From contig JAFUEX010000001.1 of NCBI GenBank assembly GCA_017470165.1, positions 1 through 64,000 on the forward strand: DNA of 64,000 nt, written 5' to 3'. Every line of letters starts with the position of its first letter. Position 1 is the stretch's first letter. A program made the position numbers and the translations under genes. This stretch comes from Alphaproteobacteria bacterium. GTDB taxonomy: Bacteria > Pseudomonadota > Alphaproteobacteria > RF32 > CAG-239. This document shows, piece after piece, positions 1 through 64,000 of the stretch. The notes beneath the pieces are model-generated. The model saw only the letters and a program-made list of their open reading frames with translations, made no database searches and had not been told where the DNA came from.

Positions 1-627
1 CGTGCAAAAGTAACATAAAAAATAAGGGTTACGCCAGCCTGTGGCTGTTTGGGCGTACAAAAGTAACGTAAAAAGAAATGTTTTTATGATGATGAGATGC
101 CTTATTCGCGAACTAAAGTCCGCTCAGGCATGACATTCCTTGGAGGGGTTTTTCATTATCCTGTCACCCCTTTTTCTGTGACGGAAGTCACAGAAAAATC
201 AGGGGTCTCACCGTCATAGTGCACTTTTAGTCATGAGACCGCTTATTCGCTCGTTCCTCGCTCAGCGGTGACAGCAAGAGGGAAGAAAGGAGAGGTCGGA
301 TAATAAAACAGGTAACAGGGAGAGGGAAAGGCTGAGTGACAGAGAAGAGGAGGGCTTTGTGACGAGGATAATCTGCGAAAAGAAGAGAAAAATTGACGGG
401 GTTTAAATGAAAAAAAACGCGGCTTATATATTTAAATGAAAAAGCCAACAGCTTATATTATGAGTATGATGCTGACAGTCAACTCCATCTGCGTATTGTG
501 ACTGGCGATTTTACCGCAGCTTATATATGAGCTGATGTCGGCGGCCGACAAAAATAGAGAATATCATAATAAATACCGCCTGAATGCAGGTAATAAACGG
601 AATATATTATATAATCAGGAGTGAATA
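1..627. other. Gene-free left flank upstream of tspO
   Basis: I see no convincing gene here. The only open frame of any size, on the minus strand at 227-448, is rich in Leu, Ser, Pro and Phe, matches no family I know and lies in repeat-like DNA. The stretch holds an imperfect direct repeat (1-21 and 53-73, both of the form CGTrCAAAAGTAACrTAAAAA) and a long hairpin at 166-206. The final part carries the ribosome binding site of tspO (AGGAG at 617-621). The window edge prevents saying whether the repeats belong to a larger element. Confidence 0.6.
166..206. repeat. Long inverted repeat (hairpin)
   Basis: An outer arm ACCCC (166-170) pairs with GGGGT (202-206). An inner, perfect 12-base arm TTTTTCTGTGAC (171-182) pairs with GTCACAGAAAAA (187-198) around a GGAA loop. 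It is not next to the end of a visible gene, so it may be a dispersed palindromic element rather than a terminator. Confidence 0.7.
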
Positions 628-1119
628 ATGAAAAAATTACTCAAATTTGCTTACGTTTTTGCCGTGGTGTTGCTGAGTGCTTATTTGAGTTCGGTGTTCA
701 GCCGCTATGGCACCAGAGGCTGGTATCAACTGCTGGACAAGCCGGATATTGTGCCGCCGGATTTTGTGTTTCCGATAATTTGGACATTGATTTATGCGCT
801 GATAATAGCGGCCACGTTTATTATGCTTAGCTATTCTAAGTCGTGGCGGCATAATTTGGCTAATGATTTGTTTTTAGCGCAGAGTTTTTTGCAGATTTTA
901 TGGTGCTATGCCTTTTTTGCTCACGGATATTTAGCTTTGGGGATGGTAATAATCATAATGCTTTTTATCGCGGTGCTGAAAATGACGCAGCTTTACTATC
1001 AACTTAATCAGTTAGCGGGATATTTGTTAGTGCCATATTGTTTGTGGCTGATGTTTGCTGCTGCGCTGAACGGAATTTATATTTGGGAATATGGAATGAA
1101 CGCCGTAATCGGCCGGTAA
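628..1119 (+). CDS. tspO: TspO/MBR-family membrane protein
   Basis: This 163-residue protein has about five predicted membrane segments, the size and layout of bacterial TspO (tryptophan-rich sensory protein, related to the mitochondrial peripheral benzodiazepine receptor). A family-typical stretch near residues 35-60 has a Trp, then KPD, then a double Pro, then VFP..WT..Y. TspO proteins bind tetrapyrroles and, in some alphaproteobacteria, modulate pigment or stress regulation. The substrate here cannot be told. The ATG start has a good AGGAG site 7 bases upstream. It stands alone ahead of alaS, with 134 bases between. Confidence 0.85.
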   Translation: MKKLLKFAYVFAVVLLSAYLSSVFSRYGTRGWYQLLDKPDIVPPDFVFPIIWTLIYALIIAATFIMLSYSKSWRHNLANDLFLAQSFLQILWCYAFFAHGYLALGMVIIIMLFIAVLKMTQLYYQLNQLAGYLLVPYCLWLMFAAALNGIYIWEYGMNAVIGR

Positions 1120-1253
1120 ATATGCAATAGTTGCCGTAATTATACGCTTAAGTAGCGGAAGAATTAAAAAAAACTCTTGCCAGAGTTAAGACGAGGCTGT
1201 ATGCTTCAAACAGAAGTTTTTTAATTTTTTTTGATGCAGGTATATAACGACAA

Positions 1254-3872
1254 ATGATTACGGTTAATGAAATTCGCTCAACATTTTTGAAATATTTTGA
1301 AAAGCAGGGACATAAAATTCTGCCTTCTTCATCGCTGGTGCCCAATAATGACCCGACCTTGATGTTTACAAACTCCGGTATGGTACAGTTTAAGAATATT
1401 TTTACCGGCAATGAGACTGCGGCCTTTAAGCGAGCGACCACTTCGCAAAAGTCGGTGCGCGCCGGCGGCAAGCACAATGATTTGGATTCGGTTGGGTATG
1501 ATGTGCGGCATCACACGTTTTTTGAGATGCTGGGCAATTTTTCGTTTGGTGATTATTTCAAGGACGAAGCGATTGCTTTTGCTTGGGAGCTGGTAACCAA
1601 AGAATTCGGCATTCCCAAGGACAAATTGGCGGTGACCTACTATGCCACAGATGAAGTTTCGCGCGATATATGGCGCAAGGTTTCCGGTTTGCCGGAAGAT
1701 AGGATTATCCCGATTGCCACCAAAGACAACTTTTGGCAGATGGGGGATACGGGGCCTTGCGGTTATTGTTCGGAAATTTTTTATGACCACGGCGAACAAG
1801 TGTGGGGAGGACTCCCCGGTACACCGGAAGAAGACGGTGACCGTTGGATAGAAATTTGGAATCTGGTGTTTGATGAATTTGAAGATTTGCCCGATGGCAG
1901 TCGGATTCCCTTAAAACAACGTTGTATTGATACCGGTATGGGATTAGAGAGAATTGCCGCTATTTTGCAAGGAGTACATTCAAATTACGACATTGATTTG
2001 TTTCGCAACCTGATTAAGGCAATTGCCGATATGGCTAATTCTGATCCAAACGGTGAGCTTAAGTCGTCGCATAATGTGATTGCCGATCACCTGCGCTCAA
2101 TGGCTTTTTTGATTGCTGACGGTGTACTGCCCTCGAATGAAGGACGCGGCTATGTATTGCGCCGAATTATGCGCCGCGCGATGCGCCATGTACACTTGTT
2201 GGGAGTAAAGGAGCCGATGATTTATAAGCTGTTGCCTGCGCTGCAGGCGGAGATGGGCGAGGCTTATCCCGAGTTATACCAAGCTCAAGCTCTGATAAGC
2301 GACACTATTCAAAGTGAGGAAATGCGCTTTATTAAGACAATGGAAAACGGGCTGCGGCTGTTGGATGAGGAGACCGCTTCAATGGGTGAGGGCGATACTC
2401 TGAGCGGTCGGACGGCGTTTAAGTTGTATGACACTTATGGTTTTCCGCTGGATATGACACAAGATGCCTTAAAGTTGCGCAAAATAAAGGTTGATGAAGA
2501 AGGATTTAAGACCGCGATGGATGAACAAAAGGCGGCCGCGCGCAAGAATTGGGCGGGCTCGGGCGATGCCGGAACCGAAAAAGTATGGTTCGAGCTGCAA
2601 GACAAGCTGGGCAGTAATGAGTTTTTAGGATATAATACTTTGAGCACTGATGGCGTGGTCACGGCCTTGGTGCAATCTGGCAAGGTCGTTGATGAGGTAG
2701 AAAAAGGCGAGTTTTGCCTTTTGGTTAATCAAACGCCGTTTTATGCCGAAATGGGCGGTCAGGTAGGTGATATCGGCCGGATAAGCAATGCCGGAATGAG
2801 CGCGCGCGTGGTGGACACCAAGAAAAAATGCTTGGGCTTGCACGTGCATATTTGTCAAATGGAAAATGGCAAGATTAAGATAGGCGATGCGGTAAGTCTG
2901 CAAGTTGATCCCGATAATCGCGCCAATATCCAAGGCAATCATACGGTTACGCATTTGTTGCATAAGGCTTTGCAGGAGAAGTTCGGCGCCAATGTGACGC
3001 AAAAGGGGTCGTATGTTGCGGCGGATAGGATGCGGTTTGACATCGCTTATAACAAGCAGATAAGCACGGATGAGCTGCACGAGCTAGAAAATCGCGTGAT
3101 TGAGATGATACGTGCCGATTATCCGGTAACTACCAAATTGATGAGCAAAGATGAGGCCGTTAACAGCGGAGCTATGGCATTATTTGGTGAAAAATACGGC
3201 GATGAGGTGCGCGTGGTGTGTGTTGGCGATGGAGTTTCCAGCGAGTTGTGCGGAGGAACTCACGTGAAGCATACCGGCGAAATCGGCGGATTTTGTATTT
3301 TGTCGGATTCGGCTATTGCCGCCGGTGTAAGACGTTTGGAATGTGTCAGCGGTTATGGCGCGGCCGAACACACCCGCGAGCTGGAAGATAAAGTGCGTGC
3401 ATTGGGTGCCCTGTTGAAAACAGGTGCCGCGGATTTAGAAAATCGGGTGAACGCATTACTGAATGCCAACAAAGAGCTGGAGACTAAAGTTTTTGAGCTG
3501 AAAAAGCAGCTTGCCTCCGGTGGCAGCGGAACCAATGATATGGAGCAAATCGGCGAAGTGAGGTTGATTGCCAAGACCCTGAGCGATATATCGCCCAAAG
3601 AGATGAAAGCGGTAGCCGACGAATTTAAGAACCAATATTCGGAAAAGTTGGTGGTCGCGCTGTTGGCGGCCAATGGAGGCAAGTCCTCGGCTGTTATCGC
3701 AGTCAGTGACGATTTGAAAGACCGGTATTCGGCTGTCGATTTGGTAAAGGTTGTGGCACCGCATTTGGGGGCGCAAGGCGGCGGCGGACGCGCTGATATG
3801 GCACAGACCGGCGGCAGCGATACAGAACATTTTGCCGAGGCGGTTGCGGCTGTCAGACAGCGGCTGGCTTGA
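1254..3872 (+). CDS. alaS: Alanyl-tRNA synthetase
   Basis: Full-length (872 aa) class II alanyl-tRNA synthetase, a cytosolic enzyme that charges tRNA-Ala. The N-terminal catalytic core begins with the usual ..EIRSTFLKYFEKQGH.. block. The editing domain has HTVTH near residue 563 and CGGTH near residue 666, which together form the zinc/editing site. The C-terminal DHHA1 domain contains the glycine-rich GAQGGGGR motif near residue 840. The ribosome binding site before the ATG is weak (GCAGG). A terminator-like hairpin follows, so it appears monocistronic. Confidence 0.97.
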   Translation: MITVNEIRSTFLKYFEKQGHKILPSSSLVPNNDPTLMFTNSGMVQFKNIFTGNETAAFKRATTSQKSVRAGGKHNDLDSVGYDVRHHTFFEMLGNFSFGDYFKDEAIAFAWELVTKEFGIPKDKLAVTYYATDEVSRDIWRKVSGLPEDRIIPIATKDNFWQMGDTGPCGYCSEIFYDHGEQVWGGLPGTPEEDGDRWIEIWNLVFDEFEDLPDGSRIPLKQRCIDTGMGLERIAAILQGVHSNYDIDLFRNLIKAIADMANSDPNGELKSSHNVIADHLRSMAFLIADGVLPSNEGRGYVLRRIMRRAMRHVHLLGVKEPMIYKLLPALQAEMGEAYPELYQAQALISDTIQSEEMRFIKTMENGLRLLDEETASMGEGDTLSGRTAFKLYDTYGFPLDMTQDALKLRKIKVDEEGFKTAMDEQKAAARKNWAGSGDAGTEKVWFELQDKLGSNEFLGYNTLSTDGVVTALVQSGKVVDEVEKGEFCLLVNQTPFYAEMGGQVGDIGRISNAGMSARVVDTKKKCLGLHVHICQMENGKIKIGDAVSLQVDPDNRANIQGNHTVTHLLHKALQEKFGANVTQKGSYVAADRMRFDIAYNKQISTDELHELENRVIEMIRADYPVTTKLMSKDEAVNSGAMALFGEKYGDEVRVVCVGDGVSSELCGGTHVKHTGEIGGFCILSDSAIAAGVRRLECVSGYGAAEHTRELEDKVRALGALLKTGAADLENRVNALLNANKELETKVFELKKQLASGGSGTNDMEQIGEVRLIAKTLSDISPKEMKAVADEFKNQYSEKLVVALLAANGGKSSAVIAVSDDLKDRYSAVDLVKVVAPHLGAQGGGGRADMAQTGGSDTEHFAEAVAAVRQRLA

Positions 3873-3886
3873 GTAAAATCGGTATA

Positions 3887-3928
3887 GCAAAAAAGGCGGA
3901 AAAGAAAATTTCCGCTTTTTGTTTTTTT
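3887..3928 (+). terminator. Probable Rho-independent terminator of alaS
   Basis: An A-rich arm with GGCGGAAA pairs with TTTCCGC, followed by runs of T (CTTTTTGTTTTTTT). The stem has one bulged base. It lies 15 bases after the alaS stop. Confidence 0.7.
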
Positions 3929-4067
3929 GCCAAACAATAAGAATGACGGCAGATAGACGCTAAATTGTTCATAGTTTCTCCAAAGTGCCTACTTTACACC
4001 GCCGTAAGCCGTGGTATATTGCAAGAAACGAACTGGTTTTAATCGAATTTAAGTAAAGGATGAGCTG

Positions 4068-6245
4068 ATGATGCGGGATTTTGTGCGCTTTTGCCTGAGA
4101 TGTATGTTCAGATTGTTTAAGGTGCGGTTTGATATGCGGTTTGATATCAATAAACTGCCGCAAAAAGGGGTGTATATTTCTAACCACGTGTCTTATATTG
4201 ATCCGGTGGTTTTGTTTGCTTTTTTGCCGGGGAATCCGATTTTTGCCTTGCACGGACAATTGCATCGCAACCCGTGGATAAGGTTTTTTATGAAAACAGC
4301 GGATGTTATGGAATACGGCAATTTGGATGTGCCGGATTTGAAGCATTTGATTGAGCGGGTTAATTCCGGAAGATTATGTGTTATATTTCCCGAGGGGAGG
4401 ATGACCACCAACGGTAATATTATGAAAATTTATGAATCTGCGGGCCTGATTGCCGACAAAACTAATTCGCCGGTGATACCGATTTGGATTAACGGCCTGC
4501 AATACTGTCGCTATTTTTCCAAAACCGGTTCACGGCTGCCGCATCGCTATTTTCCCAAGGTGAAAATTGTAGTTAAAGAGCCTCAGCCCCTGAAGCTGAA
4601 AGAGGGATTGCGGCACCAGCGCAACCATATTTCCAATGAGATTTATATGATTATGCGCGAGATGGCTTTTGAGTCTATGTACGACCCGAAGTTGACCGTG
4701 TTTACTCAACTGATTAAGGCGGCCAAAATTCATGCGAAAAAATGCTGCGGTTTTGTGCGGCCGAAAGTGTTGGAAGATATCGCTCGTAAGCCCAAGAGTT
4801 TTAAGGATATTATGTTAGGCGCCTATGTTTTGGGAAGATATCTGGCCAAGCAATCAAAAGATAAAGAGGCAATCGGTATTATGTTGCCCAATTCGGTGGC
4901 GGCGATATGCACGTTTTTCGGGCTGAATGCCTATGGGCAGGTACCGGTGATGTTGAATTTTTCTGCCGGTGTGCAAAATATTATCAGTGGAATTAAAACC
5001 ACCTTAGTCAAAAAGGTAGTAACCTCGAAAATGTTTGTAAAAAAGGCAGGATTGGAAGCCGTAGTTCAGGCAATTAAGGATGCAGGATTTACGGTGATTT
5101 ATTTGGAAGAGGTTGCCAAAAAGATATCGCTGCCGGCCAAGCTGTTGGCCTATATGCAATATAAGGTTAAATATGTGCCGTATAAAGCGACCCCTGATGA
5201 CCGTGCGGTGATTTTGTTTACCTCGGGGTCGGAAGGAGCCCCCAAGGCGGTAGTGTTGACCAATCGCAACGTGATTGCCAATGTTTGGCAGATTGCCACG
5301 TTTGAGACCCTTAACCGTACTGATGTGGTGATGAACTCAATGCCGATTTTCCACAGCTTCGGTTTGGTGTTGGGCACATTATATGCACTTTATCAGGGAG
5401 CGAAGGTGTTTTTGTATCCGTCGCCGCTGCATTTTCGCGTAATCAGCGATTTGCTTTATGAAATAGGGGCTACGGTGATGATAGGTACGGATACGTTTTT
5501 CAGAAGCTATGCCAAAATCGCTCACCCGCTTGATTTTGGATCATTACGATTGTGTTATGCCGGCGCCGAGGGAGTTAAGCTCGACACGCGTAATTTGCTT
5601 AATGAACGTTTGGGAGCGCGCCTGATGGAGGCTTACGGTACAACCGAATGTTCGCCGGCGGTAGCGGGCAACAATATGGTGTTTAACAAGTTTGGCACCA
5701 TCGGCAAGCTCTGTCCTGGGATGGAATGTCGGCTGGAAAAAGTTGACGGCATTGAGAACGGCGGCGAGCTGGTGGTTAAAGGGCCGAATGTGATGGCGGG
5801 ATATATTTTGGCAGATGAGCCGGGGGTTTTGGTCGAGCCGCACAACGGCTGGTATCATACCGGCGATGTGGTGGAGATTGATGAAATCGGCTTCATTCGC
5901 ATCAAAGACCGAATTAAACGCTTTGCTAAAATCGGCGGTGAAATGGTGTCGCTGAAAGCGGTGGAAAATATGATTTGCAAAGCCTATGAGGGCAAAGATG
6001 AATTTTGCTGCGGGGTGGTGGCAATTCCGCACGAAAACAAAGGCGAGCAAATTGTCGTGGTTACCAACGAGTCGAGTTTGACCACGGAAACCTTGCGCGA
6101 GTTCGTTAAACAGAACGGTTATCCAGAGCTTTATATGCCGAGAGTTATTTTGCATCGGGATAAAATACCCACCTCGGCAACCGGCAAGGTGGACAATGTG
6201 ACACTGAAAAAAGAAGTTATGGCCGAGCTGAACAAGGCGGCCTGA
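4068..6245 (+). CDS. aas: Bifunctional acyltransferase / acyl-ACP synthetase (Aas-like)
   Basis: The 725-residue length and domain order match E. coli Aas, which re-acylates lysophosphatidylethanolamine at the inner membrane using an acyl-ACP it makes itself. The N-terminal PlsC/LPLAT domain (about residues 20-200) shows the H-x4-D motif at about H39-D44 and FPEGRM near residue 107. The C-terminal ANL (AMP-binding) domain shows FTSGSEGAPK near residue 383, EAYGTTE near 525 and YHTGDV near 598. The extreme C-terminus has the usual catalytic lysine context (TSATGKV). Two adjacent ATGs (4068 and 4071) are possible starts. It is convergent with the PH-domain gene, with a shared terminator between. 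Confidence 0.88.
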   Translation: MMRDFVRFCLRCMFRLFKVRFDMRFDINKLPQKGVYISNHVSYIDPVVLFAFLPGNPIFALHGQLHRNPWIRFFMKTADVMEYGNLDVPDLKHLIERVNSGRLCVIFPEGRMTTNGNIMKIYESAGLIADKTNSPVIPIWINGLQYCRYFSKTGSRLPHRYFPKVKIVVKEPQPLKLKEGLRHQRNHISNEIYMIMREMAFESMYDPKLTVFTQLIKAAKIHAKKCCGFVRPKVLEDIARKPKSFKDIMLGAYVLGRYLAKQSKDKEAIGIMLPNSVAAICTFFGLNAYGQVPVMLNFSAGVQNIISGIKTTLVKKVVTSKMFVKKAGLEAVVQAIKDAGFTVIYLEEVAKKISLPAKLLAYMQYKVKYVPYKATPDDRAVILFTSGSEGAPKAVVLTNRNVIANVWQIATFETLNRTDVVMNSMPIFHSFGLVLGTLYALYQGAKVFLYPSPLHFRVISDLLYEIGATVMIGTDTFFRSYAKIAHPLDFGSLRLCYAGAEGVKLDTRNLLNERLGARLMEAYGTTECSPAVAGNNMVFNKFGTIGKLCPGMECRLEKVDGIENGGELVVKGPNVMAGYILADEPGVLVEPHNGWYHTGDVVEIDEIGFIRIKDRIKRFAKIGGEMVSLKAVENMICKAYEGKDEFCCGVVAIPHENKGEQIVVVTNESSLTTETLREFVKQNGYPELYMPRVILHRDKIPTSATGKVDNVTLKKEVMAELNKAA

Positions 6246-6250
6246 CAAAT

Positions 6251-6285
6251 AAAAACCTCCTCTTAAGCCGAGAGGAGGTTTTTGG
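6251..6285. terminator. Bidirectional terminator between aas and the PH-domain gene
   Basis: A perfect 13-base stem, AAAAACCTCCTCT / AGAGGAGGTTTTT, with a 7-base loop. A/T tracts on both sides let it act for the two convergent genes. Confidence 0.92.
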
Positions 6286-6293
6286 TATAATCT

Positions 6294-6839
6294 CTAGTAA
6301 TATCTTTCGGCAGAGCGCGCTTGGTCAAACGAACGGTTTTGCCGATAGTACGAGCTTTGGCGCAGGATGTCTTCCACCTGCGATTTTATCCACCAAGGGG
6401 CATAAACCTTGCGGAACACCACTTTAGAAGTACCGGTGCCGGAAAACAAAATGTCGCCATAGTTTAGAATGCGCCCCATAATCGACTGACGCACGCTTAC
6501 CGCCTCAATACGGTCGTTAACCAGTTCCTCGGTGCGCACGTTCAAAACTCCGATTTTGTAAACCACACGATAGTTGGTAACCGCCATTTCTACCGACATA
6601 TTGCGGACAAAAACCCACATAATGCGCAGCAATATCAACAAGCCGACCACGCGCTCGGTAAGCTCAAACATACCGCGCATCTCGCGGCTGTAATCAATGA
6701 ATGGAGCCATAAAGTGACAAAACAAAATATAGAGCAATGAGAGTTGAAAATAGGTGTCGATATAAACTGCCCAGTGTAATTTCGGTGCCATAAGCACTTC
6801 TTCGTCGAGCTGTAGGGTATTTTGAACATAATCGCGCAT
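6294..6839 (-). CDS. Bacterial PH-domain (bPH2/DUF304-like) membrane protein
   Basis: This 181-residue protein has two hydrophobic segments (about residues 30-50 and 60-85) followed by a bacterial pleckstrin-homology-like domain. The family pattern is visible: ..VTNYRVVYKIGVL.. then a region ending ..R.EAVSVRQSIMG.ILNYGD.. and ..G.G. The domain is common in YdbS/YdbT-type membrane proteins, whose exact role is unclear. It is transcribed toward aas. No operon partner is visible, and asnS is divergent. Confidence 0.75.
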   Translation of the reverse strand: MRDYVQNTLQLDEEVLMAPKLHWAVYIDTYFQLSLLYILFCHFMAPFIDYSREMRGMFELTERVVGLLILLRIMWVFVRNMSVEMAVTNYRVVYKIGVLNVRTEELVNDRIEAVSVRQSIMGRILNYGDILFSGTGTSKVVFRKVYAPWWIKSQVEDILRQSSYYRQNRSFDQARSAERYY

Positions 6840-7112
6840 GGGTTGAGTGTCCTTTTAACTAAAGTTGCGATTGTGCGGAAATTTTACAATATTATGATTA
6901 AATGTCAATGCTGTTTCTAAACCTTTGTAGCCGCAAATTAGAAATGGCTTGCCGCACGGAAAAATAAGGCGACATCCCCCCCCCAACCGCATAAGTAAGA
7001 TTAATCAAAAATGTCGTATTCCCAGCTTGGAAGAACGTACTGGACATTAGATAAAATTTGTTGTAGGGTGTAGCCAATTGTGCAAAAATTTTTCTTAAAG
7101 GTATGAGTAAAA

Positions 7113-8501
7113 ATGATAAAAAGAACTAAAGTTGTCGACTTATTGAAGGCAGAAGCTCCCTTGAGCGAGGTTTTGGTGAAAGGATGGGTGAGAACTCGCC
7201 GTGATGCTAAAGAATTTTCTTTTGTGGAAATTAACGACGGGTCTTGCTTGAAAAACCTGCAGGTTATTGCCAATAACACCTTGCCCGAATATGAAGCGGT
7301 GAAAAAGCTGTCGACCGGTTCATCGGTGGCGATTGAAGGCGCCTTGGTGCCCTCGCAGGGCGGCAGTCAGCAATTTGAGCTGGTAGCTTGCAAAATCGAG
7401 GTTTATTCTTATGCTCCCGATGATTATCCGCTGCAAAAAAAGAAACACACCGACGAATATTTGCGCACCATTGCCCACCTGCGTCCCCGCTCCAACAAAT
7501 ATGGTGCGGCTTTTCGCGTGCGTTCGGAGTTGTCGTTTGCCATTCACAAGTTTTTCAATGAGCGCGGGTTCCGCTATGTTCACACGCCGATTATTACCGG
7601 CTCTGATTGCGAAGGCGCCGGCGAGATGTTTCAGGTTACTACTTTGGACTTGAACAATATTCCGCGCACTGCTCAGGGGGTGGTGGATTATTCCAAGGAC
7701 TTTTTCGGCAAGCCGGCACATTTGACGGTTTCCGGTCAACTCAACGGCGAGATGTATGCTTGCGCTTTGGGCGATATTTATACTTTCGGCCCTACTTTCC
7801 GCGCCGAAAATTCCAACACCACCCGCCATGCTGCCGAGTTTTGGATGATTGAGCCGGAGATGGCTTTTGCCGATATTCACGATGATATGGATGTGGCCGA
7901 GGATATGGTTAAATATTGTATTCGCCACGTGATGGAAAATTGCGCTGATGATTTGGCGCTGTTTGACCGTTTTGTCGAGGCCGGATTGCTGGACAAGCTC
8001 AACAATATCCTCAACAACGGATTCGCTCGCATTACCTATGCTGAGGCAATTGATATTATGCAAAAATCCGGCAAAAAATTTGAATATGCGCCGGAATTCG
8101 GCATTGATATGCAAACCGAACACGAGCGTTTCTTGGCCGAGGAACATTTTAAGCGTCCGGTTATTGTCCGTGATTATCCCAAGGAAATTAAGGCTTTTTA
8201 TATGCGTCTTAACGATGACGGGCGCACGGTTGCGGCAATGGATGTCTTAGTCCCCGGTATTGGCGAACTTATCGGCGGGTCGCAGCGCGAAGAACGCTTG
8301 GATGTGCTCACCCGCCGTATTCAGGAATTGGGGATGGATATCAAAGATTACGAATGGTATTTGGATTCGCGCCGCTTTGGTTCGGTACCTCACGCCGGAT
8401 TCGGTTTGGGGTTTGAACGGATGATGATGTTGATAACCGGTATCGGCAATATCCGCGACACCATACCTTTCCCCCGCACTCCCAAATCTATTAGTTTTTA
8501 G
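7113..8501 (+). CDS. asnS: Asparaginyl-tRNA synthetase
   Basis: A class IIb aminoacyl-tRNA synthetase of 462 residues that charges tRNA-Asn in the cytosol. An N-terminal OB-fold anticodon-binding domain (about 1-110) precedes the catalytic core. Class II motif 2 is represented by ..[11 protein letters not shown].. near residue 230, and motif 3 by [10 protein letters not shown] near residue 433. The ending with IPFPRTP is characteristic of AsnS. The context upstream of motif 2 ([16 protein letters not shown]) also favours AsnS over AspS. The next gene starts 9 bases downstream. Confidence 0.96.
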
Positions 8502-8510
8502 CGAGGGCTG

Positions 8511-9050
8511 ATGATAAAAAAAATGCTGTTCTTTGCCGGTGTCGGGTTGCTTGCAACGCAAGCGGCTTGGGGCGCTGAAGAGGCCGAAGAGCTTAATGCT
8601 TTCGGTTTTCCCGAGCATAGTTTGGTCGCGGTGATTGATAATTCGACATCACAGCCGCAAATCGGCAAAAGTGCGATGCTTCCCGATTGCACTACCCATT
8701 CCTTGGCATCGCAGGCAAGTCAGACGCTCCAGCCTTATGCCGACCGCGATGGCGATTCCATTATCAGTAAGCGCCGACGTGACTTGATATTGAAAAACAT
8801 TAAAAATTTTTCTCCGGTAGATGCTAATAACTTGGATTTGGAGCAGGATGCAGTGGTTGCTGACCGTTTGATGGAGCTAAAAATCAACGAGCACATCCCT
8901 CGTGAAGATGTCAAAGTCTGTCGCAGTAACAATGTTTTTCTCCAAAGCAACGTTTATTTGTTAATGTATTTTGTCGATGATGCGGTAAAAGTTGAGGTGC
9001 TTAATTTTCCATCGGATAAACGGCCGCAGTTTGTATTTCAGCAAAATTAA
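8511..9050 (+). CDS. Hypothetical exported protein
   Basis: This 179-residue protein starts with a Sec-type signal peptide: two Lys, a hydrophobic core, then ..AAWGA as a likely cleavage site near residue 22. The mature part is acidic and polar, without a domain I recognise. It has two Cys (near residues 60 and 138) that could form a periplasmic disulfide. It follows asnS by 9 bases and probably shares its transcript, although no functional link is evident. Confidence 0.6.
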   Translation: MIKKMLFFAGVGLLATQAAWGAEEAEELNAFGFPEHSLVAVIDNSTSQPQIGKSAMLPDCTTHSLASQASQTLQPYADRDGDSIISKRRRDLILKNIKNFSPVDANNLDLEQDAVVADRLMELKINEHIPREDVKVCRSNNVFLQSNVYLLMYFVDDAVKVEVLNFPSDKRPQFVFQQN

Positions 9051-9141
9051 TCCTATATTAGGTATTGCAAAATAATAAAAATGCGGCTATGATACGCCCT
9101 CGTTAATTCGGTAGCGGCAATTTAAGAAAAGGGGATATTTT

Positions 9142-10038
9142 TTGAGCGAAAATAAAGGTCTGGTCGTTCGTAAATGCAACCTTCCTGCAGTGGTAGGCGA
9201 TAATTCGCTGAGTGCCTATTTGGATAAAATCAAAACCTTTCCGGTATTGAGTGAGGAACAGGAAAATTCTTTGTTGCAGGATTTGCATCGGCACGGTGAT
9301 ATGCGGGCAGCGCAGGTTTTGGTGACATCCCATTTGCGGCTGGCCGCTAAGATTGCTATGACTTATCGCAATTATGGTCTGCCGATGTCCGACATTATAT
9401 CCGAGGCCAATATCGGCTTGATGCAAGCTGTCAAAAAGTTTGACGTAACCAAAAAAGTGCGGCTGGCAACTTATGCTGTTTGGTGGATAAAAGCCGCCAT
9501 CAATGATTATATTCTGCGCTCGTGGTCATTGGTCAAAATCGGCACCAGCGCCGCCCAGAAGAAACTTTTTTACAATCTTAAGCGTATTAAGGCGCGTTTG
9601 GGGCTCTATGATAATAAAGCTCTGGCTCCGCAAGAGGTCAAAGCCATTGCCCGCGAGCTGGTGGTGGATGAGGCTGATGTTAAAGAGATGAACGGGCGTC
9701 TCTCCGGCGATACATCGCTCAATGTTGCTATCTCCGATGATGACGATTCCGGCGAGCGAATTGATATGCTGGTGGATAAAAGCCAAAATATTGAGGAACG
9801 ATTGGCTTTAGCACAGGAAAATGCCTATAAAACAGCGGTTATGCGGCAATGTTTGGCGCAGTTGAGCGAGCGCGAGCAATATGTCATCAAAAATCGCCTG
9901 CTGACCTCAACCCCCAAGACTTTGGGCGAAATGGGTGAGGAACTGGGAGTGAGCCGCGAGCGCATCCGACAGATTGAAGAGGCTTCGATAAAAAAACTTA
10001 AAGAGTTGGTTTTGCTTGCAATTTCGGTAAAAAAGTAA
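9142..10038 (+). CDS. rpoH: RNA polymerase sigma factor RpoH (sigma-32 type)
   Basis: A 298-residue sigma-70-family factor. Region 2 is clear (..SHLRLAAKIAMTYRN.. through ..TYAVWWIKAAINDYI..), followed by an RpoH box (QKKLFYNLKR, near residue 135) that distinguishes heat-shock sigma factors. Region 4 has the DNA-binding helix-turn-helix (LGVSRERIRQIE) near residue 272. RpoH directs transcription of heat-shock genes; clpB, 3 kb downstream, is a typical target of the family. The start is TTG with an AAGGGG site upstream; no better ATG is present. Confidence 0.93.
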   Translation: MSENKGLVVRKCNLPAVVGDNSLSAYLDKIKTFPVLSEEQENSLLQDLHRHGDMRAAQVLVTSHLRLAAKIAMTYRNYGLPMSDIISEANIGLMQAVKKFDVTKKVRLATYAVWWIKAAINDYILRSWSLVKIGTSAAQKKLFYNLKRIKARLGLYDNKALAPQEVKAIARELVVDEADVKEMNGRLSGDTSLNVAISDDDDSGERIDMLVDKSQNIEERLALAQENAYKTAVMRQCLAQLSEREQYVIKNRLLTSTPKTLGEMGEELGVSRERIRQIEEASIKKLKELVLLAISVKK

Positions 10039-10070
10039 TATAATGGAAAATTATAACGGAGATAGTTCTT

Positions 10071-10241
10071 ATGAGAGTTAAAGAAACCGATTTGCAGCTT
10101 ATGAGCGCTGATGACAAAAATTCTTACCCCGCCCCCAGTGTTTCGCGGGTGTTAACTATTCGTAAGAAAATTGCTGATCTCAAGGGACAGTCGTTCAACC
10201 CCGCCAAGGTTGTGTTGTCGGACAAGAGCAACGAAAAATAA
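10071..10241 (+). CDS. Small hypothetical protein (56 aa) between rpoH and prmC
   Basis: The frame ATG..TAA encodes 56 residues, a polar peptide with a basic stretch (TIRKKIADLKG). A GGAG motif 10 bases upstream and an AT-rich promoter-like stretch support translation. The gene occupies most of the otherwise empty space between rpoH and prmC and uses the same strand and similar codons. I do not recognise a family. Confidence 0.6.
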   Translation: MRVKETDLQLMSADDKNSYPAPSVSRVLTIRKKIADLKGQSFNPAKVVLSDKSNEK

Positions 10242-10256
10242 GCAGTCGGGTTCGTC

Positions 10257-11117
10257 TTGAATATCAAACAAATCATTACTGAAAAATCAGCTCTTTTGCG
10301 GTCATTCGGCATAGATGCATCGCCCTTTGAGCTCAAACTTATGCTTGCCTCTATATTACATACCGAACCGAAGTTCATTCGCCCCGATGCTGAGTTGACC
10401 TCGCAGCAGGAGCAGGAATTGGCTGATATGCTTGCCCAAAGGCTGCAGCACCGCCCGGTTGATAAAATCATCGGGCGCAAAGGTTTTTACAAATATGATT
10501 TTGCAGTTAATGATGATGTTTTATCTCCGCGTTGTGACAGCGAAATTTTGGTTGAAACGGGACTGAATTGGTTGCAAGGTATAGACGCTCCGCGCATCCT
10601 TGAGCTGGGGGTGGGCTCGGGGTGTCTTATTTTATCTTTGTTGTCCGACTTGCCGACCGCAATGGGGATAGGAATTGACATTTCGCCGTCAGCACTCAAG
10701 GTGGCTGCGCAAAATGCCGAGCTTTTGCACATCAACTCATCTCGTTTAAAATTGGTTCCTAAAAGCTGGTTTGATGCGGACATAGTTTCATTTTTGCTGT
10801 CCGAGGGGCAATTTGATTTGCTCATCAGCAATCCGCCGTATATTCCGAGTAGCGAAATTGGCGCGCTGGATGCCGAGGTTAGGGATTATGACCCGCTGAC
10901 AGCTTTGGACGGCGGTGCGGATGGTCTGCGAGATTATCGGCGGATTGTCGAAATTGCTCCTCTGCTGCTAAAGGAGAAAGCCGCTGCGGTGTTGGAAGCC
11001 GGTGATAGCACTCAGTTGGCCGCAATTGGTGATATGGGGTGCGCTCACGGTTTGAGCAAGGTTGCCGCCTTGCCGGATTTGAGCGGGCAAGACCGTTGTA
11101 TAATTTTGAAAAAATGA
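10257..11117 (+). CDS. prmC: Release factor glutamine methyltransferase
   Basis: A 286-residue SAM-dependent methyltransferase that methylates the Gln of the GGQ motif in peptide chain release factors. The N-terminal helical substrate-binding domain is followed by the Rossmann fold with the SAM-binding ELGVGSG motif near residue 117. The catalytic NPPY signature (NPPYIPSSE) lies near residue 191. The predicted start is TTG at 10257; the upstream spacing is poor, so the start is uncertain by a few codons. It is often near prfA, but prfA is not in this window. Confidence 0.9.
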   Translation: MNIKQIITEKSALLRSFGIDASPFELKLMLASILHTEPKFIRPDAELTSQQEQELADMLAQRLQHRPVDKIIGRKGFYKYDFAVNDDVLSPRCDSEILVETGLNWLQGIDAPRILELGVGSGCLILSLLSDLPTAMGIGIDISPSALKVAAQNAELLHINSSRLKLVPKSWFDADIVSFLLSEGQFDLLISNPPYIPSSEIGALDAEVRDYDPLTALDGGADGLRDYRRIVEIAPLLLKEKAAAVLEAGDSTQLAAIGDMGCAHGLSKVAALPDLSGQDRCIILKK

Positions 11118-11262
11118 TTTGCTTTTGTAAAAAAGTTTTATTATTATGGCAACGAAATTGACAGGGGCAATCAGCAAGCTCCTTAAAAAGTTGAAAATCT
11201 GAAATATCTTTGTTTTGAAGTTGTGCATCTTGTAAGGTGCGGTTTTTGTGGTAATTACTTAA

Positions 11263-11781
11263 ATGAAAAAAAATAAATATCGTAACAATTATAATAGCAA
11301 CAATAATCAGGGTTATTCTCTGAACTATAAGTTTGACAGTGTTTCTCCGGCCGGTAAATGCAGCGGTACGGCGCTTGACTTGATAAAGCGCTACAACGAT
11401 TTGGCCAAGGAAGCGCACGGCAACGGCAATTATGTCGAGGCTGAGGTTTTCCGTCAGTATGCCGAGCACTATCGCAAGATAGTTACCGAGATTAATGAGC
11501 GCAAACAGCGTTTTGAGCCTCGCGAGCAAACATCGATGGAACGTGCTCCGGCATCAGGTCTTGCCTCTGAGACACAGCCGGATTCTTCATCATCGGCCAA
11601 TGTTCCGGCTGAAAATCCTGAGGCCGGCATCCCCGAGGCGGCGGCAGAGCAATCTTTGGTCGAAACCAAGGCCAAAAAGTCGTTTAAGGTAATTGAGATT
11701 ACCGACGATCAGCCGAAACCGCACCGCACTTATAAGCCGCGTGTCAAAAAAATAGCCGCGGAAGATGCGGGTAATGCCTGA
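11263..11781 (+). CDS. DUF4167-domain protein
   Basis: A 172-residue protein whose N-terminal half matches the alphaproteobacterial DUF4167 pattern: a basic Asn-rich leader, then SPAGKCSGTALDLIKRY, then ..ARDA/KEAHGNGNYVEAEVF.QYAEHYRKI. The C-terminal half is low-complexity (Pro, Ala, Glu) and ends in a basic tail, as in other members. Its function is not established; RNA binding has been suggested by its composition only. In other alphaproteobacteria this family commonly sits near prmC, as here. Confidence 0.85.
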   Translation: MKKNKYRNNYNSNNNQGYSLNYKFDSVSPAGKCSGTALDLIKRYNDLAKEAHGNGNYVEAEVFRQYAEHYRKIVTEINERKQRFEPREQTSMERAPASGLASETQPDSSSSANVPAENPEAGIPEAAAEQSLVETKAKKSFKVIEITDDQPKPHRTYKPRVKKIAAEDAGNA

Positions 11782-11817
11782 TGGGTACGGTAGTTTGCGA
11801 ACTTAAGAGGTAATTTA

Positions 11818-12954
11818 ATGCCGTTTTTATTGATTTATTTGGTCATTGCTGCCGCGTGTTCGGCCATAACTATCAAAAACCTGATTGGCTACGGCGAGGT
11901 CAGGCGTTCTTGTAAAATTGCCGTTTCGATAGTGGTTGTGCTTGGCTGGTTCGGCTCGCTTCCGGTATATTGGATAAAAAAATACAATCTGTTAAATGAT
12001 ACTGTTTACGGTGTGGTCAGCTCTGTTTTATATTTTATGCTGGCCTTTGTTTTTGTATTGTTTGTTTTGATAATGCTGCGGGATATTTTATGGTTTGTAT
12101 TTTTTCAAATTTTGAAATTGACCGGCCATACTTCGTGGTCGCTTGATCCTAACAACGAAGAGGTTTTGTCTCGGGCCAACATCGTCGGTGCTATATTGGC
12201 GTTGTTGATTTGTTTTTATGCTTCTTATCAGGGGAGCAAACTTCCTGTTGTGGCCGAGCTTAATGTCAGCAGCGACAAGATAACTTCTAATCTGAAAATC
12301 GTACAAATCAGCGACTTGCATTTAGAACGCAATGTTTCGCGCGACAAGGTTAAAAATTTGGTGGATTTTGTTAATTCGCTCAATCCGGATGTCGTGGTTT
12401 TGACCGGCGATATTATTAATGATGAGATGGCAAAGGTTTCGCCTCTGCTCTATGAAATGCGGGCGTTTAGTGCGCCTTACGGCGCTTATAGTGTAATGGG
12501 CGACAACGAGTTTGACAACAATGTCTATGATGCCAAAAAGGCCTTTGACGAAAATGGTATACCGATGTTATTCAACGGTGGCAAAGATATTAAGGTTGCC
12601 AATATCTTCATCGCCGGAGTGCCGGATTATTCCACTATGTCCGAGCGCATAAATTTGTGGCGCACCATCTACAAATCCAAAAAAGAAAACTATCGTGTGT
12701 TGTTGTCTCACTCGCCGCTGATTATTGACGCTTTGTCCAAAGACGTTTTTGATATGGTGCTTTCCGGACATACTCACGGCGGACAGTTTTATCCGTTTCA
12801 TTGGATTGTAGAAAAAATGAACAGCTATTTGGCCGGACATTATATCGTCAATGGTATCGACTTGTTTGTCTCGCGCGGTGTGGGCGCTTGGGGGCCGAAA
12901 ATGCGGTTGGGAGCACCGGCAGATATCGCGGTAATCAATTTACGCACAAAATAA
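11818..12954 (+). CDS. Membrane-anchored metallophosphoesterase (YkuE/YaeI-like)
   Basis: The first 150 of 378 residues hold about four membrane segments. The rest is a calcineurin-like phosphoesterase with all the metal-binding motifs: ISDLHLE near residue 164, VVLTGDIIND near 194, GDNEFD near 227, a lone His in SHSPL near 298, and SGHTHGGQ near 318. Family members hydrolyse phosphoester substrates at or outside the inner membrane; the substrate here is unknown. A good ribosome binding site (AAGAGG) precedes the ATG. It follows the DUF4167 gene by 36 bases. Confidence 0.85.
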   Translation: MPFLLIYLVIAAACSAITIKNLIGYGEVRRSCKIAVSIVVVLGWFGSLPVYWIKKYNLLNDTVYGVVSSVLYFMLAFVFVLFVLIMLRDILWFVFFQILKLTGHTSWSLDPNNEEVLSRANIVGAILALLICFYASYQGSKLPVVAELNVSSDKITSNLKIVQISDLHLERNVSRDKVKNLVDFVNSLNPDVVVLTGDIINDEMAKVSPLLYEMRAFSAPYGAYSVMGDNEFDNNVYDAKKAFDENGIPMLFNGGKDIKVANIFIAGVPDYSTMSERINLWRTIYKSKKENYRVLLSHSPLIIDALSKDVFDMVLSGHTHGGQFYPFHWIVEKMNSYLAGHYIVNGIDLFVSRGVGAWGPKMRLGAPADIAVINLRTK

Positions 12955-12965
12955 TTCAGCAAAAC

Positions 12966-12995
12966 TTGATTTTTGCCTCATTCGTTTCCTATATT
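12966..12995 (+). promoter_or_regulatory. Candidate promoter of clpB
   Basis: TTGATT (12966-12971), an 18-base spacer, then TATATT (12990-12995) reads as a sigma-70 promoter. The same stretch, CTTGATT with a downstream CCTATATTA, is also a loose match to a sigma-32 promoter. The strong ribosome binding site (GGAGG) follows at 13015-13019. Confidence 0.4.
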
Positions 12996-13029
12996 ATATA
13001 ATAAGAGACGAAACGGAGGTAATTAAACT

Positions 13030-15615
13030 ATGGATTTTGAAAAACTGACCAACAAATCAAAAGATATAATTGAAAAGACCGTCAATATTGCCGTGGCGGC
13101 CAAAAACCAATATGTCACCCCGCTGCATTTGCTCAAAGCATTGCTGGCGGACAAAAACCCGACGGTGACCGATTTACTCAGTCATTCCGGTGGCAACTTG
13201 CAACAGATTACCGCACGGGTTGACAGCGAGCTTTCCCGTTTGCCGCAAGTGGCCGGTGGTTCAGTGCAAACTCTGATGAACCAAGAGTTTACCTCGATGA
13301 TGCAAGAGGCCGAACGTCTGGCGGAAAAATCCGGTGACAGCTTTGTCACGCTGGAGCGGTTGCTGCAGGCCTTGTTGATGAGCGCGGGCACTTTAGCTTA
13401 TGAAATCTTAATTTCGGCAGGCTGTGATGCCACCAAGTTAAACGCGGCAATTAACCAATATCGTCAAGGGCGTATTGCTGACAGCCAAACAGCCGAAGAT
13501 ACTTTCGAGGCCTTAAAAAAATTCACCATTGACGTAACCCAGCGCGCCAAAGAGGGCAAGCTCGATCCGGTTATCGGACGCGAGCAGGAGATACGTCGCG
13601 CCATTCAGGTTTTATCGCGCCGAACTAAGAACAATCCGGTGCTTATCGGTGAACCCGGAGTGGGAAAAACCGCCATTGTCGAAGGCTTGGCCAACCGGAT
13701 TATTAATAATGATGTGCCGGAGAGTCTGCAAAACAAACGCCTGCTGTCGCTGGATTTGGGGGCGTTGATTGCCGGCGCTAAATTCCGCGGCGAGTTTGAA
13801 GAGCGCCTGAAAGCCGTACTCAAAGATATCGATGCTGCCAATGGCGAGATAATATTGTTTATTGATGAGATGCACACCCTTGTCGGAGCCGGTGCCGCCG
13901 AGGGCTCGATGGATGCCTCCAATCTGCTCAAGCCGGCTTTGGCGCGCGGCGAATTGCATTGTATGGGCGCCACCACCTTGAATGAGTATAAAAAATATAT
14001 CGAAAAAGATGCGGCTTTAGCTCGGCGCTTTCAGGAAATTTATGTGGCCGAGCCGACTTTGGAAGATACAATTTCGATTTTGCGTGGTATTAAAGAAAAG
14101 TTTGAGTTGCACCACGGAGTTAAAATTTCGGATGCCGCGCTTTATGCGGCGGCCACCTTGTCTGACCGCTATATCAACGATCGATTTTTGCCCGATAAGG
14201 CCATCGATCTGATGGACGAGGCTGCCAGTGCTTTGCGGATGGCAATCGATTCCAAGCCTGAGGAGTTGGACGCTCTCGACCGCAAAATTATGCAGCTTAA
14301 GATAGAAGCTGCCGCCTTAAGCAAAGAAAAAGACCCGCGCTCCAAACAACGTCTGGATGCGGTTAATTTTGAAATTTCCGGCTTGGAGAGCAAAGCTAAA
14401 GGTTGGGAAGAAAAATGGGCCAAAGGCAAACAGAACCTTGCTGAGTTTACCCGCCTCAAAGACAAATTGGACAAGGCCAAAATCGAAGCCGATATTGCCA
14501 AACGCAACGGACAATTGGATAAGGCCGGCGAGCTGCAGTACAGCATTATTCCCGATTTGGAGAAAAAAATTACTGAGGCCGAAGCACAGGCCAAAGCAGC
14601 CAAACAAACCTTCAGCGAGACGGTTACGGACGAGGATATTGCTCATATCGTCTCTAAGCGCACCGGCATTCCGGTCGATAAGATGCTGGGCAGCGAGCGC
14701 GAAAAACTCCTTAAGATGGAAGAATATCTGAGCCGGCGTGTGGTTGGGCAAAAAGAGGCTATATCGGCCATTGCCAATGCCATTCGGCGTTCGCGCGCCG
14801 GCATTTCCGATGCCTCGCAGCCCATCGGTTCGTTTTTGTTCTTAGGTCCCACCGGTGTGGGCAAAACCGAGCTGAGCAAAGCGGTGGCCGAATTTTTGTT
14901 TGATGATGAGCGCGCCATTTTGCGTGTTGATATGTCCGAATATATGGAAAAACACGCGGTGGCTCGTCTTATCGGTTCGCCTCCGGGGTATGTCGGCTAT
15001 GAGGAGGGCGGTTTCCTTACCGAGGCCGTGCGCCGGCGTCCTTATCAGGTTATTTTGTTTGATGAGGTCGAAAAAGCTCACCCCGATGTTTTCAATGTCT
15101 TGTTGCAGGTGTTGGATGACGGGCGCCTGACCGATGGCAAGGGACGCACGGTTGATTTCAAAAATACCTTAATAATTATGACTTCCAATCTCGGTTCCGA
15201 GATTTTGAGCAATGCCACCGGCGCTGATGATGGCAAAAAGGTGCGCGCTGCGGTAATGGAGGTGGTAAAAAATGCCTTTCGGCCGGAGTTTATTAACCGA
15301 ATTGATGAAATAACCATTTTCCATCGTTTGGATAAGAGCGCGATTAAGGAGATTGCCCAGTTGCAAATTTCGGCTATCGAAAAACGTTTGTCGCCGCGCA
15401 ATATCAAGCTCAAGGTGCACGACACCGCTTTTGTCTGGATTGTCAACAATGGTTATGATCCGGTTTATGGCGCGCGTCCTCTGAAGCGCCTGTTGAAAAA
15501 CAACATAGAAAACAAATTGGCCATCAAGATTATCAATGGTGAAATCAGCGATAATGACACCGCCGAAATCATTGTGCTCAACGGCGGTTTGGAAATTACC
15601 AAGGCCAAAAAATAG
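13030..15615 (+). CDS. clpB: ATP-dependent disaggregase ClpB
   Basis: A full-length (861 aa) Hsp100 chaperone that, with DnaK, pulls proteins out of aggregates in the cytosol. Domain order: Clp N domain (about 1-145), AAA+ domain 1 with Walker A GEPGVGKT near residue 207, the coiled-coil middle domain (about 400-520) that distinguishes ClpB from ClpA, and AAA+ domain 2 with Walker A GPTGVGKT near residue 607. The C-terminus ends soon after the D2-small domain. As a member of the heat-shock regulon it is a likely target of the RpoH encoded at 9142. Confidence 0.97.
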
Positions 15616-15644
15616 CACCGAGCAATCCGGTTGCATTGAAAAAA

Positions 15645-15677
15645 AATAAGGAGGCCTTTTGCGGTCTCCTTACGTTT
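15645..15677. terminator. Bidirectional terminator between clpB and the GDPD gene
   Basis: Stem TAAGGAG (15647-15653) pairs with CTCCTTA (15666-15672), with an A tract on the left and CGTTTTT on the right. It sits between convergent genes. Confidence 0.8.
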
Positions 15678-16538
15678 TTACAGTTTGCTGAGTTTATCAG
15701 TATCTACCAAATCAATATAAACTCCGGCGTGAGCCTTAATGGCTTCGGGGTTGTCCACGATTCTATACGACGGGTTGCCGTAAAGTATTACCGTCACTCC
15801 TTTGTCGTGCAGTTGTTTGATAAACTCTTTGTTTTTGTTAAACGACAATTCGCCCAAAATAACCGACTTCACATTAAAAAACTCCATCAGCTTGGCATAA
15901 TAAGCAGGGATGCCGTGACGCCCGCCTTTCAGCCGTAAGGTCGGATATTTTATACCATAGTGCAGGGCTTTAATGTAATCATACAAATGAAACACCTGCA
16001 CAATCATCCTGTCGGAAAATTCGCCGAAGGCTTGGGCAATATGTTTCACATCGCGCGATTTATCAGTCACCATTATCACTTGCGGATGTTCGCGCAAAAA
16101 TTCGGCAATTTGCCGCTCGTCTAACGTAGAATATTTGCCATAAATTTTGGCCGCCTGCACCTCTTCAAGCGAGCGTGGCGCACCCTGCCGTTCAGCGGCG
16201 CCGATAGAGGTGTTAAACAACTCCCAATCGTGGGCAGCAACAAAGTCTCCGTCGGTGGTTTCCAACAAATCCACCTCAATAAATTTCATTCCCTTTTTGA
16301 CCGACTGTTCATAAGCCTCCTTGGCATCGGTATAGATATGACCGTCGATTTCACCGCCGGCATGAGCAATCAAATGCTCGCCCTTGCTTGATGTGGTATA
16401 AAAAGGCCATGGCTCTTTATCTGCACGGCTTTGTCGTATGGCGTCGGCATAATAGCCCATCCACCCCGCGCCGCCGCACAGTGCAATTATTAAAATCGCC
16501 ATAGCCGCCAATAGAAATTTCTTTATTAATTTTTTCAT
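15678..16538 (-). CDS. Glycerophosphodiester phosphodiesterase-family protein
   Basis: A 286-residue protein with an N-terminal membrane anchor (about residues 8-28) and a GDPD TIM-barrel domain. The catalytic pattern is present: IAHAGG near residue 56, then ..IEVDLLETTDGDFVAAHD near 88-106. GDPD enzymes cleave glycerophosphodiesters, or phosphoglycerol substituents, to glycerol-3-phosphate. The classical second His-Arg is replaced by HAGG, as in several membrane-tethered family members. It is divergent from the phosphoglycerol transferase-like gene at 16678, which suggests related envelope substrates. Confidence 0.78.
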   Translation of the reverse strand: MKKLIKKFLLAAMAILIIALCGGAGWMGYYADAIRQSRADKEPWPFYTTSSKGEHLIAHAGGEIDGHIYTDAKEAYEQSVKKGMKFIEVDLLETTDGDFVAAHDWELFNTSIGAAERQGAPRSLEEVQAAKIYGKYSTLDERQIAEFLREHPQVIMVTDKSRDVKHIAQAFGEFSDRMIVQVFHLYDYIKALHYGIKYPTLRLKGGRHGIPAYYAKLMEFFNVKSVILGELSFNKNKEFIKQLHDKGVTVILYGNPSYRIVDNPEAIKAHAGVYIDLVDTDKLSKL

Positions 16539-16677
16539 TGTTTTTATGCTCCGAATTTAACTTATCGGTCGTATGGTATATGAAACCTAAGCAAAAAACA
16601 ATAAAATTATTGCCAAATTAAAATTTTGCTTTTATGGTTAAAAAAAGTGAAAATATACAAGCAAAGTTGAGGATGTG

Positions 16678-18153
16678 ATGCTGTCATTATTAGTATTTTT
16701 CGGCGGCTTTATGCTGTTTTCAACGGCCAATTGGGTTATTCGCAAATTCGGTCCGGTTACCTATGAGCAAATAGTTTTTCATCTTAATATGCCCTTCGAT
16801 TCGGAAACGCGGCTGATGCTGAGTTATTTTAAGAATACGATTATGACCGGCATTATTCTCCTTGTGGTGCTGGCCTTGTTGTTTTGTCGCAAATATCGTT
16901 TGCACCTCAAAGCACTTGATGCGGTGAGGGACTTCGTTTTCCGTCATCGGATGGTGTTGAGCTTGGGATGGTTTGCCTTTTGTGTGATTTGGTTTTGCCT
17001 GCGGATGAATGTGTGGACTATGCTTAACTATCGCCGCTACAAAAGCGAGACTTCCAATTTTTATGAGCAGAATTATGTCCTGCCGCAGCACGCCAAGATA
17101 ACTTTCCCCAAGCACAAGCGCAACTTGGTGCTTATATTTATGGAAAGTATGGAGGCAACCTATGCCAAAACACCGCATCACGATTATTTTGACGCTGATT
17201 TGATACCGGAACTGCACCTGTTGGCCAAGCAGAATATCAACTTTAGCGACAATGAGTATATCGGCGGCGCTTATCCGATTGACGGCACTCAGTGGACGCA
17301 GGCCGGCTTGTTTGCTCAAACTTGCGGTGCTCCCATCCAATTGCCGATTAATGATGCCAACTTTTTTCATCCCAAAAACAGCTTTTATCCCAATGCTTGG
17401 TGCTTGTATGATATTTTGCGGCAAAAGGGTTATGAAGAGAGTTTTCTCATCGGCTCTAACGGCGAGTTTGCCGGAATGAACCGTTTTGTCGAAACTCACG
17501 GCCGCCAAAAGTTATTGGACACATTGTTTTATGCCGAGCGCGACGGGCTCAAACTGTCTTTTGAAAAAACGACCAAACTGCCCGATAAACAGCTTTTTGC
17601 CTACGCCAAAGAGGAGCTTATGCGCCTCAGTGCTGCAGCGCGGCCGTTTGTATTCACTTTGATGACATTAGACACTCATTACGGCACCGCCAAATTTGCC
17701 GATGATATATGCCAGCGCAAATATGGCACTGCCAATAATATTAAAAATGTGGTTTCTTGCTCCAGTTATCAAATTGCCGAATTTGTCGATTGGCTCAAGG
17801 CGCAGAGTTTTTATTCCGATACGGTGGTAGTTTTGTTGGGTGATCACCTGACAATGAACAATTTTTTCACTCCCGAGATGAACCGCAAGCCGCTTAATAT
17901 TTTTGTTAATTCGCCTCTGGGGGCAGACAAAACCAAAAATCGCATTTTTACGCCGTTTGATATTTATCCTACCGTCATTGAAAGTTTGGGCGCCAAAATC
18001 AGCGGTCATCGGCTTGGATTGGGCACTTCGCTGTTTTCGGATATTCCCACGCTGACGGAGAGCAAAATGAGCATTGAAGAAATGGATGAGGGCGTGCGCA
18101 AATCCTCCAAAATATATGATTGGCTCCTATACGGCAAATCCGTTCGTGATTAA
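16678..18153 (+). CDS. LTA synthase/OpgB-like phosphoglycerol transferase (sulfatase fold)
   Basis: About 491 residues: roughly three hydrophobic segments in the first 120 residues, then a periplasmic alkaline-phosphatase/sulfatase-fold domain. The N-terminal stretch VTYEQIVFHLNMP resembles OpgB (MdoB), which transfers phosphoglycerol from phosphatidylglycerol to periplasmic glucans. Metal and nucleophile motifs are visible: FMESMEATY near residue 160, GTQWTQAG near 203 (catalytic Thr) and GDHLTMNN near 390. The start is GTG at 16675 or ATG at 16678; the ATG has the better spacing from GAGG. Substrate assignment is by family only. Confidence 0.78.
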   Translation: MLSLLVFFGGFMLFSTANWVIRKFGPVTYEQIVFHLNMPFDSETRLMLSYFKNTIMTGIILLVVLALLFCRKYRLHLKALDAVRDFVFRHRMVLSLGWFAFCVIWFCLRMNVWTMLNYRRYKSETSNFYEQNYVLPQHAKITFPKHKRNLVLIFMESMEATYAKTPHHDYFDADLIPELHLLAKQNINFSDNEYIGGAYPIDGTQWTQAGLFAQTCGAPIQLPINDANFFHPKNSFYPNAWCLYDILRQKGYEESFLIGSNGEFAGMNRFVETHGRQKLLDTLFYAERDGLKLSFEKTTKLPDKQLFAYAKEELMRLSAAARPFVFTLMTLDTHYGTAKFADDICQRKYGTANNIKNVVSCSSYQIAEFVDWLKAQSFYSDTVVVLLGDHLTMNNFFTPEMNRKPLNIFVNSPLGADKTKNRIFTPFDIYPTVIESLGAKISGHRLGLGTSLFSDIPTLTESKMSIEEMDEGVRKSSKIYDWLLYGKSVRD

Positions 18154-18263
18154 GCCGAAAGTGCTTGTCGGGGTGATAGATGGGCAAGAGTGGCACGCCA
18201 TCTTGTTTTTTCACCTTTGATAGGCTATATTTACCATAATTAATTTAAAGGAAGGATAAAATT

Positions 18264-19205
18264 ATGCAAATAGGAATAATCGGTGCCGGTTCGGTTGGTG
18301 CGGCAACAGCCTTTGCTTTGATGATGCATGGAGTTGCCCGCAAAATCACCTTGGTTGACATCAATTCTCAGCGGGCTTTTGCCGAGGCCGCGGATATTGC
18401 TCACGCCGCGCCTTTTGCTTATGCCAACAAGGTAAAATCCGGCACTTATGCTGACCTGAAATGCTGCGAAATCATCATAATTACTGCCGGCGCCAACCAA
18501 AAACAAGGCGAAAGTCGCACGGATCTTTTGGAACGTAATGTAAAAATATTTGCCGAAATTATTCCTCAGGTGGTAAAATATGCTCCCAACTCGATTCTTT
18601 TGGTGGCCACCAATCCGGTTGATGTAATGACCTATGTTACCCTAAAATTGTCCAATCTGCCCCAAAGCCGGGTTATCGGTAGCGGAACGGTGCTTGATAC
18701 GGCGCGTTTTCGCACCGATTTGGGCTATCATCTTGGGGTATCGCCCAAGTCGATTCACGCCAATGTTTTGGGCGAGCATGGTGACAGTGAAGTTTTGTGC
18801 TGGGACGGCGGCGATGCCGGAACTATCCCCTTAAAAGAATTGGCTGCCGCATTAGGCTGCCCGATTACCGCAGAGATCAAGGCCAAAATTGATGACGATG
18901 TGCGCAACGCCGCCTATAAAATCATTGCCGGTAAAGGTGCCACATTTTATGGTATTGCCGGCGCTTTAACCCGCATTTGTCAAGCTGTTACCACCAACGA
19001 ATATGCAATTCTCACCGTATCATCGTTGCACGCCGAGGTTGAAGGGGTTAAAGATGTATGTTTATCTTTGCCCTGTGTAGTGGGCAAACGAGGTATCCAT
19101 AGTGTGTTGCAGCCGAACTTGAGCTCCGATGAAGCGCAAAAACTCGCTCTCAGTGCCGCCAAACTCAAGGAATTGTGTCTGACTGCCGAGCAAATGCTGG
19201 CCTGA
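18264..19205 (+). CDS. ldh: L-lactate dehydrogenase
   Basis: A 313-residue NAD-dependent dehydrogenase with an N-terminal GAGSVG Rossmann motif (residues 7-12). The catalytic loop reads GANQKQGESR. Its Gln79 occupies the position that is Gln in lactate but Arg in malate dehydrogenases, so lactate/pyruvate specificity is favoured. The catalytic His lies in GEHGDSE near residue 174. The enzyme regenerates NAD+ by reducing pyruvate, consistent with a fermentative or low-oxygen lifestyle. It is a single gene with an AAGGAAGGA ribosome binding site. Confidence 0.9.
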   Translation: MQIGIIGAGSVGAATAFALMMHGVARKITLVDINSQRAFAEAADIAHAAPFAYANKVKSGTYADLKCCEIIIITAGANQKQGESRTDLLERNVKIFAEIIPQVVKYAPNSILLVATNPVDVMTYVTLKLSNLPQSRVIGSGTVLDTARFRTDLGYHLGVSPKSIHANVLGEHGDSEVLCWDGGDAGTIPLKELAAALGCPITAEIKAKIDDDVRNAAYKIIAGKGATFYGIAGALTRICQAVTTNEYAILTVSSLHAEVEGVKDVCLSLPCVVGKRGIHSVLQPNLSSDEAQKLALSAAKLKELCLTAEQMLA

Positions 19206-19242
19206 CGGCAATAATCTCCGCATTTGATTGCCGCGCATTTTT
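19206..19242 (+). terminator. Possible terminator after ldh
   Basis: CGGCAA (19206-19211) pairs with TTGCCG (19228-19233), followed by an imperfect T tract. The stem is short and the loop long, so this is tentative. Confidence 0.35.
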
Positions 19243-19303
19243 AGCTTGCAACCTTTGATTTTGCTGTGTATATTCCTCCTCAAGGGATATAAAGGTTTCG
19301 ACT

Positions 19304-20344
19304 ATGGTCAAAGTAATCACATTAGGCTGTCGGATGAATGCTTATGAGTCCGAGGTCATCAAGGAAAAATTGCAGCATATTGATAATCTGATAATTATCA
19401 ACACTTGCGCGGTTACCGGCGAGGCTGAGCGCCAGTGCCGACAGACTATTCGCAAACTGGCCAAAGAAAATCCGCAGGCGCGCATTGTGGTTACCGGTTG
19501 TGCCGCGCAGATAGCTCCGCAAAAATTTGCCGCGCTGCCGGAGGTCGATTTGGTTTTGGGTAATATCGAAAAAAACAATATTGATAAAATATTATCATCC
19601 GAGCCGGAAGAAAAAACCATTGTCGGCGACATCTCATCTTATGGCGGTTATGACGACTATCTCATTACCGGATTCGAAGGACGGCAAAAGGCTTTTGTGC
19701 AAATTCAGCAAGGCTGTGACCATCGCTGCACTTATTGCATTGTGCCTTATGCCCGCGGCCGCAATCGCAGTGTTCCCGAAGCCGATATCATCGCCCAGAT
19801 AAATACTTTGCTGCAACAGGGGTTTGCCAAGATATGCCTGACCGGTGTTGATATATGCTCATATCAGCCCTCGTTTGTGCATCTGGTAGAGCACATTTTG
19901 GCTCAAACCGCCATCCCGCAGCTTGATTTCGGCTCGCTTGATCCGGCCGCACTTAACGATGAGTTTGTCGATATTTTGCGTATTCATCCTAATATCGGGG
20001 CTTATCTGCATTTTTCGGTTCAGTCCGGCGATAACCTTATCCTCAAAAGAATGAAGCGCCGCCACAGTCGCGAGGATGTGATTAATTTGTGTCGCAAAAT
20101 TAAGGCCGTGCGGCCGGATATTATCTTGGGTGCTGATTTTATTTGCGGTTTTCCCACCGAAACGGTTGAACAATTTAATAATACTCTCAAATTAGTCGAT
20201 GAGGCCGGACTGAGCAAATTACACGTTTTTCCTTATTCGGAGCGGTTGGGTACGCCGGCGGCACTGATGCCGCAAATTCCGATGGATGAACGTCGTCGCC
20301 GCGCCGAAATTTTACGTCAAAAAGGAGAAAATGCCGATGTTTGA
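19304..20344 (+). CDS. mtaB: tRNA threonylcarbamoyladenosine methylthiotransferase MtaB-like (short form)
   Basis: A radical-SAM methylthiotransferase of 346 residues. The N-terminal MTTase domain has Cys residues in TLGCRMN (C9), INTCAV and VTGCA that bind one Fe-S cluster. The radical SAM motif CDHRCTYCIVPYARG lies near residue 140, and GVDIC/GFPTET are further family marks. LGCRMN with this spacing is the MtaB type, acting on t6A37, rather than MiaB. It stops soon after the radical SAM domain, so the C-terminal TRAM-like domain usual in about 430-residue homologues is absent. The gene overlaps ftsY by 8 bases. Confidence 0.85.
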   Translation: MVKVITLGCRMNAYESEVIKEKLQHIDNLIIINTCAVTGEAERQCRQTIRKLAKENPQARIVVTGCAAQIAPQKFAALPEVDLVLGNIEKNNIDKILSSEPEEKTIVGDISSYGGYDDYLITGFEGRQKAFVQIQQGCDHRCTYCIVPYARGRNRSVPEADIIAQINTLLQQGFAKICLTGVDICSYQPSFVHLVEHILAQTAIPQLDFGSLDPAALNDEFVDILRIHPNIGAYLHFSVQSGDNLILKRMKRRHSREDVINLCRKIKAVRPDIILGADFICGFPTETVEQFNNTLKLVDEAGLSKLHVFPYSERLGTPAALMPQIPMDERRRRAEILRQKGENADV

Positions 20345-21230
20345 TTGGCTTAAAAAAGGTCTTAGCAAATCTTCATCAAAAATCAGCGGCGGAATTGACG
20401 CCATTTTTAACAAGCGTTCGGTTGCCCCTGCGACTTTAGAAGAGTTGGAAGAATTGCTGATAGCTTCGGATATCGGTTATGCCGCTACGGTCGAAATTAT
20501 TGATGGTTTCAGAAAAGAGCGCTTGCTTAAAGATGCTTCGCTTGCCGACATCAAATCGGCCTTGGCGCAAAAAATAGCGCAGATTCTTGCCCCTTGCGAG
20601 ACTGAATTTGTGATTGACAAGCATCCGCAGGTTGTTTTGATGCTTGGAGTTAACGGTGCCGGCAAAACCACGACCATCGGTAAAATGGCACATAAGTTTT
20701 CTGCGCAAAAAATCAGTTTTATTGCTGCCGATACTTTTCGTGCCGCCGCGGTAGAGCAGCTCAAAATTTGGGGACAGCGCAATAATATACCGGTTTATTC
20801 CGGTGCTTTGGGCTGCGATGCCGCCGGTTTGTGTTTTGACAGCCTGAACCAAGCCTTAGCCAATCACGATGATGTGGTATTTATCGACACCGCCGGTCGC
20901 TTGCAAAATAAAACCAATCTCACCGACGAGTTAAAAAAAATAATCCGCGTTATCAAAAAAGTGATTCCCGATGCGCCGCACAACACCTTATTGTGTTTGG
21001 ATGCATCAACCGGTCAAAATGCTATTGAACAGGTCAAAATTTTTAAAGAGGTGGCCGACGTCAACGGCCTGATTATCAACAAACTCGATGGCACTGCCAA
21101 AGGCGGCGTCTTGGTCTCAATAGCCCATAGTTTTTCACTGCCGGTCTATTATATCGGGGTTGGAGAGAAAATTGATGACCTTAGGGCATTTAATGCCAAA
21201 GAATATGCAGATTCGCTATTGGGAATTTAA
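20337..21230 (+). CDS. ftsY: Signal recognition particle receptor FtsY
   Basis: A GTPase that docks SRP-ribosome complexes at the inner membrane. It has about 297 residues if started at ATG 20337 (GGAG 9 bases upstream); ATG 20331 is an alternative and an upstream ATG at 20286 lacks a site. The NG domain is complete: GVNGAGKTTT near residue 100, DTFRAAA near 128, DTAGR near 183, and TKLDG-type (NKLDGTAKGG) near 243. The long acidic A domain found in E. coli is essentially absent, as in many alphaproteobacteria; a short basic N-terminus may bind lipid. The 8-base overlap with mtaB implies translational coupling. Confidence 0.93.
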   Translation: MFDWLKKGLSKSSSKISGGIDAIFNKRSVAPATLEELEELLIASDIGYAATVEIIDGFRKERLLKDASLADIKSALAQKIAQILAPCETEFVIDKHPQVVLMLGVNGAGKTTTIGKMAHKFSAQKISFIAADTFRAAAVEQLKIWGQRNNIPVYSGALGCDAAGLCFDSLNQALANHDDVVFIDTAGRLQNKTNLTDELKKIIRVIKKVIPDAPHNTLLCLDASTGQNAIEQVKIFKEVADVNGLIINKLDGTAKGGVLVSIAHSFSLPVYYIGVGEKIDDLRAFNAKEYADSLLGI

Positions 21231-21242
21231 GCTGAAAAGAAT

Positions 21243-22571
21243 TTATTTATCATCTTTTTGTTTCTGTTTTTGTTTTTCGCGGCGCAAGTTGTCAAAATAA
21301 TCCACCCGTTTTTTTATTTCGCGCTCAAACCCTCTTTCCACCGGATAATATAATTTTACCCGCTTCATCCCTTCGGGGAAATAATTAGCGCCGGAAAAAC
21401 CATCTTCACATTCCGGATCATACTCATAGCCTTCGCTGTATCCCAGTTGTTTCATCAATTTGGTCGGCGCGTTCAGAATATTTTTCGGCGGCATCAACGA
21501 ACCGGTCTTGCGCGCCAAATCAAACGCCGCGTGCGCTGCTTTATACACACCGACGGATTTGGGTGCTGTCGCCAAATAAGCCGCCAGTTGCATAATTGCC
21601 AAATCACCCTCCGGCGAGCCCAAGCGCTCATAGGTCTCCCAACAGGCAATCGCTTGCACCACTGCCCCCGGTTCAGCCAACGATACATCCTCCACCGCAA
21701 ATCTTGTCAGACGCCGCAAAATATATTTGGGGTCTTCCCCCGAAGTAATCATCCGCGCCACCCAATACAGCGCCGCATCCGGATCCGAGCCGCGTAATGA
21801 TTTGTGCACGGCCGAAATCAGATTATAGTGACCATCGCGCCCTTTGTCATATACCGGCGAGCGTGACTGAATCACCTTTACAATACTGTCTTTGTCAAAA
21901 ATTTCTCCCTCGCGTGCATAATTCCACACACTCTCGGCCAAGTTGAGAATATAACGACCATCGCCATCCGCCGTTTCTTTCATCAACTCGCGCGCCTCCC
22001 CATCCACCGGCAGCTTGCGGCCGGTCAAGCGCTCGGCACGTGCCAAAAGTTCCTCAAAAGCATCGGCGTTCAGACGATTGAGCACCATAACCTGACAACG
22101 TGACAACAACGCAGCATTCAGCTCAAAAGACGGGTTCTCGGTAGTTGCCCCCACCAAGATAATTGTACCGTCTTCCACATAGGGGAGAAAACCATCTTGT
22201 TGCGACTTGTTAAACCTGTGAATTTCATCGACAAAAAGCAATGTGCCTTTGCCTTGAGAGGCGCGGCGCTCTTTAGCGTATTGAAATACGCGTTTTAAGT
22301 CTGCCACTCCGGAAAATACGGCCGATATCTGTTCAAAATACAATTTGCTGCGTTCGGCAACCAAGCGGGCAATCGTGGTCTTGCCGCATCCCGGAGGTCC
22401 CCACAAAATAAACGAATTTATTTTGCCCGAAGCCAACATCCGCCCCAAAGGTGCGTCTTTGCCGATGATATGGCCTTGCCCCACCACTTCGTCTAAGGTT
22501 TGGGGCCTTAGCAAGTCGGCCAACGGGCGTTTCACCTGCGCCGAAAAAAGCGTATCCTCTTGCATCTTCAT
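21243..22571 (-). CDS. rarA: Replication-associated recombination protein A (RarA/MgsA)
   Basis: A 442-residue AAA+ ATPase related to clamp-loader subunits that acts at stalled replication forks. Walker A is GPPGCGKTT near residue 60, Walker B is LLFVDEIHRFN near residue 116, and sensor 1 is GATTENPSF near residue 148. The C-terminal tetramerisation region includes ..YWVARM..SGEDP and the family-typical GYEYDPE near the end. It is the last gene of a minus-strand run, starting 3 bases after the VirD4-like gene ends. It is convergent with ftsY. Confidence 0.94.
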   Translation of the reverse strand: MKMQEDTLFSAQVKRPLADLLRPQTLDEVVGQGHIIGKDAPLGRMLASGKINSFILWGPPGCGKTTIARLVAERSKLYFEQISAVFSGVADLKRVFQYAKERRASQGKGTLLFVDEIHRFNKSQQDGFLPYVEDGTIILVGATTENPSFELNAALLSRCQVMVLNRLNADAFEELLARAERLTGRKLPVDGEARELMKETADGDGRYILNLAESVWNYAREGEIFDKDSIVKVIQSRSPVYDKGRDGHYNLISAVHKSLRGSDPDAALYWVARMITSGEDPKYILRRLTRFAVEDVSLAEPGAVVQAIACWETYERLGSPEGDLAIMQLAAYLATAPKSVGVYKAAHAAFDLARKTGSLMPPKNILNAPTKLMKQLGYSEGYEYDPECEDGFSGANYFPEGMKRVKLYYPVERGFEREIKKRVDYFDNLRREKQKQKQKDDK

Positions 22572-22574
22572 TAT

Positions 22575-24734
22575 CTACTCACTCGTATTTCCATTGTTAG
22601 ATACATCCCCTTCGACCGGCTCGGTTTTGATATTATTTTGCTTAGGATAGGTCAAATAATCCGCCTGCGGGGTGGTCAATTCATCTTCGGATTTTTGCAA
22701 AACTTTTTGTATTGGCAGAGCATAATTGGCCGGAATATTAGCTGATTTGCCAAACTTCTCATCACTGGCAAAAAATACGCTGTCGGCAATAATCGGTCGA
22801 TTGTAAAACCCGCGAGCCAACACGATTTGACACTTGCGCGTATCGGTTTTTATTTCTTTACACAATTTGAAATCCTTGGCCAAACGATGAAAATAACTGG
22901 CATCGGCATAAGGTTTGGTCTTGCGTAATTGTAGTTTCTTTTTCATCAAAGGTATTTCCACACTGCGGGTAGAAAAAGATGCCAGCTTGTCCATTTGCTG
23001 ACTTAAATGTCGCCCGTCTATCGCTTTGATGATTTTGTAGTCAGTGTGCATAATCATCACTTCCAATTCTTCGCGGCTATAAGTGTTGGCCACCAAACTT
23101 AAGCTGTTACATAGCAAAAGCGCCGATATTTTTTGCGCGGTCGGAGCCTCAATCGCCCGTGTCAGATTTTTCAAACGCATATTATGCCCCAAATCATCCA
23201 ACACCAGCAAAATCGGCAATTCTCCTTTGCTCCCTTCATCCTTGAGGGCTTGTTCCAATATTTCATCGACAAATATTTGGTTGATAATTTTAGAAAAGCG
23301 GGTGTTAGCTAAAGAATAAACGCTTATCGGATGAGTTTTTCCGGTCTCCGGATTATAAATTCCGCGAATATCCTTCAGGTCGATGTCGTTGCCGTTGGTT
23401 CGTTCTCTTATGGAGGGAACGGTAAACGGCTCAAACGCTTTTAGCAATTTCTCAAATACCATGGTTCGTTGTTTGGGCGAGAGTTGCATTATAGAGCGGA
23501 ACCCTTCAGCTATCGCTGGCCCGTAGGCAAACAGCATAGTTTCATCCAACAGCGATTTAACCCAGCGATACCAGTCAATACCATTATTATCACTCGAATT
23601 GGCCAAGTTGTGCAGCAGCCAATCAGTTATAAGTGCAAAACACATTTCACGTCCCAGCCATTTTTCCGGAGTGCCGCCCCAACTGCCGATAGGGACATAA
23701 GTTGCCGCCGCCAAATTATCATCTTGCAGTTCGTCAATTCCTCTTTGGGCGGCGTGTTTAGGCATCTGAATATAATAGCTCAACAACACATCGCGGTCAT
23801 CGCGCGTCAGCGGCGTGTCCGCCAAAAGTTTTTCCAAAAAATAGTCATTAGCCTGCGCTTGCATAATTTTGGCGTGCCAATAGCCGAAAATCGTAACCGC
23901 GAAATTGTGAATTAGCAAATTCCAATAATTATCTTCTTCGGCTTCTTCCGGTTCAATCAGATAATCGGCCATTCGCTTAAAATATGCATCAGTCTCCAGC
24001 GGCGATTGGGGAATATTGGCCTCGGCAAGCGGGTTCCAGCGCGGATAATAAATATTATTTTGCGGTTCATCCAGACAATCCCAATTAAAATAATAGACCT
24101 CGCCCAATTTCGCTCGATAACCGGCGGTATGTTTCGGTAACAATCCGGTCAAATCAACGGCCACCACACTGGCCTCATCTGCCCGCAATACCGTAGGCAC
24201 TGATACACTCGAAGTTTTGCCGGTGCCCATCTCGCCAATACACATGGTCGAGCTTTCTTTGTCGGCACCGAGCAGCATATCGCCAAACCGCCCCAATACC
24301 ACGCCGGTATAACGATTGATCCCCATCTTGCGAACATCTTTCAATTTGGCAAAATGATGGTTTAGGACATACCATAATCTGATAGCCCCTTCCTGCCTCA
24401 GGATAATACTGGCAGCCACCAGCAAAGTTCCTAAAATAGCAACAAACGGCAAATACAAAAACGCCGATGTTTTCAACAACCTCAGGCTGCGGATAAACAA
24501 TTGCCACCAGTTTTCATACAAGGTAAACACATACCACGGATTGTGCAAATATTGGTGAAAACTGCAGTGAAACTGGGCTTTGGTGCGATGCAGCCGCATT
24601 AATATATCCATAACACCGAAACAAATACCCGACAATACCCAAAAAATGGCGGCCACAAAAACCACTGTGATCAGCAAACCGGCAAACCATTTCCAGCGCC
24701 TGCCATCGGCTTTTTGCGAGATTGCCGCTGTCAT
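22575..24734 (-). CDS. VirD4/TraG-like coupling ATPase
   Basis: A 719-residue protein with two N-terminal membrane regions (about 15-40 and 90-115) followed by a VirD4/TraG-type ATPase domain. Walker A is GEMGTGKTSS near residue 170, followed by the family-typical stretch where DLTGLLPKHTAGYR replaces the usual D.KGE....T. Walker B is LLVLDDLGHN near 530, with Asp-Asp instead of Asp-Glu. Such proteins feed substrates to type IV secretion systems. No other type IV genes are in the window, so its partners are elsewhere or it is an orphan. Its start codon overlaps the stop of the pentapeptide-repeat gene (ATGA), implying translational coupling. Confidence 0.75.
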   Translation of the reverse strand: MTAAISQKADGRRWKWFAGLLITVVFVAAIFWVLSGICFGVMDILMRLHRTKAQFHCSFHQYLHNPWYVFTLYENWWQLFIRSLRLLKTSAFLYLPFVAILGTLLVAASIILRQEGAIRLWYVLNHHFAKLKDVRKMGINRYTGVVLGRFGDMLLGADKESSTMCIGEMGTGKTSSVSVPTVLRADEASVVAVDLTGLLPKHTAGYRAKLGEVYYFNWDCLDEPQNNIYYPRWNPLAEANIPQSPLETDAYFKRMADYLIEPEEAEEDNYWNLLIHNFAVTIFGYWHAKIMQAQANDYFLEKLLADTPLTRDDRDVLLSYYIQMPKHAAQRGIDELQDDNLAAATYVPIGSWGGTPEKWLGREMCFALITDWLLHNLANSSDNNGIDWYRWVKSLLDETMLFAYGPAIAEGFRSIMQLSPKQRTMVFEKLLKAFEPFTVPSIRERTNGNDIDLKDIRGIYNPETGKTHPISVYSLANTRFSKIINQIFVDEILEQALKDEGSKGELPILLVLDDLGHNMRLKNLTRAIEAPTAQKISALLLCNSLSLVANTYSREELEVMIMHTDYKIIKAIDGRHLSQQMDKLASFSTRSVEIPLMKKKLQLRKTKPYADASYFHRLAKDFKLCKEIKTDTRKCQIVLARGFYNRPIIADSVFFASDEKFGKSANIPANYALPIQKVLQKSEDELTTPQADYLTYPKQNNIKTEPVEGDVSNNGNTSE

Positions 24735-25906
24735 CTGTTGTGCCCCATATCTTTGTTGATAACGGGCTTTTCCGCGGCAACGCGCGGCTTTTCTTTCGGC
24801 GCCTCTTGAACCTGCCGCGGTTCAAGGGTTTTGTCTGTCTTATCCAAACTATTGGCCAAAGCCACTTTTTCTTTCATTTGTCGTCTGGTATCCAGCTCTT
24901 TTTGTTTGCGCTCCTCAATAATTTTGCGCAGTTCTTCGTTGTGCGATTTTGCCTTGATTTCTTGCGCCTTTTTCACATTTTCCAAGGCTTCTTCATCTTT
25001 CACCTGCGGCCTTTTGCCGTGCGAGAACACTTTTTTGCCGATTTTCATCAAGTCATCTATGCTGATGCCCTTGTCTTTTAAGGTATCCCACACTCCGAAA
25101 TTCCGAGCATCGTCCAAAAACAAACCGCTCAAATCAATGCCGGACATTCCTTTTTTTGTGGTTTTCTTCGGCGCCAAAATCTTGGACAACTCTTCGCGCG
25201 ATGGCATATGTCCCAACGCCTGAGCAATCTGTTGGGGAGTGATAATACACTCGCTCAAATCCAACTCGGCGATATTTACACCGGTAAAATCCACGCCGGT
25301 GAAATCCACCCCGCGCAAATCCACCCCGCGCAGGTCGATTTTTGAGATATCCAACAGCGTCAGGTTAATTTTGCGCAAGTTCAGTTTATGAGGATAATAT
25401 TTGGCAATATATTCAATCAGCGACTGTAATTCTTCCAAGCCGATATTATCAATGTCAATATCCAGCAGAATGGCATCTTCCAAATCGGCATCAATCAGCT
25501 TTACCCCCTTAAGTTTGGCACCGGTAAAATTGGTTCGATGCAAAATAGCACCCGAGAGCACCGTGCCGGTCAAATCTGCGCCGCTCAAATTAGCATCGGT
25601 CAGATTAGCACCGGAAAAATCCACATTGGTCAGATTAGCACCGGAAAAATCCACATTGGTCAGATTAGCCACCGAAAAATTGGCATTGGAAAGATTTTCT
25701 TTGGCAAACTTGCCGCCCTCAAGGTTCTTCCCGACAAAACCTATTGTATCGCTACTGAAAATATCGCTCTTGGGTTCCGTTGCCTCTCCACGCGCCGCCG
25801 CGCTCCAGCTCACATTCGATAACCCGCTTTTAAGCCGGCGGTCATAAGCCTCTTGATTGCTTTTAATTTTCTTCCACAACTCATCAAGTTTGTTGTCTTC
25901 GGGCAT
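24731..25906 (-). CDS. Pentapeptide-repeat protein with charged C-terminal region
   Basis: About 391 residues from ATG 25906, which has GAGAG upstream; a TTG at 25924 is less likely. Residues about 55-165 form a pentapeptide-repeat (A[D/N]LxX) array with ANLTNVDFSG twice in a row, and a second short array follows at about 190-225. Such arrays fold as a right-handed quadrilateral beta helix. The last 130 residues are highly charged and probably coiled coil (KKAQEIKAKSHNEELRK and following). There is no signal peptide or membrane segment, so it should be cytosolic. It is coupled by a 4-base overlap to the VirD4-like gene, suggesting it serves as an adaptor or scaffold; this is inference. Confidence 0.8.
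   Translation of the reverse strand: MPEDNKLDELWKKIKSNQEAYDRRLKSGLSNVSWSAAARGEATEPKSDIFSSDTIGFVGKNLEGGKFAKENLSNANFSVANLTNVDFSGANLTNVDFSGANLTDANLSGADLTGTVLSGAILHRTNFTGAKLKGVKLIDADLEDAILLDIDIDNIGLEELQSLIEYIAKYYPHKLNLRKINLTLLDISKIDLRGVDLRGVDFTGVDFTGVNIAELDLSECIITPQQIAQALGHMPSREELSKILAPKKTTKKGMSGIDLSGLFLDDARNFGVWDTLKDKGISIDDLMKIGKKVFSHGKRPQVKDEEALENVKKAQEIKAKSHNEELRKIIEERKQKELDTRRQMKEKVALANSLDKTDKTLEPRQVQEAPKEKPRVAAEKPVINKDMGHNR
25601..25660. repeat. Exact 30-bp tandem duplication inside the pentapeptide array
   Basis: Bases 25601-25630 and 25631-25660 are identical and encode the same ten residues (two pentapeptides). Exact DNA identity, when the rest of the array has diverged, points to a recent in-frame expansion. 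Confidence 0.95.
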
Positions 25907-25983
25907 GATAAATCTCTCGTTCAATTAAGGGTGAGCGCTCAATTTCGAAGTATAAAACAAATTTTGCGATTTGACAACATATT

Positions 25984-27837
25984 TTATCGCAACAGACACT
26001 CAAACCCCGCATCGGTAATCGCATTGCACAGCTCAAGCAATTTGTCTTTTTCCGGTTTCAGCAACATCCTTTGATAAGAATTTCCGCCGACTACGGCATT
26101 TTCAAAGAAAATATCATATTTTTTGAGCTGCGGCAATTTGGCCAAAATCTCGCTTTGATCATCCATAGCATTTTCCACATCGCTGTAAGCTCCGAGCTGA
26201 ATCATCGTTTTGTCGCTCAAGTCGCTTACTCCTTGAGTAACCACTTTGGGACTACCGGTCATCGTTGGCGCCTTGCTTGCCGTGGTTTTCGGCCCAATGA
26301 CCTCTTGGCTTGCGACATCTACCGACGGCTTCACTTCGCTGACGGGCGGTTCATCATCCGTAAAATCAGCATTATTATTCGGCAGAGGGTCATCAATCAG
26401 CTGGTCAAGCCAATTGTCTTTATGTGCCCACGAGTTGCCGCCGTCATCCCATCTTTCTTTTGCCTTAGCATTGGTCAGCATGGTTACGATATCATTATTG
26501 AATGCCCGCTTTAAAATTACCTCCAAATCGCTTATCGGTTCTTTTAGGGTGGTTTTGTCAAACGGCGACAATCCGGCATAAAAATACAAGCTGCGCAAGG
26601 CCGCGGCCCGTTGGCTCAAATTTTCGATATTGGTGTTTTCCAATTCCAACAAGCGAACTTTTTGTTCCAACAAATCGGCCTTTTCATAATCTGCAAGATT
26701 GCTTTTCTTTTCCAATGCCTTAATTACCGCTTTAAGCTCATTGATTTTGTAAAGATTGCTCTCATAAGCAAAAGTTGCTTTTTTTACTAAATGATAGCTA
26801 ACCTCTACTTGGGTCATTACTAAAGCGCATAGCTCATCAAAGGCTTTTTGTTTTGCCGATTCGCCCCCTACGACCGACTGTGCTTTCTCCAGCCTGTCCA
26901 TCAGGTTATCTGCCACGATTTGTGCCTTATTGTACAAAGCATCTTCATAACGCATATCGTCAATTGTCAGACCATTAATGTCCAAGCGCGCCACCGGCGG
27001 ATAGTCAATATAAGCCTTGCGTCCGGCTTTGGTCGCGTTATAGGTACCCAGCTCTTCACGTGCCAAGGCAAACTCGCGGCGGTTAATAACGGCGGTTTCT
27101 TGGAACAACTCCGGTGTGTATTTCTTGTCAAAGTCTTCCAGCTCGTAAAAACGTTTCCCTTCCAGACGCACCCCGTCCTCTTTGGCCTTTATCAAACGCA
27201 TATATTCCCCGCGGTTCAGCAGCAGCTCGCTCTTTAGTTTTTCCAAGTGATTTAACGCCACTTCAATACTTTTGCGATAGTTGATTTCCGGCTCGGTCAA
27301 AAATCCTTCACGGTCATATTTTTGCCGCAAGGTCGCCAAAACCTTCTCGTTGGATTTGCTCAAGCGGTCTATTTCGCGCAAAGTTGTGCCGGCATAAATT
27401 TCGCGGCGATGCATTTTTATGGCCGCGGCCGAAAGATTTTGTGCCGATTTGGCATAAATATTATTTTCAATAAAATGCGAGTTATCCGTCAGCACGCTCA
27501 AGGCATAAATATCGGCAAAATCCAACGCCCTCAGCGCATGATACAATTTGTCATCCCCATCATTGACCTCAAACAGCCCCTTAATAATTTCCCGCGGTTT
27601 TTCATCACTGTGGTAGACTTTGCGGAAGGTGTTTTGCGCGGCCGTATCGGCATTATATTTTGCGGCGCGGGCAATCGAGGTGTAGGGCGAAACTCTGGCC
27701 GGCAATTTTTCAACCGAGCCGTTGAACACCGTTTCATTGGTCAAAAGCTCGGCGCTCAGATTTTTTCTTCCCGCGGAACAGGCTGCCACAATCATCATCG
27801 CTGCCGCTACACAGCCGTATCTCAGTTGTCCGATCAT
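25984..27837 (-). CDS. Coiled-coil lipoprotein with C-terminal SPOR domain
   Basis: A 617-residue protein with a lipoprotein signal peptide ending ..IVAACS (lipobox Cys near residue 20). A long, mostly helical, charged middle resembles the coiled-coil barrel of TolC-type outer membrane proteins (weak similarity: repeated heptads, and LRSLYFYAGLSPFD near residue 415). After a Pro/Ser/Thr-rich linker (about 480-540), a SPOR domain begins with TMIQLGAYSD and ends with the terminal ..GFECLL. SPOR domains bind denuded peptidoglycan. It is the first gene of the operon containing the pentapeptide and VirD4-like genes, with 77 bases between. It could be the envelope part of that system. Confidence 0.65.
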   Translation of the reverse strand: MIGQLRYGCVAAAMMIVAACSAGRKNLSAELLTNETVFNGSVEKLPARVSPYTSIARAAKYNADTAAQNTFRKVYHSDEKPREIIKGLFEVNDGDDKLYHALRALDFADIYALSVLTDNSHFIENNIYAKSAQNLSAAAIKMHRREIYAGTTLREIDRLSKSNEKVLATLRQKYDREGFLTEPEINYRKSIEVALNHLEKLKSELLLNRGEYMRLIKAKEDGVRLEGKRFYELEDFDKKYTPELFQETAVINRREFALAREELGTYNATKAGRKAYIDYPPVARLDINGLTIDDMRYEDALYNKAQIVADNLMDRLEKAQSVVGGESAKQKAFDELCALVMTQVEVSYHLVKKATFAYESNLYKINELKAVIKALEKKSNLADYEKADLLEQKVRLLELENTNIENLSQRAAALRSLYFYAGLSPFDKTTLKEPISDLEVILKRAFNNDIVTMLTNAKAKERWDDGGNSWAHKDNWLDQLIDDPLPNNNADFTDDEPPVSEVKPSVDVASQEVIGPKTTASKAPTMTGSPKVVTQGVSDLSDKTMIQLGAYSDVENAMDDQSEILAKLPQLKKYDIFFENAVVGGNSYQRMLLKPEKDKLLELCNAITDAGFECLLR

Positions 27838-27957
27838 AATAAAACACCTCGTTAAAATGTAACAATATGTAACAAGAATTTAAGTGCTTTTTATCAGAAT
27901 AATTGGTATATGTAAACCAAAATTCAATTGATACAAACAACTAAAAGGAAAAAAGAT

Positions 27958-28965
27958 ATGACAAATCCGATAAAAGTAGCCGTCATCGGTGCCGGAATGA
28001 TGGGCAAGAATCATCTGCGCACTTATAAGAGCCTGCCTGAGTTTGAGCTGGTCGGCGTGTATGATATTTTCCACGAGGCGGCGCAGAATGCCGCTGCAAT
28101 GTTTGGCATAAAGGCTTTTGCTTCGCTTGAAGAAGCTGCGTCTTGCGTCGATGCCGTCAGTGTGGTCACTACTTCGGTAACCCACGCCGAGGTTGGCGAG
28201 TTTTTCTTGCAGCGCGGGATTCATTGTTTGATTGAAAAGCCTCTTGCCGCCACTGAGGCAGAATGCAAGCGTTTAATTGCTGCGGCCAAAGACAACAATG
28301 CGGTTTTGCTGGTCGGGCATATTGAACAGTTTAATCCGGCAGTTGAGCAGTTGCACAAAATTTTGGCCGATAACAGTCAGATTTGCGCACTTTCGGCCAA
28401 TCGTATGTCGGCCGCTTCGGGGCGTATCACCGATGTAGATGTGGCAATGGATTTGATGATACACGATGCTGAGGTTATTTTGTCATTGGTAAAATCTCCG
28501 GTGGTTAATGTCAGTGCTGCCGCCGTGCGCAATGCCAAATCACCCTCCGGCAAGGATTATATCACGGCTTTGGTGGAATTTGCCAATGGCGCGACCGCCT
28601 CTATGACGGCCTCGCGCATTACCTCATCGCGGGTGCGTACCTTGAGTGTTACCACTAACGACAATTATATTGATATGGACTATATTGCCCAAAGCGTTGC
28701 GGTTTGCTCACAGGGGCGTATGCACAATGTGGCTGCCGATACCCTGTCGGAAAATATGCGTTATGGCTTAAAAGGCAGCGCCGAATATTTGTTTGTACCG
28801 CAAACACAGCCTTTGGCTGCTGAGCTCAGCCATTTTGGCGCTTGTCTTCGTGGTCAGGCTACACCGCGTATCTCCGGTGAGCAGGCGCTCGAGGCTCTGA
28901 AGCTCATTTGGCAGGTTCAGCATTGTTTGTCTGCTCGCACTACTGCAGCTGCGGCAGCTGAATAA
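27958..28965 (+). CDS. Gfo/Idh/MocA-family oxidoreductase
   Basis: About 335 residues. An N-terminal Rossmann domain with VIGAGMMGKNH (residues about 9-19) is followed by the family's EKPLA motif near residue 97, where Lys is catalytic, and the C-terminal alpha/beta domain. Members oxidise or reduce sugars and related polyols with NAD(P); several take part in nucleotide-sugar or envelope-sugar synthesis. The substrate is unknown here. ATG 27958 with AAGGA upstream is preferred over a TTG at 27928. The gene is divergent from the lipoprotein operon and followed by a clear terminator. Confidence 0.85.
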   Translation: MTNPIKVAVIGAGMMGKNHLRTYKSLPEFELVGVYDIFHEAAQNAAAMFGIKAFASLEEAASCVDAVSVVTTSVTHAEVGEFFLQRGIHCLIEKPLAATEAECKRLIAAAKDNNAVLLVGHIEQFNPAVEQLHKILADNSQICALSANRMSAASGRITDVDVAMDLMIHDAEVILSLVKSPVVNVSAAAVRNAKSPSGKDYITALVEFANGATASMTASRITSSRVRTLSVTTNDNYIDMDYIAQSVAVCSQGRMHNVAADTLSENMRYGLKGSAEYLFVPQTQPLAAELSHFGACLRGQATPRISGEQALEALKLIWQVQHCLSARTTAAAAAE

Positions 28966-28992
28966 AATAATTTACTTGCTAAATTTAATCAA

Positions 28993-29024
28993 AAAGGGCA
29001 TAGTGCAGCTATGCTCTTTTTTTT
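28993..29024 (+). terminator. Rho-independent terminator of the Gfo/Idh gene
   Basis: A stem of AAAGGGCATAG with CTATGCTCTTT (one G-T pair) and a 5-base loop, followed by eight T. truA begins 17 bases later. Confidence 0.9.
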
Positions 29025-29041
29025 GTGTTTGAGGATAAAAT

Positions 29042-29782
29042 ATGCGCTACAAACTGACCATTGAATATGACGGAACCGGAATTTTGGGGTGGCAACGCCA
29101 AAAAGACGGCCCGTCGGTGCAAGAATATTTAGAAACCGTTTTGGCAAAACTTTCTGGAGCTAGTTCCGAGGTAGCCGGCGCCGGTCGCACCGATGCCGGA
29201 GTGCACGCTTTAGCCCAAGTGGCGCATATGGATTTTGCCACATCGATGGAGCCGTGGAAAATTCGTGAGGCTTTTAATGCTAACTTGCGTCTTTTGGGAG
29301 CCAAAGTGTCGGTCATCTCCGTTGAGCCGGCGGCAGATGATTTTCACGCACGTTTTTCGGCTCGCGGCCGCGGTTATATTTATCGTATTTTTAACCGTCG
29401 GGCGCCTTCGGTGCTGCTGGATAATCGGGTTTGGTGGGTGCCGGTTGAACTGGATGTTGAACAAATGCGTCGCGGTGCCGCATATCTTTTGGGATATCAC
29501 GATTTTACTTCGTTTCGGGCGGCAGCCTGCCAAGCTAAGTCTCCGCTCAAAACTCTGGATGTATTTGATATCGACCGCGTCGGTGATGAAATCATCTTCA
29601 CACTTGAGGCGCGTTCTTTTTTGCATCATCAGGTGCGTAATATGGTCGGTACCTTAAAGATGGTCGGCGAGGGAAAACTTGCTCCGGCAGATATCGAACG
29701 TATTTTGGCAGCCAAAGACCGTACTGCCGCCGGTGTCACTGCGCCCGCCGAAGGATTATATCTGAGCAAGGTTTGGTACTGA
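29042..29782 (+). CDS. truA: tRNA pseudouridine38-40 synthase
   Basis: A 246-residue TruA enzyme that makes pseudouridine at positions 38-40 of the tRNA anticodon arm. The catalytic Asp is in the GAGRTDAGVHA motif near residue 50. Further family marks are HDFTSFRA near residue 155 and LEARSFLHHQVRNMVG near 195-210. The predicted start is the first ATG after the upstream terminator. It is followed by a 121-base gap before pyrH, with no obvious operon. Confidence 0.95.
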   Translation: MRYKLTIEYDGTGILGWQRQKDGPSVQEYLETVLAKLSGASSEVAGAGRTDAGVHALAQVAHMDFATSMEPWKIREAFNANLRLLGAKVSVISVEPAADDFHARFSARGRGYIYRIFNRRAPSVLLDNRVWWVPVELDVEQMRRGAAYLLGYHDFTSFRAAACQAKSPLKTLDVFDIDRVGDEIIFTLEARSFLHHQVRNMVGTLKMVGEGKLAPADIERILAAKDRTAAGVTAPAEGLYLSKVWY

Positions 29783-29903
29783 GCTTGCGCTTGGCGGTTT
29801 AGTTTTCCACGATATGCCCAAGTTGTTAAGAATTTTAATGACAAAAAGATTCTTTGAGCTAATATAACAGCAAAATAACTTAAGTTTTTTATAGAGTCAG
29901 ATT

Positions 29904-30623
29904 ATGAAAGCTGTATATAAACGCGTTCTGTTCAAACTATCGGGAGAAGGACTGGCCGGACCTTCGGGCTATGGAGTTGACGTTCAGGCAATTCAGTCGT
30001 TGGCAGCGCAAATCAAAGATATTATCTCATCCAAAGTTGAGGTTTGCATCGTTATCGGTGGCGGCAATATTTTCCGCGGCGCCAAAGATTTTGCTGCCGG
30101 ACTTGACCGCAGTCAGGCTGATCAGGTCGGAATGCTTGCCACGGTGATGAATGCGGTGTTTCTGCGCGGAGCTTTGTCGTCAGTGGGTGTGGAGGCTGTT
30201 GTCTTGTCCGGCCTCAGTGTGCCCAAGGTCTGTGAGGACTACAACTTCGCTGCGGCAATGGAATATTTGCGCCAAGGTAAAGTGGTCATTTTTGCCGGCG
30301 GCACCGGTAATCCTTATTTTACCACTGATACCGGTGCGGTTTTGCGGGCGGTCGAAATGCATTGTGACGTGGTGCTCAAGTCCAGTCAGGTGGATGGGGT
30401 TTATTCGGCTGATCCCAACAGGGATGCTTCTGCCGTAAAATATGATGTTATTTCTTATGATGATTTTTTGTCCGCGCGGCTCAAAGTTATGGATTTGACA
30501 GCGGTGGCTTTGGCGGCGGAGAACAATTTGCCGATTGTGGTATTTTCGCAGCACGATGCCGATTCTCTGTTGAATATAATTCGTGGCAAAGGCAGTTTTT
30601 CAGTTATTAAACACCAAAAATAA
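29904..30623 (+). CDS. pyrH: UMP kinase
   Basis: A 239-residue bacterial-type UMP kinase of the amino-acid kinase fold, making UDP for nucleic acid and cell-wall synthesis. Motifs: FKLSGEGL near residue 12, VIGGGNIFRG near 53, and FAGGTGNPYFTTDTGA near 137, where UMP binds. It opens the envelope/translation cluster; frr starts 12 bases after its stop, so the two are almost certainly co-transcribed, as in many proteobacteria. Confidence 0.97.
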   Translation: MKAVYKRVLFKLSGEGLAGPSGYGVDVQAIQSLAAQIKDIISSKVEVCIVIGGGNIFRGAKDFAAGLDRSQADQVGMLATVMNAVFLRGALSSVGVEAVVLSGLSVPKVCEDYNFAAAMEYLRQGKVVIFAGGTGNPYFTTDTGAVLRAVEMHCDVVLKSSQVDGVYSADPNRDASAVKYDVISYDDFLSARLKVMDLTAVALAAENNLPIVVFSQHDADSLLNIIRGKGSFSVIKHQK

Positions 30624-30635
30624 GTGAGGATTATG

Positions 30636-31199
30636 ATGGAAGATTTCAGTTCAATTAAAGAAAGCGCCAAACAGCGTATGGACAAAACCTTGGAAACCCT
30701 GAAGGGTGATTTCGGCTCGTTACGCGCCGGTCGGGCTCATATCAGTCTGTTGGATGGTATTATGGTCGAGGCTTATGGCTCAGTAACGCCGCTGGCACAA
30801 GTCGGTTCGATTTCTACTCCGGATGCGCGCACTTTGTCAGTCAGCGTATGGGACAGAGGTCTGACCAAGGCGGTCGAAAAAGCTATCATGGAGTCTGAGT
30901 TGGGTCTCAATCCGTCGAGTGATGGGCAATTGATACGCATACCGGTGCCGCCTCTTTCGGAAGAACGCCGCAAGGAACTGATTAAAGTGGCCGGTAAATA
31001 TGCCGAAAATTCCAAGGTGGCGATTCGCAATATCCGCCGCGATTCTATGGACGGCATCAAAAAACTCAAAAAAGATAATGTCATTTCCGAAGATGAAGAA
31101 AAAAGATTTGAAAATGATGTTCAAAAACTAACCGATGAGGCCATTAAAAAGGTTGATGAACTTGCAGCGCAGAAAGAGAAAGATATTCTGCAGGTTTAG
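30636..31199 (+). CDS. frr: Ribosome recycling factor
   Basis: About 187 residues, the family norm of about 185. With EF-G it splits post-termination ribosomes. The two-domain protein is recognised by the N-terminal ..SAKQRMDKTLETLKGDF.. helix, LRAGRA near residue 29, and the C-terminal ..RDSMDGIKKLKKD.. helix. Of the tandem starts (GTG 30624, ATG 30633, ATG 30636), the last has the best distance from the GAGGA site and gives a normal N-terminus. Confidence 0.96.
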   Translation: MEDFSSIKESAKQRMDKTLETLKGDFGSLRAGRAHISLLDGIMVEAYGSVTPLAQVGSISTPDARTLSVSVWDRGLTKAVEKAIMESELGLNPSSDGQLIRIPVPPLSEERRKELIKVAGKYAENSKVAIRNIRRDSMDGIKKLKKDNVISEDEEKRFENDVQKLTDEAIKKVDELAAQKEKDILQV

Positions 31200-31225
31200 A
31201 TTCCGGAAGAAAAGAGGAGACTGGG

Positions 31226-31927
31226 TTGACTAACCGATTGCAGCATATAGCCATAATTATGGACGGTAACGGCCGTTGGGCCGCCGCCAAAGGCTTGCCG
31301 CGCACTGCCGGCCATCGACAGGGGGCGCAGACTTTGCAAAAAATTTCGGAGGCTGCGGCCGATATGGGGGTTAAGTATCTTACGGTGTATGCTTTTTCTA
31401 CCGAAAACTGGCAGCGGCCGCCGGAGGAAGTAGCATATCTGATGAACTTGTTGCGGCACTATCTTAAAGATGAGTTCAAGAAAATTCAAGAAAAGGGGGC
31501 GCGTATCCGCTTTATTGGCGAAAGGTATATGCTGGATGAAGATATCCGTGCGCTGATGTCCAAAATTGAGACAGATACCGCGCAAAACGACAAATTTACT
31601 CTCTGTGTTGCACTGAGCTATGGTTCAAGAGGAGAGTTGACCTCAACTTTTAAGCGTTTGGCCTCGCAAGTGGAAAGCGGTGCTTTGCGTATTGATGACA
31701 TTACAGAGCAGACCATCTCGGCCAATCTGTATACTGCTGATATGCCCGATCCAGATATTGTTATCCGTACCGGAGGCGAACAGCGGGTCAGCAACTATTT
31801 GTTGTGGCAGCTGGCATATAGTGAACTGTTTTTTACGCCGGTTTATTGGCCGGATTTTTCCGCTGAGGATTTGTCGGCCGTTATCAAGGAATATAACTCA
31901 CGGGAGAGACGTTATGGAAAAGTCTAA
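31226..31927 (+). CDS. uppS: Isoprenyl transferase (undecaprenyl diphosphate synthase)
   Basis: A 233-residue cis-prenyltransferase that builds the C55 lipid carrier for peptidoglycan and O-antigen. The diphosphate-binding motif IMDGNGRWA sits at about residues 11-19. Other family marks are GHRQGA near 28, TVYAFSTENW near 55 and the C-terminal DIVIRTGGEQRVSNYLLWQ near 178. The start is TTG with GAGGAGA upstream. It overlaps cdsA by 14 bases, showing translational coupling. Confidence 0.95.
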   Translation: MTNRLQHIAIIMDGNGRWAAAKGLPRTAGHRQGAQTLQKISEAAADMGVKYLTVYAFSTENWQRPPEEVAYLMNLLRHYLKDEFKKIQEKGARIRFIGERYMLDEDIRALMSKIETDTAQNDKFTLCVALSYGSRGELTSTFKRLASQVESGALRIDDITEQTISANLYTADMPDPDIVIRTGGEQRVSNYLLWQLAYSELFFTPVYWPDFSAEDLSAVIKEYNSRERRYGKV

Positions 31928-32702
31928 GTGGAAGTCATTTTATAAGCGGGCGATAACGACCATCGTGCTGGCTCCTGCGGCTGTGGGATGCCTTTTGAGC
32001 GGTGAAAACGTAGTTGAGCTGCTAGCTTTGGCGGTGGCGGCGCTTCTTGCGTGGGAGTGGGCTAAAATGCAAAAATCTACCGATGCGGCTTTTCTTGCTT
32101 TGTACTATTTATTGGCTTCGGCTGTTGCAATAATGTTCGACGCAGTATGGCTTATCGCCGGAGTGATTGTCGGTTTGAGTGCTGTTGCCTATGTACTCAA
32201 ACGCCGTGAAAAGGAACTGCTCTTAAAACTTCTGGGAATCCCTTATATCGCTATCGGTATCGGCTCAATTATGGCCTTGTACCGCGAATATGGAGTCAAT
32301 ATAGTTTTGTGGTATGTGGCTTTGGTCTGGGCAGTGGATATCGGCGGCTATCTGTTTGGCTCCACGCTCAAAGGTCCCAAATTGGCACCGCGGATTTCTC
32401 CCAACAAAACATGGGCCGGATTGTTTGGCGGAATGTTGTTGGCAGTGTTGGTGAGTGTTGGTGCATTGTGGTGCGCCGGCGAGATAAAATATGTGGCCAA
32501 TGCGGTTATTTTGGCGGCAATATTGACTGTCATTGCTCAAATCGGCGACCTGATCGAATCTGCCATTAAGCGTCATTTGGGGCTAAAAGATTCAAGTAAT
32601 CTCATCCCCGGACACGGCGGGGTTTTTGACCGCGTCGACGGATTGATTTTTGCTGCACCCTTTGCCTATGGGTTGCTGATGTTGTTAAAATTGCATTTTT
32701 GA
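31914..32702 (+). CDS. cdsA: Phosphatidate cytidylyltransferase
   Basis: About 262 residues and about seven membrane segments. It makes CDP-diacylglycerol, the precursor of phospholipids. The CDP-DAG synthase signature lies near the C-terminus: LKDSSNLIPGHGGVFDRVDG, with two conserved Asp residues. The start is set by ATG 31914 with GGGAGA upstream. The open frame extends further 5', but that part lies within uppS and is not protein-like. It precedes rseP by 15 bases. Confidence 0.94.
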   Translation: MEKSKWKSFYKRAITTIVLAPAAVGCLLSGENVVELLALAVAALLAWEWAKMQKSTDAAFLALYYLLASAVAIMFDAVWLIAGVIVGLSAVAYVLKRREKELLLKLLGIPYIAIGIGSIMALYREYGVNIVLWYVALVWAVDIGGYLFGSTLKGPKLAPRISPNKTWAGLFGGMLLAVLVSVGALWCAGEIKYVANAVILAAILTVIAQIGDLIESAIKRHLGLKDSSNLIPGHGGVFDRVDGLIFAAPFAYGLLMLLKLHF

Positions 32703-32717
32703 GTTTGAGGTTGGATA

Positions 32718-33839
32718 ATGAGTTGGTTAATAAACATCTTGTACTACGTTGTGCCGTTTTTGGTACTGCTGGGGGTGTTGGTATTTGTGCACGAGTTCGG
32801 ACACTATTTGATTGCTAAGCTCTGCGGAGTTAAAGTTGCTGAGTTTTCCATCGGATTCGGCCGTACTTTATGGGGGCAGCGTGATGCCTCGGGTACTTTG
32901 TGGAAGCTCTCGGCAATCCCCTTGGGCGGCTATTGTCGCTTTTTGGGCGACGGCGATGCCTCATCCTCGACTGATGCGCAAGAAGAATTGTCGCCCGAAG
33001 AGCAAAAATATGCTTTTGCTAATCAAAATCCTTATAAAAAATTGGCGATAGTTATCGGCGGACCGGCATTTAATTATCTTTTCGCCATACTGGTATTTTT
33101 CTTGATTTTTGCCACGTTGGGCAAGATGGATTTCCCGCCGATTATCGGTGAGGTTATGCCTGACAGTGCTGCGCAGGCAGCGGGTATTGCCTCAGGTGAT
33201 CGCGTGCTTAGTGTCGACGGAGTTAAGGTCAACAGCTTCCAGCAGTTTCGGTTGGAAATTGATATGAATACCACCGGCGTAGTGCAACTTGAATTGCAGC
33301 GCGGTGATGAGCTGTTGCATAAAAAAGTGCACCTCAAGCCAGTAACCGACAAAGACGGCAACATTACCGAAAAGCCGATGGTCGGGGTTACCTCGGTCAA
33401 TGTGGTGGAGTTTGACCGCACTGCAATGTCGCTTTGGGGTGCAGCTAAAGAGTCGGTGGCCGAAACTTGGCGCATTACCGCGACTACTTTGCGCGGGGTG
33501 TACCAAATGGTTACCGGAGCACGAGGTACCGAAGAGCTCGGGGGTATTGTCCGTATAGCCGAGATGAGCGGTGACATCTCAAAGTCAAATTCTATAGTTG
33601 ATTTTTTGGTGTTTATGGCGTTATTATCTATCAACTTAGGCCTGATTAATCTGTTTCCGATTCCGGTATTGGATGGCGGCCATGTGGTGATATTTACCAT
33701 TGAAATATTATTAAGACGAGAAATTAACGAAAAAGCGAAGGAATATGTGTTTAAGTTTGGTTTTGCTTTGCTTATAGCGTTGATGTTTTTTGCAACCTAT
33801 AATGATATAACCCATTTGATTAAACGTGCTTTTTCTTAA
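32718..33839 (+). CDS. rseP: RIP metalloprotease RseP (site-2 protease)
   Basis: A 373-residue intramembrane zinc protease that cleaves anti-sigma factors and leftover signal peptides. The HEFGH zinc motif is in the first membrane segment at about residue 26. One PDZ domain follows (about 135-215, with SDRVLSVDG-type residues ASGDRVLSVDG). The C-terminal LDG motif, PVLDGGHVV, is near residue 318. E. coli RseP has two PDZ domains; only one is clear here, as in many shorter homologues. It sits between cdsA and bamA, the conserved proteobacterial order. Confidence 0.95.
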   Translation: MSWLINILYYVVPFLVLLGVLVFVHEFGHYLIAKLCGVKVAEFSIGFGRTLWGQRDASGTLWKLSAIPLGGYCRFLGDGDASSSTDAQEELSPEEQKYAFANQNPYKKLAIVIGGPAFNYLFAILVFFLIFATLGKMDFPPIIGEVMPDSAAQAAGIASGDRVLSVDGVKVNSFQQFRLEIDMNTTGVVQLELQRGDELLHKKVHLKPVTDKDGNITEKPMVGVTSVNVVEFDRTAMSLWGAAKESVAETWRITATTLRGVYQMVTGARGTEELGGIVRIAEMSGDISKSNSIVDFLVFMALLSINLGLINLFPIPVLDGGHVVIFTIEILLRREINEKAKEYVFKFGFALLIALMFFATYNDITHLIKRAFS

Positions 33840-33875
33840 AAAACAGAACTTACAGCTTTTAACTTGGAGTAGAAA

Positions 33876-36137
33876 ATGAAAAAAACAGGTCTTGGAACTT
33901 TTATTTGTTGCCTTTTGGCATCTACCAGCTCATTGGCTGCCGGTGTTTATGTGAAGGATATCAAAATCAGCGGTTTGGAGCGGGTCGAACCGGAAACCGT
34001 GCTTTCTTACATCAACATCAAAAAAGGCTCGACAACCAGCGATGAAGCAATGAACGCTGCCTTGAAAAATCTGTATTCCACCGGTTTGTTTGAGGATATC
34101 AGCATCAATGTCGATTCTGCTTCGGTTATGCAGGTTAAAGTTTCAGAAAATCCGATTATATCGCAAGTTTTGTTTGACGGTAACGATAAAATAGACGACG
34201 ATATGCTTACATCGGAAGTACGTCTGTCTCCCCGTTCTACTTATTCGCGCGCCAAGGTTCAAGAGGATGTTCGCCGCATTATGGAAGTCTATCGCCGGGC
34301 CGGCCGCTATGCCACAGTGGTAAATCCAGAGATTATTCGCCGTGATCAGAACCGTGTTGACCTGATTTTTAACATTAATGAAGGCCCTGCCGCCGTTATT
34401 GATAAGATTAATTTTATCGGCAACGAGCACTATTCTTCCAAGGAGCTGCAAGAAGTTATTATGAGCAAGGAAAGCCGTTGGTATCGCATTTTTTCTTCCT
34501 CGGAGAACTATGATGCGGAAAAGACCGAGTATGACAAGGAATTGCTGCGGCGCTTCTACCTCAAGAAGGGCTATGCTGATTTTCGGGTTATTTCCAATGT
34601 TGCTGAACTTAGTCCAGACAAGAAATCTTTTACCTTAACTTTTGTGGTTGACGAAGGGGCAAAATACAAAATCAACAATGTTAATATTACCTCCGATATC
34701 AAAGAGGTAAATGTTGCCGAATTTAACGACCTGTTGGAGGTAGAGGACGGTGACACCTATAATCTTGACAATATTGACAAGACGGTGACCGCTCTTACCG
34801 ATGAACTGGGCAAGAAGGGGTTTGCTTTTGTGGATGTTACGCCGGAGGTTGACCGCAACTCGCAAGCCGGTGAAGCCGATATCACCTTCCACATCAAAGA
34901 GGGCGAGCGTTTCTTTATCGACCGCATCAATATCCATGGCAATACTCGCACCCACGACAAAGTTATCCGCCGCGAGCTGCGTTTGGAGGAAGGAGATGCA
35001 TTTAATGCATCCAAGATTAAGGATTCTCGGCGCAACTTGGACAATTTAGACTATTTTGAAAAGATTGATATTAACACCACTCCCAAAGATGGCAACCGTG
35101 CTGATTTGGATGTTGATGTTAAAGAAAAATCCACCGGATATTTCAATGTCGGCGTCGGCTATTCGACAGTTAACGGGGCTTTGGTTCGTACCGGCGTTAC
35201 CGAAAACAATTTCCGCGGTGTAGGACAACAGTTGGGATTTGACGTGGCGGTTTCCCAAAAGTCGCAGGATTTTGATGTCAGCTTTACCGAACCTTATTTC
35301 TTAGACCGCCGTCTGCGGGCCGGTGTGGATTTGTTCCACTCGCGTCAGGATTATCAAGACGAGAGCTCTTATGACAGCAAAACCACCGGCGGGCGTTTGC
35401 GCACCGGTTGGAATTATACCGATGACCTTTCGCAGCAGTTGCGCTACACTTTGAAAGAAGATGAGATTACCTCGGTTGGCCGCTATGCCTCCAAATACAT
35501 CAAGGCAGAAGAGGGCAAATATACCGGTTCTTCTTTCGGTACAACCTTGGTTTATGACAAGCGCGATTCGGCCAACTTTACTCGCGACGGTTATTTCTTA
35601 TCGGCCGGCGGTGATATCGCAGGTGCCGGTGGCGATGAAAAGTACTACAAATTTGATGGTAAGGCCTATTGGTATTACACTATGATGGATTATTACACCC
35701 TCAAGTTCTTTGCTAATGCCGGTTATATTGAAGGTTACGGCGGCAAACCGGTGCGCTTGGCCAACCGTTATTTCTTGGGTGGATATACTATGCGCGGCTT
35801 TGATGTCGGCGGTATCGGCGCTCGTGATAAATACACCGACGATGCTTTGGGTGGCAACTGGATGGTTTACACCGGAGCCGAGCTTGGCTTCCCCATCGGA
35901 TTGGATGAGCTGGGACTGTCGGCGCACGTATTTACCGATGTCGGCACTTTGGGCAAACCCGACAATATTGACCGCGCCGATGTTTACTATTCGGACAAAC
36001 CGCGTGTGGCAGTCGGTTTCGGCTTCCAATGGTTGTCGCCGATGGGACAAATCGATATTGATTTCGGCTTCCCGATTGTCAAAGAAAAGTATGACGAGAC
36101 CGAAGTATTCCGTCTGAACTTTGGCACGAGGTTGTAG
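33876..36137 (+). CDS. bamA: Outer membrane protein assembly factor BamA
   Basis: A 753-residue Omp85 protein that inserts beta barrels into the outer membrane. A signal peptide (cleavage near ..SLAAG, about residue 22) is followed by five POTRA domains (about 24-420) and a 16-strand barrel. The conserved barrel lid motif is MRGF ([10 protein letters not shown] near residue 640) rather than the usual (V/I)RGF. The last residue is Leu, not the typical Phe. Both are conservative variants and the gene looks functional. It is 36 bases after rseP and followed by lpxD. Confidence 0.96.
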
Positions 36138-36163
36138 TCGGTATTTTTTTGAAGGGACAAACA

Positions 36164-37177
36164 ATGGTAGACAATCGTTTTTACAAAAATAACGGCCCTT
36201 TTTCGTTGGGCAAGATTGCCGAGATTTGCTCCGCCGATTTTGTCGGCGAAGCGCATCCCGAGGTTATGATACGCGATATCGGCACCATCACTTCCGGCGG
36301 CAAAGATGAGATTTGTTTTTTCTTTGACCGCAAGAAAAAGGAGCTCGCTTCGCAGATAAAAACCGCCGCTTGCATTACTTCGCCGGATTTTGCCGCGCTC
36401 ATTCCGCAAGGGATTATGGTTTTGACTTGTGCCAAGCCGCATGATGCTTTTGTGGCCCTTAATCGAGCTATGTACAGCGAGATATTGCCCTCGCCCGAGG
36501 TTCACCCCTCGGCGGTGGTGGCAGCCAGTGCCAAAATCGGCAAAGATTGTTATATCGGCGCCAATGCGGTGGTCGGTGAAAATGTGGTAATCGGCGACAA
36601 CTGCATTTTGGAGGCCAATTGTACTATCGGTGATAGCTGTGTTATGGGGCATCATTGCCGCGTCGGAGCTAATGCCAATATTATGCACGCCGTTTTGGGC
36701 AACAATGTTTATATTTATGGTGGTGCACGCATCGGATGGGATGGTTTCGGTTTTCAAACCGTCAACGGAGTACACGAGCGGATTCCGCAGCTGGGGCGGG
36801 TTATAATCGGCAACGATGTCGAAATCGGAGCCAATTCCTGTGTTGACCGCGGAGCTTTGGACGACACGATTATCGGCGACGGTTGCCGCATTGATAATTT
36901 GGTGCAAGTAGCACACAATGACCAATTGGGTCGAGGCTGCATCTTGGTGGCTCAAGTAGGGGTTGCCGGCAGTTGCACATTCGGCAATTATGTTGTATGT
37001 GGCGGACAAGTCGGTTTTGCCGGACATATTCATATCGGCGATATGGCACAGATAGGGGCGCAGTCCGGCGTTATGCGTGATGTTGAGGCAGGTGCTTCGG
37101 TTATGGGTTCTCCCGCTATCGGGGCGCGTGATTTTATGAAACAGACTGCGTATATTCAAAAATTGTGTAAAAAATAG
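36164..37177 (+). CDS. lpxD: UDP-3-O-acylglucosamine N-acyltransferase
   Basis: About 337 residues; third enzyme of lipid A synthesis. An N-terminal uridine-binding domain (about 1-100) is followed by left-handed beta-helix hexapeptide repeats (about 105-310). The catalytic His lies in [11 protein letters not shown] near residue 245. The start ATG 36164 has GAAGGGA upstream; the frame also has an in-frame TTG at 36149. This and fabZ show that the organism makes lipid A. It lies 26 bases after bamA. Confidence 0.96.
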
Positions 37178-37187
37178 GTGAGTTGTT

Positions 37188-37625
37188 ATGAATAGTTATA
37201 ATCGCGACGATATTTTGGGCTTTTTGCCGCATCGTGACCCGTTTTTGTGGGTAGACAAGATTGATGTCATTACTCGCGGCGAGGAAGGAGTTGGTTACAA
37301 AAACATTACCAAAGATATGGACTTTTTCCGCGGGCATTTCCCGAACAATCCGGTTATGCCCGGTGTCTTGCAGATAGAAGCCATGGCGCAAACGGCCGGT
37401 TGCGTGGTGATAGAGGCGCTCAAAGATGAGCCGAACCGCCCGTCGCAGGTGTTTTTTATGTCCATTGATAAAGTTAAATTTCGTCAGATGGTTGTGCCGG
37501 ATTGTCAGTTGCAAATGCGGGTTAAAAAGGTTAAGTCGCACGGCAAGGTTTATGTATTCGAGGCCAAATCTTATGTCGATGACAAATTGGTATCTGAGGC
37601 GACTTTCAGCGCCTTAGTTGGCTGA
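37188..37625 (+). CDS. fabZ: 3-hydroxyacyl-ACP dehydratase FabZ
   Basis: A 145-residue hot-dog-fold dehydratase of fatty acid elongation. The active-site His lies in LPHRDPFLWVD near residue 15-20, and GHFPNNPVMPGVLQIEAMAQ near 47-66 contains the catalytic Glu. It competes with lipid A synthesis for hydroxyacyl-ACP, and pairing with lpxD is a standard arrangement. Here it ends the operon: a terminator follows, and lpxA and lpxB, which commonly follow, are absent. Confidence 0.95.
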   Translation: MNSYNRDDILGFLPHRDPFLWVDKIDVITRGEEGVGYKNITKDMDFFRGHFPNNPVMPGVLQIEAMAQTAGCVVIEALKDEPNRPSQVFFMSIDKVKFRQMVVPDCQLQMRVKKVKSHGKVYVFEAKSYVDDKLVSEATFSALVG

Positions 37626-37648
37626 GTTAATCTTCAGGATTAAAAAAT

Positions 37649-37684
37649 AAGGCATTAATTGGTAGAACATTAATGCCTTTTTTG
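37649..37684. terminator. Bidirectional terminator between fabZ and the RND transporter gene
   Basis: A perfect 11-base stem AAGGCATTAAT / ATTAATGCCTT with a 9-base loop, followed by T6 on the right and preceded by an A-rich tract on the left. Confidence 0.92.
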
Positions 37685-37689
37685 TTGAG

Positions 37690-40600
37690 TTATTTATTTT
37701 TGCGCAAACGCTCAAACAGGGTTTGCACCAAAATATACATACAAGGAATAATAAACAGTCCGATGAAGGTTGCCGCAATCATCCCGTAAAATACCGGCAC
37801 TCCGATGGCCTTACGGCTCATTGCCGCGGCTCCCGAAGCCGCCACCATCGGCCATACTCCCAGCACAAACGCCGAGGCAGTCATCAATACGGCACGCAGG
37901 CGTTCTTTCAACCCGCGGATGGCCGAATTAATAATAGATGTTCCTTTGGTGCGTTCTTCTTTGGCGAATTCCACCACTAATATTGCATTTTTACTGGCCA
38001 ATCCGATAAGCAAAATTAACCCCAGCTGCGCATAAATACTCAAAGACAATCCGGATATAAATAATCCGACCATCGCTCCGCAAATGGCAGTGACCAACGA
38101 CAGCAAAACCGGTATCGGCACCACAAAACTCTCATACTGGGCTACAAGGAACAAGTAAGCAAATACCACGGCCAAAGCAATCAAATAACCGATTTGACCA
38201 TGAGTGTTTTTTTCCTGAAAACTCATAGTTGACCATTCAATATTATAACCATCGGGCAAAGTTTTTACCATTTTTTCTACTGCCGCCATAGCCTCACCGC
38301 TGCTCACATTACCGCGATTAATTGCTGTAACGGAGGCCGCCGGATATTGATTGTAGCGTTCTACTACTCGCGGCGCCAGAACTTTGTGCATATTTACCAT
38401 ACCGCGCATCGGCACCATTTTGCCCTCCAAATTGGCGATGTGCAGGTCATTTATGCTGTCCATATTCTCACGATACTTCCAGTCGGATTGCAGCATAACT
38501 TTATTTACCTGAGTACCCAAGTTTATATCATTTACATAAGCCGAGCCCAAATAGCTTTCCAAAGTGGAGAAAATATTGCTCATCGGCACTTTCATACTTT
38601 CGGCTTTGGTGCGGTCAATATCCAAAAATAAATTGGGTGTTTTGGCATTAAAAGTTGAGTAAGCAAAGGCCAACTCCGGCATTTGGTTAAGATTGCCCAA
38701 AAATCCCTGCAGCACTGCATCCAATTTTTGATAATCAATGTTCTGCCTTGATTGCAGACGTATATCCAATCCGTTGGCCAATCCCAGTCCAGGAATGGCC
38801 GGCATTTCAAACAACTGAAATTCAGCCTGCGGAAAGGCATTGAGCTTGGCTCGCAGCCGGTTCAAAATGGCGGTGGAGTGTTGGTCGGGACGTTTGCGTT
38901 GCTCCCATGGTTTCAGAGTGATAAATGACATCGAGACATTTTCACCCCTGCCGCCCATCAACGAATAGCCCACAACATTGGATATTCCTTCAACATCCGG
39001 TTCCGAAGCAATTACCTCGTTGACTTTTTCCATCAGCTCAAAGTTGCGTTTTTTTGATGCTCCTTCCGGCAGTTGCATACTCAGCACCATCACTCCTTGG
39101 TCTTCGTCCGGAATAAACGACGTAGCAGCCTTTGCAAATAACGCACCTGCCAATGCCAGCAAAATCACAAAAATGGTAACTATCACCGATACTCTTTTGG
39201 CGGTAACGGTAACAGCAATGCTGTATGTGTTTATCATCTTATCAATGGCATGATTAACTTTTCCCCAAAAGCCGCTCTTGTGATGATTTATTTTATTAAT
39301 CAAAATTGAGCACAAGGCCGGTGACAAGGTAAGTGCGTTCAATAGCGAAAAAGCGATAGCCGTGGCAATGGTTACCGAAAATTGCTGATAAATTTTTCCG
39401 GTAATGCCATCCAAAAATCCTACCGGCACAAATATCGCCAGCAACACCATTGATGTGGCGACCAAGGCGCCGGTAATTTCCTTACAGGCGGCAAAGGTAG
39501 CCTCGCGCGCCCCCATATTTTGATGCTGCATCAAATACACCACGCGCTCCACTACAATAATCGCATCATCCACCACCAATCCGATAGCCAGCAGCAAAGC
39601 AAACAGTGTAAACATATTAATGCTGTATCCCAGCGCCAAAATCACGGCAAAAGTACCCAAAATCGAAACCGGAATGGTCAATGTCGGAATAAGGGTTGAA
39701 TAAAAATCCTGCAAAAAGAAATAGCACACTCCCACCACCAACAGCAAGGTGATAATCAAGGTAAACACCACCTCTTCAATCGAGGCATCAATATATTTGG
39801 TGGCATCATATCCGAAAGTATAGGTCAAATCCTGCGGGAAAAACTGCGCCAACTCACTCAGCGTCCGGCGTATTTTGCCGATAGTCTCAATGGCATTGGC
39901 GCCGGTGGAGAGTGATATAGCCAAAGTAATTGAGTTCTTGCCGTTGAACAGGCCCGAGATGGAATAATCTTCTTGGCCGATTTCCACCTTGGCAATATCT
40001 TTCAGCTTCACCATACCACCTTGTTCGGCAGTGCGGATGATTATCTCTTCAAATTCTTGGGCGGTTGACATCCGACCTTGAGTTTGCAGGGCATAAATCA
40101 TCGGGGTATTCGATTGAGTAGGCGATGCCCCGACCTTGCCCAAAGTCGGTTGATAGTTTTGACTGGAGATAGCCGCATAAACATCGCCGACGGTTATTTT
40201 CAGCGCTGCCATCTTATCGGCGTTCAGCCACACGCGCATTCCCAGCCTTGAGCCGTACACCATCAGGTTGCCCACGCCGTCAACTTTTGACAAAGTTCGC
40301 TGCACATTATTATAAATATAGTCGCTTATTTCCTGTTCCGAATAGGTGTCATTAGGCGACATAAATACCACAAAGGCCAAGATGTTTGACGATTCCCGCT
40401 GCACGGAAATACCTTGTCTGGTTACCTCGCTCGGGAGCTTAGAGGTTGCCTGTTGTACGCGGTTTTGCACTTTTACCAAGGCAATATCTGGATCAATGCC
40501 GGTTTTAAATGTAATCGTCAGGGTATAGCTGGAATCTTCCGAAGACGAGTTCATATACAGCATATCCTCCACGCCGTTAATCTCATCTTCCAAAGGGATG

Positions 40601-40788
40601 CCCACCGTTTTGGCAATCACTTCGGCCGAAGCTCCTGGATAGGCAGCACGCACGGCAATCTGCGGCGGTGTCACCTCGGGATAAAGCGCTATCGGCAGCT
40701 TAAACAGGGCGATAATTCCTACCAATACAATAACAATCGAAATAACAAACGAAAATCGCGGTCTGCGAATAAAAAAGTCCGAAAACAT
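37690..40788 (-). CDS. RND efflux transporter, AcrB/MexB (HAE1) family
   Basis: A 1032-residue inner membrane proton/drug antiporter with 12 membrane segments and two large periplasmic loops. N-terminus [14 protein letters not shown] is typical of the HAE1 group. The proton relay Asp pair is in [16 protein letters not shown] (segment 4, near residue 405). The second half has [17 protein letters not shown] near residue 935. It forms a tripartite pump with the adaptor encoded immediately upstream (overlap TGATG); an outer membrane channel gene is not adjacent. The substrate range is unknown. Confidence 0.94.
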
Positions 40789-41894
40789 CAGTTATTTCCT
40801 TTCGCATCGGTAGCAATAACTTCAGCACCGGCACGCACCTTTTGCAGCCCTTGCACAATCACTTTTTCATCGCCGTTCAACCCCTCTTTCACCACCTGCA
40901 TATCATCAATTACCTCACCGGTGGCGATATATTTTTGCTCGACGATTCCCTTGTCATTTACCGTCATTACATAAGTTCCGTTAACATCTTCCGACAAAGC
41001 GGTAAGCGGCACCAAAAGCGCATCTTTTTTCGCCTCAAACCGCGGATAAATATCCACATAATTCCCCGGAACCAAAACCCCGTCATCATTAGGCAAATCC
41101 ACAAAAACCGGAATAGTGGCCGTGTCCGGATTTACCTCATTGCCAAAAAACAAATTTTCCGCCTTGATGGTTTGCGTGGTGCCGTCCGGCATTGCGATAT
41201 CTACCTCAAAATCGTTGGTTTGCGCTGCTTTTTGCATAAACCAAGCACGCTCTTTGTCGCTCACCGAAAAAGCCGCTCGAACGGGCTTCAATTGCACAAT
41301 ACGCGCCAGTTTCGGCGTTTCCGGCCCTACCAAGTTTCCTTTGGTTACCAAGGCTTTGCCGATATAACCGGATATCGGCGAGCTGATCTCGGTATGTTCC
41401 AAATTAAGTTTGGCCAAATCCAAGGCGGCCTCCGCACGGTTGAGCGCCGATTCGGCAGCATCCAACTCTTTATCGGCGACAAATTTTCCCTTATGCAGCG
41501 AAGCAATGCGGCGATAATTGTTGCGCAGTTCTTTTACCAAAGCCTCAGCCGAGAGCAAATCGGCTTTATATCTCCGTTGTTCTATCACAAAAATTTTATC
41601 ATTTTTGTTGACATAAGCCCCGTCTTCAAACAAAATTTCTTCCAAATACCCTGATACTTGCGGCACGATATCCACGCTGTTAATAGCCTCAATCGCGGCA
41701 ATATATTTTTTGTTTTGCGAGATATCTTTTTTGCTCAAACTTCTCACCAACACCTGTGTCGGTCCATTGTCAAACGCACCGCCATAGGGCAGGGGATTCA
41801 ATCTGCCATGCAGCCACCATCCGACTGCCACGCAGACCAAAGTATACAGCAAACGATACAAAATTGTGCGGTTTTTCACGCGGTTAACTATCAT
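40788..41894 (-). CDS. RND periplasmic adaptor (membrane fusion protein, AcrA/MexE type)
   Basis: A 368-residue adaptor with an uncleaved or weak N-terminal membrane anchor (about 9-30), a lipoyl/barrel-sandwich domain (..[14 protein letters not shown].. near 70-85 and ..[12 protein letters not shown].. near 170-185), a helical hairpin (about 95-165) and beta-barrel and MP domains. It links the RND pump to an outer membrane channel. The stop overlaps the pump's start by one base (TGATG), so the two are translationally coupled. There is no lipobox, unlike AcrA. Confidence 0.92.
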
Positions 41895-41987
41895 CTTAAG
41901 GCCTTTCTCAACGAAGATTTTAAAAACCTTAGAAAGTTAAAGGCTTAAATTGTAAAAATCAAGCTCAAAAAAACAAATGTAACTTTT

Positions 41988-42407
41988 CTAATGATTTTGC
42001 GAAGGTAATTGAATCACAATATTAAACTTAGCGCCTGAGGGCAAAACCATCGATGAAACCAGTATTTTTTCGCCTTCCCGCGCCTGCAAACAATCATTGA
42101 GTGTGGCAGCATCCGCAGCATAGATGGTTTTGTGGCGTCCGATATCGTTCATATATACCGAATGCCACTTTTTTATCCAGCGCGAAACCGTTTGGGCGGT
42201 AACGCCGATAATTCCGGCCGCCTCTCGCATCGAAAAACCTGCCGAATAAAGTCCGTGAGCAATCAGTTTTATGTGCATCGGCTTGCCTGCCGGCGCAACT
42301 TTGCTGAACTGAAAACCGCAGTGCTTGCACTTGTAGCGCTGCCAGCCGAAGACGTGCCCGTTTTTAACTATTTGTTCTCCGCCGCAGCGATTGCATTTTA
42401 TGTCCAT
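41988..42407 (-). CDS. IS1 InsA-like zinc-finger/HTH protein
   Basis: About 139 residues from ATG 42407, with GAGG upstream; longer starts are less likely. The N-terminus has a C4 zinc ribbon (C5, C8, C27, C30) with VKNGHVFGWQRYKCKHC, as in the InsA N-terminus of IS1 and related transposase-like proteins. A helix-turn-helix (REAAGIIGVTAQTVSRW) lies near residue 60-77. No InsB/DDE catalytic partner or terminal inverted repeats are seen. It lies 93 bases upstream of, and codirectional with, the RND operon. It might be a domesticated transcription regulator of that pump or just an IS remnant. Confidence 0.7.
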   Translation of the reverse strand: MDIKCNRCGGEQIVKNGHVFGWQRYKCKHCGFQFSKVAPAGKPMHIKLIAHGLYSAGFSMREAAGIIGVTAQTVSRWIKKWHSVYMNDIGRHKTIYAADAATLNDCLQAREGEKILVSSMVLPSGAKFNIVIQLPSQNH

Positions 42408-42552
42408 ATTTTTGCCTCTTTGTCGGTTGGGGTTAACTATATCATTAAAAAAGTTACAAATCAAGGAGGATTAAAAATTTTTTTGAGTGCCGCAAGTAAA
42501 ATATGAAACCAACTGCAAAAAAAGGAAGGGGTGTTAAGCTGTTTGCGCCTCC

Positions 42553-42594
42553 CAAAAAAGCCGCCCTTGCGGACGGCTTTTTTTTGGGGGCGAA
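42553..42594. terminator. Terminator downstream of the broken gene at 42648-44221
   Basis: AAAAAAGCCGCCC (left) and GGACGGCTTTTTT (right) pair with one mismatch around TTGC. Because of flanking A and T runs it can work on both strands. On the minus strand it lies just after the stop of the frameshifted gene. Confidence 0.85.
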
Positions 42595-42647
42595 ATGTCT
42601 CACCTTTGACCAATCATCACCGGTCAGAGGTTTTGTCGCAGCTCAAG

Positions 42648-44221
42648 CTAACGCTGGCGCGCCGCCTGTTGTTTGAGTATACTGGACATATCTTTTGCTG
42701 CCAGCTTATCCGTAGGTTTGGACAAGCCCAAATTTTCTTTTGCCTGCGCATTTATTTTTGCAAGATAGCCTTCGCGCATATATTTCGCAGCAGCCTCCCA
42801 GTCCTTCTGATACTTTTCCAAAGGCTTTAAGGTGTTAGCAGCGAGATATTCAAAGTCACTCTTGCCATAGTAATCATCACGTATGTCTCTACCACGACGT
42901 CTATCAACATCCTTACAATATTCAAGCCATCTGTCTCTAATCCCCTCTTCATTAACAATATGATTTTTGGGTGCAGGTGAGCAGTATCGTGCACCGGTGG
43001 TGCATAAATGTTCTGAATATTCGGGATTTAAAAATTGTCTTTGTCATTATCCAACACCAACTGCAGTTCGGTGCTGTCCATTCCCTTGGCTTCGCCTTCA
43101 TTCACTGCGCGTTGCAGCATTGGCAAATAAAAGTTAAGATAAAAATCAGCCGATACACCATCTCTAGCCCACCTATAATATTCATTGCGTTCGCCTTTTC
43201 CCTTATCTTTTTCTATCACCATTTCAACCAGCTGGCGGAATGGGATGAGTTTTCCGGTTTTTTTATCACGCGGCTTTTTTGGAATGAATCTACCACATTC
43301 ATCCTTTTCCCTTTCTCGAACCAGATTCACTACATCTAAAACAGTATTCAACTCTGCTTTAGCGTTTGCAGCTGTCATAAATCTGCGATACAGCGGGATT
43401 TGTTCACCGGTTTCTTCATCCCGCAGCGGCACCTTTTTTAGCAGCAATATCTCCACGATATTCAACAGTGCAGCGCATACCGTCATTACTAAAATCGCTT
43501 CTTTGTGCGGTAAATCTATTTTCTCTATGGTAGATACTTTCGATGTTCCGATTGCCAAGTTTTACTACATCCTTCTCAAAACAATCTTCTAATAGCGCCA
43601 AATCTTCTGCCGTTACATCTTTTAAGCCGTCTTTAACTCTATTTTGGAGGAAAATTCGTAATTTATGCCATAAGGTATTTCAATTTTAAAAGCATCCTGC
43701 GAATATTTGTAATAACGTGTGCCAAGGCCGCTACCATTGTCATTAGACATAACAGCAACAAAAGCCGGAATTTTGTTTTCTTCAGCCTTGTTAATCCTTT
43801 CTGCGATCAATGCGACCAGTTTATGATCTATTTCGTGGTTGCTTGGTTGAAAAGCAAAACCGTAATCCAGTCGCGAGAGAAAACGTGGATGACTCCGTGA
43901 AAATTTAATCGCTTCGTCCAACCAATCCGCCAAATCTTTTTCCGGTAGATTTTCAATATCATTATGCGGAGTATTCCATCTATATTTTAGATTTTTACCT
44001 AAATCAGATGTCCGCATATTTTTTATGAATTCACCGTTTTCATCTTTCAGCGTGTCTTCCAAGCGCCAGTCTTCACTCAGTAGCAAATCATCATCATATG
44101 ACTGATATTTTTCATGAAATTCATCCCACGTAATGATGCCTGCCATACAATCTTGACAATCACGCAAATTGTCTTTATCGATAATCAAAAAACTTCTTTC
44201 GTTATTTTTCACTATTGCCAT
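42648..44221 (-). pseudogene. Frameshifted gene of unknown function (about 524 residues if repaired)
   Basis: Three reading-frame segments abut on the minus strand: 44221 to about 43690, then to about 43435, then to about 43030, then to the stop at 42648-42650. They can be joined by adding one A near 43690 (in GAAATACC), removing one A in the A6 run near 43437, and adding one T in the T5 run near 43030. The joined frame is 1575 bases, or 525 codons including stop, and reads smoothly across each join (KIENTLWHK, IAAKKVPLRDE, DNFLNPEYSE). Promoter, ribosome binding site (GAGGAG) and terminator are intact. No family is recognised; the protein is charged, with no signal peptide. Either a decayed gene or homopolymer errors in the assembly. 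Confidence 0.7.
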
Positions 44222-44287
44222 CTCTTTTCTCCTCTGCAATGACTGTTTATTTGTAATCATTTTTAGTATACCTCCTCCCTCTCTATA

Positions 44288-44310
44288 GACAAAAGTCAAG
44301 TACTTTTGTC
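44288..44310. promoter_or_regulatory. Palindromic operator-like site upstream of the frameshifted gene
   Basis: A perfect 9-base inverted repeat GACAAAAGT / ACTTTTGTC with a 5-base spacer. On the minus strand it overlaps a TTGACA (44312-44307) and TCTATA with 17-base spacing, so a bound protein would block that promoter. The binding protein is unknown. Confidence 0.6.
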
Positions 44311-44351
44311 AAAAAATATCAAATATCTATTGAACCACTCCAAAAAAGTTC

Positions 44352-44380
44352 TTGATTTGTGAAATGAAATGATTTATAAG
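44352..44380 (+). promoter_or_regulatory. Promoter of tRNA-Trp
   Basis: TTGATT (44352-44357), a 17-base spacer and TATAAG (44375-44380) lie 15 bases before the mature tRNA 5' end. Confidence 0.7.
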
Positions 44381-44394
44381 CGTTTCAGTTTGAT

Positions 44395-44470
44395 AGGGGT
44401 ATAGCTCAGTTGGTAGAGCATCGGTCTCCAAAACCGAGGGTCGTGAGTTCGAATCTTACTGCCCCTGCCA
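44395..44470 (+). tRNA. tRNA-Trp (anticodon CCA)
   Basis: A complete 76-base cloverleaf: acceptor stem AGGGGTA with TGCCCCT, D arm with GCTC...GAGC, anticodon arm CGGT-CTCCAAA-ACCG (anticodon CCA), T arm GTGAG-TTCGAAT-CTTAC, discriminator G and an encoded CCA end. Its 3' end serves as the attachment site of the element that follows: the last 17 bases recur at 50990. The tRNA is kept intact, as is usual for such insertions. Confidence 0.95.
44454..44470 (+). repeat. Attachment site copy 1 (tRNA-Trp 3' end)
   Basis: The 17-base sequence TCTTACTGCCCCTGCCA closes the tRNA and is exactly repeated at 50990-51006. The similarity resumes in the hairpin that follows each copy. Confidence 0.85.
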
Positions 44471-44476
44471 TATTTA

Positions 44477-44510
44477 GCCTAACTAATTGATTTAGTTAGG
44501 CAATTTTTTT
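44477..44510 (+). terminator. Terminator hairpin after tRNA-Trp (copy 1)
   Basis: GCCTAACTAA pairs with TTAGTTAGGC around a short loop, then AATTTTTTT. The same 34 bases occur at 51013-51046, after the second attachment-site copy. Confidence 0.9.
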
Positions 44511-44578
44511 GAATTTTTAAGGAAACTGCCAAAAATCAAGGTGTATCACAAGGGTGTATCACAAGAGGTTGAAAACCC

Positions 44579-46354
44579 ATGAACGGACACAACAGGCTGA
44601 TTCGGAGAAACCACACCTACTATTTGAGGGCAAGAATCCCGTTGAACTTGGTTTATCTTACCCACAAAGTCCAATTCTGTTACTCTTTACAGACGAACAA
44701 CTATTACGAGGCACTTGCTAAATTAAGCAAAGAGAGTCATAAAGTAGATATAAAAATTGACCTACTAAAGAGTATTGATATGAGGATTAAAAATAAGCAA
44801 CTGCTTTATGACCAAGAGGATATTGATAAACTTGTTATCCACAGATTAAAACAAGTTGAAGACGCTTTTGAAAATAATTACTTTGAAATCAGCGAAAAAA
44901 ACTTTAACTATGACAATCTGCTTGTATTTAATAAGGAAACACCAACAGCCAATAACAAATCTCAACACGACCTTGAATGTGTAGAACTCTTTATTAAAGA
45001 ATATTTCAAGGACTTGAATGAAGATGAGAGAACTCATAAGAGCGTTGTTAAAATGATTGGCAGGATTGAAAAAGAAGAAATCCCTATCATTGCCGATAAA
45101 ATGAAACCGAGTGATGAAGTCAAAAAAATCAAAACGGCACTCACAGGATTAGACAAGTATATTTACGACAAAGTAAAAAGCATTGAAGAAGACACCGGCA
45201 ATAGCTTTAATATCAATGGTAGAATTGAAAGATGTTTAAGCCTGATACACGCAGAGCAAAATGAAAAAGCTACTAGACCTACAACATCAACGCCATGGGA
45301 CAAAGTTTTTGCCGAGTTTGAATTAGAAAAGAAAAATGAGAGAACAGGACAGAACACAATAAACCAAAATCGTCAATGCTTGGAAACCATCTTTGAAATC
45401 ATTGGCAAGAAATATGTTGAGGGCATTACTTATCAAGATTGTCAAAAGGTCGTTAAGAAGATTTACAACGTGCCAAAGAAATGGAGAGAGCGTTATAAAG
45501 GAAAGAAACTTAATGACCTACTGGCAACACCTAATGAAGACGCAATCTCTTTAACTTCTGTAAAAAAATATTTGAGAGTTTTCAAAGAGTTTATGATATT
45601 TTGTAAAGACAATAGATACATACCAGATAGTTTTCAAGGCGATATAAAAATCACCAAAAGGAAAGAATCAATCAGTATTGAGGCATTTACAAAAGATGAA
45701 TTAAAGAAAATTTTTGACCCGAAAACATATCCAAGAGTTATGGATTTTAAATATTCTTATCGTTATTGGATTCCTTTGATAGCATTATACAGCGGTTTAA
45801 GATTAAATGAAATTTCACAACTTTATATTGAAGATGTAAAATTAGATAAAGGTGTATGGTATTTTTATATTAGTGATGAAAGAAAACATCAACACATAAA
45901 GAATCCACAATCTCAAAGAGTTGTTCCAATACATCCAAAGTTAATAGAATTAGGTTTATTGGATTACATAAACAGAATTAGAGAGCAATCATACAGAAAA
46001 GAAGATTGCCCTGGTAGAATATTTTATCAATTTCAATACAGCAAAAAAAATCATTATATACAATCAATAAGCCAATGGTTTGGTAGATATTTAAAAAGTG
46101 TTGGTATTGAAAGCCGTTCAAAAGTGTTTCATTCGTTCAGACATCTAACAAAACAATATCTTACCATCTGTGATATTCCGCAGGAATATCAAAACAAGCT
46201 ATGCGGATGGAGTGGAAAAGATACAGGCGAAAGAGTTTATGGCGGAAACATTCCAATTAAAAAACTTTATAAAGAAATATCAAAATTAAATTATCCATTT
46301 TTGAATAGAAATATTGAGCGAATAGGTAATAAAAATAAAATTAAAGGGGCTTGA
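44579..46354 (+). CDS. int: Tyrosine recombinase (integrase) of element 1
   Basis: A 591-residue phage-type integrase starting 69 bases after the tRNA terminator. The long N-terminal region opens with GHNRLIRRNHTYYLRAR, a DUF6538-like beginning, and is followed by a SAM-like core-binding domain (about 245-365). The catalytic domain has Arg in SGLRLNE near residue 406, HSFRH near 517, a Trp-type third position in GWSG near 542 and the nucleophile Tyr in RVYGG near 554. It probably catalyses integration into and excision from tRNA-Trp. It is a close paralogue of the integrase at 51105 over its whole length. From about 45570 onward its codons become more A/T-ending than before. Confidence 0.92.
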   Translation: MNGHNRLIRRNHTYYLRARIPLNLVYLTHKVQFCYSLQTNNYYEALAKLSKESHKVDIKIDLLKSIDMRIKNKQLLYDQEDIDKLVIHRLKQVEDAFENNYFEISEKNFNYDNLLVFNKETPTANNKSQHDLECVELFIKEYFKDLNEDERTHKSVVKMIGRIEKEEIPIIADKMKPSDEVKKIKTALTGLDKYIYDKVKSIEEDTGNSFNINGRIERCLSLIHAEQNEKATRPTTSTPWDKVFAEFELEKKNERTGQNTINQNRQCLETIFEIIGKKYVEGITYQDCQKVVKKIYNVPKKWRERYKGKKLNDLLATPNEDAISLTSVKKYLRVFKEFMIFCKDNRYIPDSFQGDIKITKRKESISIEAFTKDELKKIFDPKTYPRVMDFKYSYRYWIPLIALYSGLRLNEISQLYIEDVKLDKGVWYFYISDERKHQHIKNPQSQRVVPIHPKLIELGLLDYINRIREQSYRKEDCPGRIFYQFQYSKKNHYIQSISQWFGRYLKSVGIESRSKVFHSFRHLTKQYLTICDIPQEYQNKLCGWSGKDTGERVYGGNIPIKKLYKEISKLNYPFLNRNIERIGNKNKIKGA

Positions 46355-46375
46355 TTTAAGCCCCTTAGAAAATTA

Positions 46376-46831
46376 TTATTTTTTAGATGTTGTTTTCTTT
46401 GCTGTTTTTTTAGCTGATTTTGCTTGTGCTTCTGTTGCTTCATCATCTGATTTAGATTTTTTCTTAATATATGATTTAATTTCTTTCTCAAAGAAATCAG
46501 TATTAACTTTATTCTTCAAGTCATTTAAAATTTGAACAGGCTGATAAACACCTTTTTTAACAGTATTTTTCCAAATTGGGAATGTTCCACATTTCAAAAT
46601 AACTGTTGTATAATCATCAACATCTTTTAAGATTCTAATATTATTTGAAAGACTACGAGCATTATCTTTATTATCTTGGTAATAAGCAATATTTGTTTCA
46701 ATAGAACTTAAAATGCTTTGCTTAACGCTATCCATTTTATTATTCATTCTAACAGCACTTGCTGTTTTTTCATCCCATCCCTCATATTTAATTGATGTTG
46801 TTTGTGTCTTATTTGCTTGATTTTCCGTCAT
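46376..46831 (-). CDS. Hypothetical protein with Lys/Ala-rich tail
   Basis: A 151-residue acidic-to-basic protein with no signal peptide. It has a predicted helical middle (about residues 25-110) and a highly basic low-complexity tail (KKTAKKTTSKK) that could bind nucleic acid. No family is recognised. It is convergent with the integrase gene, 21 bases away, and may be an accessory protein of the element. Confidence 0.65.
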   Translation of the reverse strand: MTENQANKTQTTSIKYEGWDEKTASAVRMNNKMDSVKQSILSSIETNIAYYQDNKDNARSLSNNIRILKDVDDYTTVILKCGTFPIWKNTVKKGVYQPVQILNDLKNKVNTDFFEKEIKSYIKKKSKSDDEATEAQAKSAKKTAKKTTSKK

Positions 46832-46979
46832 TTTATTTACTCATTTCAATAGAAAATTTGATGTTAAATTGTATTAAAATTGTAAAAAAATTGAACAAAT
46901 ATTATTGATATTTGTTCTAAAGATATATGTTAATTGTTTATTTGACATTATAAAATGTATATAATGTGTATAACTTTTG

Positions 46980-47543
46980 TCATTTTTTCAAATATCTATA
47001 TAAAGTTGGTTTTGAAATATGATATTTGTTCATCAATTCTGTTTCTGTCATTCCAGTTTTTCTGTCATCTTTTACTTGTTGTATAATGACTTTATTTAAT
47101 TTGGTTGGATGTGCTTTTTGATATTTTCCTTTTGCTTGAGCTATTTTAATACCTTCCATTTGTCTTTCTTTAATGGTAATTCTTTCAGCTTGAGCGATTG
47201 CTCCAATGATTGTAAGCATTAACTCTTGTGTTTTAGTAGCAAAATTATCATCATTTGTAAAAGTCCATCCCTCTTTAATAAATGTAATTGAGCAACCTTT
47301 ATCCTTAATTTCTTTAATGATTGTCAACAAATCAAGAGTATTTCTAGCAAGTCTATCAATGCTATGAACAAAAACTTGGTCTTGTGGGCGTAATGCTTTT
47401 AGCATATTATTTAATTCTGTTCTGTTATCTTTACTTTTACCGCTTACTTTTTCGCTATAAATTAAGTCATAATTATCTTTATCTTCTAATTGTCTATCAA
47501 GATTCTGTGTTAAACTAGAACAACGAACATATTTAATTTTCAT
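46980..47543 (-). CDS. Serine recombinase (resolvase/invertase type) of element 1
   Basis: About 187 residues: a resolvase catalytic domain with Ser9 in YVRCSS, the conserved ..VHSIDRLARN near residue 62-71, and an E helix, followed by a C-terminal HTH (MTETELMNKYHISKPTLYRYLKK). The length is that of small resolvases/DNA invertases. The ATG at 47543 has AAAGG upstream; an in-frame ATG at 47558 is possible. Inverted TGATACTATCA sites lie just upstream and are candidate binding or crossover sites. Confidence 0.88.
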   Translation of the reverse strand: MKIKYVRCSSLTQNLDRQLEDKDNYDLIYSEKVSGKSKDNRTELNNMLKALRPQDQVFVHSIDRLARNTLDLLTIIKEIKDKGCSITFIKEGWTFTNDDNFATKTQELMLTIIGAIAQAERITIKERQMEGIKIAQAKGKYQKAHPTKLNKVIIQQVKDDRKTGMTETELMNKYHISKPTLYRYLKK

Positions 47544-47563
47544 TTGCTTACCTTTCATATCAA

Positions 47564-47706
47564 AGTATCATCTTGTTATAACTTTATGATACTATTTTTA
47601 AAAAGTCAAGCATTATTTTTGCTAATATGTTGATTTTTCACGATTCATAAAAAAATGATAGTATCAATTTAATAGAATCATTATCCTATACAACCTGATA
47701 CTATCA
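47564..47706. repeat. Cluster of TGATACTATCA-type palindromes upstream of the serine recombinase
   Basis: Two perfect 11-base palindromes, TGATAGTATCA (47656-47666) and TGATACTATCA (47696-47706), are 40 bases apart. In addition AGTATCAT (47564-47571) and ATGATACT (47586-47593) form an inverted pair. They share the half-site ATGATA/TATCAT. They may be operators or a res/crossover site for the recombinase encoded to the left. Confidence 0.7.
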
Positions 47707-47794
47707 TTTAAAGAAGAAATTATCATCTTTTATTGATTTTTTACTAATAATGTTTTAAGGTATGCTCATTACATAATTTTATAAGGATAAGAAA

Positions 47795-48187
47795 ATGAAT
47801 AAATTTTGGACTTTTACTATTGGTGTTTTATTTGGCATGATTGTAATTCCTTTTATTATTGGATTTTTTAATGGCTTTAGTAATACAACCGATGGCTATA
47901 ACAATCCTTATGGAATAAAGGGATTAAAAATGCTAGAAAAGAAAGGTGATTGTATTACATCTAATAACCTTGAAATATTTCAAAATTTAGCCAATGGTAT
48001 TGCTTTGGCTCATCCTGTAAATAATTACGATACATTAGTTTTACTTATTGATGAAAGTGGAAAACTTTTTTATGATGGCGAAAAAGTTAAAAATCCTGCT
48101 AAAAAATGTGCCAAACAAATAGGAACATATCAATATGAAACAAAAGCTGAAACAATGAAAACTGTTCCAGCTGTTATAATTGAATAA
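47795..48187 (+). CDS. Hypothetical membrane-anchored protein
   Basis: A 130-residue protein with one N-terminal membrane segment (about residues 5-27) and a soluble part with two Cys (near residues 48 and 109). The ribosome binding site is AAGGA, 7 bases upstream of the ATG. No family is recognised. It is convergent with the NERD gene, with only 2 bases between the stops. Confidence 0.65.
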   Translation: MNKFWTFTIGVLFGMIVIPFIIGFFNGFSNTTDGYNNPYGIKGLKMLEKKGDCITSNNLEIFQNLANGIALAHPVNNYDTLVLLIDESGKLFYDGEKVKNPAKKCAKQIGTYQYETKAETMKTVPAVIIE

Positions 48188-48189
48188 AA

Positions 48190-48948
48190 TTAGTATTTTT
48201 GTGTAAATTTACATCTTGGATAATTACTGCAACCGATAAATCTTCCATATCTCCCATCTCTTAATACTAAATGATGACCACATTTAGGGCATAATCCTTG
48301 ATTAACTAACTGTTCTTTATAAGCAATTTTGCTTTTTACTTCTGTAATGTGTTCTTTTTCTGCTTCTTCTAAATTTATATCTGCTGAATTTATTATATCA
48401 GTTATTTTATCAACTTCCAATTTTGTGAGTTTTATATCTTGATATTGCATTATTGTAGAAAAAATATCACTTATGTATATAACATCTGTTAAGGTATTAA
48501 CTTTCAAATCACAATCATCTGAAAAAGCAACAATAGATATAAAATTATCATTTTTAATATGCAACAATCTTTTTAGTGCTGAAATATGACTTTTATTCTG
48601 TCGTATTGGATTATAAAATGAATATTTGTATCCAAACATATTTTTATACCATTTTTCAGAGTTTTCATAGCCAGTAATCCATCCCTTATAATTCTTTGTT
48701 TCAATAACAAATATACCATATATTGAAACAACTACATGGTCAATTTGTGTTGAATAATCATTATATTTCAAAAGAATATCATTTATAACTGAATACTCAT
48801 CTTCATTTAATTGTGATAAAATGTTAGCCACATATCTTTCTCCAATGCGTCCTTTTATTTTTGGAATATTAGTATCCAAAAATTTAGCAAATAATATAAA
48901 TATAATTATACCAAATAAGGCTAAAATTAGTTCCAAAACAATCTCCAT
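48190..48948 (-). CDS. NERD-domain protein with topoisomerase-type zinc finger
   Basis: A 252-residue protein: a membrane anchor (about 4-22), a NERD (nuclease-related) domain (about 32-150) with GERYVANIL, DHVVVSIYGIFVIETKN (the D and E-x-K positions of a restriction-like fold, near residues 70-86), and a C-terminal C4 zinc finger (CPKCGHHLVLRDGRYG..CSNYPRC, about 218-247) of the DNA topoisomerase I kind. The combination implies a membrane-tethered DNA-binding or DNA-cutting protein. NERD proteins are common on plasmids and mobile elements; a role in element maintenance or defence is inference. Confidence 0.82.
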   Translation of the reverse strand: MEIVLELILALFGIIIFILFAKFLDTNIPKIKGRIGERYVANILSQLNEDEYSVINDILLKYNDYSTQIDHVVVSIYGIFVIETKNYKGWITGYENSEKWYKNMFGYKYSFYNPIRQNKSHISALKRLLHIKNDNFISIVAFSDDCDLKVNTLTDVIYISDIFSTIMQYQDIKLTKLEVDKITDIINSADINLEEAEKEHITEVKSKIAYKEQLVNQGLCPKCGHHLVLRDGRYGRFIGCSNYPRCKFTQKY

Positions 48949-49069
48949 ATTTTTTTAACAATTATAATTAGTGTTAATTAATAAATTATAAAATATATGT
49001 AAAATTCGTGTTGAAAAATTTTATTATCATTATATGATAAGTCTATGGTTTTAGTAGTGGAGAATATAA

Positions 49070-49402
49070 ATGAAAAAAAGGCTCTTATTGTTTGTTTTAG
49101 TTCTATCTGGTTGTGTTCAAAATCGTTTTTTATATACTGATGAAAAGGGAAGTAATGTTTATCAAACAGATTGTAGCTGGAGTGATTTTGGAGATTGTTT
49201 GATTGAAGCAAATAAAAGTTGTCCGATGGGCTTTAATATAGTAATGTCAAGTGAAAACCCAACAGGAAGCTTTTCAAATTTTGATGGTCATGGAACAACA
49301 ACAGGATTTGGAAATTTTTATTCTTCAAATTACAACGGTTGGGGTAATAGTTGGAATACATATAGTCGGTATATTATATATTCTTGCAAATTAGAAAAAT
49401 AA
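49070..49402 (+). CDS. Small lipoprotein
   Basis: A 110-residue protein with a lipoprotein signal peptide and lipobox LSGC (Cys15). The mature part has four further Cys, with a DFGDCLIEANKSCP segment followed by a Gly/Asn/Ser/Phe-rich tail and a final Cys. This resembles small outer membrane lipoproteins common in uncharacterised gut alphaproteobacterial and Bacteroides contexts, but I cannot name a family. It may be involved in surface exclusion; that is speculation. Confidence 0.7.
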   Translation: MKKRLLLFVLVLSGCVQNRFLYTDEKGSNVYQTDCSWSDFGDCLIEANKSCPMGFNIVMSSENPTGSFSNFDGHGTTTGFGNFYSSNYNGWGNSWNTYSRYIIYSCKLEK

Positions 49403-49404
49403 TC

Positions 49405-49590
49405 TTACATCTCAATTATTTCATATTTGCCATTATAAAATTTTATAACGGCATAGTTATGTTTATTCATTGATTCAAAAACCACAATCCACGAAAAAAC
49501 ACAATTAAAAACAACTTTTCCGCTTGCTTTTACATAAGAGTATTTTGGGCGGTTAATCATTAAATGGTAATACGCTCTCTCTATTTCCAT
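49405..49590 (-). CDS. Small hypothetical protein (61 aa)
   Basis: The frame overlaps the 3' end of the upstream gene (49553-50083) by 38 bases on the same strand, so it could be translationally coupled. Composition is plausible (mixed, with aromatic residues), but no clear ribosome binding site (weak AGGG) or family supports it. Confidence 0.4.
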   Translation of the reverse strand: MEIERAYYHLMINRPKYSYVKASGKVVFNCVFSWIVVFESMNKHNYAVIKFYNGKYEIIEM

Positions 49591-50083
49591 TATAAACCCT
49601 ATAACATTCCAAAATTCTCTTGGTAATTAAAGCATTGCCTTTATCCATCATCTGTAATAATGTTCGGTTGATTGATTGCTTGTTATCATAATTCATAAAG
49701 CAATCATAAACTTGGCTCAAATTCTGTATCAAATTGTAAATGGTGTTTGGCGATGGTTTTCTATTCTCGCAAATAATCATTGAAAGATAATGCTGACTCT
49801 TATTCAAAAACTGTTCGCAAAACTGGTGTTGACTATGAATTAAACCAAGCCTTTGAAGATATTGACAACACTGTTTAATGAAAGCCACATCTTCATTAAC
49901 CTGCTCTTGTTGAAATCTTTGACAGCGAATCTGTCTTAATTCGTCATTATTCTGCTCTTTTTCATCTTTTAGAGCCGATTTTTTAACCGCTGAATCATTG
50001 TTTTCAATTTCAGAGTCCAGTTGCTTATTACGAGTCATCAAACTCTTTATACGGCTCTTAAAACTGTTTTTTATTGAATCCAT
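49553..50083 (-). CDS. Helical protein with HTH-like region
   Basis: A 176-residue protein. The N-terminal 70 residues are charged and coiled coil (KSRIKSLMTRNKQLDSEIEN). The middle (about 95-145) resembles a short HTH domain of the DUF6626 type: FCEQFLNKSQHYLS..ENRKPSPNTIYNL. This suggests DNA binding. It lies 28 bases downstream of the HUH Rep-like gene on the same strand, so it is likely co-transcribed and could help control replication. The assignment is tentative. Confidence 0.6.
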   Translation of the reverse strand: MDSIKNSFKSRIKSLMTRNKQLDSEIENNDSAVKKSALKDEKEQNNDELRQIRCQRFQQEQVNEDVAFIKQCCQYLQRLGLIHSQHQFCEQFLNKSQHYLSMIICENRKPSPNTIYNLIQNLSQVYDCFMNYDNKQSINRTLLQMMDKGNALITKRILECYRVYNGNRESVLPFND

Positions 50084-50110
50084 TTTTCATACCTTTGTTA
50101 TTGGTATTTA

Positions 50111-50521
50111 TCAATTAAAGTTTGGAATCTTCTCGTATAAATCGCTGTTGGTAACGATTGAGCCACCCTCTTTTAAGCAGTAGTTATAAACATTGGTTTC
50201 ATCATATTTACGGCTACCTATCATCTGAAAGTTGGCTGTCAAATGTGGGTAAATATTCACAAGGCTATCTTTAAGGAAGTTGTAAAACTTCATCATCATA
50301 TTTGTTGGCACATCAACAATTATGTGTAAATGAGGTTGTTTGAAATCTTCCGAGCCAATCTCTTGAAATATGCCTATTTGATATTGTTTGTCTTTGTGTT
50401 TGTAATATCTTGAACCAAGATATTTTCGGTAATACTTCTTCAAAATTGTTGTGAAGTTGTTGAGTAAGTTGTTTTGAGATAAGTTCTCAATGTGTGGGTT
50501 AAATGTTAGAAAAATCTTCAT
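50111..50521 (-). CDS. HUH/YxxK Rep-like endonuclease (small)
   Basis: About 136 residues from ATG 50521 with AAAGGA upstream. The order of motifs fits rolling-circle Rep nucleases: a motif I-like IFLTFN (residues 3-8), motif II HUH as PHLHIIVD (H64 and H66), and a motif III YxxK, YCLK (Y114, K117). The whole protein is only the endonuclease domain; the helicase or primase domain found in longer Reps is missing. It would nick and religate single-stranded DNA at an origin; candidate sites lie just upstream (50600-50842). Function is inferred from motifs; an Inovirus/plasmid Rep or a small IS200-like transposase are alternatives. Confidence 0.72.
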   Translation of the reverse strand: MKIFLTFNPHIENLSQNNLLNNFTTILKKYYRKYLGSRYYKHKDKQYQIGIFQEIGSEDFKQPHLHIIVDVPTNMMMKFYNFLKDSLVNIYPHLTANFQMIGSRKYDETNVYNYCLKEGGSIVTNSDLYEKIPNFN

Positions 50522-50599
50522 CGTCAATCCTTTGATAATAGTGAATAATAGCCGATTTGTAAATCAGCCTGTTAAAAGTTCTAATATTTTCAGCCCTTG

Positions 50600-50842
50600 G
50601 CGGTGGGAGAATAACTACACCACCGCTTTATGCTTAATTTTTGGGAAAGTCGGTTGATGATGGACTTTCCCTGTCATCATCAACCACAAAATCATTTTAC
50701 CACACCAACCCGAGTTTTGGCAAAAATAAAATGACCTCAACCTTATTTATCGTGGAGTGATTAAAGTTTGTAATTGTGCTTAAAACGCTTGTAAATAAAG
50801 GGGTTTAAGCGGTGGTTATAACCACCGCCAAATAATATTATT
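50600..50842. repeat. Origin-like cluster of inverted repeats beside the Rep-like gene
   Basis: GCGGTGG (50600-50606) pairs with CCACCGC (50620-50626). GGAAAGTC (50644-50651) pairs with GACTTTCC (50663-50670), interleaved with GGTTGATGATG (50652-50662) paired with CATCATCAACC (50675-50685). A perfect 20-base palindrome GCGGTGGTTATAACCACCGC lies at 50809-50828, followed by the AT palindrome AATAATATTATT (50831-50842). No gene covers 50528-51104. The cluster starts about 80 bases upstream of the Rep-like start and resembles a plasmid origin with iterons. Confidence 0.65.
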
Positions 50843-50989
50843 AAATCGTGTCTATTAAAATCACTTGACATCAATAAAATAAAGGCTTATAAGTGTTCTC
50901 AACAATGAAACACAAGACACATTAAAAATACTCTTTATGATAAAATTGATTATGTAAAATCAGTTAGATAGAAAAAATATAATAGGGGT

Positions 50990-51006
50990 TCTTACTGCCC
51001 CTGCCA
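50990..51006 (+). repeat. Attachment site copy 2
   Basis: An exact copy of the last 17 bases of tRNA-Trp, preceded by AGGGG, which could pair with its CCCCT. No tRNA body is present here, so this is a junction scar, not a gene. Confidence 0.85.
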
Positions 51007-51012
51007 ATATTT

Positions 51013-51047
51013 GCCTAACTAATTGATTTAGTTAGGCAATTTTTTTT
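51013..51047 (+). terminator. Terminator hairpin copy 2
   Basis: GCCTAACTAA / TTAGTTAGGC followed by eight T, identical to the hairpin after tRNA-Trp. It precedes the second integrase gene by 58 bases. Confidence 0.88.
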
Positions 51048-51104
51048 GATTTTTTTTAAAAAGTGCTATTTTCCCAACTGCTACACAGGAGCATTTTTGA
51101 GAGC

Positions 51105-52877
51105 ATGAATGGACACAACAGATTGATAAGAAGAAATCACACCTACTATTTGAGGGCACGAGTCCCTGTAGCATTGGTGTATCTCGTTCATAAACAAGAG
51201 TTTTACTATTCATTACAAACGAACAACTATTACGAAGCTATTGCGAAATTATCAAAAGAGAGTCATAAAATAGATGTAAAGATTAACATTTTGAAGGCTC
51301 TTGATATGCTCATAAAGAATAAGCAGCTCGTAATACTGCCAGAAGATATTGACAAGATGGTGATACACAAGCTCCGTCAAGCAGAGGAAGTATTTGAGAA
51401 CTATGATACAGAAATAGCTGAAGAAAAGTATGACTATCAAAACCTATTGGTCTTCAATAAAGACACACCAACAACTATTAATAAGAATGAACACGAATTG
51501 GAATGTGTTGAACTCTTTATAAAAGAGTATTTTAATGACCTTAAGCAAAGCACAAGAACACATCACAGCATTGTTAAGATGATAGGAAGAGTTGATAAGG
51601 AAGAGATTCCCATCATTGCTGATAAAGCTAATCCACCTGAAGCAATTAAGCAAACAACAAAAGCCTTAAAGAGTGTTGAGAAGTATGTGCTTGATAAAAT
51701 AAACAGCATCGTTGAAGATACTGGCGACAACTTTAGCATTAACAATAGAGTGAAGCGTTGTCTGACAATCATTAATGCAGAAAAGAATGCAAGAGCGAGC
51801 GATGTAACTATTTCAACACCATGGAAGCAAGTATTCAAAGACTTTGCTATAGATAAGAAGAACAATGACAGGACTGGTGAGAATACTCTTAAGCAGAACA
51901 AACAATGCTTGGAAACCATTTTTGAAATCATTGGCAAGAACATTGTGGAACAGATTACAGCAGATGATTGCCGAAAGGTTTCGCAAAAAATTCACAACCT
52001 ACCAAAGAAGTGGAAAGAACGATATAGAGGACAAACGCTTACTGATATTTTGGCGAGAGAGAATAATGATGTGATTTCACTGACATCAGTAAAGAAGTAT
52101 CTGCGTGTATTTAAGGAGTTCTTGGAGTTCTGTAAAGTTAATCAATACATCCGAGATAGTTTCCAAAGTTTCATATCAATATCACGGAGAAAGGAATCCA
52201 TTGAAGTAACAGCCTTTACAAAAGATGAGCTGAAGAAAATCTTTGACCCGAAGACATACCCTCGTGTAATGGACAAGAAATACGCTTACCGCTACTGGAT
52301 TCCTTTGTTGGCATTGTTCCATCCTGTAAGGCTCAACGAAGTTTGCCAGCTCTACATTGAGGATGTGCGGCTAGACAAAGCTGTTTGGTATCTCAATCTT
52401 ACGAATGAACGGAAAGACCAGCACTTGAAGAATCCGCAATCAAAGAGAAGAATTCCTATCCATCCGCAAATATTAGAGTTAGGATTCTTGGAGTATATCA
52501 ACAGTATTAGAGAAGCATCATATAAGACTGAAGAGTATCCAGGGAGAGTGTTTTATCAACTGCATTACAGTGAGAAGAACCATTACATACAAGCCATTAG
52601 CCAATGGTTCGGTAGGTATCTGAAAAGTGTTGGCATTGAAAGCCGTTCAAAAGTGTTTCATAGCTACCGCCACAATGTTAAACAAGCCATGCGAGATGCT
52701 GACATTCCACAAGAGTTTCAAAATGCTTTAGCTGGTTGGTCTGGCAGCGACACTGGCGAAAGAGTTTATGGAGGAAACTTTCCTATCAAAAAGCTCAACA
52801 CCCAGTTATCAAAACTCAAGTATCCTTTTCTTAACCGAAACCTTGAGCGTATTGCCGCAAAGAATAAGATTAGATAG
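51105..52877 (+). CDS. int: Tyrosine recombinase (integrase) of element 2
   Basis: About 590 residues if begun at ATG 51105, matching the start of the first integrase (GHNRLIRRNHTYYLRAR). The longer start at 51063 adds 14 residues absent from the paralogue. Catalytic residues are Arg in HPVRLNE near residue 408, HSYRH near 519, GWSG near 543 and Tyr in RVYGG near 555. It aligns with the first integrase end to end with the same spacing, implying both recognise the same tRNA-Trp site. It has more G/C in codon third positions than the first copy's 3' half, suggesting a different recent history. Confidence 0.92.
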   Translation: MNGHNRLIRRNHTYYLRARVPVALVYLVHKQEFYYSLQTNNYYEAIAKLSKESHKIDVKINILKALDMLIKNKQLVILPEDIDKMVIHKLRQAEEVFENYDTEIAEEKYDYQNLLVFNKDTPTTINKNEHELECVELFIKEYFNDLKQSTRTHHSIVKMIGRVDKEEIPIIADKANPPEAIKQTTKALKSVEKYVLDKINSIVEDTGDNFSINNRVKRCLTIINAEKNARASDVTISTPWKQVFKDFAIDKKNNDRTGENTLKQNKQCLETIFEIIGKNIVEQITADDCRKVSQKIHNLPKKWKERYRGQTLTDILARENNDVISLTSVKKYLRVFKEFLEFCKVNQYIRDSFQSFISISRRKESIEVTAFTKDELKKIFDPKTYPRVMDKKYAYRYWIPLLALFHPVRLNEVCQLYIEDVRLDKAVWYLNLTNERKDQHLKNPQSKRRIPIHPQILELGFLEYINSIREASYKTEEYPGRVFYQLHYSEKNHYIQAISQWFGRYLKSVGIESRSKVFHSYRHNVKQAMRDADIPQEFQNALAGWSGSDTGERVYGGNFPIKKLNTQLSKLKYPFLNRNLERIAAKNKIR

Positions 52878-52920
52878 AGAAACCACCAATACTCCTCAAA
52901 GATAGGCTGTTTTTATATTG

Positions 52921-53541
52921 CTATTGAATAGTTGTGCTAGAGTCATTCAATCCATATCGTTTGATGAACCTTGATAAGGTCATATACTGCACATTCATTA
53001 TCTTTGATATTTGGTTCTTGGAAACCCCTTTGGCGAGTAGGTCTTGGATGCGTTTCAGGTTCTTAGCGAGCTTCAATCTCTTTGATTCTGCACCGACAGG
53101 TCTGCCGAGCTTTATTCCTTGCTCTTTCTTGGAGGCAAGCGAACACTTTGTCCTTTGGCTTATCAGGTCTCTTTCAATCTGCGAGGCAAGACCAAAAGCA
53201 AAGGCTAATACCTGCGATTGTAAGTCGTTTCCTAAATGATAGTTCTCTTTAATCGTGATGACCTGACAATTCTTGTTTAGGCAGGTTTGCAAGATTGAAA
53301 ATGTTTCGGGAACCGAGCGAGAAATCCTTGAGAGTTCCGAGCAAATCAAAACATCTCCGTCCTTAATCTCTTCCACTAAGGCTCCGAGTTTGCGTTTGTT
53401 CAAAGGTTTTCGTGATGAAATGGTTTCTTCCACCCAAACATCAATTTTCATATCGTGTTTGGCGGCATAATCGCTGATTTCATACTCCATGTGTTCAAAC
53501 GATTGCTTCTCGGTGCTTTTGCGGATGTATCCGTAAATCAT
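52921..53541 (-). CDS. Serine recombinase (resolvase/invertase type) of element 2
   Basis: A 206-residue protein. The catalytic domain has Ser9 in YIRKST and CSELSRISRS near residue 71. The E-helix region ..ASQIERDLISQRT.. is near 122-134, then a DNA-binding C-terminus with GRPVG and an HTH (SKNQISKIMNVQYMTLSRF). It resembles Hin/Mpi-type invertases or resolvases. It is convergent with the integrase gene, the same arrangement as in element 1, but differs strongly in sequence from the first serine recombinase. Confidence 0.9.
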   Translation of the reverse strand: MIYGYIRKSTEKQSFEHMEYEISDYAAKHDMKIDVWVEETISSRKPLNKRKLGALVEEIKDGDVLICSELSRISRSVPETFSILQTCLNKNCQVITIKENYHLGNDLQSQVLAFAFGLASQIERDLISQRTKCSLASKKEQGIKLGRPVGAESKRLKLAKNLKRIQDLLAKGVSKNQISKIMNVQYMTLSRFIKRYGLNDSSTTIQ

Positions 53542-53814
53542 AAAATTCTCCTTTTGATATATTTATCGGAGAATCAAAGGATTGCGAGCAAAATGTTCTG
53601 CTGTTTTAACGAACAATTAAATCAACTAATTTTTTAAGTATTTTGTTGAGATGTAATTTTAGGCTCGTGAGGATATATAATTCCTTGAAACATAAGGGGT
53701 TCAAGGGATTTAAAAGGTTAATTTTGCACTATTCATTTAGTAAGATAACCGCCTTCAACACAAATGTTCGTTTCTGTTAAGTCCGAATCAGGTGCAATTT
53801 AATGGAATTTGAAT

Positions 53815-54327
53815 ATGAGTAAGACCTGTGCTTTTCTTGGAAATGATTACGATAAAATATTCGGTAAGCCTTGCTGGCATCACACACCTGAAGGGTTAAA
53901 AGAACGAATTAAAGACGAAATCATCAATTTAATTAAAAATGAAGATGTTACCGAGTTTCTGGTCGGAGAGCTTGGAGGCTATGAAAAAGATGCTTATGAT
54001 ACGGTTTTAGAGGTGCAGAAGGAATATCCGAGCATCCGAGTAATCCTCGTTATCTCAAAAATAACCGAATTACACGAGGTGGGCGAATGTGATGCTCACT
54101 ATGCTCACCAGCGCAGACCTTGCAATGACTGGATTTACCCCGACAAATGTGCAACTGGTTACAGAAGGTTGTGTATTGTCTATCGTAACCGCTATATCAT
54201 AGAAAACACGGACTTTATCATCGCTTATAACAAACGACAAGGACGAGCCTACGAATTCTGCAAGCAAGCCAAAGGCAAAGGTGTCAAAGTGATTGAATTG
54301 GCAGAAGAATTTAAACAAATGTCATAA
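53815..54327 (+). CDS. SLOG/YpsA-like (DUF1273-type) protein
   Basis: About 170 residues. The N-terminus TCAFLGN followed by a helical region and VGELGGYEKDAYDTVLEVQKEYPS, then a run of beta strands, fits the Rossmann-like SLOG superfamily (DprA/YpsA/LOG). SLOG proteins bind nucleotides or NAD-derived signals, and some are sensors in anti-phage systems. A Cys-rich insert (HAQRRPCNDWIYPDKCATGYRRLC) is unusual. It stands alone between the recombinase and the DUF4365-like gene; a defence role is inferred from context. Confidence 0.62.
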   Translation: MSKTCAFLGNDYDKIFGKPCWHHTPEGLKERIKDEIINLIKNEDVTEFLVGELGGYEKDAYDTVLEVQKEYPSIRVILVISKITELHEVGECDAHYAHQRRPCNDWIYPDKCATGYRRLCIVYRNRYIIENTDFIIAYNKRQGRAYEFCKQAKGKGVKVIELAEEFKQMS

Positions 54328-54523
54328 ATTGGCAGAAGTGCTTATTTTTGATGACTTTTGAAAATATTTTAGTTGATTCCACTTTAATCATGTTTATAAT
54401 AAACAACCAACGAGAAATTAATCACTATTTAACCTGAAGAAATGCTTAGAAAATTTAAAATAGTAATATGGAAAAAGACAAATTTGTCTACGATTAAGTT
54501 TCTGCTATTTGCAGGAGATAAAA

Positions 54524-56269
54524 ATGGATAATTCTGAAATAGAAGCATCTGCAGTCGGTTCTGTCCATAGCAAATTAAATGATACAGGATTTATTAATGT
54601 GTCGGATATTAAAGAAGGAGACAAATTTCCTATATGGGATGGAAATATATTAGTTTATTCTTCTGATAAACAAAAAAATAATGAAACTATACGATATAAA
54701 ATTCCTATTCAAATTAAAGGAACAGAAGCAAAGATAGAGAAATCATTAAAATATAATATTAGAACGAACGATTTAAAAAAATACTGTAAAGATGGAGGCG
54801 TTTTATATTTTGTTGTTCAAGTGATTAGAGGACATTCTGAAAACAATAAAGTTTTTTATATAGATTTATTACCAGCAAAAATTAAAAGAATATTACAAAA
54901 TAAAGAAAAAAATGGTAAAATAAGTATTGATATTAAAAATCTACCTTCCAGTAGAGAAGAATTAGTAAATTTAATATTTAATTTTGGTTTAAATAGAGAG
55001 AAACAAGCAGATTTTATTCCTATTGACAAATATACACTTGCTGATTTTAAAGAAATATGTTTGCACTATGAAACTCCATTCAAAACCACTCCAAATGACA
55101 TTTTATTAAATTTCAGTGGCTACGCGTACGGATATAAGGATAATATACCTTATCCGTTTGAAATACCCAAAGGAGCAATTAGCCATACTATTAGTGCACC
55201 ACTTAAAATATCAATAAATGAAACAGAATGTTTTAAAAATTGCGAATTAAGAAAAGATATTAACACATTAACTTTAATAATAAATCATAACATTGAATTT
55301 ATATATAATAATGAAAATAAAAATGTGAAATGTAACCTTTTATTACAAGGAACACTTCGTAATTACATTGAAAGCACAAAATTTTTATTAGAAGTACATA
55401 AATACAGGCATTTTTATGTCAATGGGTATAAGCAAGATTGCCCTTTTGAAAAAGATGATACATCTGTATTAGAAAGCAATTTAAAATACTATGAGGAATT
55501 GAAAAAGGCTTTTGATGAAAGTGGGGTAAAAGAAGATATAGAACTTCATCAATTTAATGAAAATGATAATAAGAATGCAACTATTCTTATAAATGCCTTT
55601 GTTTATAATCAAGATATAGCTCTTAAAACAGATGCAGAAGGATATGTTTTAGATTTTCATATATTAGATAAAACTATAACTTGTCTAGCATTTCGTAACA
55701 AAACAGGAAAATATAATTTCAAGAGATTTCCTATTGAAGGAATTGTAACAGTAGAAAAAAATGGAAATTTATTAAGAGTTCCATCTATTTTGATGCTTAA
55801 AAGACAACATTTAAAAAATTCTATTAACATTCAAATTGATTCGTTTTTAGATTATATAAAAAAATGTCCTATTTCACCCTATTACTTAGATATTGTAAAT
55901 GAAACAGCTCTAGAACTAATGGCTGCCTATGATGATATTAACAAAAGTAGCTTATTAGATACTGCAGAAAATATAATAAATTGGATAGAAGACAAAAATA
56001 AGGATGAAAAATCAGCTGTGGTATATCATTTAAATCTACTTCAGTGTAAGATAAGGAAAAATAAAAAATTATCTAATGAAGATAAAGATTATCTCCATAC
56101 ATTAGTTGAAGAAAATAATGCTCCAATACTTAAATATGGTGCTTATATTTTGTTACAAGATAAACAAGGAGCGGAAAGACAATTTAAGAAATTGGGTCAA
56201 GATGACCAAAATAATATTAAAAAGTTCCCTATTTATAAACTATGGGAACAGTTGAATAATAACACTTAA
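54524..56269 (+). CDS. DUF4365-like nuclease candidate with long helical C-terminus
   Basis: About 581 residues from ATG 54524 with an excellent GCAGGAG site. The first 130 residues resemble a DUF4365 / restriction-endonuclease-like fold: FPIWDGNILVY (D39) then IPIQIKGTEAK (Q63, K65), and later a strand LYFVVQVI. The D...QxK pattern fits a metal-dependent nuclease, but the first acidic residue is not certain. The remainder has no recognised domain: a beta-rich middle and a C-terminal alpha-helical part (about 430-580) that could be TPR-like. It might be a stand-alone antiviral effector. Strongly A/T-rich. Confidence 0.55.
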   Translation: MDNSEIEASAVGSVHSKLNDTGFINVSDIKEGDKFPIWDGNILVYSSDKQKNNETIRYKIPIQIKGTEAKIEKSLKYNIRTNDLKKYCKDGGVLYFVVQVIRGHSENNKVFYIDLLPAKIKRILQNKEKNGKISIDIKNLPSSREELVNLIFNFGLNREKQADFIPIDKYTLADFKEICLHYETPFKTTPNDILLNFSGYAYGYKDNIPYPFEIPKGAISHTISAPLKISINETECFKNCELRKDINTLTLIINHNIEFIYNNENKNVKCNLLLQGTLRNYIESTKFLLEVHKYRHFYVNGYKQDCPFEKDDTSVLESNLKYYEELKKAFDESGVKEDIELHQFNENDNKNATILINAFVYNQDIALKTDAEGYVLDFHILDKTITCLAFRNKTGKYNFKRFPIEGIVTVEKNGNLLRVPSILMLKRQHLKNSINIQIDSFLDYIKKCPISPYYLDIVNETALELMAAYDDINKSSLLDTAENIINWIEDKNKDEKSAVVYHLNLLQCKIRKNKKLSNEDKDYLHTLVEENNAPILKYGAYILLQDKQGAERQFKKLGQDDQNNIKKFPIYKLWEQLNNNT

Positions 56270-56500
56270 TTACAGATGTATATATCTAACATTTCATAGC
56301 ATATCTGTGTAAAGCAGACTAATCAACGCTTAGAAAATTGGTAATTTTTGGCAGTAAACACAGGAAAAATCACATTTTGCTAGAAAATTTAATGTCATGA
56401 GCTTTAGAATACTCATGGCAACAATCACAAGATTCTAATTGATTTTTAATAATTGATAACTTATGATTTTTCTAATATTTAACCAATATAGAGAAATACA

Positions 56501-59500
56501 ATGCCTATAGCGAACTATATTAACGAAATTAACAAAAGATATAAAACCGGAATATCACGCGAGCACTCTTACCGCGGAGATTTGCAAAGTTTGATAGAAA
56601 CGCTTGTTACAGGTATTATTGCGACCAACGAACCGGCACGAATTGAGTGTGGAGCTCCAGATTATGTTATAACCAAAAACAATATTCCGCTTGGATATAT
56701 TGAAGCTAAAGACCTTGATGATGATTTAGACAACAAGAATCATAAGGAGCAATTTGACCGTTATCGTAATAGTTTAAACAACCTTATCATTACCAATTAT
56801 TTGGAATTTCGTTTTTATAGAGATGGTGAAAAAGTTAATACAATCCGTATAGGTCATATTGAAAATGGGAAAGTTGTTGCCAATACAGAGCATTTCCAAG
56901 CATTTAATGATTTAATTGTTAATTTTTGTGCTTATAGAGGACAAACGATACATTCTGCTTCAAAATTAGCTAAAATGATGGCAGGCAAGGCAAGATTATT
57001 AGCTGATGTTATCAAAAATGCCTTAAACAGTAAAGACGAAAGCTATGATAATCGCACTCTTCAAGACCAAATGATAGCTTTTCAAAAAATCTTAATCAGC
57101 GATATCTCTAAAGAAGAATTCGCTGATGTTTATGCTCAAACTATTGCTTATGGTATGTTTGCCGGTCGTTTGAATGATAGCACTTTAGAAAATTTTTCAA
57201 GGCAGGAGGCTTGTGAGTGCATTCCGAAGTCCAATCCTTTTTTGCGTAATTTATTCAGTTACATTGCCGGACCAACTCTTGATGACCGTATTAAATGGAT
57301 TGTTGATGATTTGGCAGATGTATTTGTTGCCGTTAATTTGCACGATATTTTAAAATCTTTCGGCAAAGCAACCAAGACCCAAGACCCGATAATCCATTTT
57401 TATGAAACCTTTTTGAGCGAATACGACCCGAAACTTCGTAAATCTCGTGGGGTTTGGTACACACCGCAACCTGTTGTTAATTTTATTGTACGTGCTGTTG
57501 ATGATATATTAAAAAGCGAATTTGGACTTTCAGAAGGTTTGGCGGACACTTCTAAAATAACTCTTTCAATTAAAGACAGTAAATATGGAACAACTAAAAA
57601 AGGCGACAAACTGGCTACAATCAAAAAAGATGTCCATCGTGTGCAGATATTAGACCCAGCTACCGGAACAGGAACATTTTTAGCCGAGGTGGTTCGGCAA
57701 ATTCACGAGAAGTTCATTGCTATGCAAGGAATGTGGTCAAGCTATGTAGAACAACATTTACTACCGAGATTACATGGTTTTGAGATTTTAATGGCATCTT
57801 ATGCCATGGCACATCTGAAGTTAGATTTGATTTTGAAGGAAACCGGTTATCAGGCAACAAATAATGACCGTTTGAAGATTTATTTAACAAATAGCTTGGA
57901 AGAGCCGCATCCAGATAGCGGAACCTTATTTGCCAGTTGGTTATCACAAGAAGCAAGCGAGGCTAATGAGATTAAACGGGATGTTCCGGTAATGGTGGTT
58001 TTAGGTAATCCTCCATATAGCGGTGAAAGTTCAAATAAAGGTGAATGGATAACAAACCTGATAGATGTTTATAAACAAGAGCCGACAGGAGGCAGATTGC
58101 AAGAAAAGAATCCTAAGTGGATTAATGATGATTATGTTAAGTTTATTCGCTATGCTGAACAATTTATTGAAAAGAATAACACGGGTATTTTAGCATATAT
58201 TAACAATCATAGCTTCTTGGATAATCCAACGTTTCGTGGTATGCGTTGGCACTTACTAAACACTTTTGATAAAATTTATATTTTGGATTTGCACGGTAAT
58301 GCCAAGAAAAAAGAAACTTGTCCAGATGGTTCAAAAGATGAAAATGTTTTTGATATTCAACAAGGTGTGTCTATAAATTTGTTTATTAAGATAGATAATA
58401 AGCGAAGAGGACAGCTTGCAGAAGTTTATCATTATGACCTTTACGGTAAAAGAGAAGGCAAATATGAGTTTTTAGCAGACCATAACTTGAGTAATATAGA
58501 TTTCAATAAATTAGAACATCAGGCACCATATTATTTCTTTGTGAAGAAAGACTTTGGACTATCCAAGAAATACGATAAAGGTTTTGGTATTACGGAACTG
58601 TTTAATATTAATAATGTTGGTATTGTTACGGCCAAAGACAGTATACTTGTAAAAGAAACAGCTGATGAACTTTCATCTTCTGTTGCGTCTTATTACAATA
58701 TTGAGGCTGATAGCAGTAAAATACAGTCAGTTACATATCGTCCATTTGATAACAAATATGTTTATTATGATACCACCTATATTGAACGCCCTCGTGAAGC
58801 TGTTATGAAACATTTTCTTCATAGATATAATTTAGGATTAATAGCAAAAAGAGGATTTACTCAACTAGAGGCAATGAGTGGTTTTATTACAAAATCCATT
58901 ATTGATTTTAGAAGTTGGTCATGTGCAGGAATGCAAGGTGGTGACTATATTTTTCCACTTTACATTTATGAAGATTTGGATAATTCTCGGCATCCGAACT
59001 TTAATAACGAGATTATTCAAAAGGTTGCTGAAGGATTAAAATTAAAGTTTACAGAAGAAAAAACGGATGAAAAAGATACTTTTGCTCCGATAGATGTTTT
59101 GGATTACATTTATGCTGTGTTACACTCACCCAAATATCGTGAAACCTATAAAGAGTTCTTAAAGATTGATTTCCCGAAAATTCCATATCCAACCGATAAA
59201 ACAAAATTCTGGAAGTTGGTTGATTTAGGTTCGCAAATTCGCAAAATACATTTACTTGAAAGCGATAAATTAAACACTTTAACCATCGGCTACCCGATAA
59301 GTGGCGATAATATTGTAACAAAATTGAGCTATTCGGATGAAAAAGTGTTTATTAACGACATCCAATATTTTGATAAGGTTCCGGAAGTCGCTTGGAATTT
59401 TTATATCGGAGGTTACCAACCGGCACAAAAATGGCTCAAAGACCGTAAAGGTAAGGAATTATCCTTTGATGATATCAAACACTATTCGCAAATCATCAAT

Positions 59501-59575
59501 GCTCTTTACCTAACCAACCAACTTATGCAACAAATTGATGAGATAGTAAACCAGGTTTTTATAAACGGAAAATAG
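56501..59575 (+). CDS. Single-chain restriction endonuclease-methyltransferase (Type IIG/ISP-like)
   Basis: A 1024-residue enzyme. The N-terminus has a PD-(D/E)xK nuclease site: D54 in GAPDYV, and E68 and K70 in GYIEAK. The gamma-class N6-adenine methyltransferase is in the middle, with DPATGTGTFLAE (motif I, near residue 385) and LGNPPYSG (motif IV, near 503). The C-terminal 400 residues would contain the target recognition domain. No helicase motifs are visible, so it resembles Type IIG rather than full Type ISP. It should methylate and cleave DNA at an unknown recognition sequence. The DUF3644 gene begins 2 bases after its stop. Confidence 0.88.
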   Translation: MPIANYINEINKRYKTGISREHSYRGDLQSLIETLVTGIIATNEPARIECGAPDYVITKNNIPLGYIEAKDLDDDLDNKNHKEQFDRYRNSLNNLIITNYLEFRFYRDGEKVNTIRIGHIENGKVVANTEHFQAFNDLIVNFCAYRGQTIHSASKLAKMMAGKARLLADVIKNALNSKDESYDNRTLQDQMIAFQKILISDISKEEFADVYAQTIAYGMFAGRLNDSTLENFSRQEACECIPKSNPFLRNLFSYIAGPTLDDRIKWIVDDLADVFVAVNLHDILKSFGKATKTQDPIIHFYETFLSEYDPKLRKSRGVWYTPQPVVNFIVRAVDDILKSEFGLSEGLADTSKITLSIKDSKYGTTKKGDKLATIKKDVHRVQILDPATGTGTFLAEVVRQIHEKFIAMQGMWSSYVEQHLLPRLHGFEILMASYAMAHLKLDLILKETGYQATNNDRLKIYLTNSLEEPHPDSGTLFASWLSQEASEANEIKRDVPVMVVLGNPPYSGESSNKGEWITNLIDVYKQEPTGGRLQEKNPKWINDDYVKFIRYAEQFIEKNNTGILAYINNHSFLDNPTFRGMRWHLLNTFDKIYILDLHGNAKKKETCPDGSKDENVFDIQQGVSINLFIKIDNKRRGQLAEVYHYDLYGKREGKYEFLADHNLSNIDFNKLEHQAPYYFFVKKDFGLSKKYDKGFGITELFNINNVGIVTAKDSILVKETADELSSSVASYYNIEADSSKIQSVTYRPFDNKYVYYDTTYIERPREAVMKHFLHRYNLGLIAKRGFTQLEAMSGFITKSIIDFRSWSCAGMQGGDYIFPLYIYEDLDNSRHPNFNNEIIQKVAEGLKLKFTEEKTDEKDTFAPIDVLDYIYAVLHSPKYRETYKEFLKIDFPKIPYPTDKTKFWKLVDLGSQIRKIHLLESDKLNTLTIGYPISGDNIVTKLSYSDEKVFINDIQYFDKVPEVAWNFYIGGYQPAQKWLKDRKGKELSFDDIKHYSQIINALYLTNQLMQQIDEIVNQVFINGK

Positions 59576-59577
59576 TG

Positions 59578-60774
59578 ATGTTACAAAATATAAAGCCAAA
59601 TCGTAAGAAATCAAAAGCAGGTGGTCTAACTTTAGAAGAAAAAAGACTAGTAAAAGGTTTGTTAAAAAAAGGATATATTCCTCAAGATATTGTTCATATT
59701 GTCAATCAAGGAAGATTACAAACAACTAATCTAGGCAGAATTTCTGAGATTTCCAAAGATAATACTATATTAGAAGCACCTGATGAAGAGGTAAATAAAT
59801 ATTTGGTAATTCAGTCCTCTTATGATTCAAAAACATTATTAAATCCCTATAAAGATTGTCGTTTAATTCGTTCCAGAGAAGCTATGATGGCGGCAGTTGA
59901 GATATTCAATAACCCTAATATGTTTTTTAGAATAGAAATGTTCTGTGTTTTATCTAATATTGCATGGACTTATTTATTCCAAGAAAAATTAGAACGTACG
60001 AAATTAGGTTCATCTAAACGACACAACGGAGATTCAAAATCATTAAATGAAATGCTCCGGTCTGCCGATTGTCCTATAAGCAATAAAGCAGTTTGTGAAA
60101 ATATTAATAAAATTATTGATATAAGAGATAAAGTTGAACATGTTTTATTTTCTGGCGGAGACGAAAAGTTTGGTGCTTTGTTTCAATCAAATTGTCTAAA
60201 TTTTGACCACTATTTAACAGAATGGTTTGGCGAAAATTTAACATTATCTAATAATTTATCATTGGCATTGCAATTTGTTGGATTACAAAAAGAACAGATA
60301 GTAGATATGGATTTATCAACCTGGCCTAAAGAGATAAAAGCCATATACAATGGCATTGAGACAAATGAATTCGCGGACAATAATGCCTTTAAGATAAAAG
60401 TTTATTATGGAACAGAAATAACATCCAAGACCAAGAGTGATATAACGCAATTAATTGATTATAGTACAACTCCAAATGTTTCTCAAACAGTAATAAAAAA
60501 AGTTAGAATAGATAAATTATCCGACTATCCTTTGTCCTATACTCAAGTTGCTAAGCAAATTAAGATAAAGAATGATAAGATAACAACAAATGACATCAAT
60601 AAAATTATATCAGAAAAAAATATCAAAAAAAATGCAGAGTATTCGTATATCAATTTTAGAAATAAAAAACAGGAAGAAAAATATGAAAAAGATAAAAATA
60701 TTCCCAAAGGAGTTCCTGTTATCTATAAAGAATCTGTAATTGACTATATTATTTCAGTATATAATGAAAAATAA
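59578..60774 (+). CDS. DUF3644-domain protein coupled to the restriction enzyme
   Basis: About 398 residues from ATG 59578 (2 bases after the upstream TAG; a GTG overlaps). The N-terminus has an HTH-like segment (LLKKGYIPQDIVHIVNQGR, then TTNLGRI, near 28-60). The DUF3644 region follows (about 110-220), with FRIEMFCVLSNIAWTYLFQ and a RDKVEH motif near residue 185-190. The C-terminal 100 residues carry another segment with a possible HTH (TQVAKQIKIKN). The function of DUF3644 is unestablished. Tight coupling with a Type IIG enzyme suggests an accessory or immunity role. Confidence 0.7.
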   Translation: MLQNIKPNRKKSKAGGLTLEEKRLVKGLLKKGYIPQDIVHIVNQGRLQTTNLGRISEISKDNTILEAPDEEVNKYLVIQSSYDSKTLLNPYKDCRLIRSREAMMAAVEIFNNPNMFFRIEMFCVLSNIAWTYLFQEKLERTKLGSSKRHNGDSKSLNEMLRSADCPISNKAVCENINKIIDIRDKVEHVLFSGGDEKFGALFQSNCLNFDHYLTEWFGENLTLSNNLSLALQFVGLQKEQIVDMDLSTWPKEIKAIYNGIETNEFADNNAFKIKVYYGTEITSKTKSDITQLIDYSTTPNVSQTVIKKVRIDKLSDYPLSYTQVAKQIKIKNDKITTNDINKIISEKNIKKNAEYSYINFRNKKQEEKYEKDKNIPKGVPVIYKESVIDYIISVYNEK

Positions 60775-60784
60775 AGGTTATAAA

Positions 60785-60868
60785 TTAAGCCGCTTGCATC
60801 TCCATCATCTGTCCAATCATCATATCAATCTGTTCTTTGGTGACACCTTGAAAATATGAGCAAAACAT
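60785..60868 (-). pseudogene. Possible C-terminal remnant of a gene (27 codons)
   Basis: A short minus-strand frame reads ..GVTKEQIDMMIGQMMEMQAA-stop, a protein-like helical tail that ends abruptly at the operator region. It may be the tail of an ancestral gene removed when the toxin-antitoxin cassette inserted. Too short to assign. Confidence 0.3.
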
Positions 60869-60880
60869 TGCATGTAATGA

Positions 60881-60906
60881 ATTGTTAACATTTGCATGTT
60901 AACAAT
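60881..60906. promoter_or_regulatory. Operator of the Panacea toxin-antitoxin operon
   Basis: A perfect 11-base inverted repeat, ATTGTTAACAT / ATGTTAACAAT, with the 4-base spacer TTGC. It ends 2 bases before the -35 box, so the XRE domain of the downstream antitoxin is a likely binder (autoregulation). Confidence 0.85.
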
Positions 60907-60908
60907 AC

Positions 60909-60937
60909 TTGACATTTTAAGAGAATTATGTTATAAT
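60909..60937 (+). promoter_or_regulatory. Consensus sigma-70 promoter of panA
   Basis: TTGACA (60909-60914), a 17-base spacer and TATAAT (60932-60937): perfect consensus in both boxes. An AAGGAG ribosome binding site lies at 60949-60954. Confidence 0.93.
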
Positions 60938-60960
60938 TATAGCATATAAAGGAGCTCCCC

Positions 60961-61734
60961 ATGACAAATATTCTAAAAACACTACGAGAAAATGAAAATA
61001 TTTCTCAAGATGAATTGGCTGCTATGCTAGGAATTAGTCGCCAAACATTGGGAAAATATGAAAATGGCGAAAATAACTTTTCATTGGATATCATTAAAAA
61101 ACTTTCCAAGATTTTTAGTGTTGATTATTCGTGTTTTATTGATAACAAAATGCCGACTACACCTCAATATAATATCATAACTTCAGATAATGTTGAACCG
61201 AAAACAGATATTCGCATAGATATTCCGCAAGTAAATATTACAAAATTCAAGCAAGTGTTGCTCTATATTTTGAATAAGGTTGGAGCAAAGCCTAATGTTG
61301 GGCAAACAGTTATCTATAAATTGCTTTATTTTATAGATTTTGACTACTATGAACTGTTTGAAGAACAGCTCATGGGGTTGAAATACATCAAAAACACTTA
61401 TGGACCAACACCGGTTGATTTTGCGAAATTGATAAAAGAAATGGAAAAAGACGGTGAATTGGAAGAAATTAAAACAAAATATTTTAATAAAGAACAAACC
61501 AAATATTTGCCTATTAAGGAACCGGATTTGACACTTTTATCGGCTCAAGAATTAAAACATATTGATAAAGAGCTTGAACGCCTTTCTGATAAGTCAGGTA
61601 AAGAGCTTTCTGAATTCTCTCATAAAGATATTCCGTGGATCGGAGCAGAGATGGGAGAAATTATGGATTATGAAGCTGTTTTTTACAGAAATAATGACAC
61701 ATCACTTCGGGAGTATACGGACGAAAATGATTAA
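60961..61734 (+). CDS. Panacea-domain antitoxin with N-terminal XRE HTH (PanA-like)
   Basis: A 257-residue protein. Residues about 5-58 form an XRE-family helix-turn-helix (LAAMLGISRQTLGKYENGE). Residues about 95-235 form the Panacea/DUF4065 (SocA-like) domain: VIYKLLYFIDFDYYELFEEQ, LKYIKNTYGPTP and ELSEFSHKDIPW near the end. Panacea domains neutralise very diverse toxins in two-gene systems. The HTH suggests it also represses its own promoter through the adjacent palindrome. It overlaps the next gene by 8 bases. Confidence 0.88.
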   Translation: MTNILKTLRENENISQDELAAMLGISRQTLGKYENGENNFSLDIIKKLSKIFSVDYSCFIDNKMPTTPQYNIITSDNVEPKTDIRIDIPQVNITKFKQVLLYILNKVGAKPNVGQTVIYKLLYFIDFDYYELFEEQLMGLKYIKNTYGPTPVDFAKLIKEMEKDGELEEIKTKYFNKEQTKYLPIKEPDLTLLSAQELKHIDKELERLSDKSGKELSEFSHKDIPWIGAEMGEIMDYEAVFYRNNDTSLREYTDEND

Positions 61735-62101
61735 CTATGTGACTACCCCCGAATTTAATAAAGATTTTAAATCACTTTTGAAACGTTTTAAGTCTTTAGA
61801 AAAAGATTTTGAAAATATGAAAAAATATACGTTGGAGACTTTTTATGAAAAAGGTCAGCCAACGACAGCTTTTGTCCCTATAGAAGGTTTTTGCTCCGAT
61901 GATTATACATCTAATAAAGTTCGCAAATTTTCGTGTATGGCACTTAAAGGGCGCGGAGCAGCCTCCGGTATTAGAGTTATTTTTGTATGGGAAGAAAACA
62001 AAAGACAAATAACTTTTGTGGAAATGTATTTCAAAGGTGACAAAGATAACGAAAATCGTGAGCGTCTGAGCGATTTTCTTAATAAGCATGAAGGAAATTA
62101 G
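61727..62101 (+). CDS. Putative toxin partner of the Panacea antitoxin (RelE/ParE-like)
   Basis: About 124 residues from ATG 61727, which overlaps the antitoxin's last codons. The N-terminus VTTPEFNKDFKSLLKRFKSL and the later strands IRVIFVWEENKRQITFVEMYFKG look like the RelE/ParE fold (helical hairpin followed by beta strands). Position and size are those of a toxin. If RelE-like, it would cleave mRNA at ribosomes; if ParE-like, it would target gyrase. I cannot distinguish these. Confidence 0.72.
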   Translation: MINYVTTPEFNKDFKSLLKRFKSLEKDFENMKKYTLETFYEKGQPTTAFVPIEGFCSDDYTSNKVRKFSCMALKGRGAASGIRVIFVWEENKRQITFVEMYFKGDKDNENRERLSDFLNKHEGN

Positions 62102-62111
62102 GAAAATATAA

Positions 62112-64000
62112 ATGACAGAACAACAAATAGAAAAAAATTGTAAATATTTAGATGATGAACCAGTTGCTGTAACGGATTCTTTAGTCACAAAAGCCATTGT
62201 AGAAGAAATAACCAATAAAGACAAACACGGAAAAATAATAGGAATTCTTGGTGGGTGGGGAAGTGGTAAATCTTCTATTATAGAGGGTGTAAAGGCTGAA
62301 ATTTCTGATAAAAATAAGAAAAACAATTGTCAGGTTATTGAATATGATGCATGGAAGAATGAAAAATTTCCATTCAAACTAGGTTTTTTAGAAGAATTGT
62401 TAAAAAAATATAAAGAATGCTCTCATGATAATTCTCAAATTAAAAGTTTTGAAGATGATTTATCTGAATTAAAACAATTAAAAGAAATCCAAAGATCTCA
62501 AGAATATTCTTTAATAAATCTTCCAAATGCGCTTATTGCAATTTCATTTTTATTTTACCCTCTTGCATTTGACTTGCTTTCTAATGGAAGAAAAGACGAA
62601 ATTTTATATAATTTTAGTGCTTTTGCATATGAGGATTTTAAAATATATAATTCTGCATTATGGATCTTTTTTGGAGGTATAATAGCCTTAGTTTCAAATT
62701 ACTTTTTAGATAGGCAACGAGGACTTAAGAAATACTTTAACTCTCTTTGGGAGAATATTAAAGGTAGTGATTGGGGAAACTTGGTCTCTTTACTACTAAT
62801 ATCCTTAATAACTGGGATATATGGCTCTGTAATAAACTATGCGTTTCTGTTATATATGCCGTTAATTATATGGTCAATTTTTAATTTGAAAAATTTTGTT
62901 TCAAAAATATTTAATGATGAAAAGGTCTTTTATATTTTATCTGGAACAAAACCTCATACAGAAAGTTTAATAACTATAAATAAAACTCCAGATCCTAGTT
63001 ATAAGGAGTTTTCTGATTTATACAACAAAATTGTTGAGAAAATTATAGAAAATAATCAAAATAAAAACTTAGTTATAGTTATAGATAATATTGATAGAGT
63101 AGAGCCAGATGATGCAAAGTCAATATGGTCGTCATTAAAAGGAATGCTTCTTAAGAATAAATCTGTGCATATAATCGTTCCTATAGATGAAGAACAGGCT
63201 GGTAAAATATTCAAAGATAATGAAGATGATGTATCAAATATCAAAGCTGATTCCTTTATTCAAAAAACTTTTGACATTTTATATAGGGTCCCTCCAAGAC
63301 ATTTGGTTGATGCAGATAAAATATGGAAAGAAAAATTAGAGGAAGCATTTAATAAGGAATTTACAGAAGAAGAGATTAGTCAAATCGTTAGTATCTTTGA
63401 AACTCGCAATTTTGAAGAAAAGGATTTTTATGCATCATCATATAAAGGACAAGAAACTCCTCGTAAAATCATAAAGATTATTAATGAAGTAGTATCATAT
63501 GAGAAAGATGAATTATTTTCATCTATCCACCTTAATACTAAATTTGCCTTCGTAATACATTATAATAATATAAGCAATCAGCTTATAAAGGGGAATATAA
63601 CAAATCTGTTGCCAACTAGTAATGTTTTAACAAGTTCTATAGATAATATTCAATTAGCTCAATTATATTATCAATCGGAGGCTAATGAGGCTTTAATGTT
63701 AGTTAAAAGAGATGATTTATATAAAAAAATTACCTCTGATCGCATTAATATAAATGATAAAGATTTTAGACATGATTGGGTATGGAGAGTATTGTCTAAT
63801 ACCCTTCCTCAAAAACAATATGAAAGTTTTGAAATATTATTAAATACAGCTAATAATTTAGTTAGTTTAACAGAATTTAATAAGAATGAAAAATTAGCAT
63901 CTTATATGTTGCAGCAGACAATGGATAAATTATTAGGACTAAAAGATTTAATAGCTATTCCAACCAATGCTTCTAGCAAAATAAAATCTATATTAAAGAG
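62112..64000 (+). CDS. KAP-family P-loop NTPase (N-terminal part, cut by the window)
   Basis: A frame open from ATG 62112 to the window edge, about 629 codons. Walker A is GGWGSGKSS (K53), followed by EYDAWKNE, a family-typical block near residue 81. Two or more membrane segments follow (about 140-165, 175-200, 235-260), then Walker B as VIVIDNIDRVEPDDA near residue 320-334. KAP NTPases have membrane segments inserted in the ATPase domain and are repeatedly found in anti-phage gene clusters. It starts 11 bases after the toxin gene and may be co-transcribed. Confidence 0.85.
   Translation, partial: MTEQQIEKNCKYLDDEPVAVTDSLVTKAIVEEITNKDKHGKIIGILGGWGSGKSSIIEGVKAEISDKNKKNNCQVIEYDAWKNEKFPFKLGFLEELLKKYKECSHDNSQIKSFEDDLSELKQLKEIQRSQEYSLINLPNALIAISFLFYPLAFDLLSNGRKDEILYNFSAFAYEDFKIYNSALWIFFGGIIALVSNYFLDRQRGLKKYFNSLWENIKGSDWGNLVSLLLISLITGIYGSVINYAFLLYMPLIIWSIFNLKNFVSKIFNDEKVFYILSGTKPHTESLITINKTPDPSYKEFSDLYNKIVEKIIENNQNKNLVIVIDNIDRVEPDDAKSIWSSLKGMLLKNKSVHIIVPIDEEQAGKIFKDNEDDVSNIKADSFIQKTFDILYRVPPRHLVDADKIWKEKLEEAFNKEFTEEEISQIVSIFETRNFEEKDFYASSYKGQETPRKIIKIINEVVSYEKDELFSSIHLNTKFAFVIHYNNISNQLIKGNITNLLPTSNVLTSSIDNIQLAQLYYQSEANEALMLVKRDDLYKKITSDRININDKDFRHDWVWRVLSNTLPQKQYESFEILLNTANNLVSLTEFNKNEKLASYMLQQTMDKLLGLKDLIAIPTNASSKIKSILK

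Follow-up and report, generated by a model that had tools for sequence, protein, structure and literature searches.

A putative tRNA-integrated element with a predicted nuclease-only mini-Rep and overlapping helices in its rep leader

A gene for a 136-residue protein beside a group of inverted repeats in the genome of a gut bacterium raises the question of whether the two belong to an integrated, plasmid-like element that copies itself by rolling circle, and what the repeats do. The locus was analysed within a window of 64 kb on contig C5 of this genome (1.45 Mb, 26 contigs). The element described here spans 44454-51006 and lies in a tRNA gene. An integrative element had been proposed in the initial annotation, and its borders were found: an integrase (PF00589, 44579-46354) is accompanied at both ends by identical 17-nt direct repeats of the 3' end of tRNA-Trp, as in a tRNA-integrated element.

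44395..44470, + strand: tRNA-Trp, the integration site (ARAGORN, Rfam RF00005)
44454..44470, + strand: attL core, 17 nt, tRNA-Trp 3' end (identical 17-mer at 50990)
50990..51006, + strand: attR core (repeat match to the attL core)

We read 44454-51006 as a small integrated plasmid-like element that may be excised; the explanation to which this belongs, with the Rep, N and P1 steps below included, appears moderately probable as a whole. No circular form was seen, the three short contigs having no terminal overlap. The search with the downstream flank returned no clean empty integration site and turned up instead a third copy of the att core at 72236 (G000:C5:72236-72250, L076), followed by 185 bp with 96% identity to 44456-44640, the start of the integrase. 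Together, these two matches indicate that tRNA-Trp carries a tandem array, consisting of element 1 (6.5 kb), element 2 (~21 kb), and a third element of which at least the beginning is present. Element 2 has its own integrase at 51063, and no rep was found in it; its cargo (53809-60774) includes a type IIG restriction-modification enzyme (56501-59575) and a PDC-S19-like candidate defence protein (59575-60774). The small protein at 53809 has relatives in other rep elements.

The genes of element 1 are as follows.

44579..46354, + strand: tyrosine integrase, 591 aa, DUF6538 plus Phage_integrase, PF00589 (Pfam; homologues in 7 of 15 rep loci)
46376..46831, - strand: 151-aa protein, integrase companion, cluster C7 (neighbourhood comparison of rep loci)
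46980..47558, - strand: serine recombinase of the invertase/resolvase type, 192 aa (Pfam Resolvase, E 1.7e-33)
47795..48187, + strand: 130-aa cargo ORF without a convincing family (family scans including Pfam)
48190..48948, - strand: NERD plus topoisomerase zinc-ribbon protein, cargo (Pfam)
49070..49402, + strand: 110-aa cargo ORF, lipoprotein-like by eye, without a family (sequence)
49405..49590, - strand: 61-aa rep-module protein, cluster C4 (in 9 of 15 rep loci)
49553..50083, - strand: DUF6626 rep-module protein, 176 aa (Pfam PF20331, E 2.9e-10)
50111..50521, - strand: rep, predicted 136-aa HUH/Y1 nuclease without a helicase domain, H64, H66, Y114 (motifs, homologue alignment, predicted structure)

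Among the 15 rep loci compared, two carry an integrase other than the large tyrosine integrase found in seven, and in L026 a 514-aa ORF resembles a large serine recombinase (by eye only). The DUF6626 gene, present in 11 of the 15 and split in one, is a conserved partner of rep. Its predicted structure is all-helical (pLDDT 85.2): two long helices lie at the N terminus, alongside short ones that by eye resemble an HTH. No PDB entry matched the model at E<=0.001, and in VIA-align its matches were confined to coiled coils and helical bundles; weak HTH repressor rows (E 2.8-3.8) give no more than a hint, and the literature search found no paper on DUF6626.

The open reading frame 50111-50527 (- strand) encodes 136 residues when read from the ATG at 50521. 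The HLH (64-66) and YCLK (114-117) motifs reported earlier are present with the same numbering. For the alignment, 16 homologues were retained from 19 match rows; three rows were dropped, namely a weak match (G046) lying in a protein of 1430 aa, an incomplete frame of 108 aa (G060:C4), and a repeat row for a gene already represented (G037). H64, H66, and Y114 are invariant in all 16, and the lysine of YxxK is retained in only 10. The Reps of L027, L030, L031, L032, and L034 keep both histidines and the tyrosine, with Asp or Asn in place of this lysine. Near the N terminus lies FLTFNP (P9 in 16/16, T6 in 15/16), which we take to be the counterpart of the known Rep motif I. The predicted structure fits an HUH Rep, as the initial annotation had expected, with the HUH motif on a core strand and the catalytic tyrosine downstream on a helix. 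The absence of a helicase also held, since the protein ends after the nuclease domain in both sequence and model, leaving no SF3 helicase domain of the CRESS/pCRESS type. Sequence and model thus support an HUH/Y1 Rep-type nuclease without a helicase domain.

Database comparisons placed the protein in no established family. It scored 19.0 bits against Pfam REP_ORF2-G2P (PF23343), below the gathering cut-off of 27.8, and 10 of the 16 members matched this family at E<=1 (best 5.6e-4). NCBIfam and PADLOC yielded no family, the PDB sequence search returned no Rep, and plasmid records gave no match. Phage records gave two weak matches, with E values of 0.06 (Microviridae VP4) and 9. The VP4 and REP_ORF2-G2P similarities, like the 4-8 kb size of these elements, would suit a satellite of a filamentous phage or microvirus that borrows its capsid; this is very improbable, given that no capsid, Zot, or packaging family occurred among the nine element proteins scanned and that pattern-prefiltered searches of IMG/VR confirmed no match.

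A second alternative is a transfer nuclease, that is, a small relaxase mobilising the element with a helper rather than a vegetative Rep. In relaxases of the common families the catalytic tyrosine precedes the HUH motif; here Y114 is C-terminal to H64/H66, which is the order of Reps, and no mobilisation gene was found among the scanned element proteins (Pfam, PHROGs, NCBIfam). We regard a relaxase as improbable, even though one of the 16 members touches PF03432 Relaxase (E 0.014), the element has moved between genera, and some plasmids show an overlap between the functions of Rep and relaxase, according to the accessible part of PMC5714925.

The inverted repeats lie upstream of rep, in the following arrangement.

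50550..50569, - strand: H3, hairpin immediately 5' of the ribosome-binding site of rep (by eye; comparable hairpins in several relatives)
50600..50626, - strand: N, stem-loop GCGGTGG-(13-nt loop)-CCACCGC, conserved loop, candidate nick site (motif, shuffles, curated stem-loops)
50643..50685, - strand: P1, overlapping helices a(11)-3-b(9)-a'(11)-b'(9), mutually exclusive hairpins (covariation, shuffles, pairing counts)
50694..50723, - strand: predicted promoter of rep, TTGCCA-18-TAAAAT, second hexamer preceded by TG (promoter scan, pattern search)
50809..50828, no strand: 20-bp perfect palindrome GCGGTGGTTATAACCACCGC, arm GCGGTGG as in the stem of N (sequence)

The palindrome was not seen in aligned relatives. 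That the repeats cluster beyond chance, as first noted, was borne out: P1 beat 100 of 100 shuffles and, with a score of 23.0, ranked first among such places when both strands of the window were scanned, followed by its own reverse complement (20.0/19.0), one place at 18.1, and no others. Two of the repeats overlap each other in the order a-b-a'-b', which is new relative to the earlier description. The idea of an origin-like cluster stood in part. The cluster does accompany rep; instead of a single origin it probably comprises two distinct features: P1, a structure of the leader linked to the rep promoter, and N, a conserved stem-loop that could be the nick site.

In a scan of 20 leaders, a P1-like structure beat all 100 of its own shuffles in 16, which include the close relatives L020/L022/L023, L029/L045, and L031/L032, and was absent from L025, L026, L034, and L072. 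In alignment A5, comprising eight sequences after omission of the near-duplicates L023 and L045 and of leaders with other helix lengths, 14 of the 20 pairs were changed on both sides and 97.5% of cells paired. The covariation was 0.604, compared to 0.221 +/- 0.037 after shuffling (0 of 500 shuffles reached it) and at most 0.208 in a slid register. Over nine sequences, helix A paired in 98.0% and helix B in 100.0%. With L2 and L3 at 0-1 nt, helices A and B cannot both be complete. By ViennaRNA the two hairpins are 0.4-5.6 kcal/mol apart, with A favoured in 10 of 13. A complete H-type pseudoknot was rejected because no nucleotides remain to cross helix A; partial forms may exist. At gathering score, Rfam detected only tRNA in the window, with chance-level matches in 50450-51010, and no Rfam family fits P1 or N. 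The rep leader contains no terminator-like site, A residues following b', and by eye no masking of the Shine-Dalgarno sequence by b' was seen.

Promoters usually lie 6-8 nt from the start site. In 12 of the 16 leaders (0.135 predicted by shuffles), 7-11 nt separate P1 from the end of a TTG-N18-TAnn(A/T)T pattern, so the predicted transcript begins at about the first base of P1. On the plus strand, a promoter-like site at 50521-50549 (9/12) came from a scan that gave 7 sites, compared to 4.8 +/- 2.3 expected. The rep-sense strand of P1 pairs better in L028, L030, L031, and L033; this and the promoter spacing favour P1 acting as RNA over single-stranded DNA. The 19 G-T and 3 A-C pairs in the P1 comparison were set aside as evidence, as the search rewarded G-T and two leaders split imperfectly.

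The chief rival is that P1 works as DNA, either as a Rep binding site or as a single-strand origin, within a rolling-circle origin of two parts in which N is the nick site, the transcript-start position being a by-product of rep autoregulation. A binding inverted repeat plus a nick stem-loop is the standard layout of such origins in the portions of PMC13107129 and PMC5714925 available to us. Apart from the 28-bit match G096:C1, every P1 that was found accompanies rep or the remains of a rep locus, and single-stranded DNA tolerates G-T pairs as well. Against this stand the promoter spacing retained in 12 of 16 leaders, the lack of P1 in four of 20, and a comparison in which P1 is identical in 29 of 43 nt while Rep is identical in 135 of 136 residues, unlike a sequence-specific duplex binding site. 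We consider the DNA reading rather unlikely, and P1 is probably a bistable control switch on Rep expression and element copying.

The stem-loop N has a variable stem and a conserved loop of 13-14 nt. The motif [AC]TTC(0-2)CC was present in 16 of 20 leaders, among them L025 and L026, which lack P1; it was picked after inspection, and a looser motif gave little. For 15 of 20 leaders, few shuffles yielded such a hairpin (k<=8 of 300); for L022 and L024 the register scored differs from the one listed. Among 16 hand-curated stem-loops (loops of 13 nt in six, 14 in nine, and 20 in one), the four innermost pairs were pairable in 64 of 64 cases, the closing G-C being constant and the other three occurring as 3, 5, and 4 types. 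In alignment A7 only 65.1% of N cells pair, partly owing to register slips. From these sequence features, N is the best candidate for the nick site.

Of 153 genomes from one gut alphaproteobacterial family, 21 carry Rep elements, as does one other among 385 class-level genomes; a phylum-level draw of 398 genomes held no Rep outside its own genome. The named relatives (13 of 13 loci) come from metagenome-assembled genomes of uncultured Alphaproteobacteria or proteobacterium, several from roe-deer gut, and probably belong to the RF32-type gut lineage. At least nine of the 19 stretches examined have rep between tRNA repeats (longest repeat tested, 40 nt), and among the matches listed these involve seven kinds of tRNA and lie 4.0-8.4 kb apart. 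L020 and L021, from two genera, share 401 of 408 nt of rep at tRNA-Trp and tRNA-Thr, respectively, which indicates recent horizontal movement. A covariance model for P1 and N, built on helix A and N only (strict filters, E<=0.01), matched 14 of the 153 family genomes at one place per genome. Rep is in place at 10 of these; at three, located at tRNA-Lys (L094 in G027, L095 in G219, L096 in G180), it is deleted or in fragments, representing decayed elements, and the remaining one (G096:C1, 28 bits) lies in a stretch without any element protein. The leader thus goes with rep. The single place per genome, with no dispersed copies under these filters, and the tRNA att repeats and integrase at the locus also make a domesticated or IS200/RAYT-type Y1 transposase with its hairpins the least probable of the alternatives. 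The literature search, covering openly accessible papers, found no description of the element or of an a-b-a'-b' rep leader.

Among known systems, the best solved structural match is the Rep of SIRV1 ORF119 (PDB 2x3g), likewise a tiny single-domain HUH/Y1 Rep and, according to the accessed part of PMC4187194, a dimeric superfamily II Rep; it differs in serving a linear archaeal virus by a flip-flop mechanism and is ~19% identical over the aligned part. The initial annotation considered so small a Rep unusual in such an element. The element with its tiny Rep stands, and the size argument is weaker, since ORF119 is equally small and HUH Reps have been described from integrated plasmids (PMC6668415, in part). 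These pCRESS groups (Kazlauskas 2019) share site-specific integration, direct repeats, an HUH Rep, and the lack of capsid genes, whereas their Reps carry a helicase domain; the sections of PMC6668415 seen name no alphaproteobacterial group. SNJ2 and Rep-Arvir elements also combine an integrase with a small rolling-circle replicon, an inverted repeat, and a nick stem-loop, but are archaeal, with a Rep outside the HUH superfamily and the origin downstream of rep (PMC13107129, same portion). In pT181, pSK41, and pIP501, Rep synthesis and copy number depend on which of the alternative pairings the leader of the rep mRNA adopts, with an antisense RNA driving a terminator or masking the ribosome site (PMC5703833, as far as its available text goes). 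By contrast, the present leader has no terminator, no clearly recognised antisense promoter, and spacer-less overlapping helices at the 5' end.

In the explanation that we favour on balance, the integrase would excise and insert the element at the 3' end of tRNA-Trp. In HUH chemistry, the histidine pair holds a metal and the tyrosine breaks one strand, to which it remains joined; H64/H66 and Y114 would act accordingly, most likely cutting in the loop of N (50600-50626). The excised circle may then undergo rolling-circle replication, for which a host helicase is proposed because the element shows none. Transcription would start at about the first base of P1, where hairpins A (a:a') and B (b:b') should compete, sharing no spacer; their balance would, in one direction or the other, control Rep synthesis and hence copy number. 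The computed support for this explanation comes from the Rep fold and its conserved motifs, the borders of the element, the covariation seen in each helix, and the position of the promoter.

Incompatibility determinants show fast sequence turnover, and P1, turning over under a near-constant Rep, resembles them. P1 might, as a tentative proposal, represent a new kind of cis-acting nucleic-acid switch at the extreme 5' end of a mini-Rep transcript, in which helices of ~11 and 9 bp without a spacer each destroy the other's complete hairpin; it may determine copy number and whether co-resident elements exclude one another, possibly by sensing Rep or N. With this locus, a family of tRNA-integrated elements of 4-8 kb can be defined, centred on what is predicted to be a nuclease-only mini-Rep. 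If our reading of the leader is right, these elements would offer a compact, testable bistable structure that controls the replication initiator of integrated rolling-circle plasmids, together with a second small Rep, this one bacterial, to set beside that of the rudivirus in mechanistic work.
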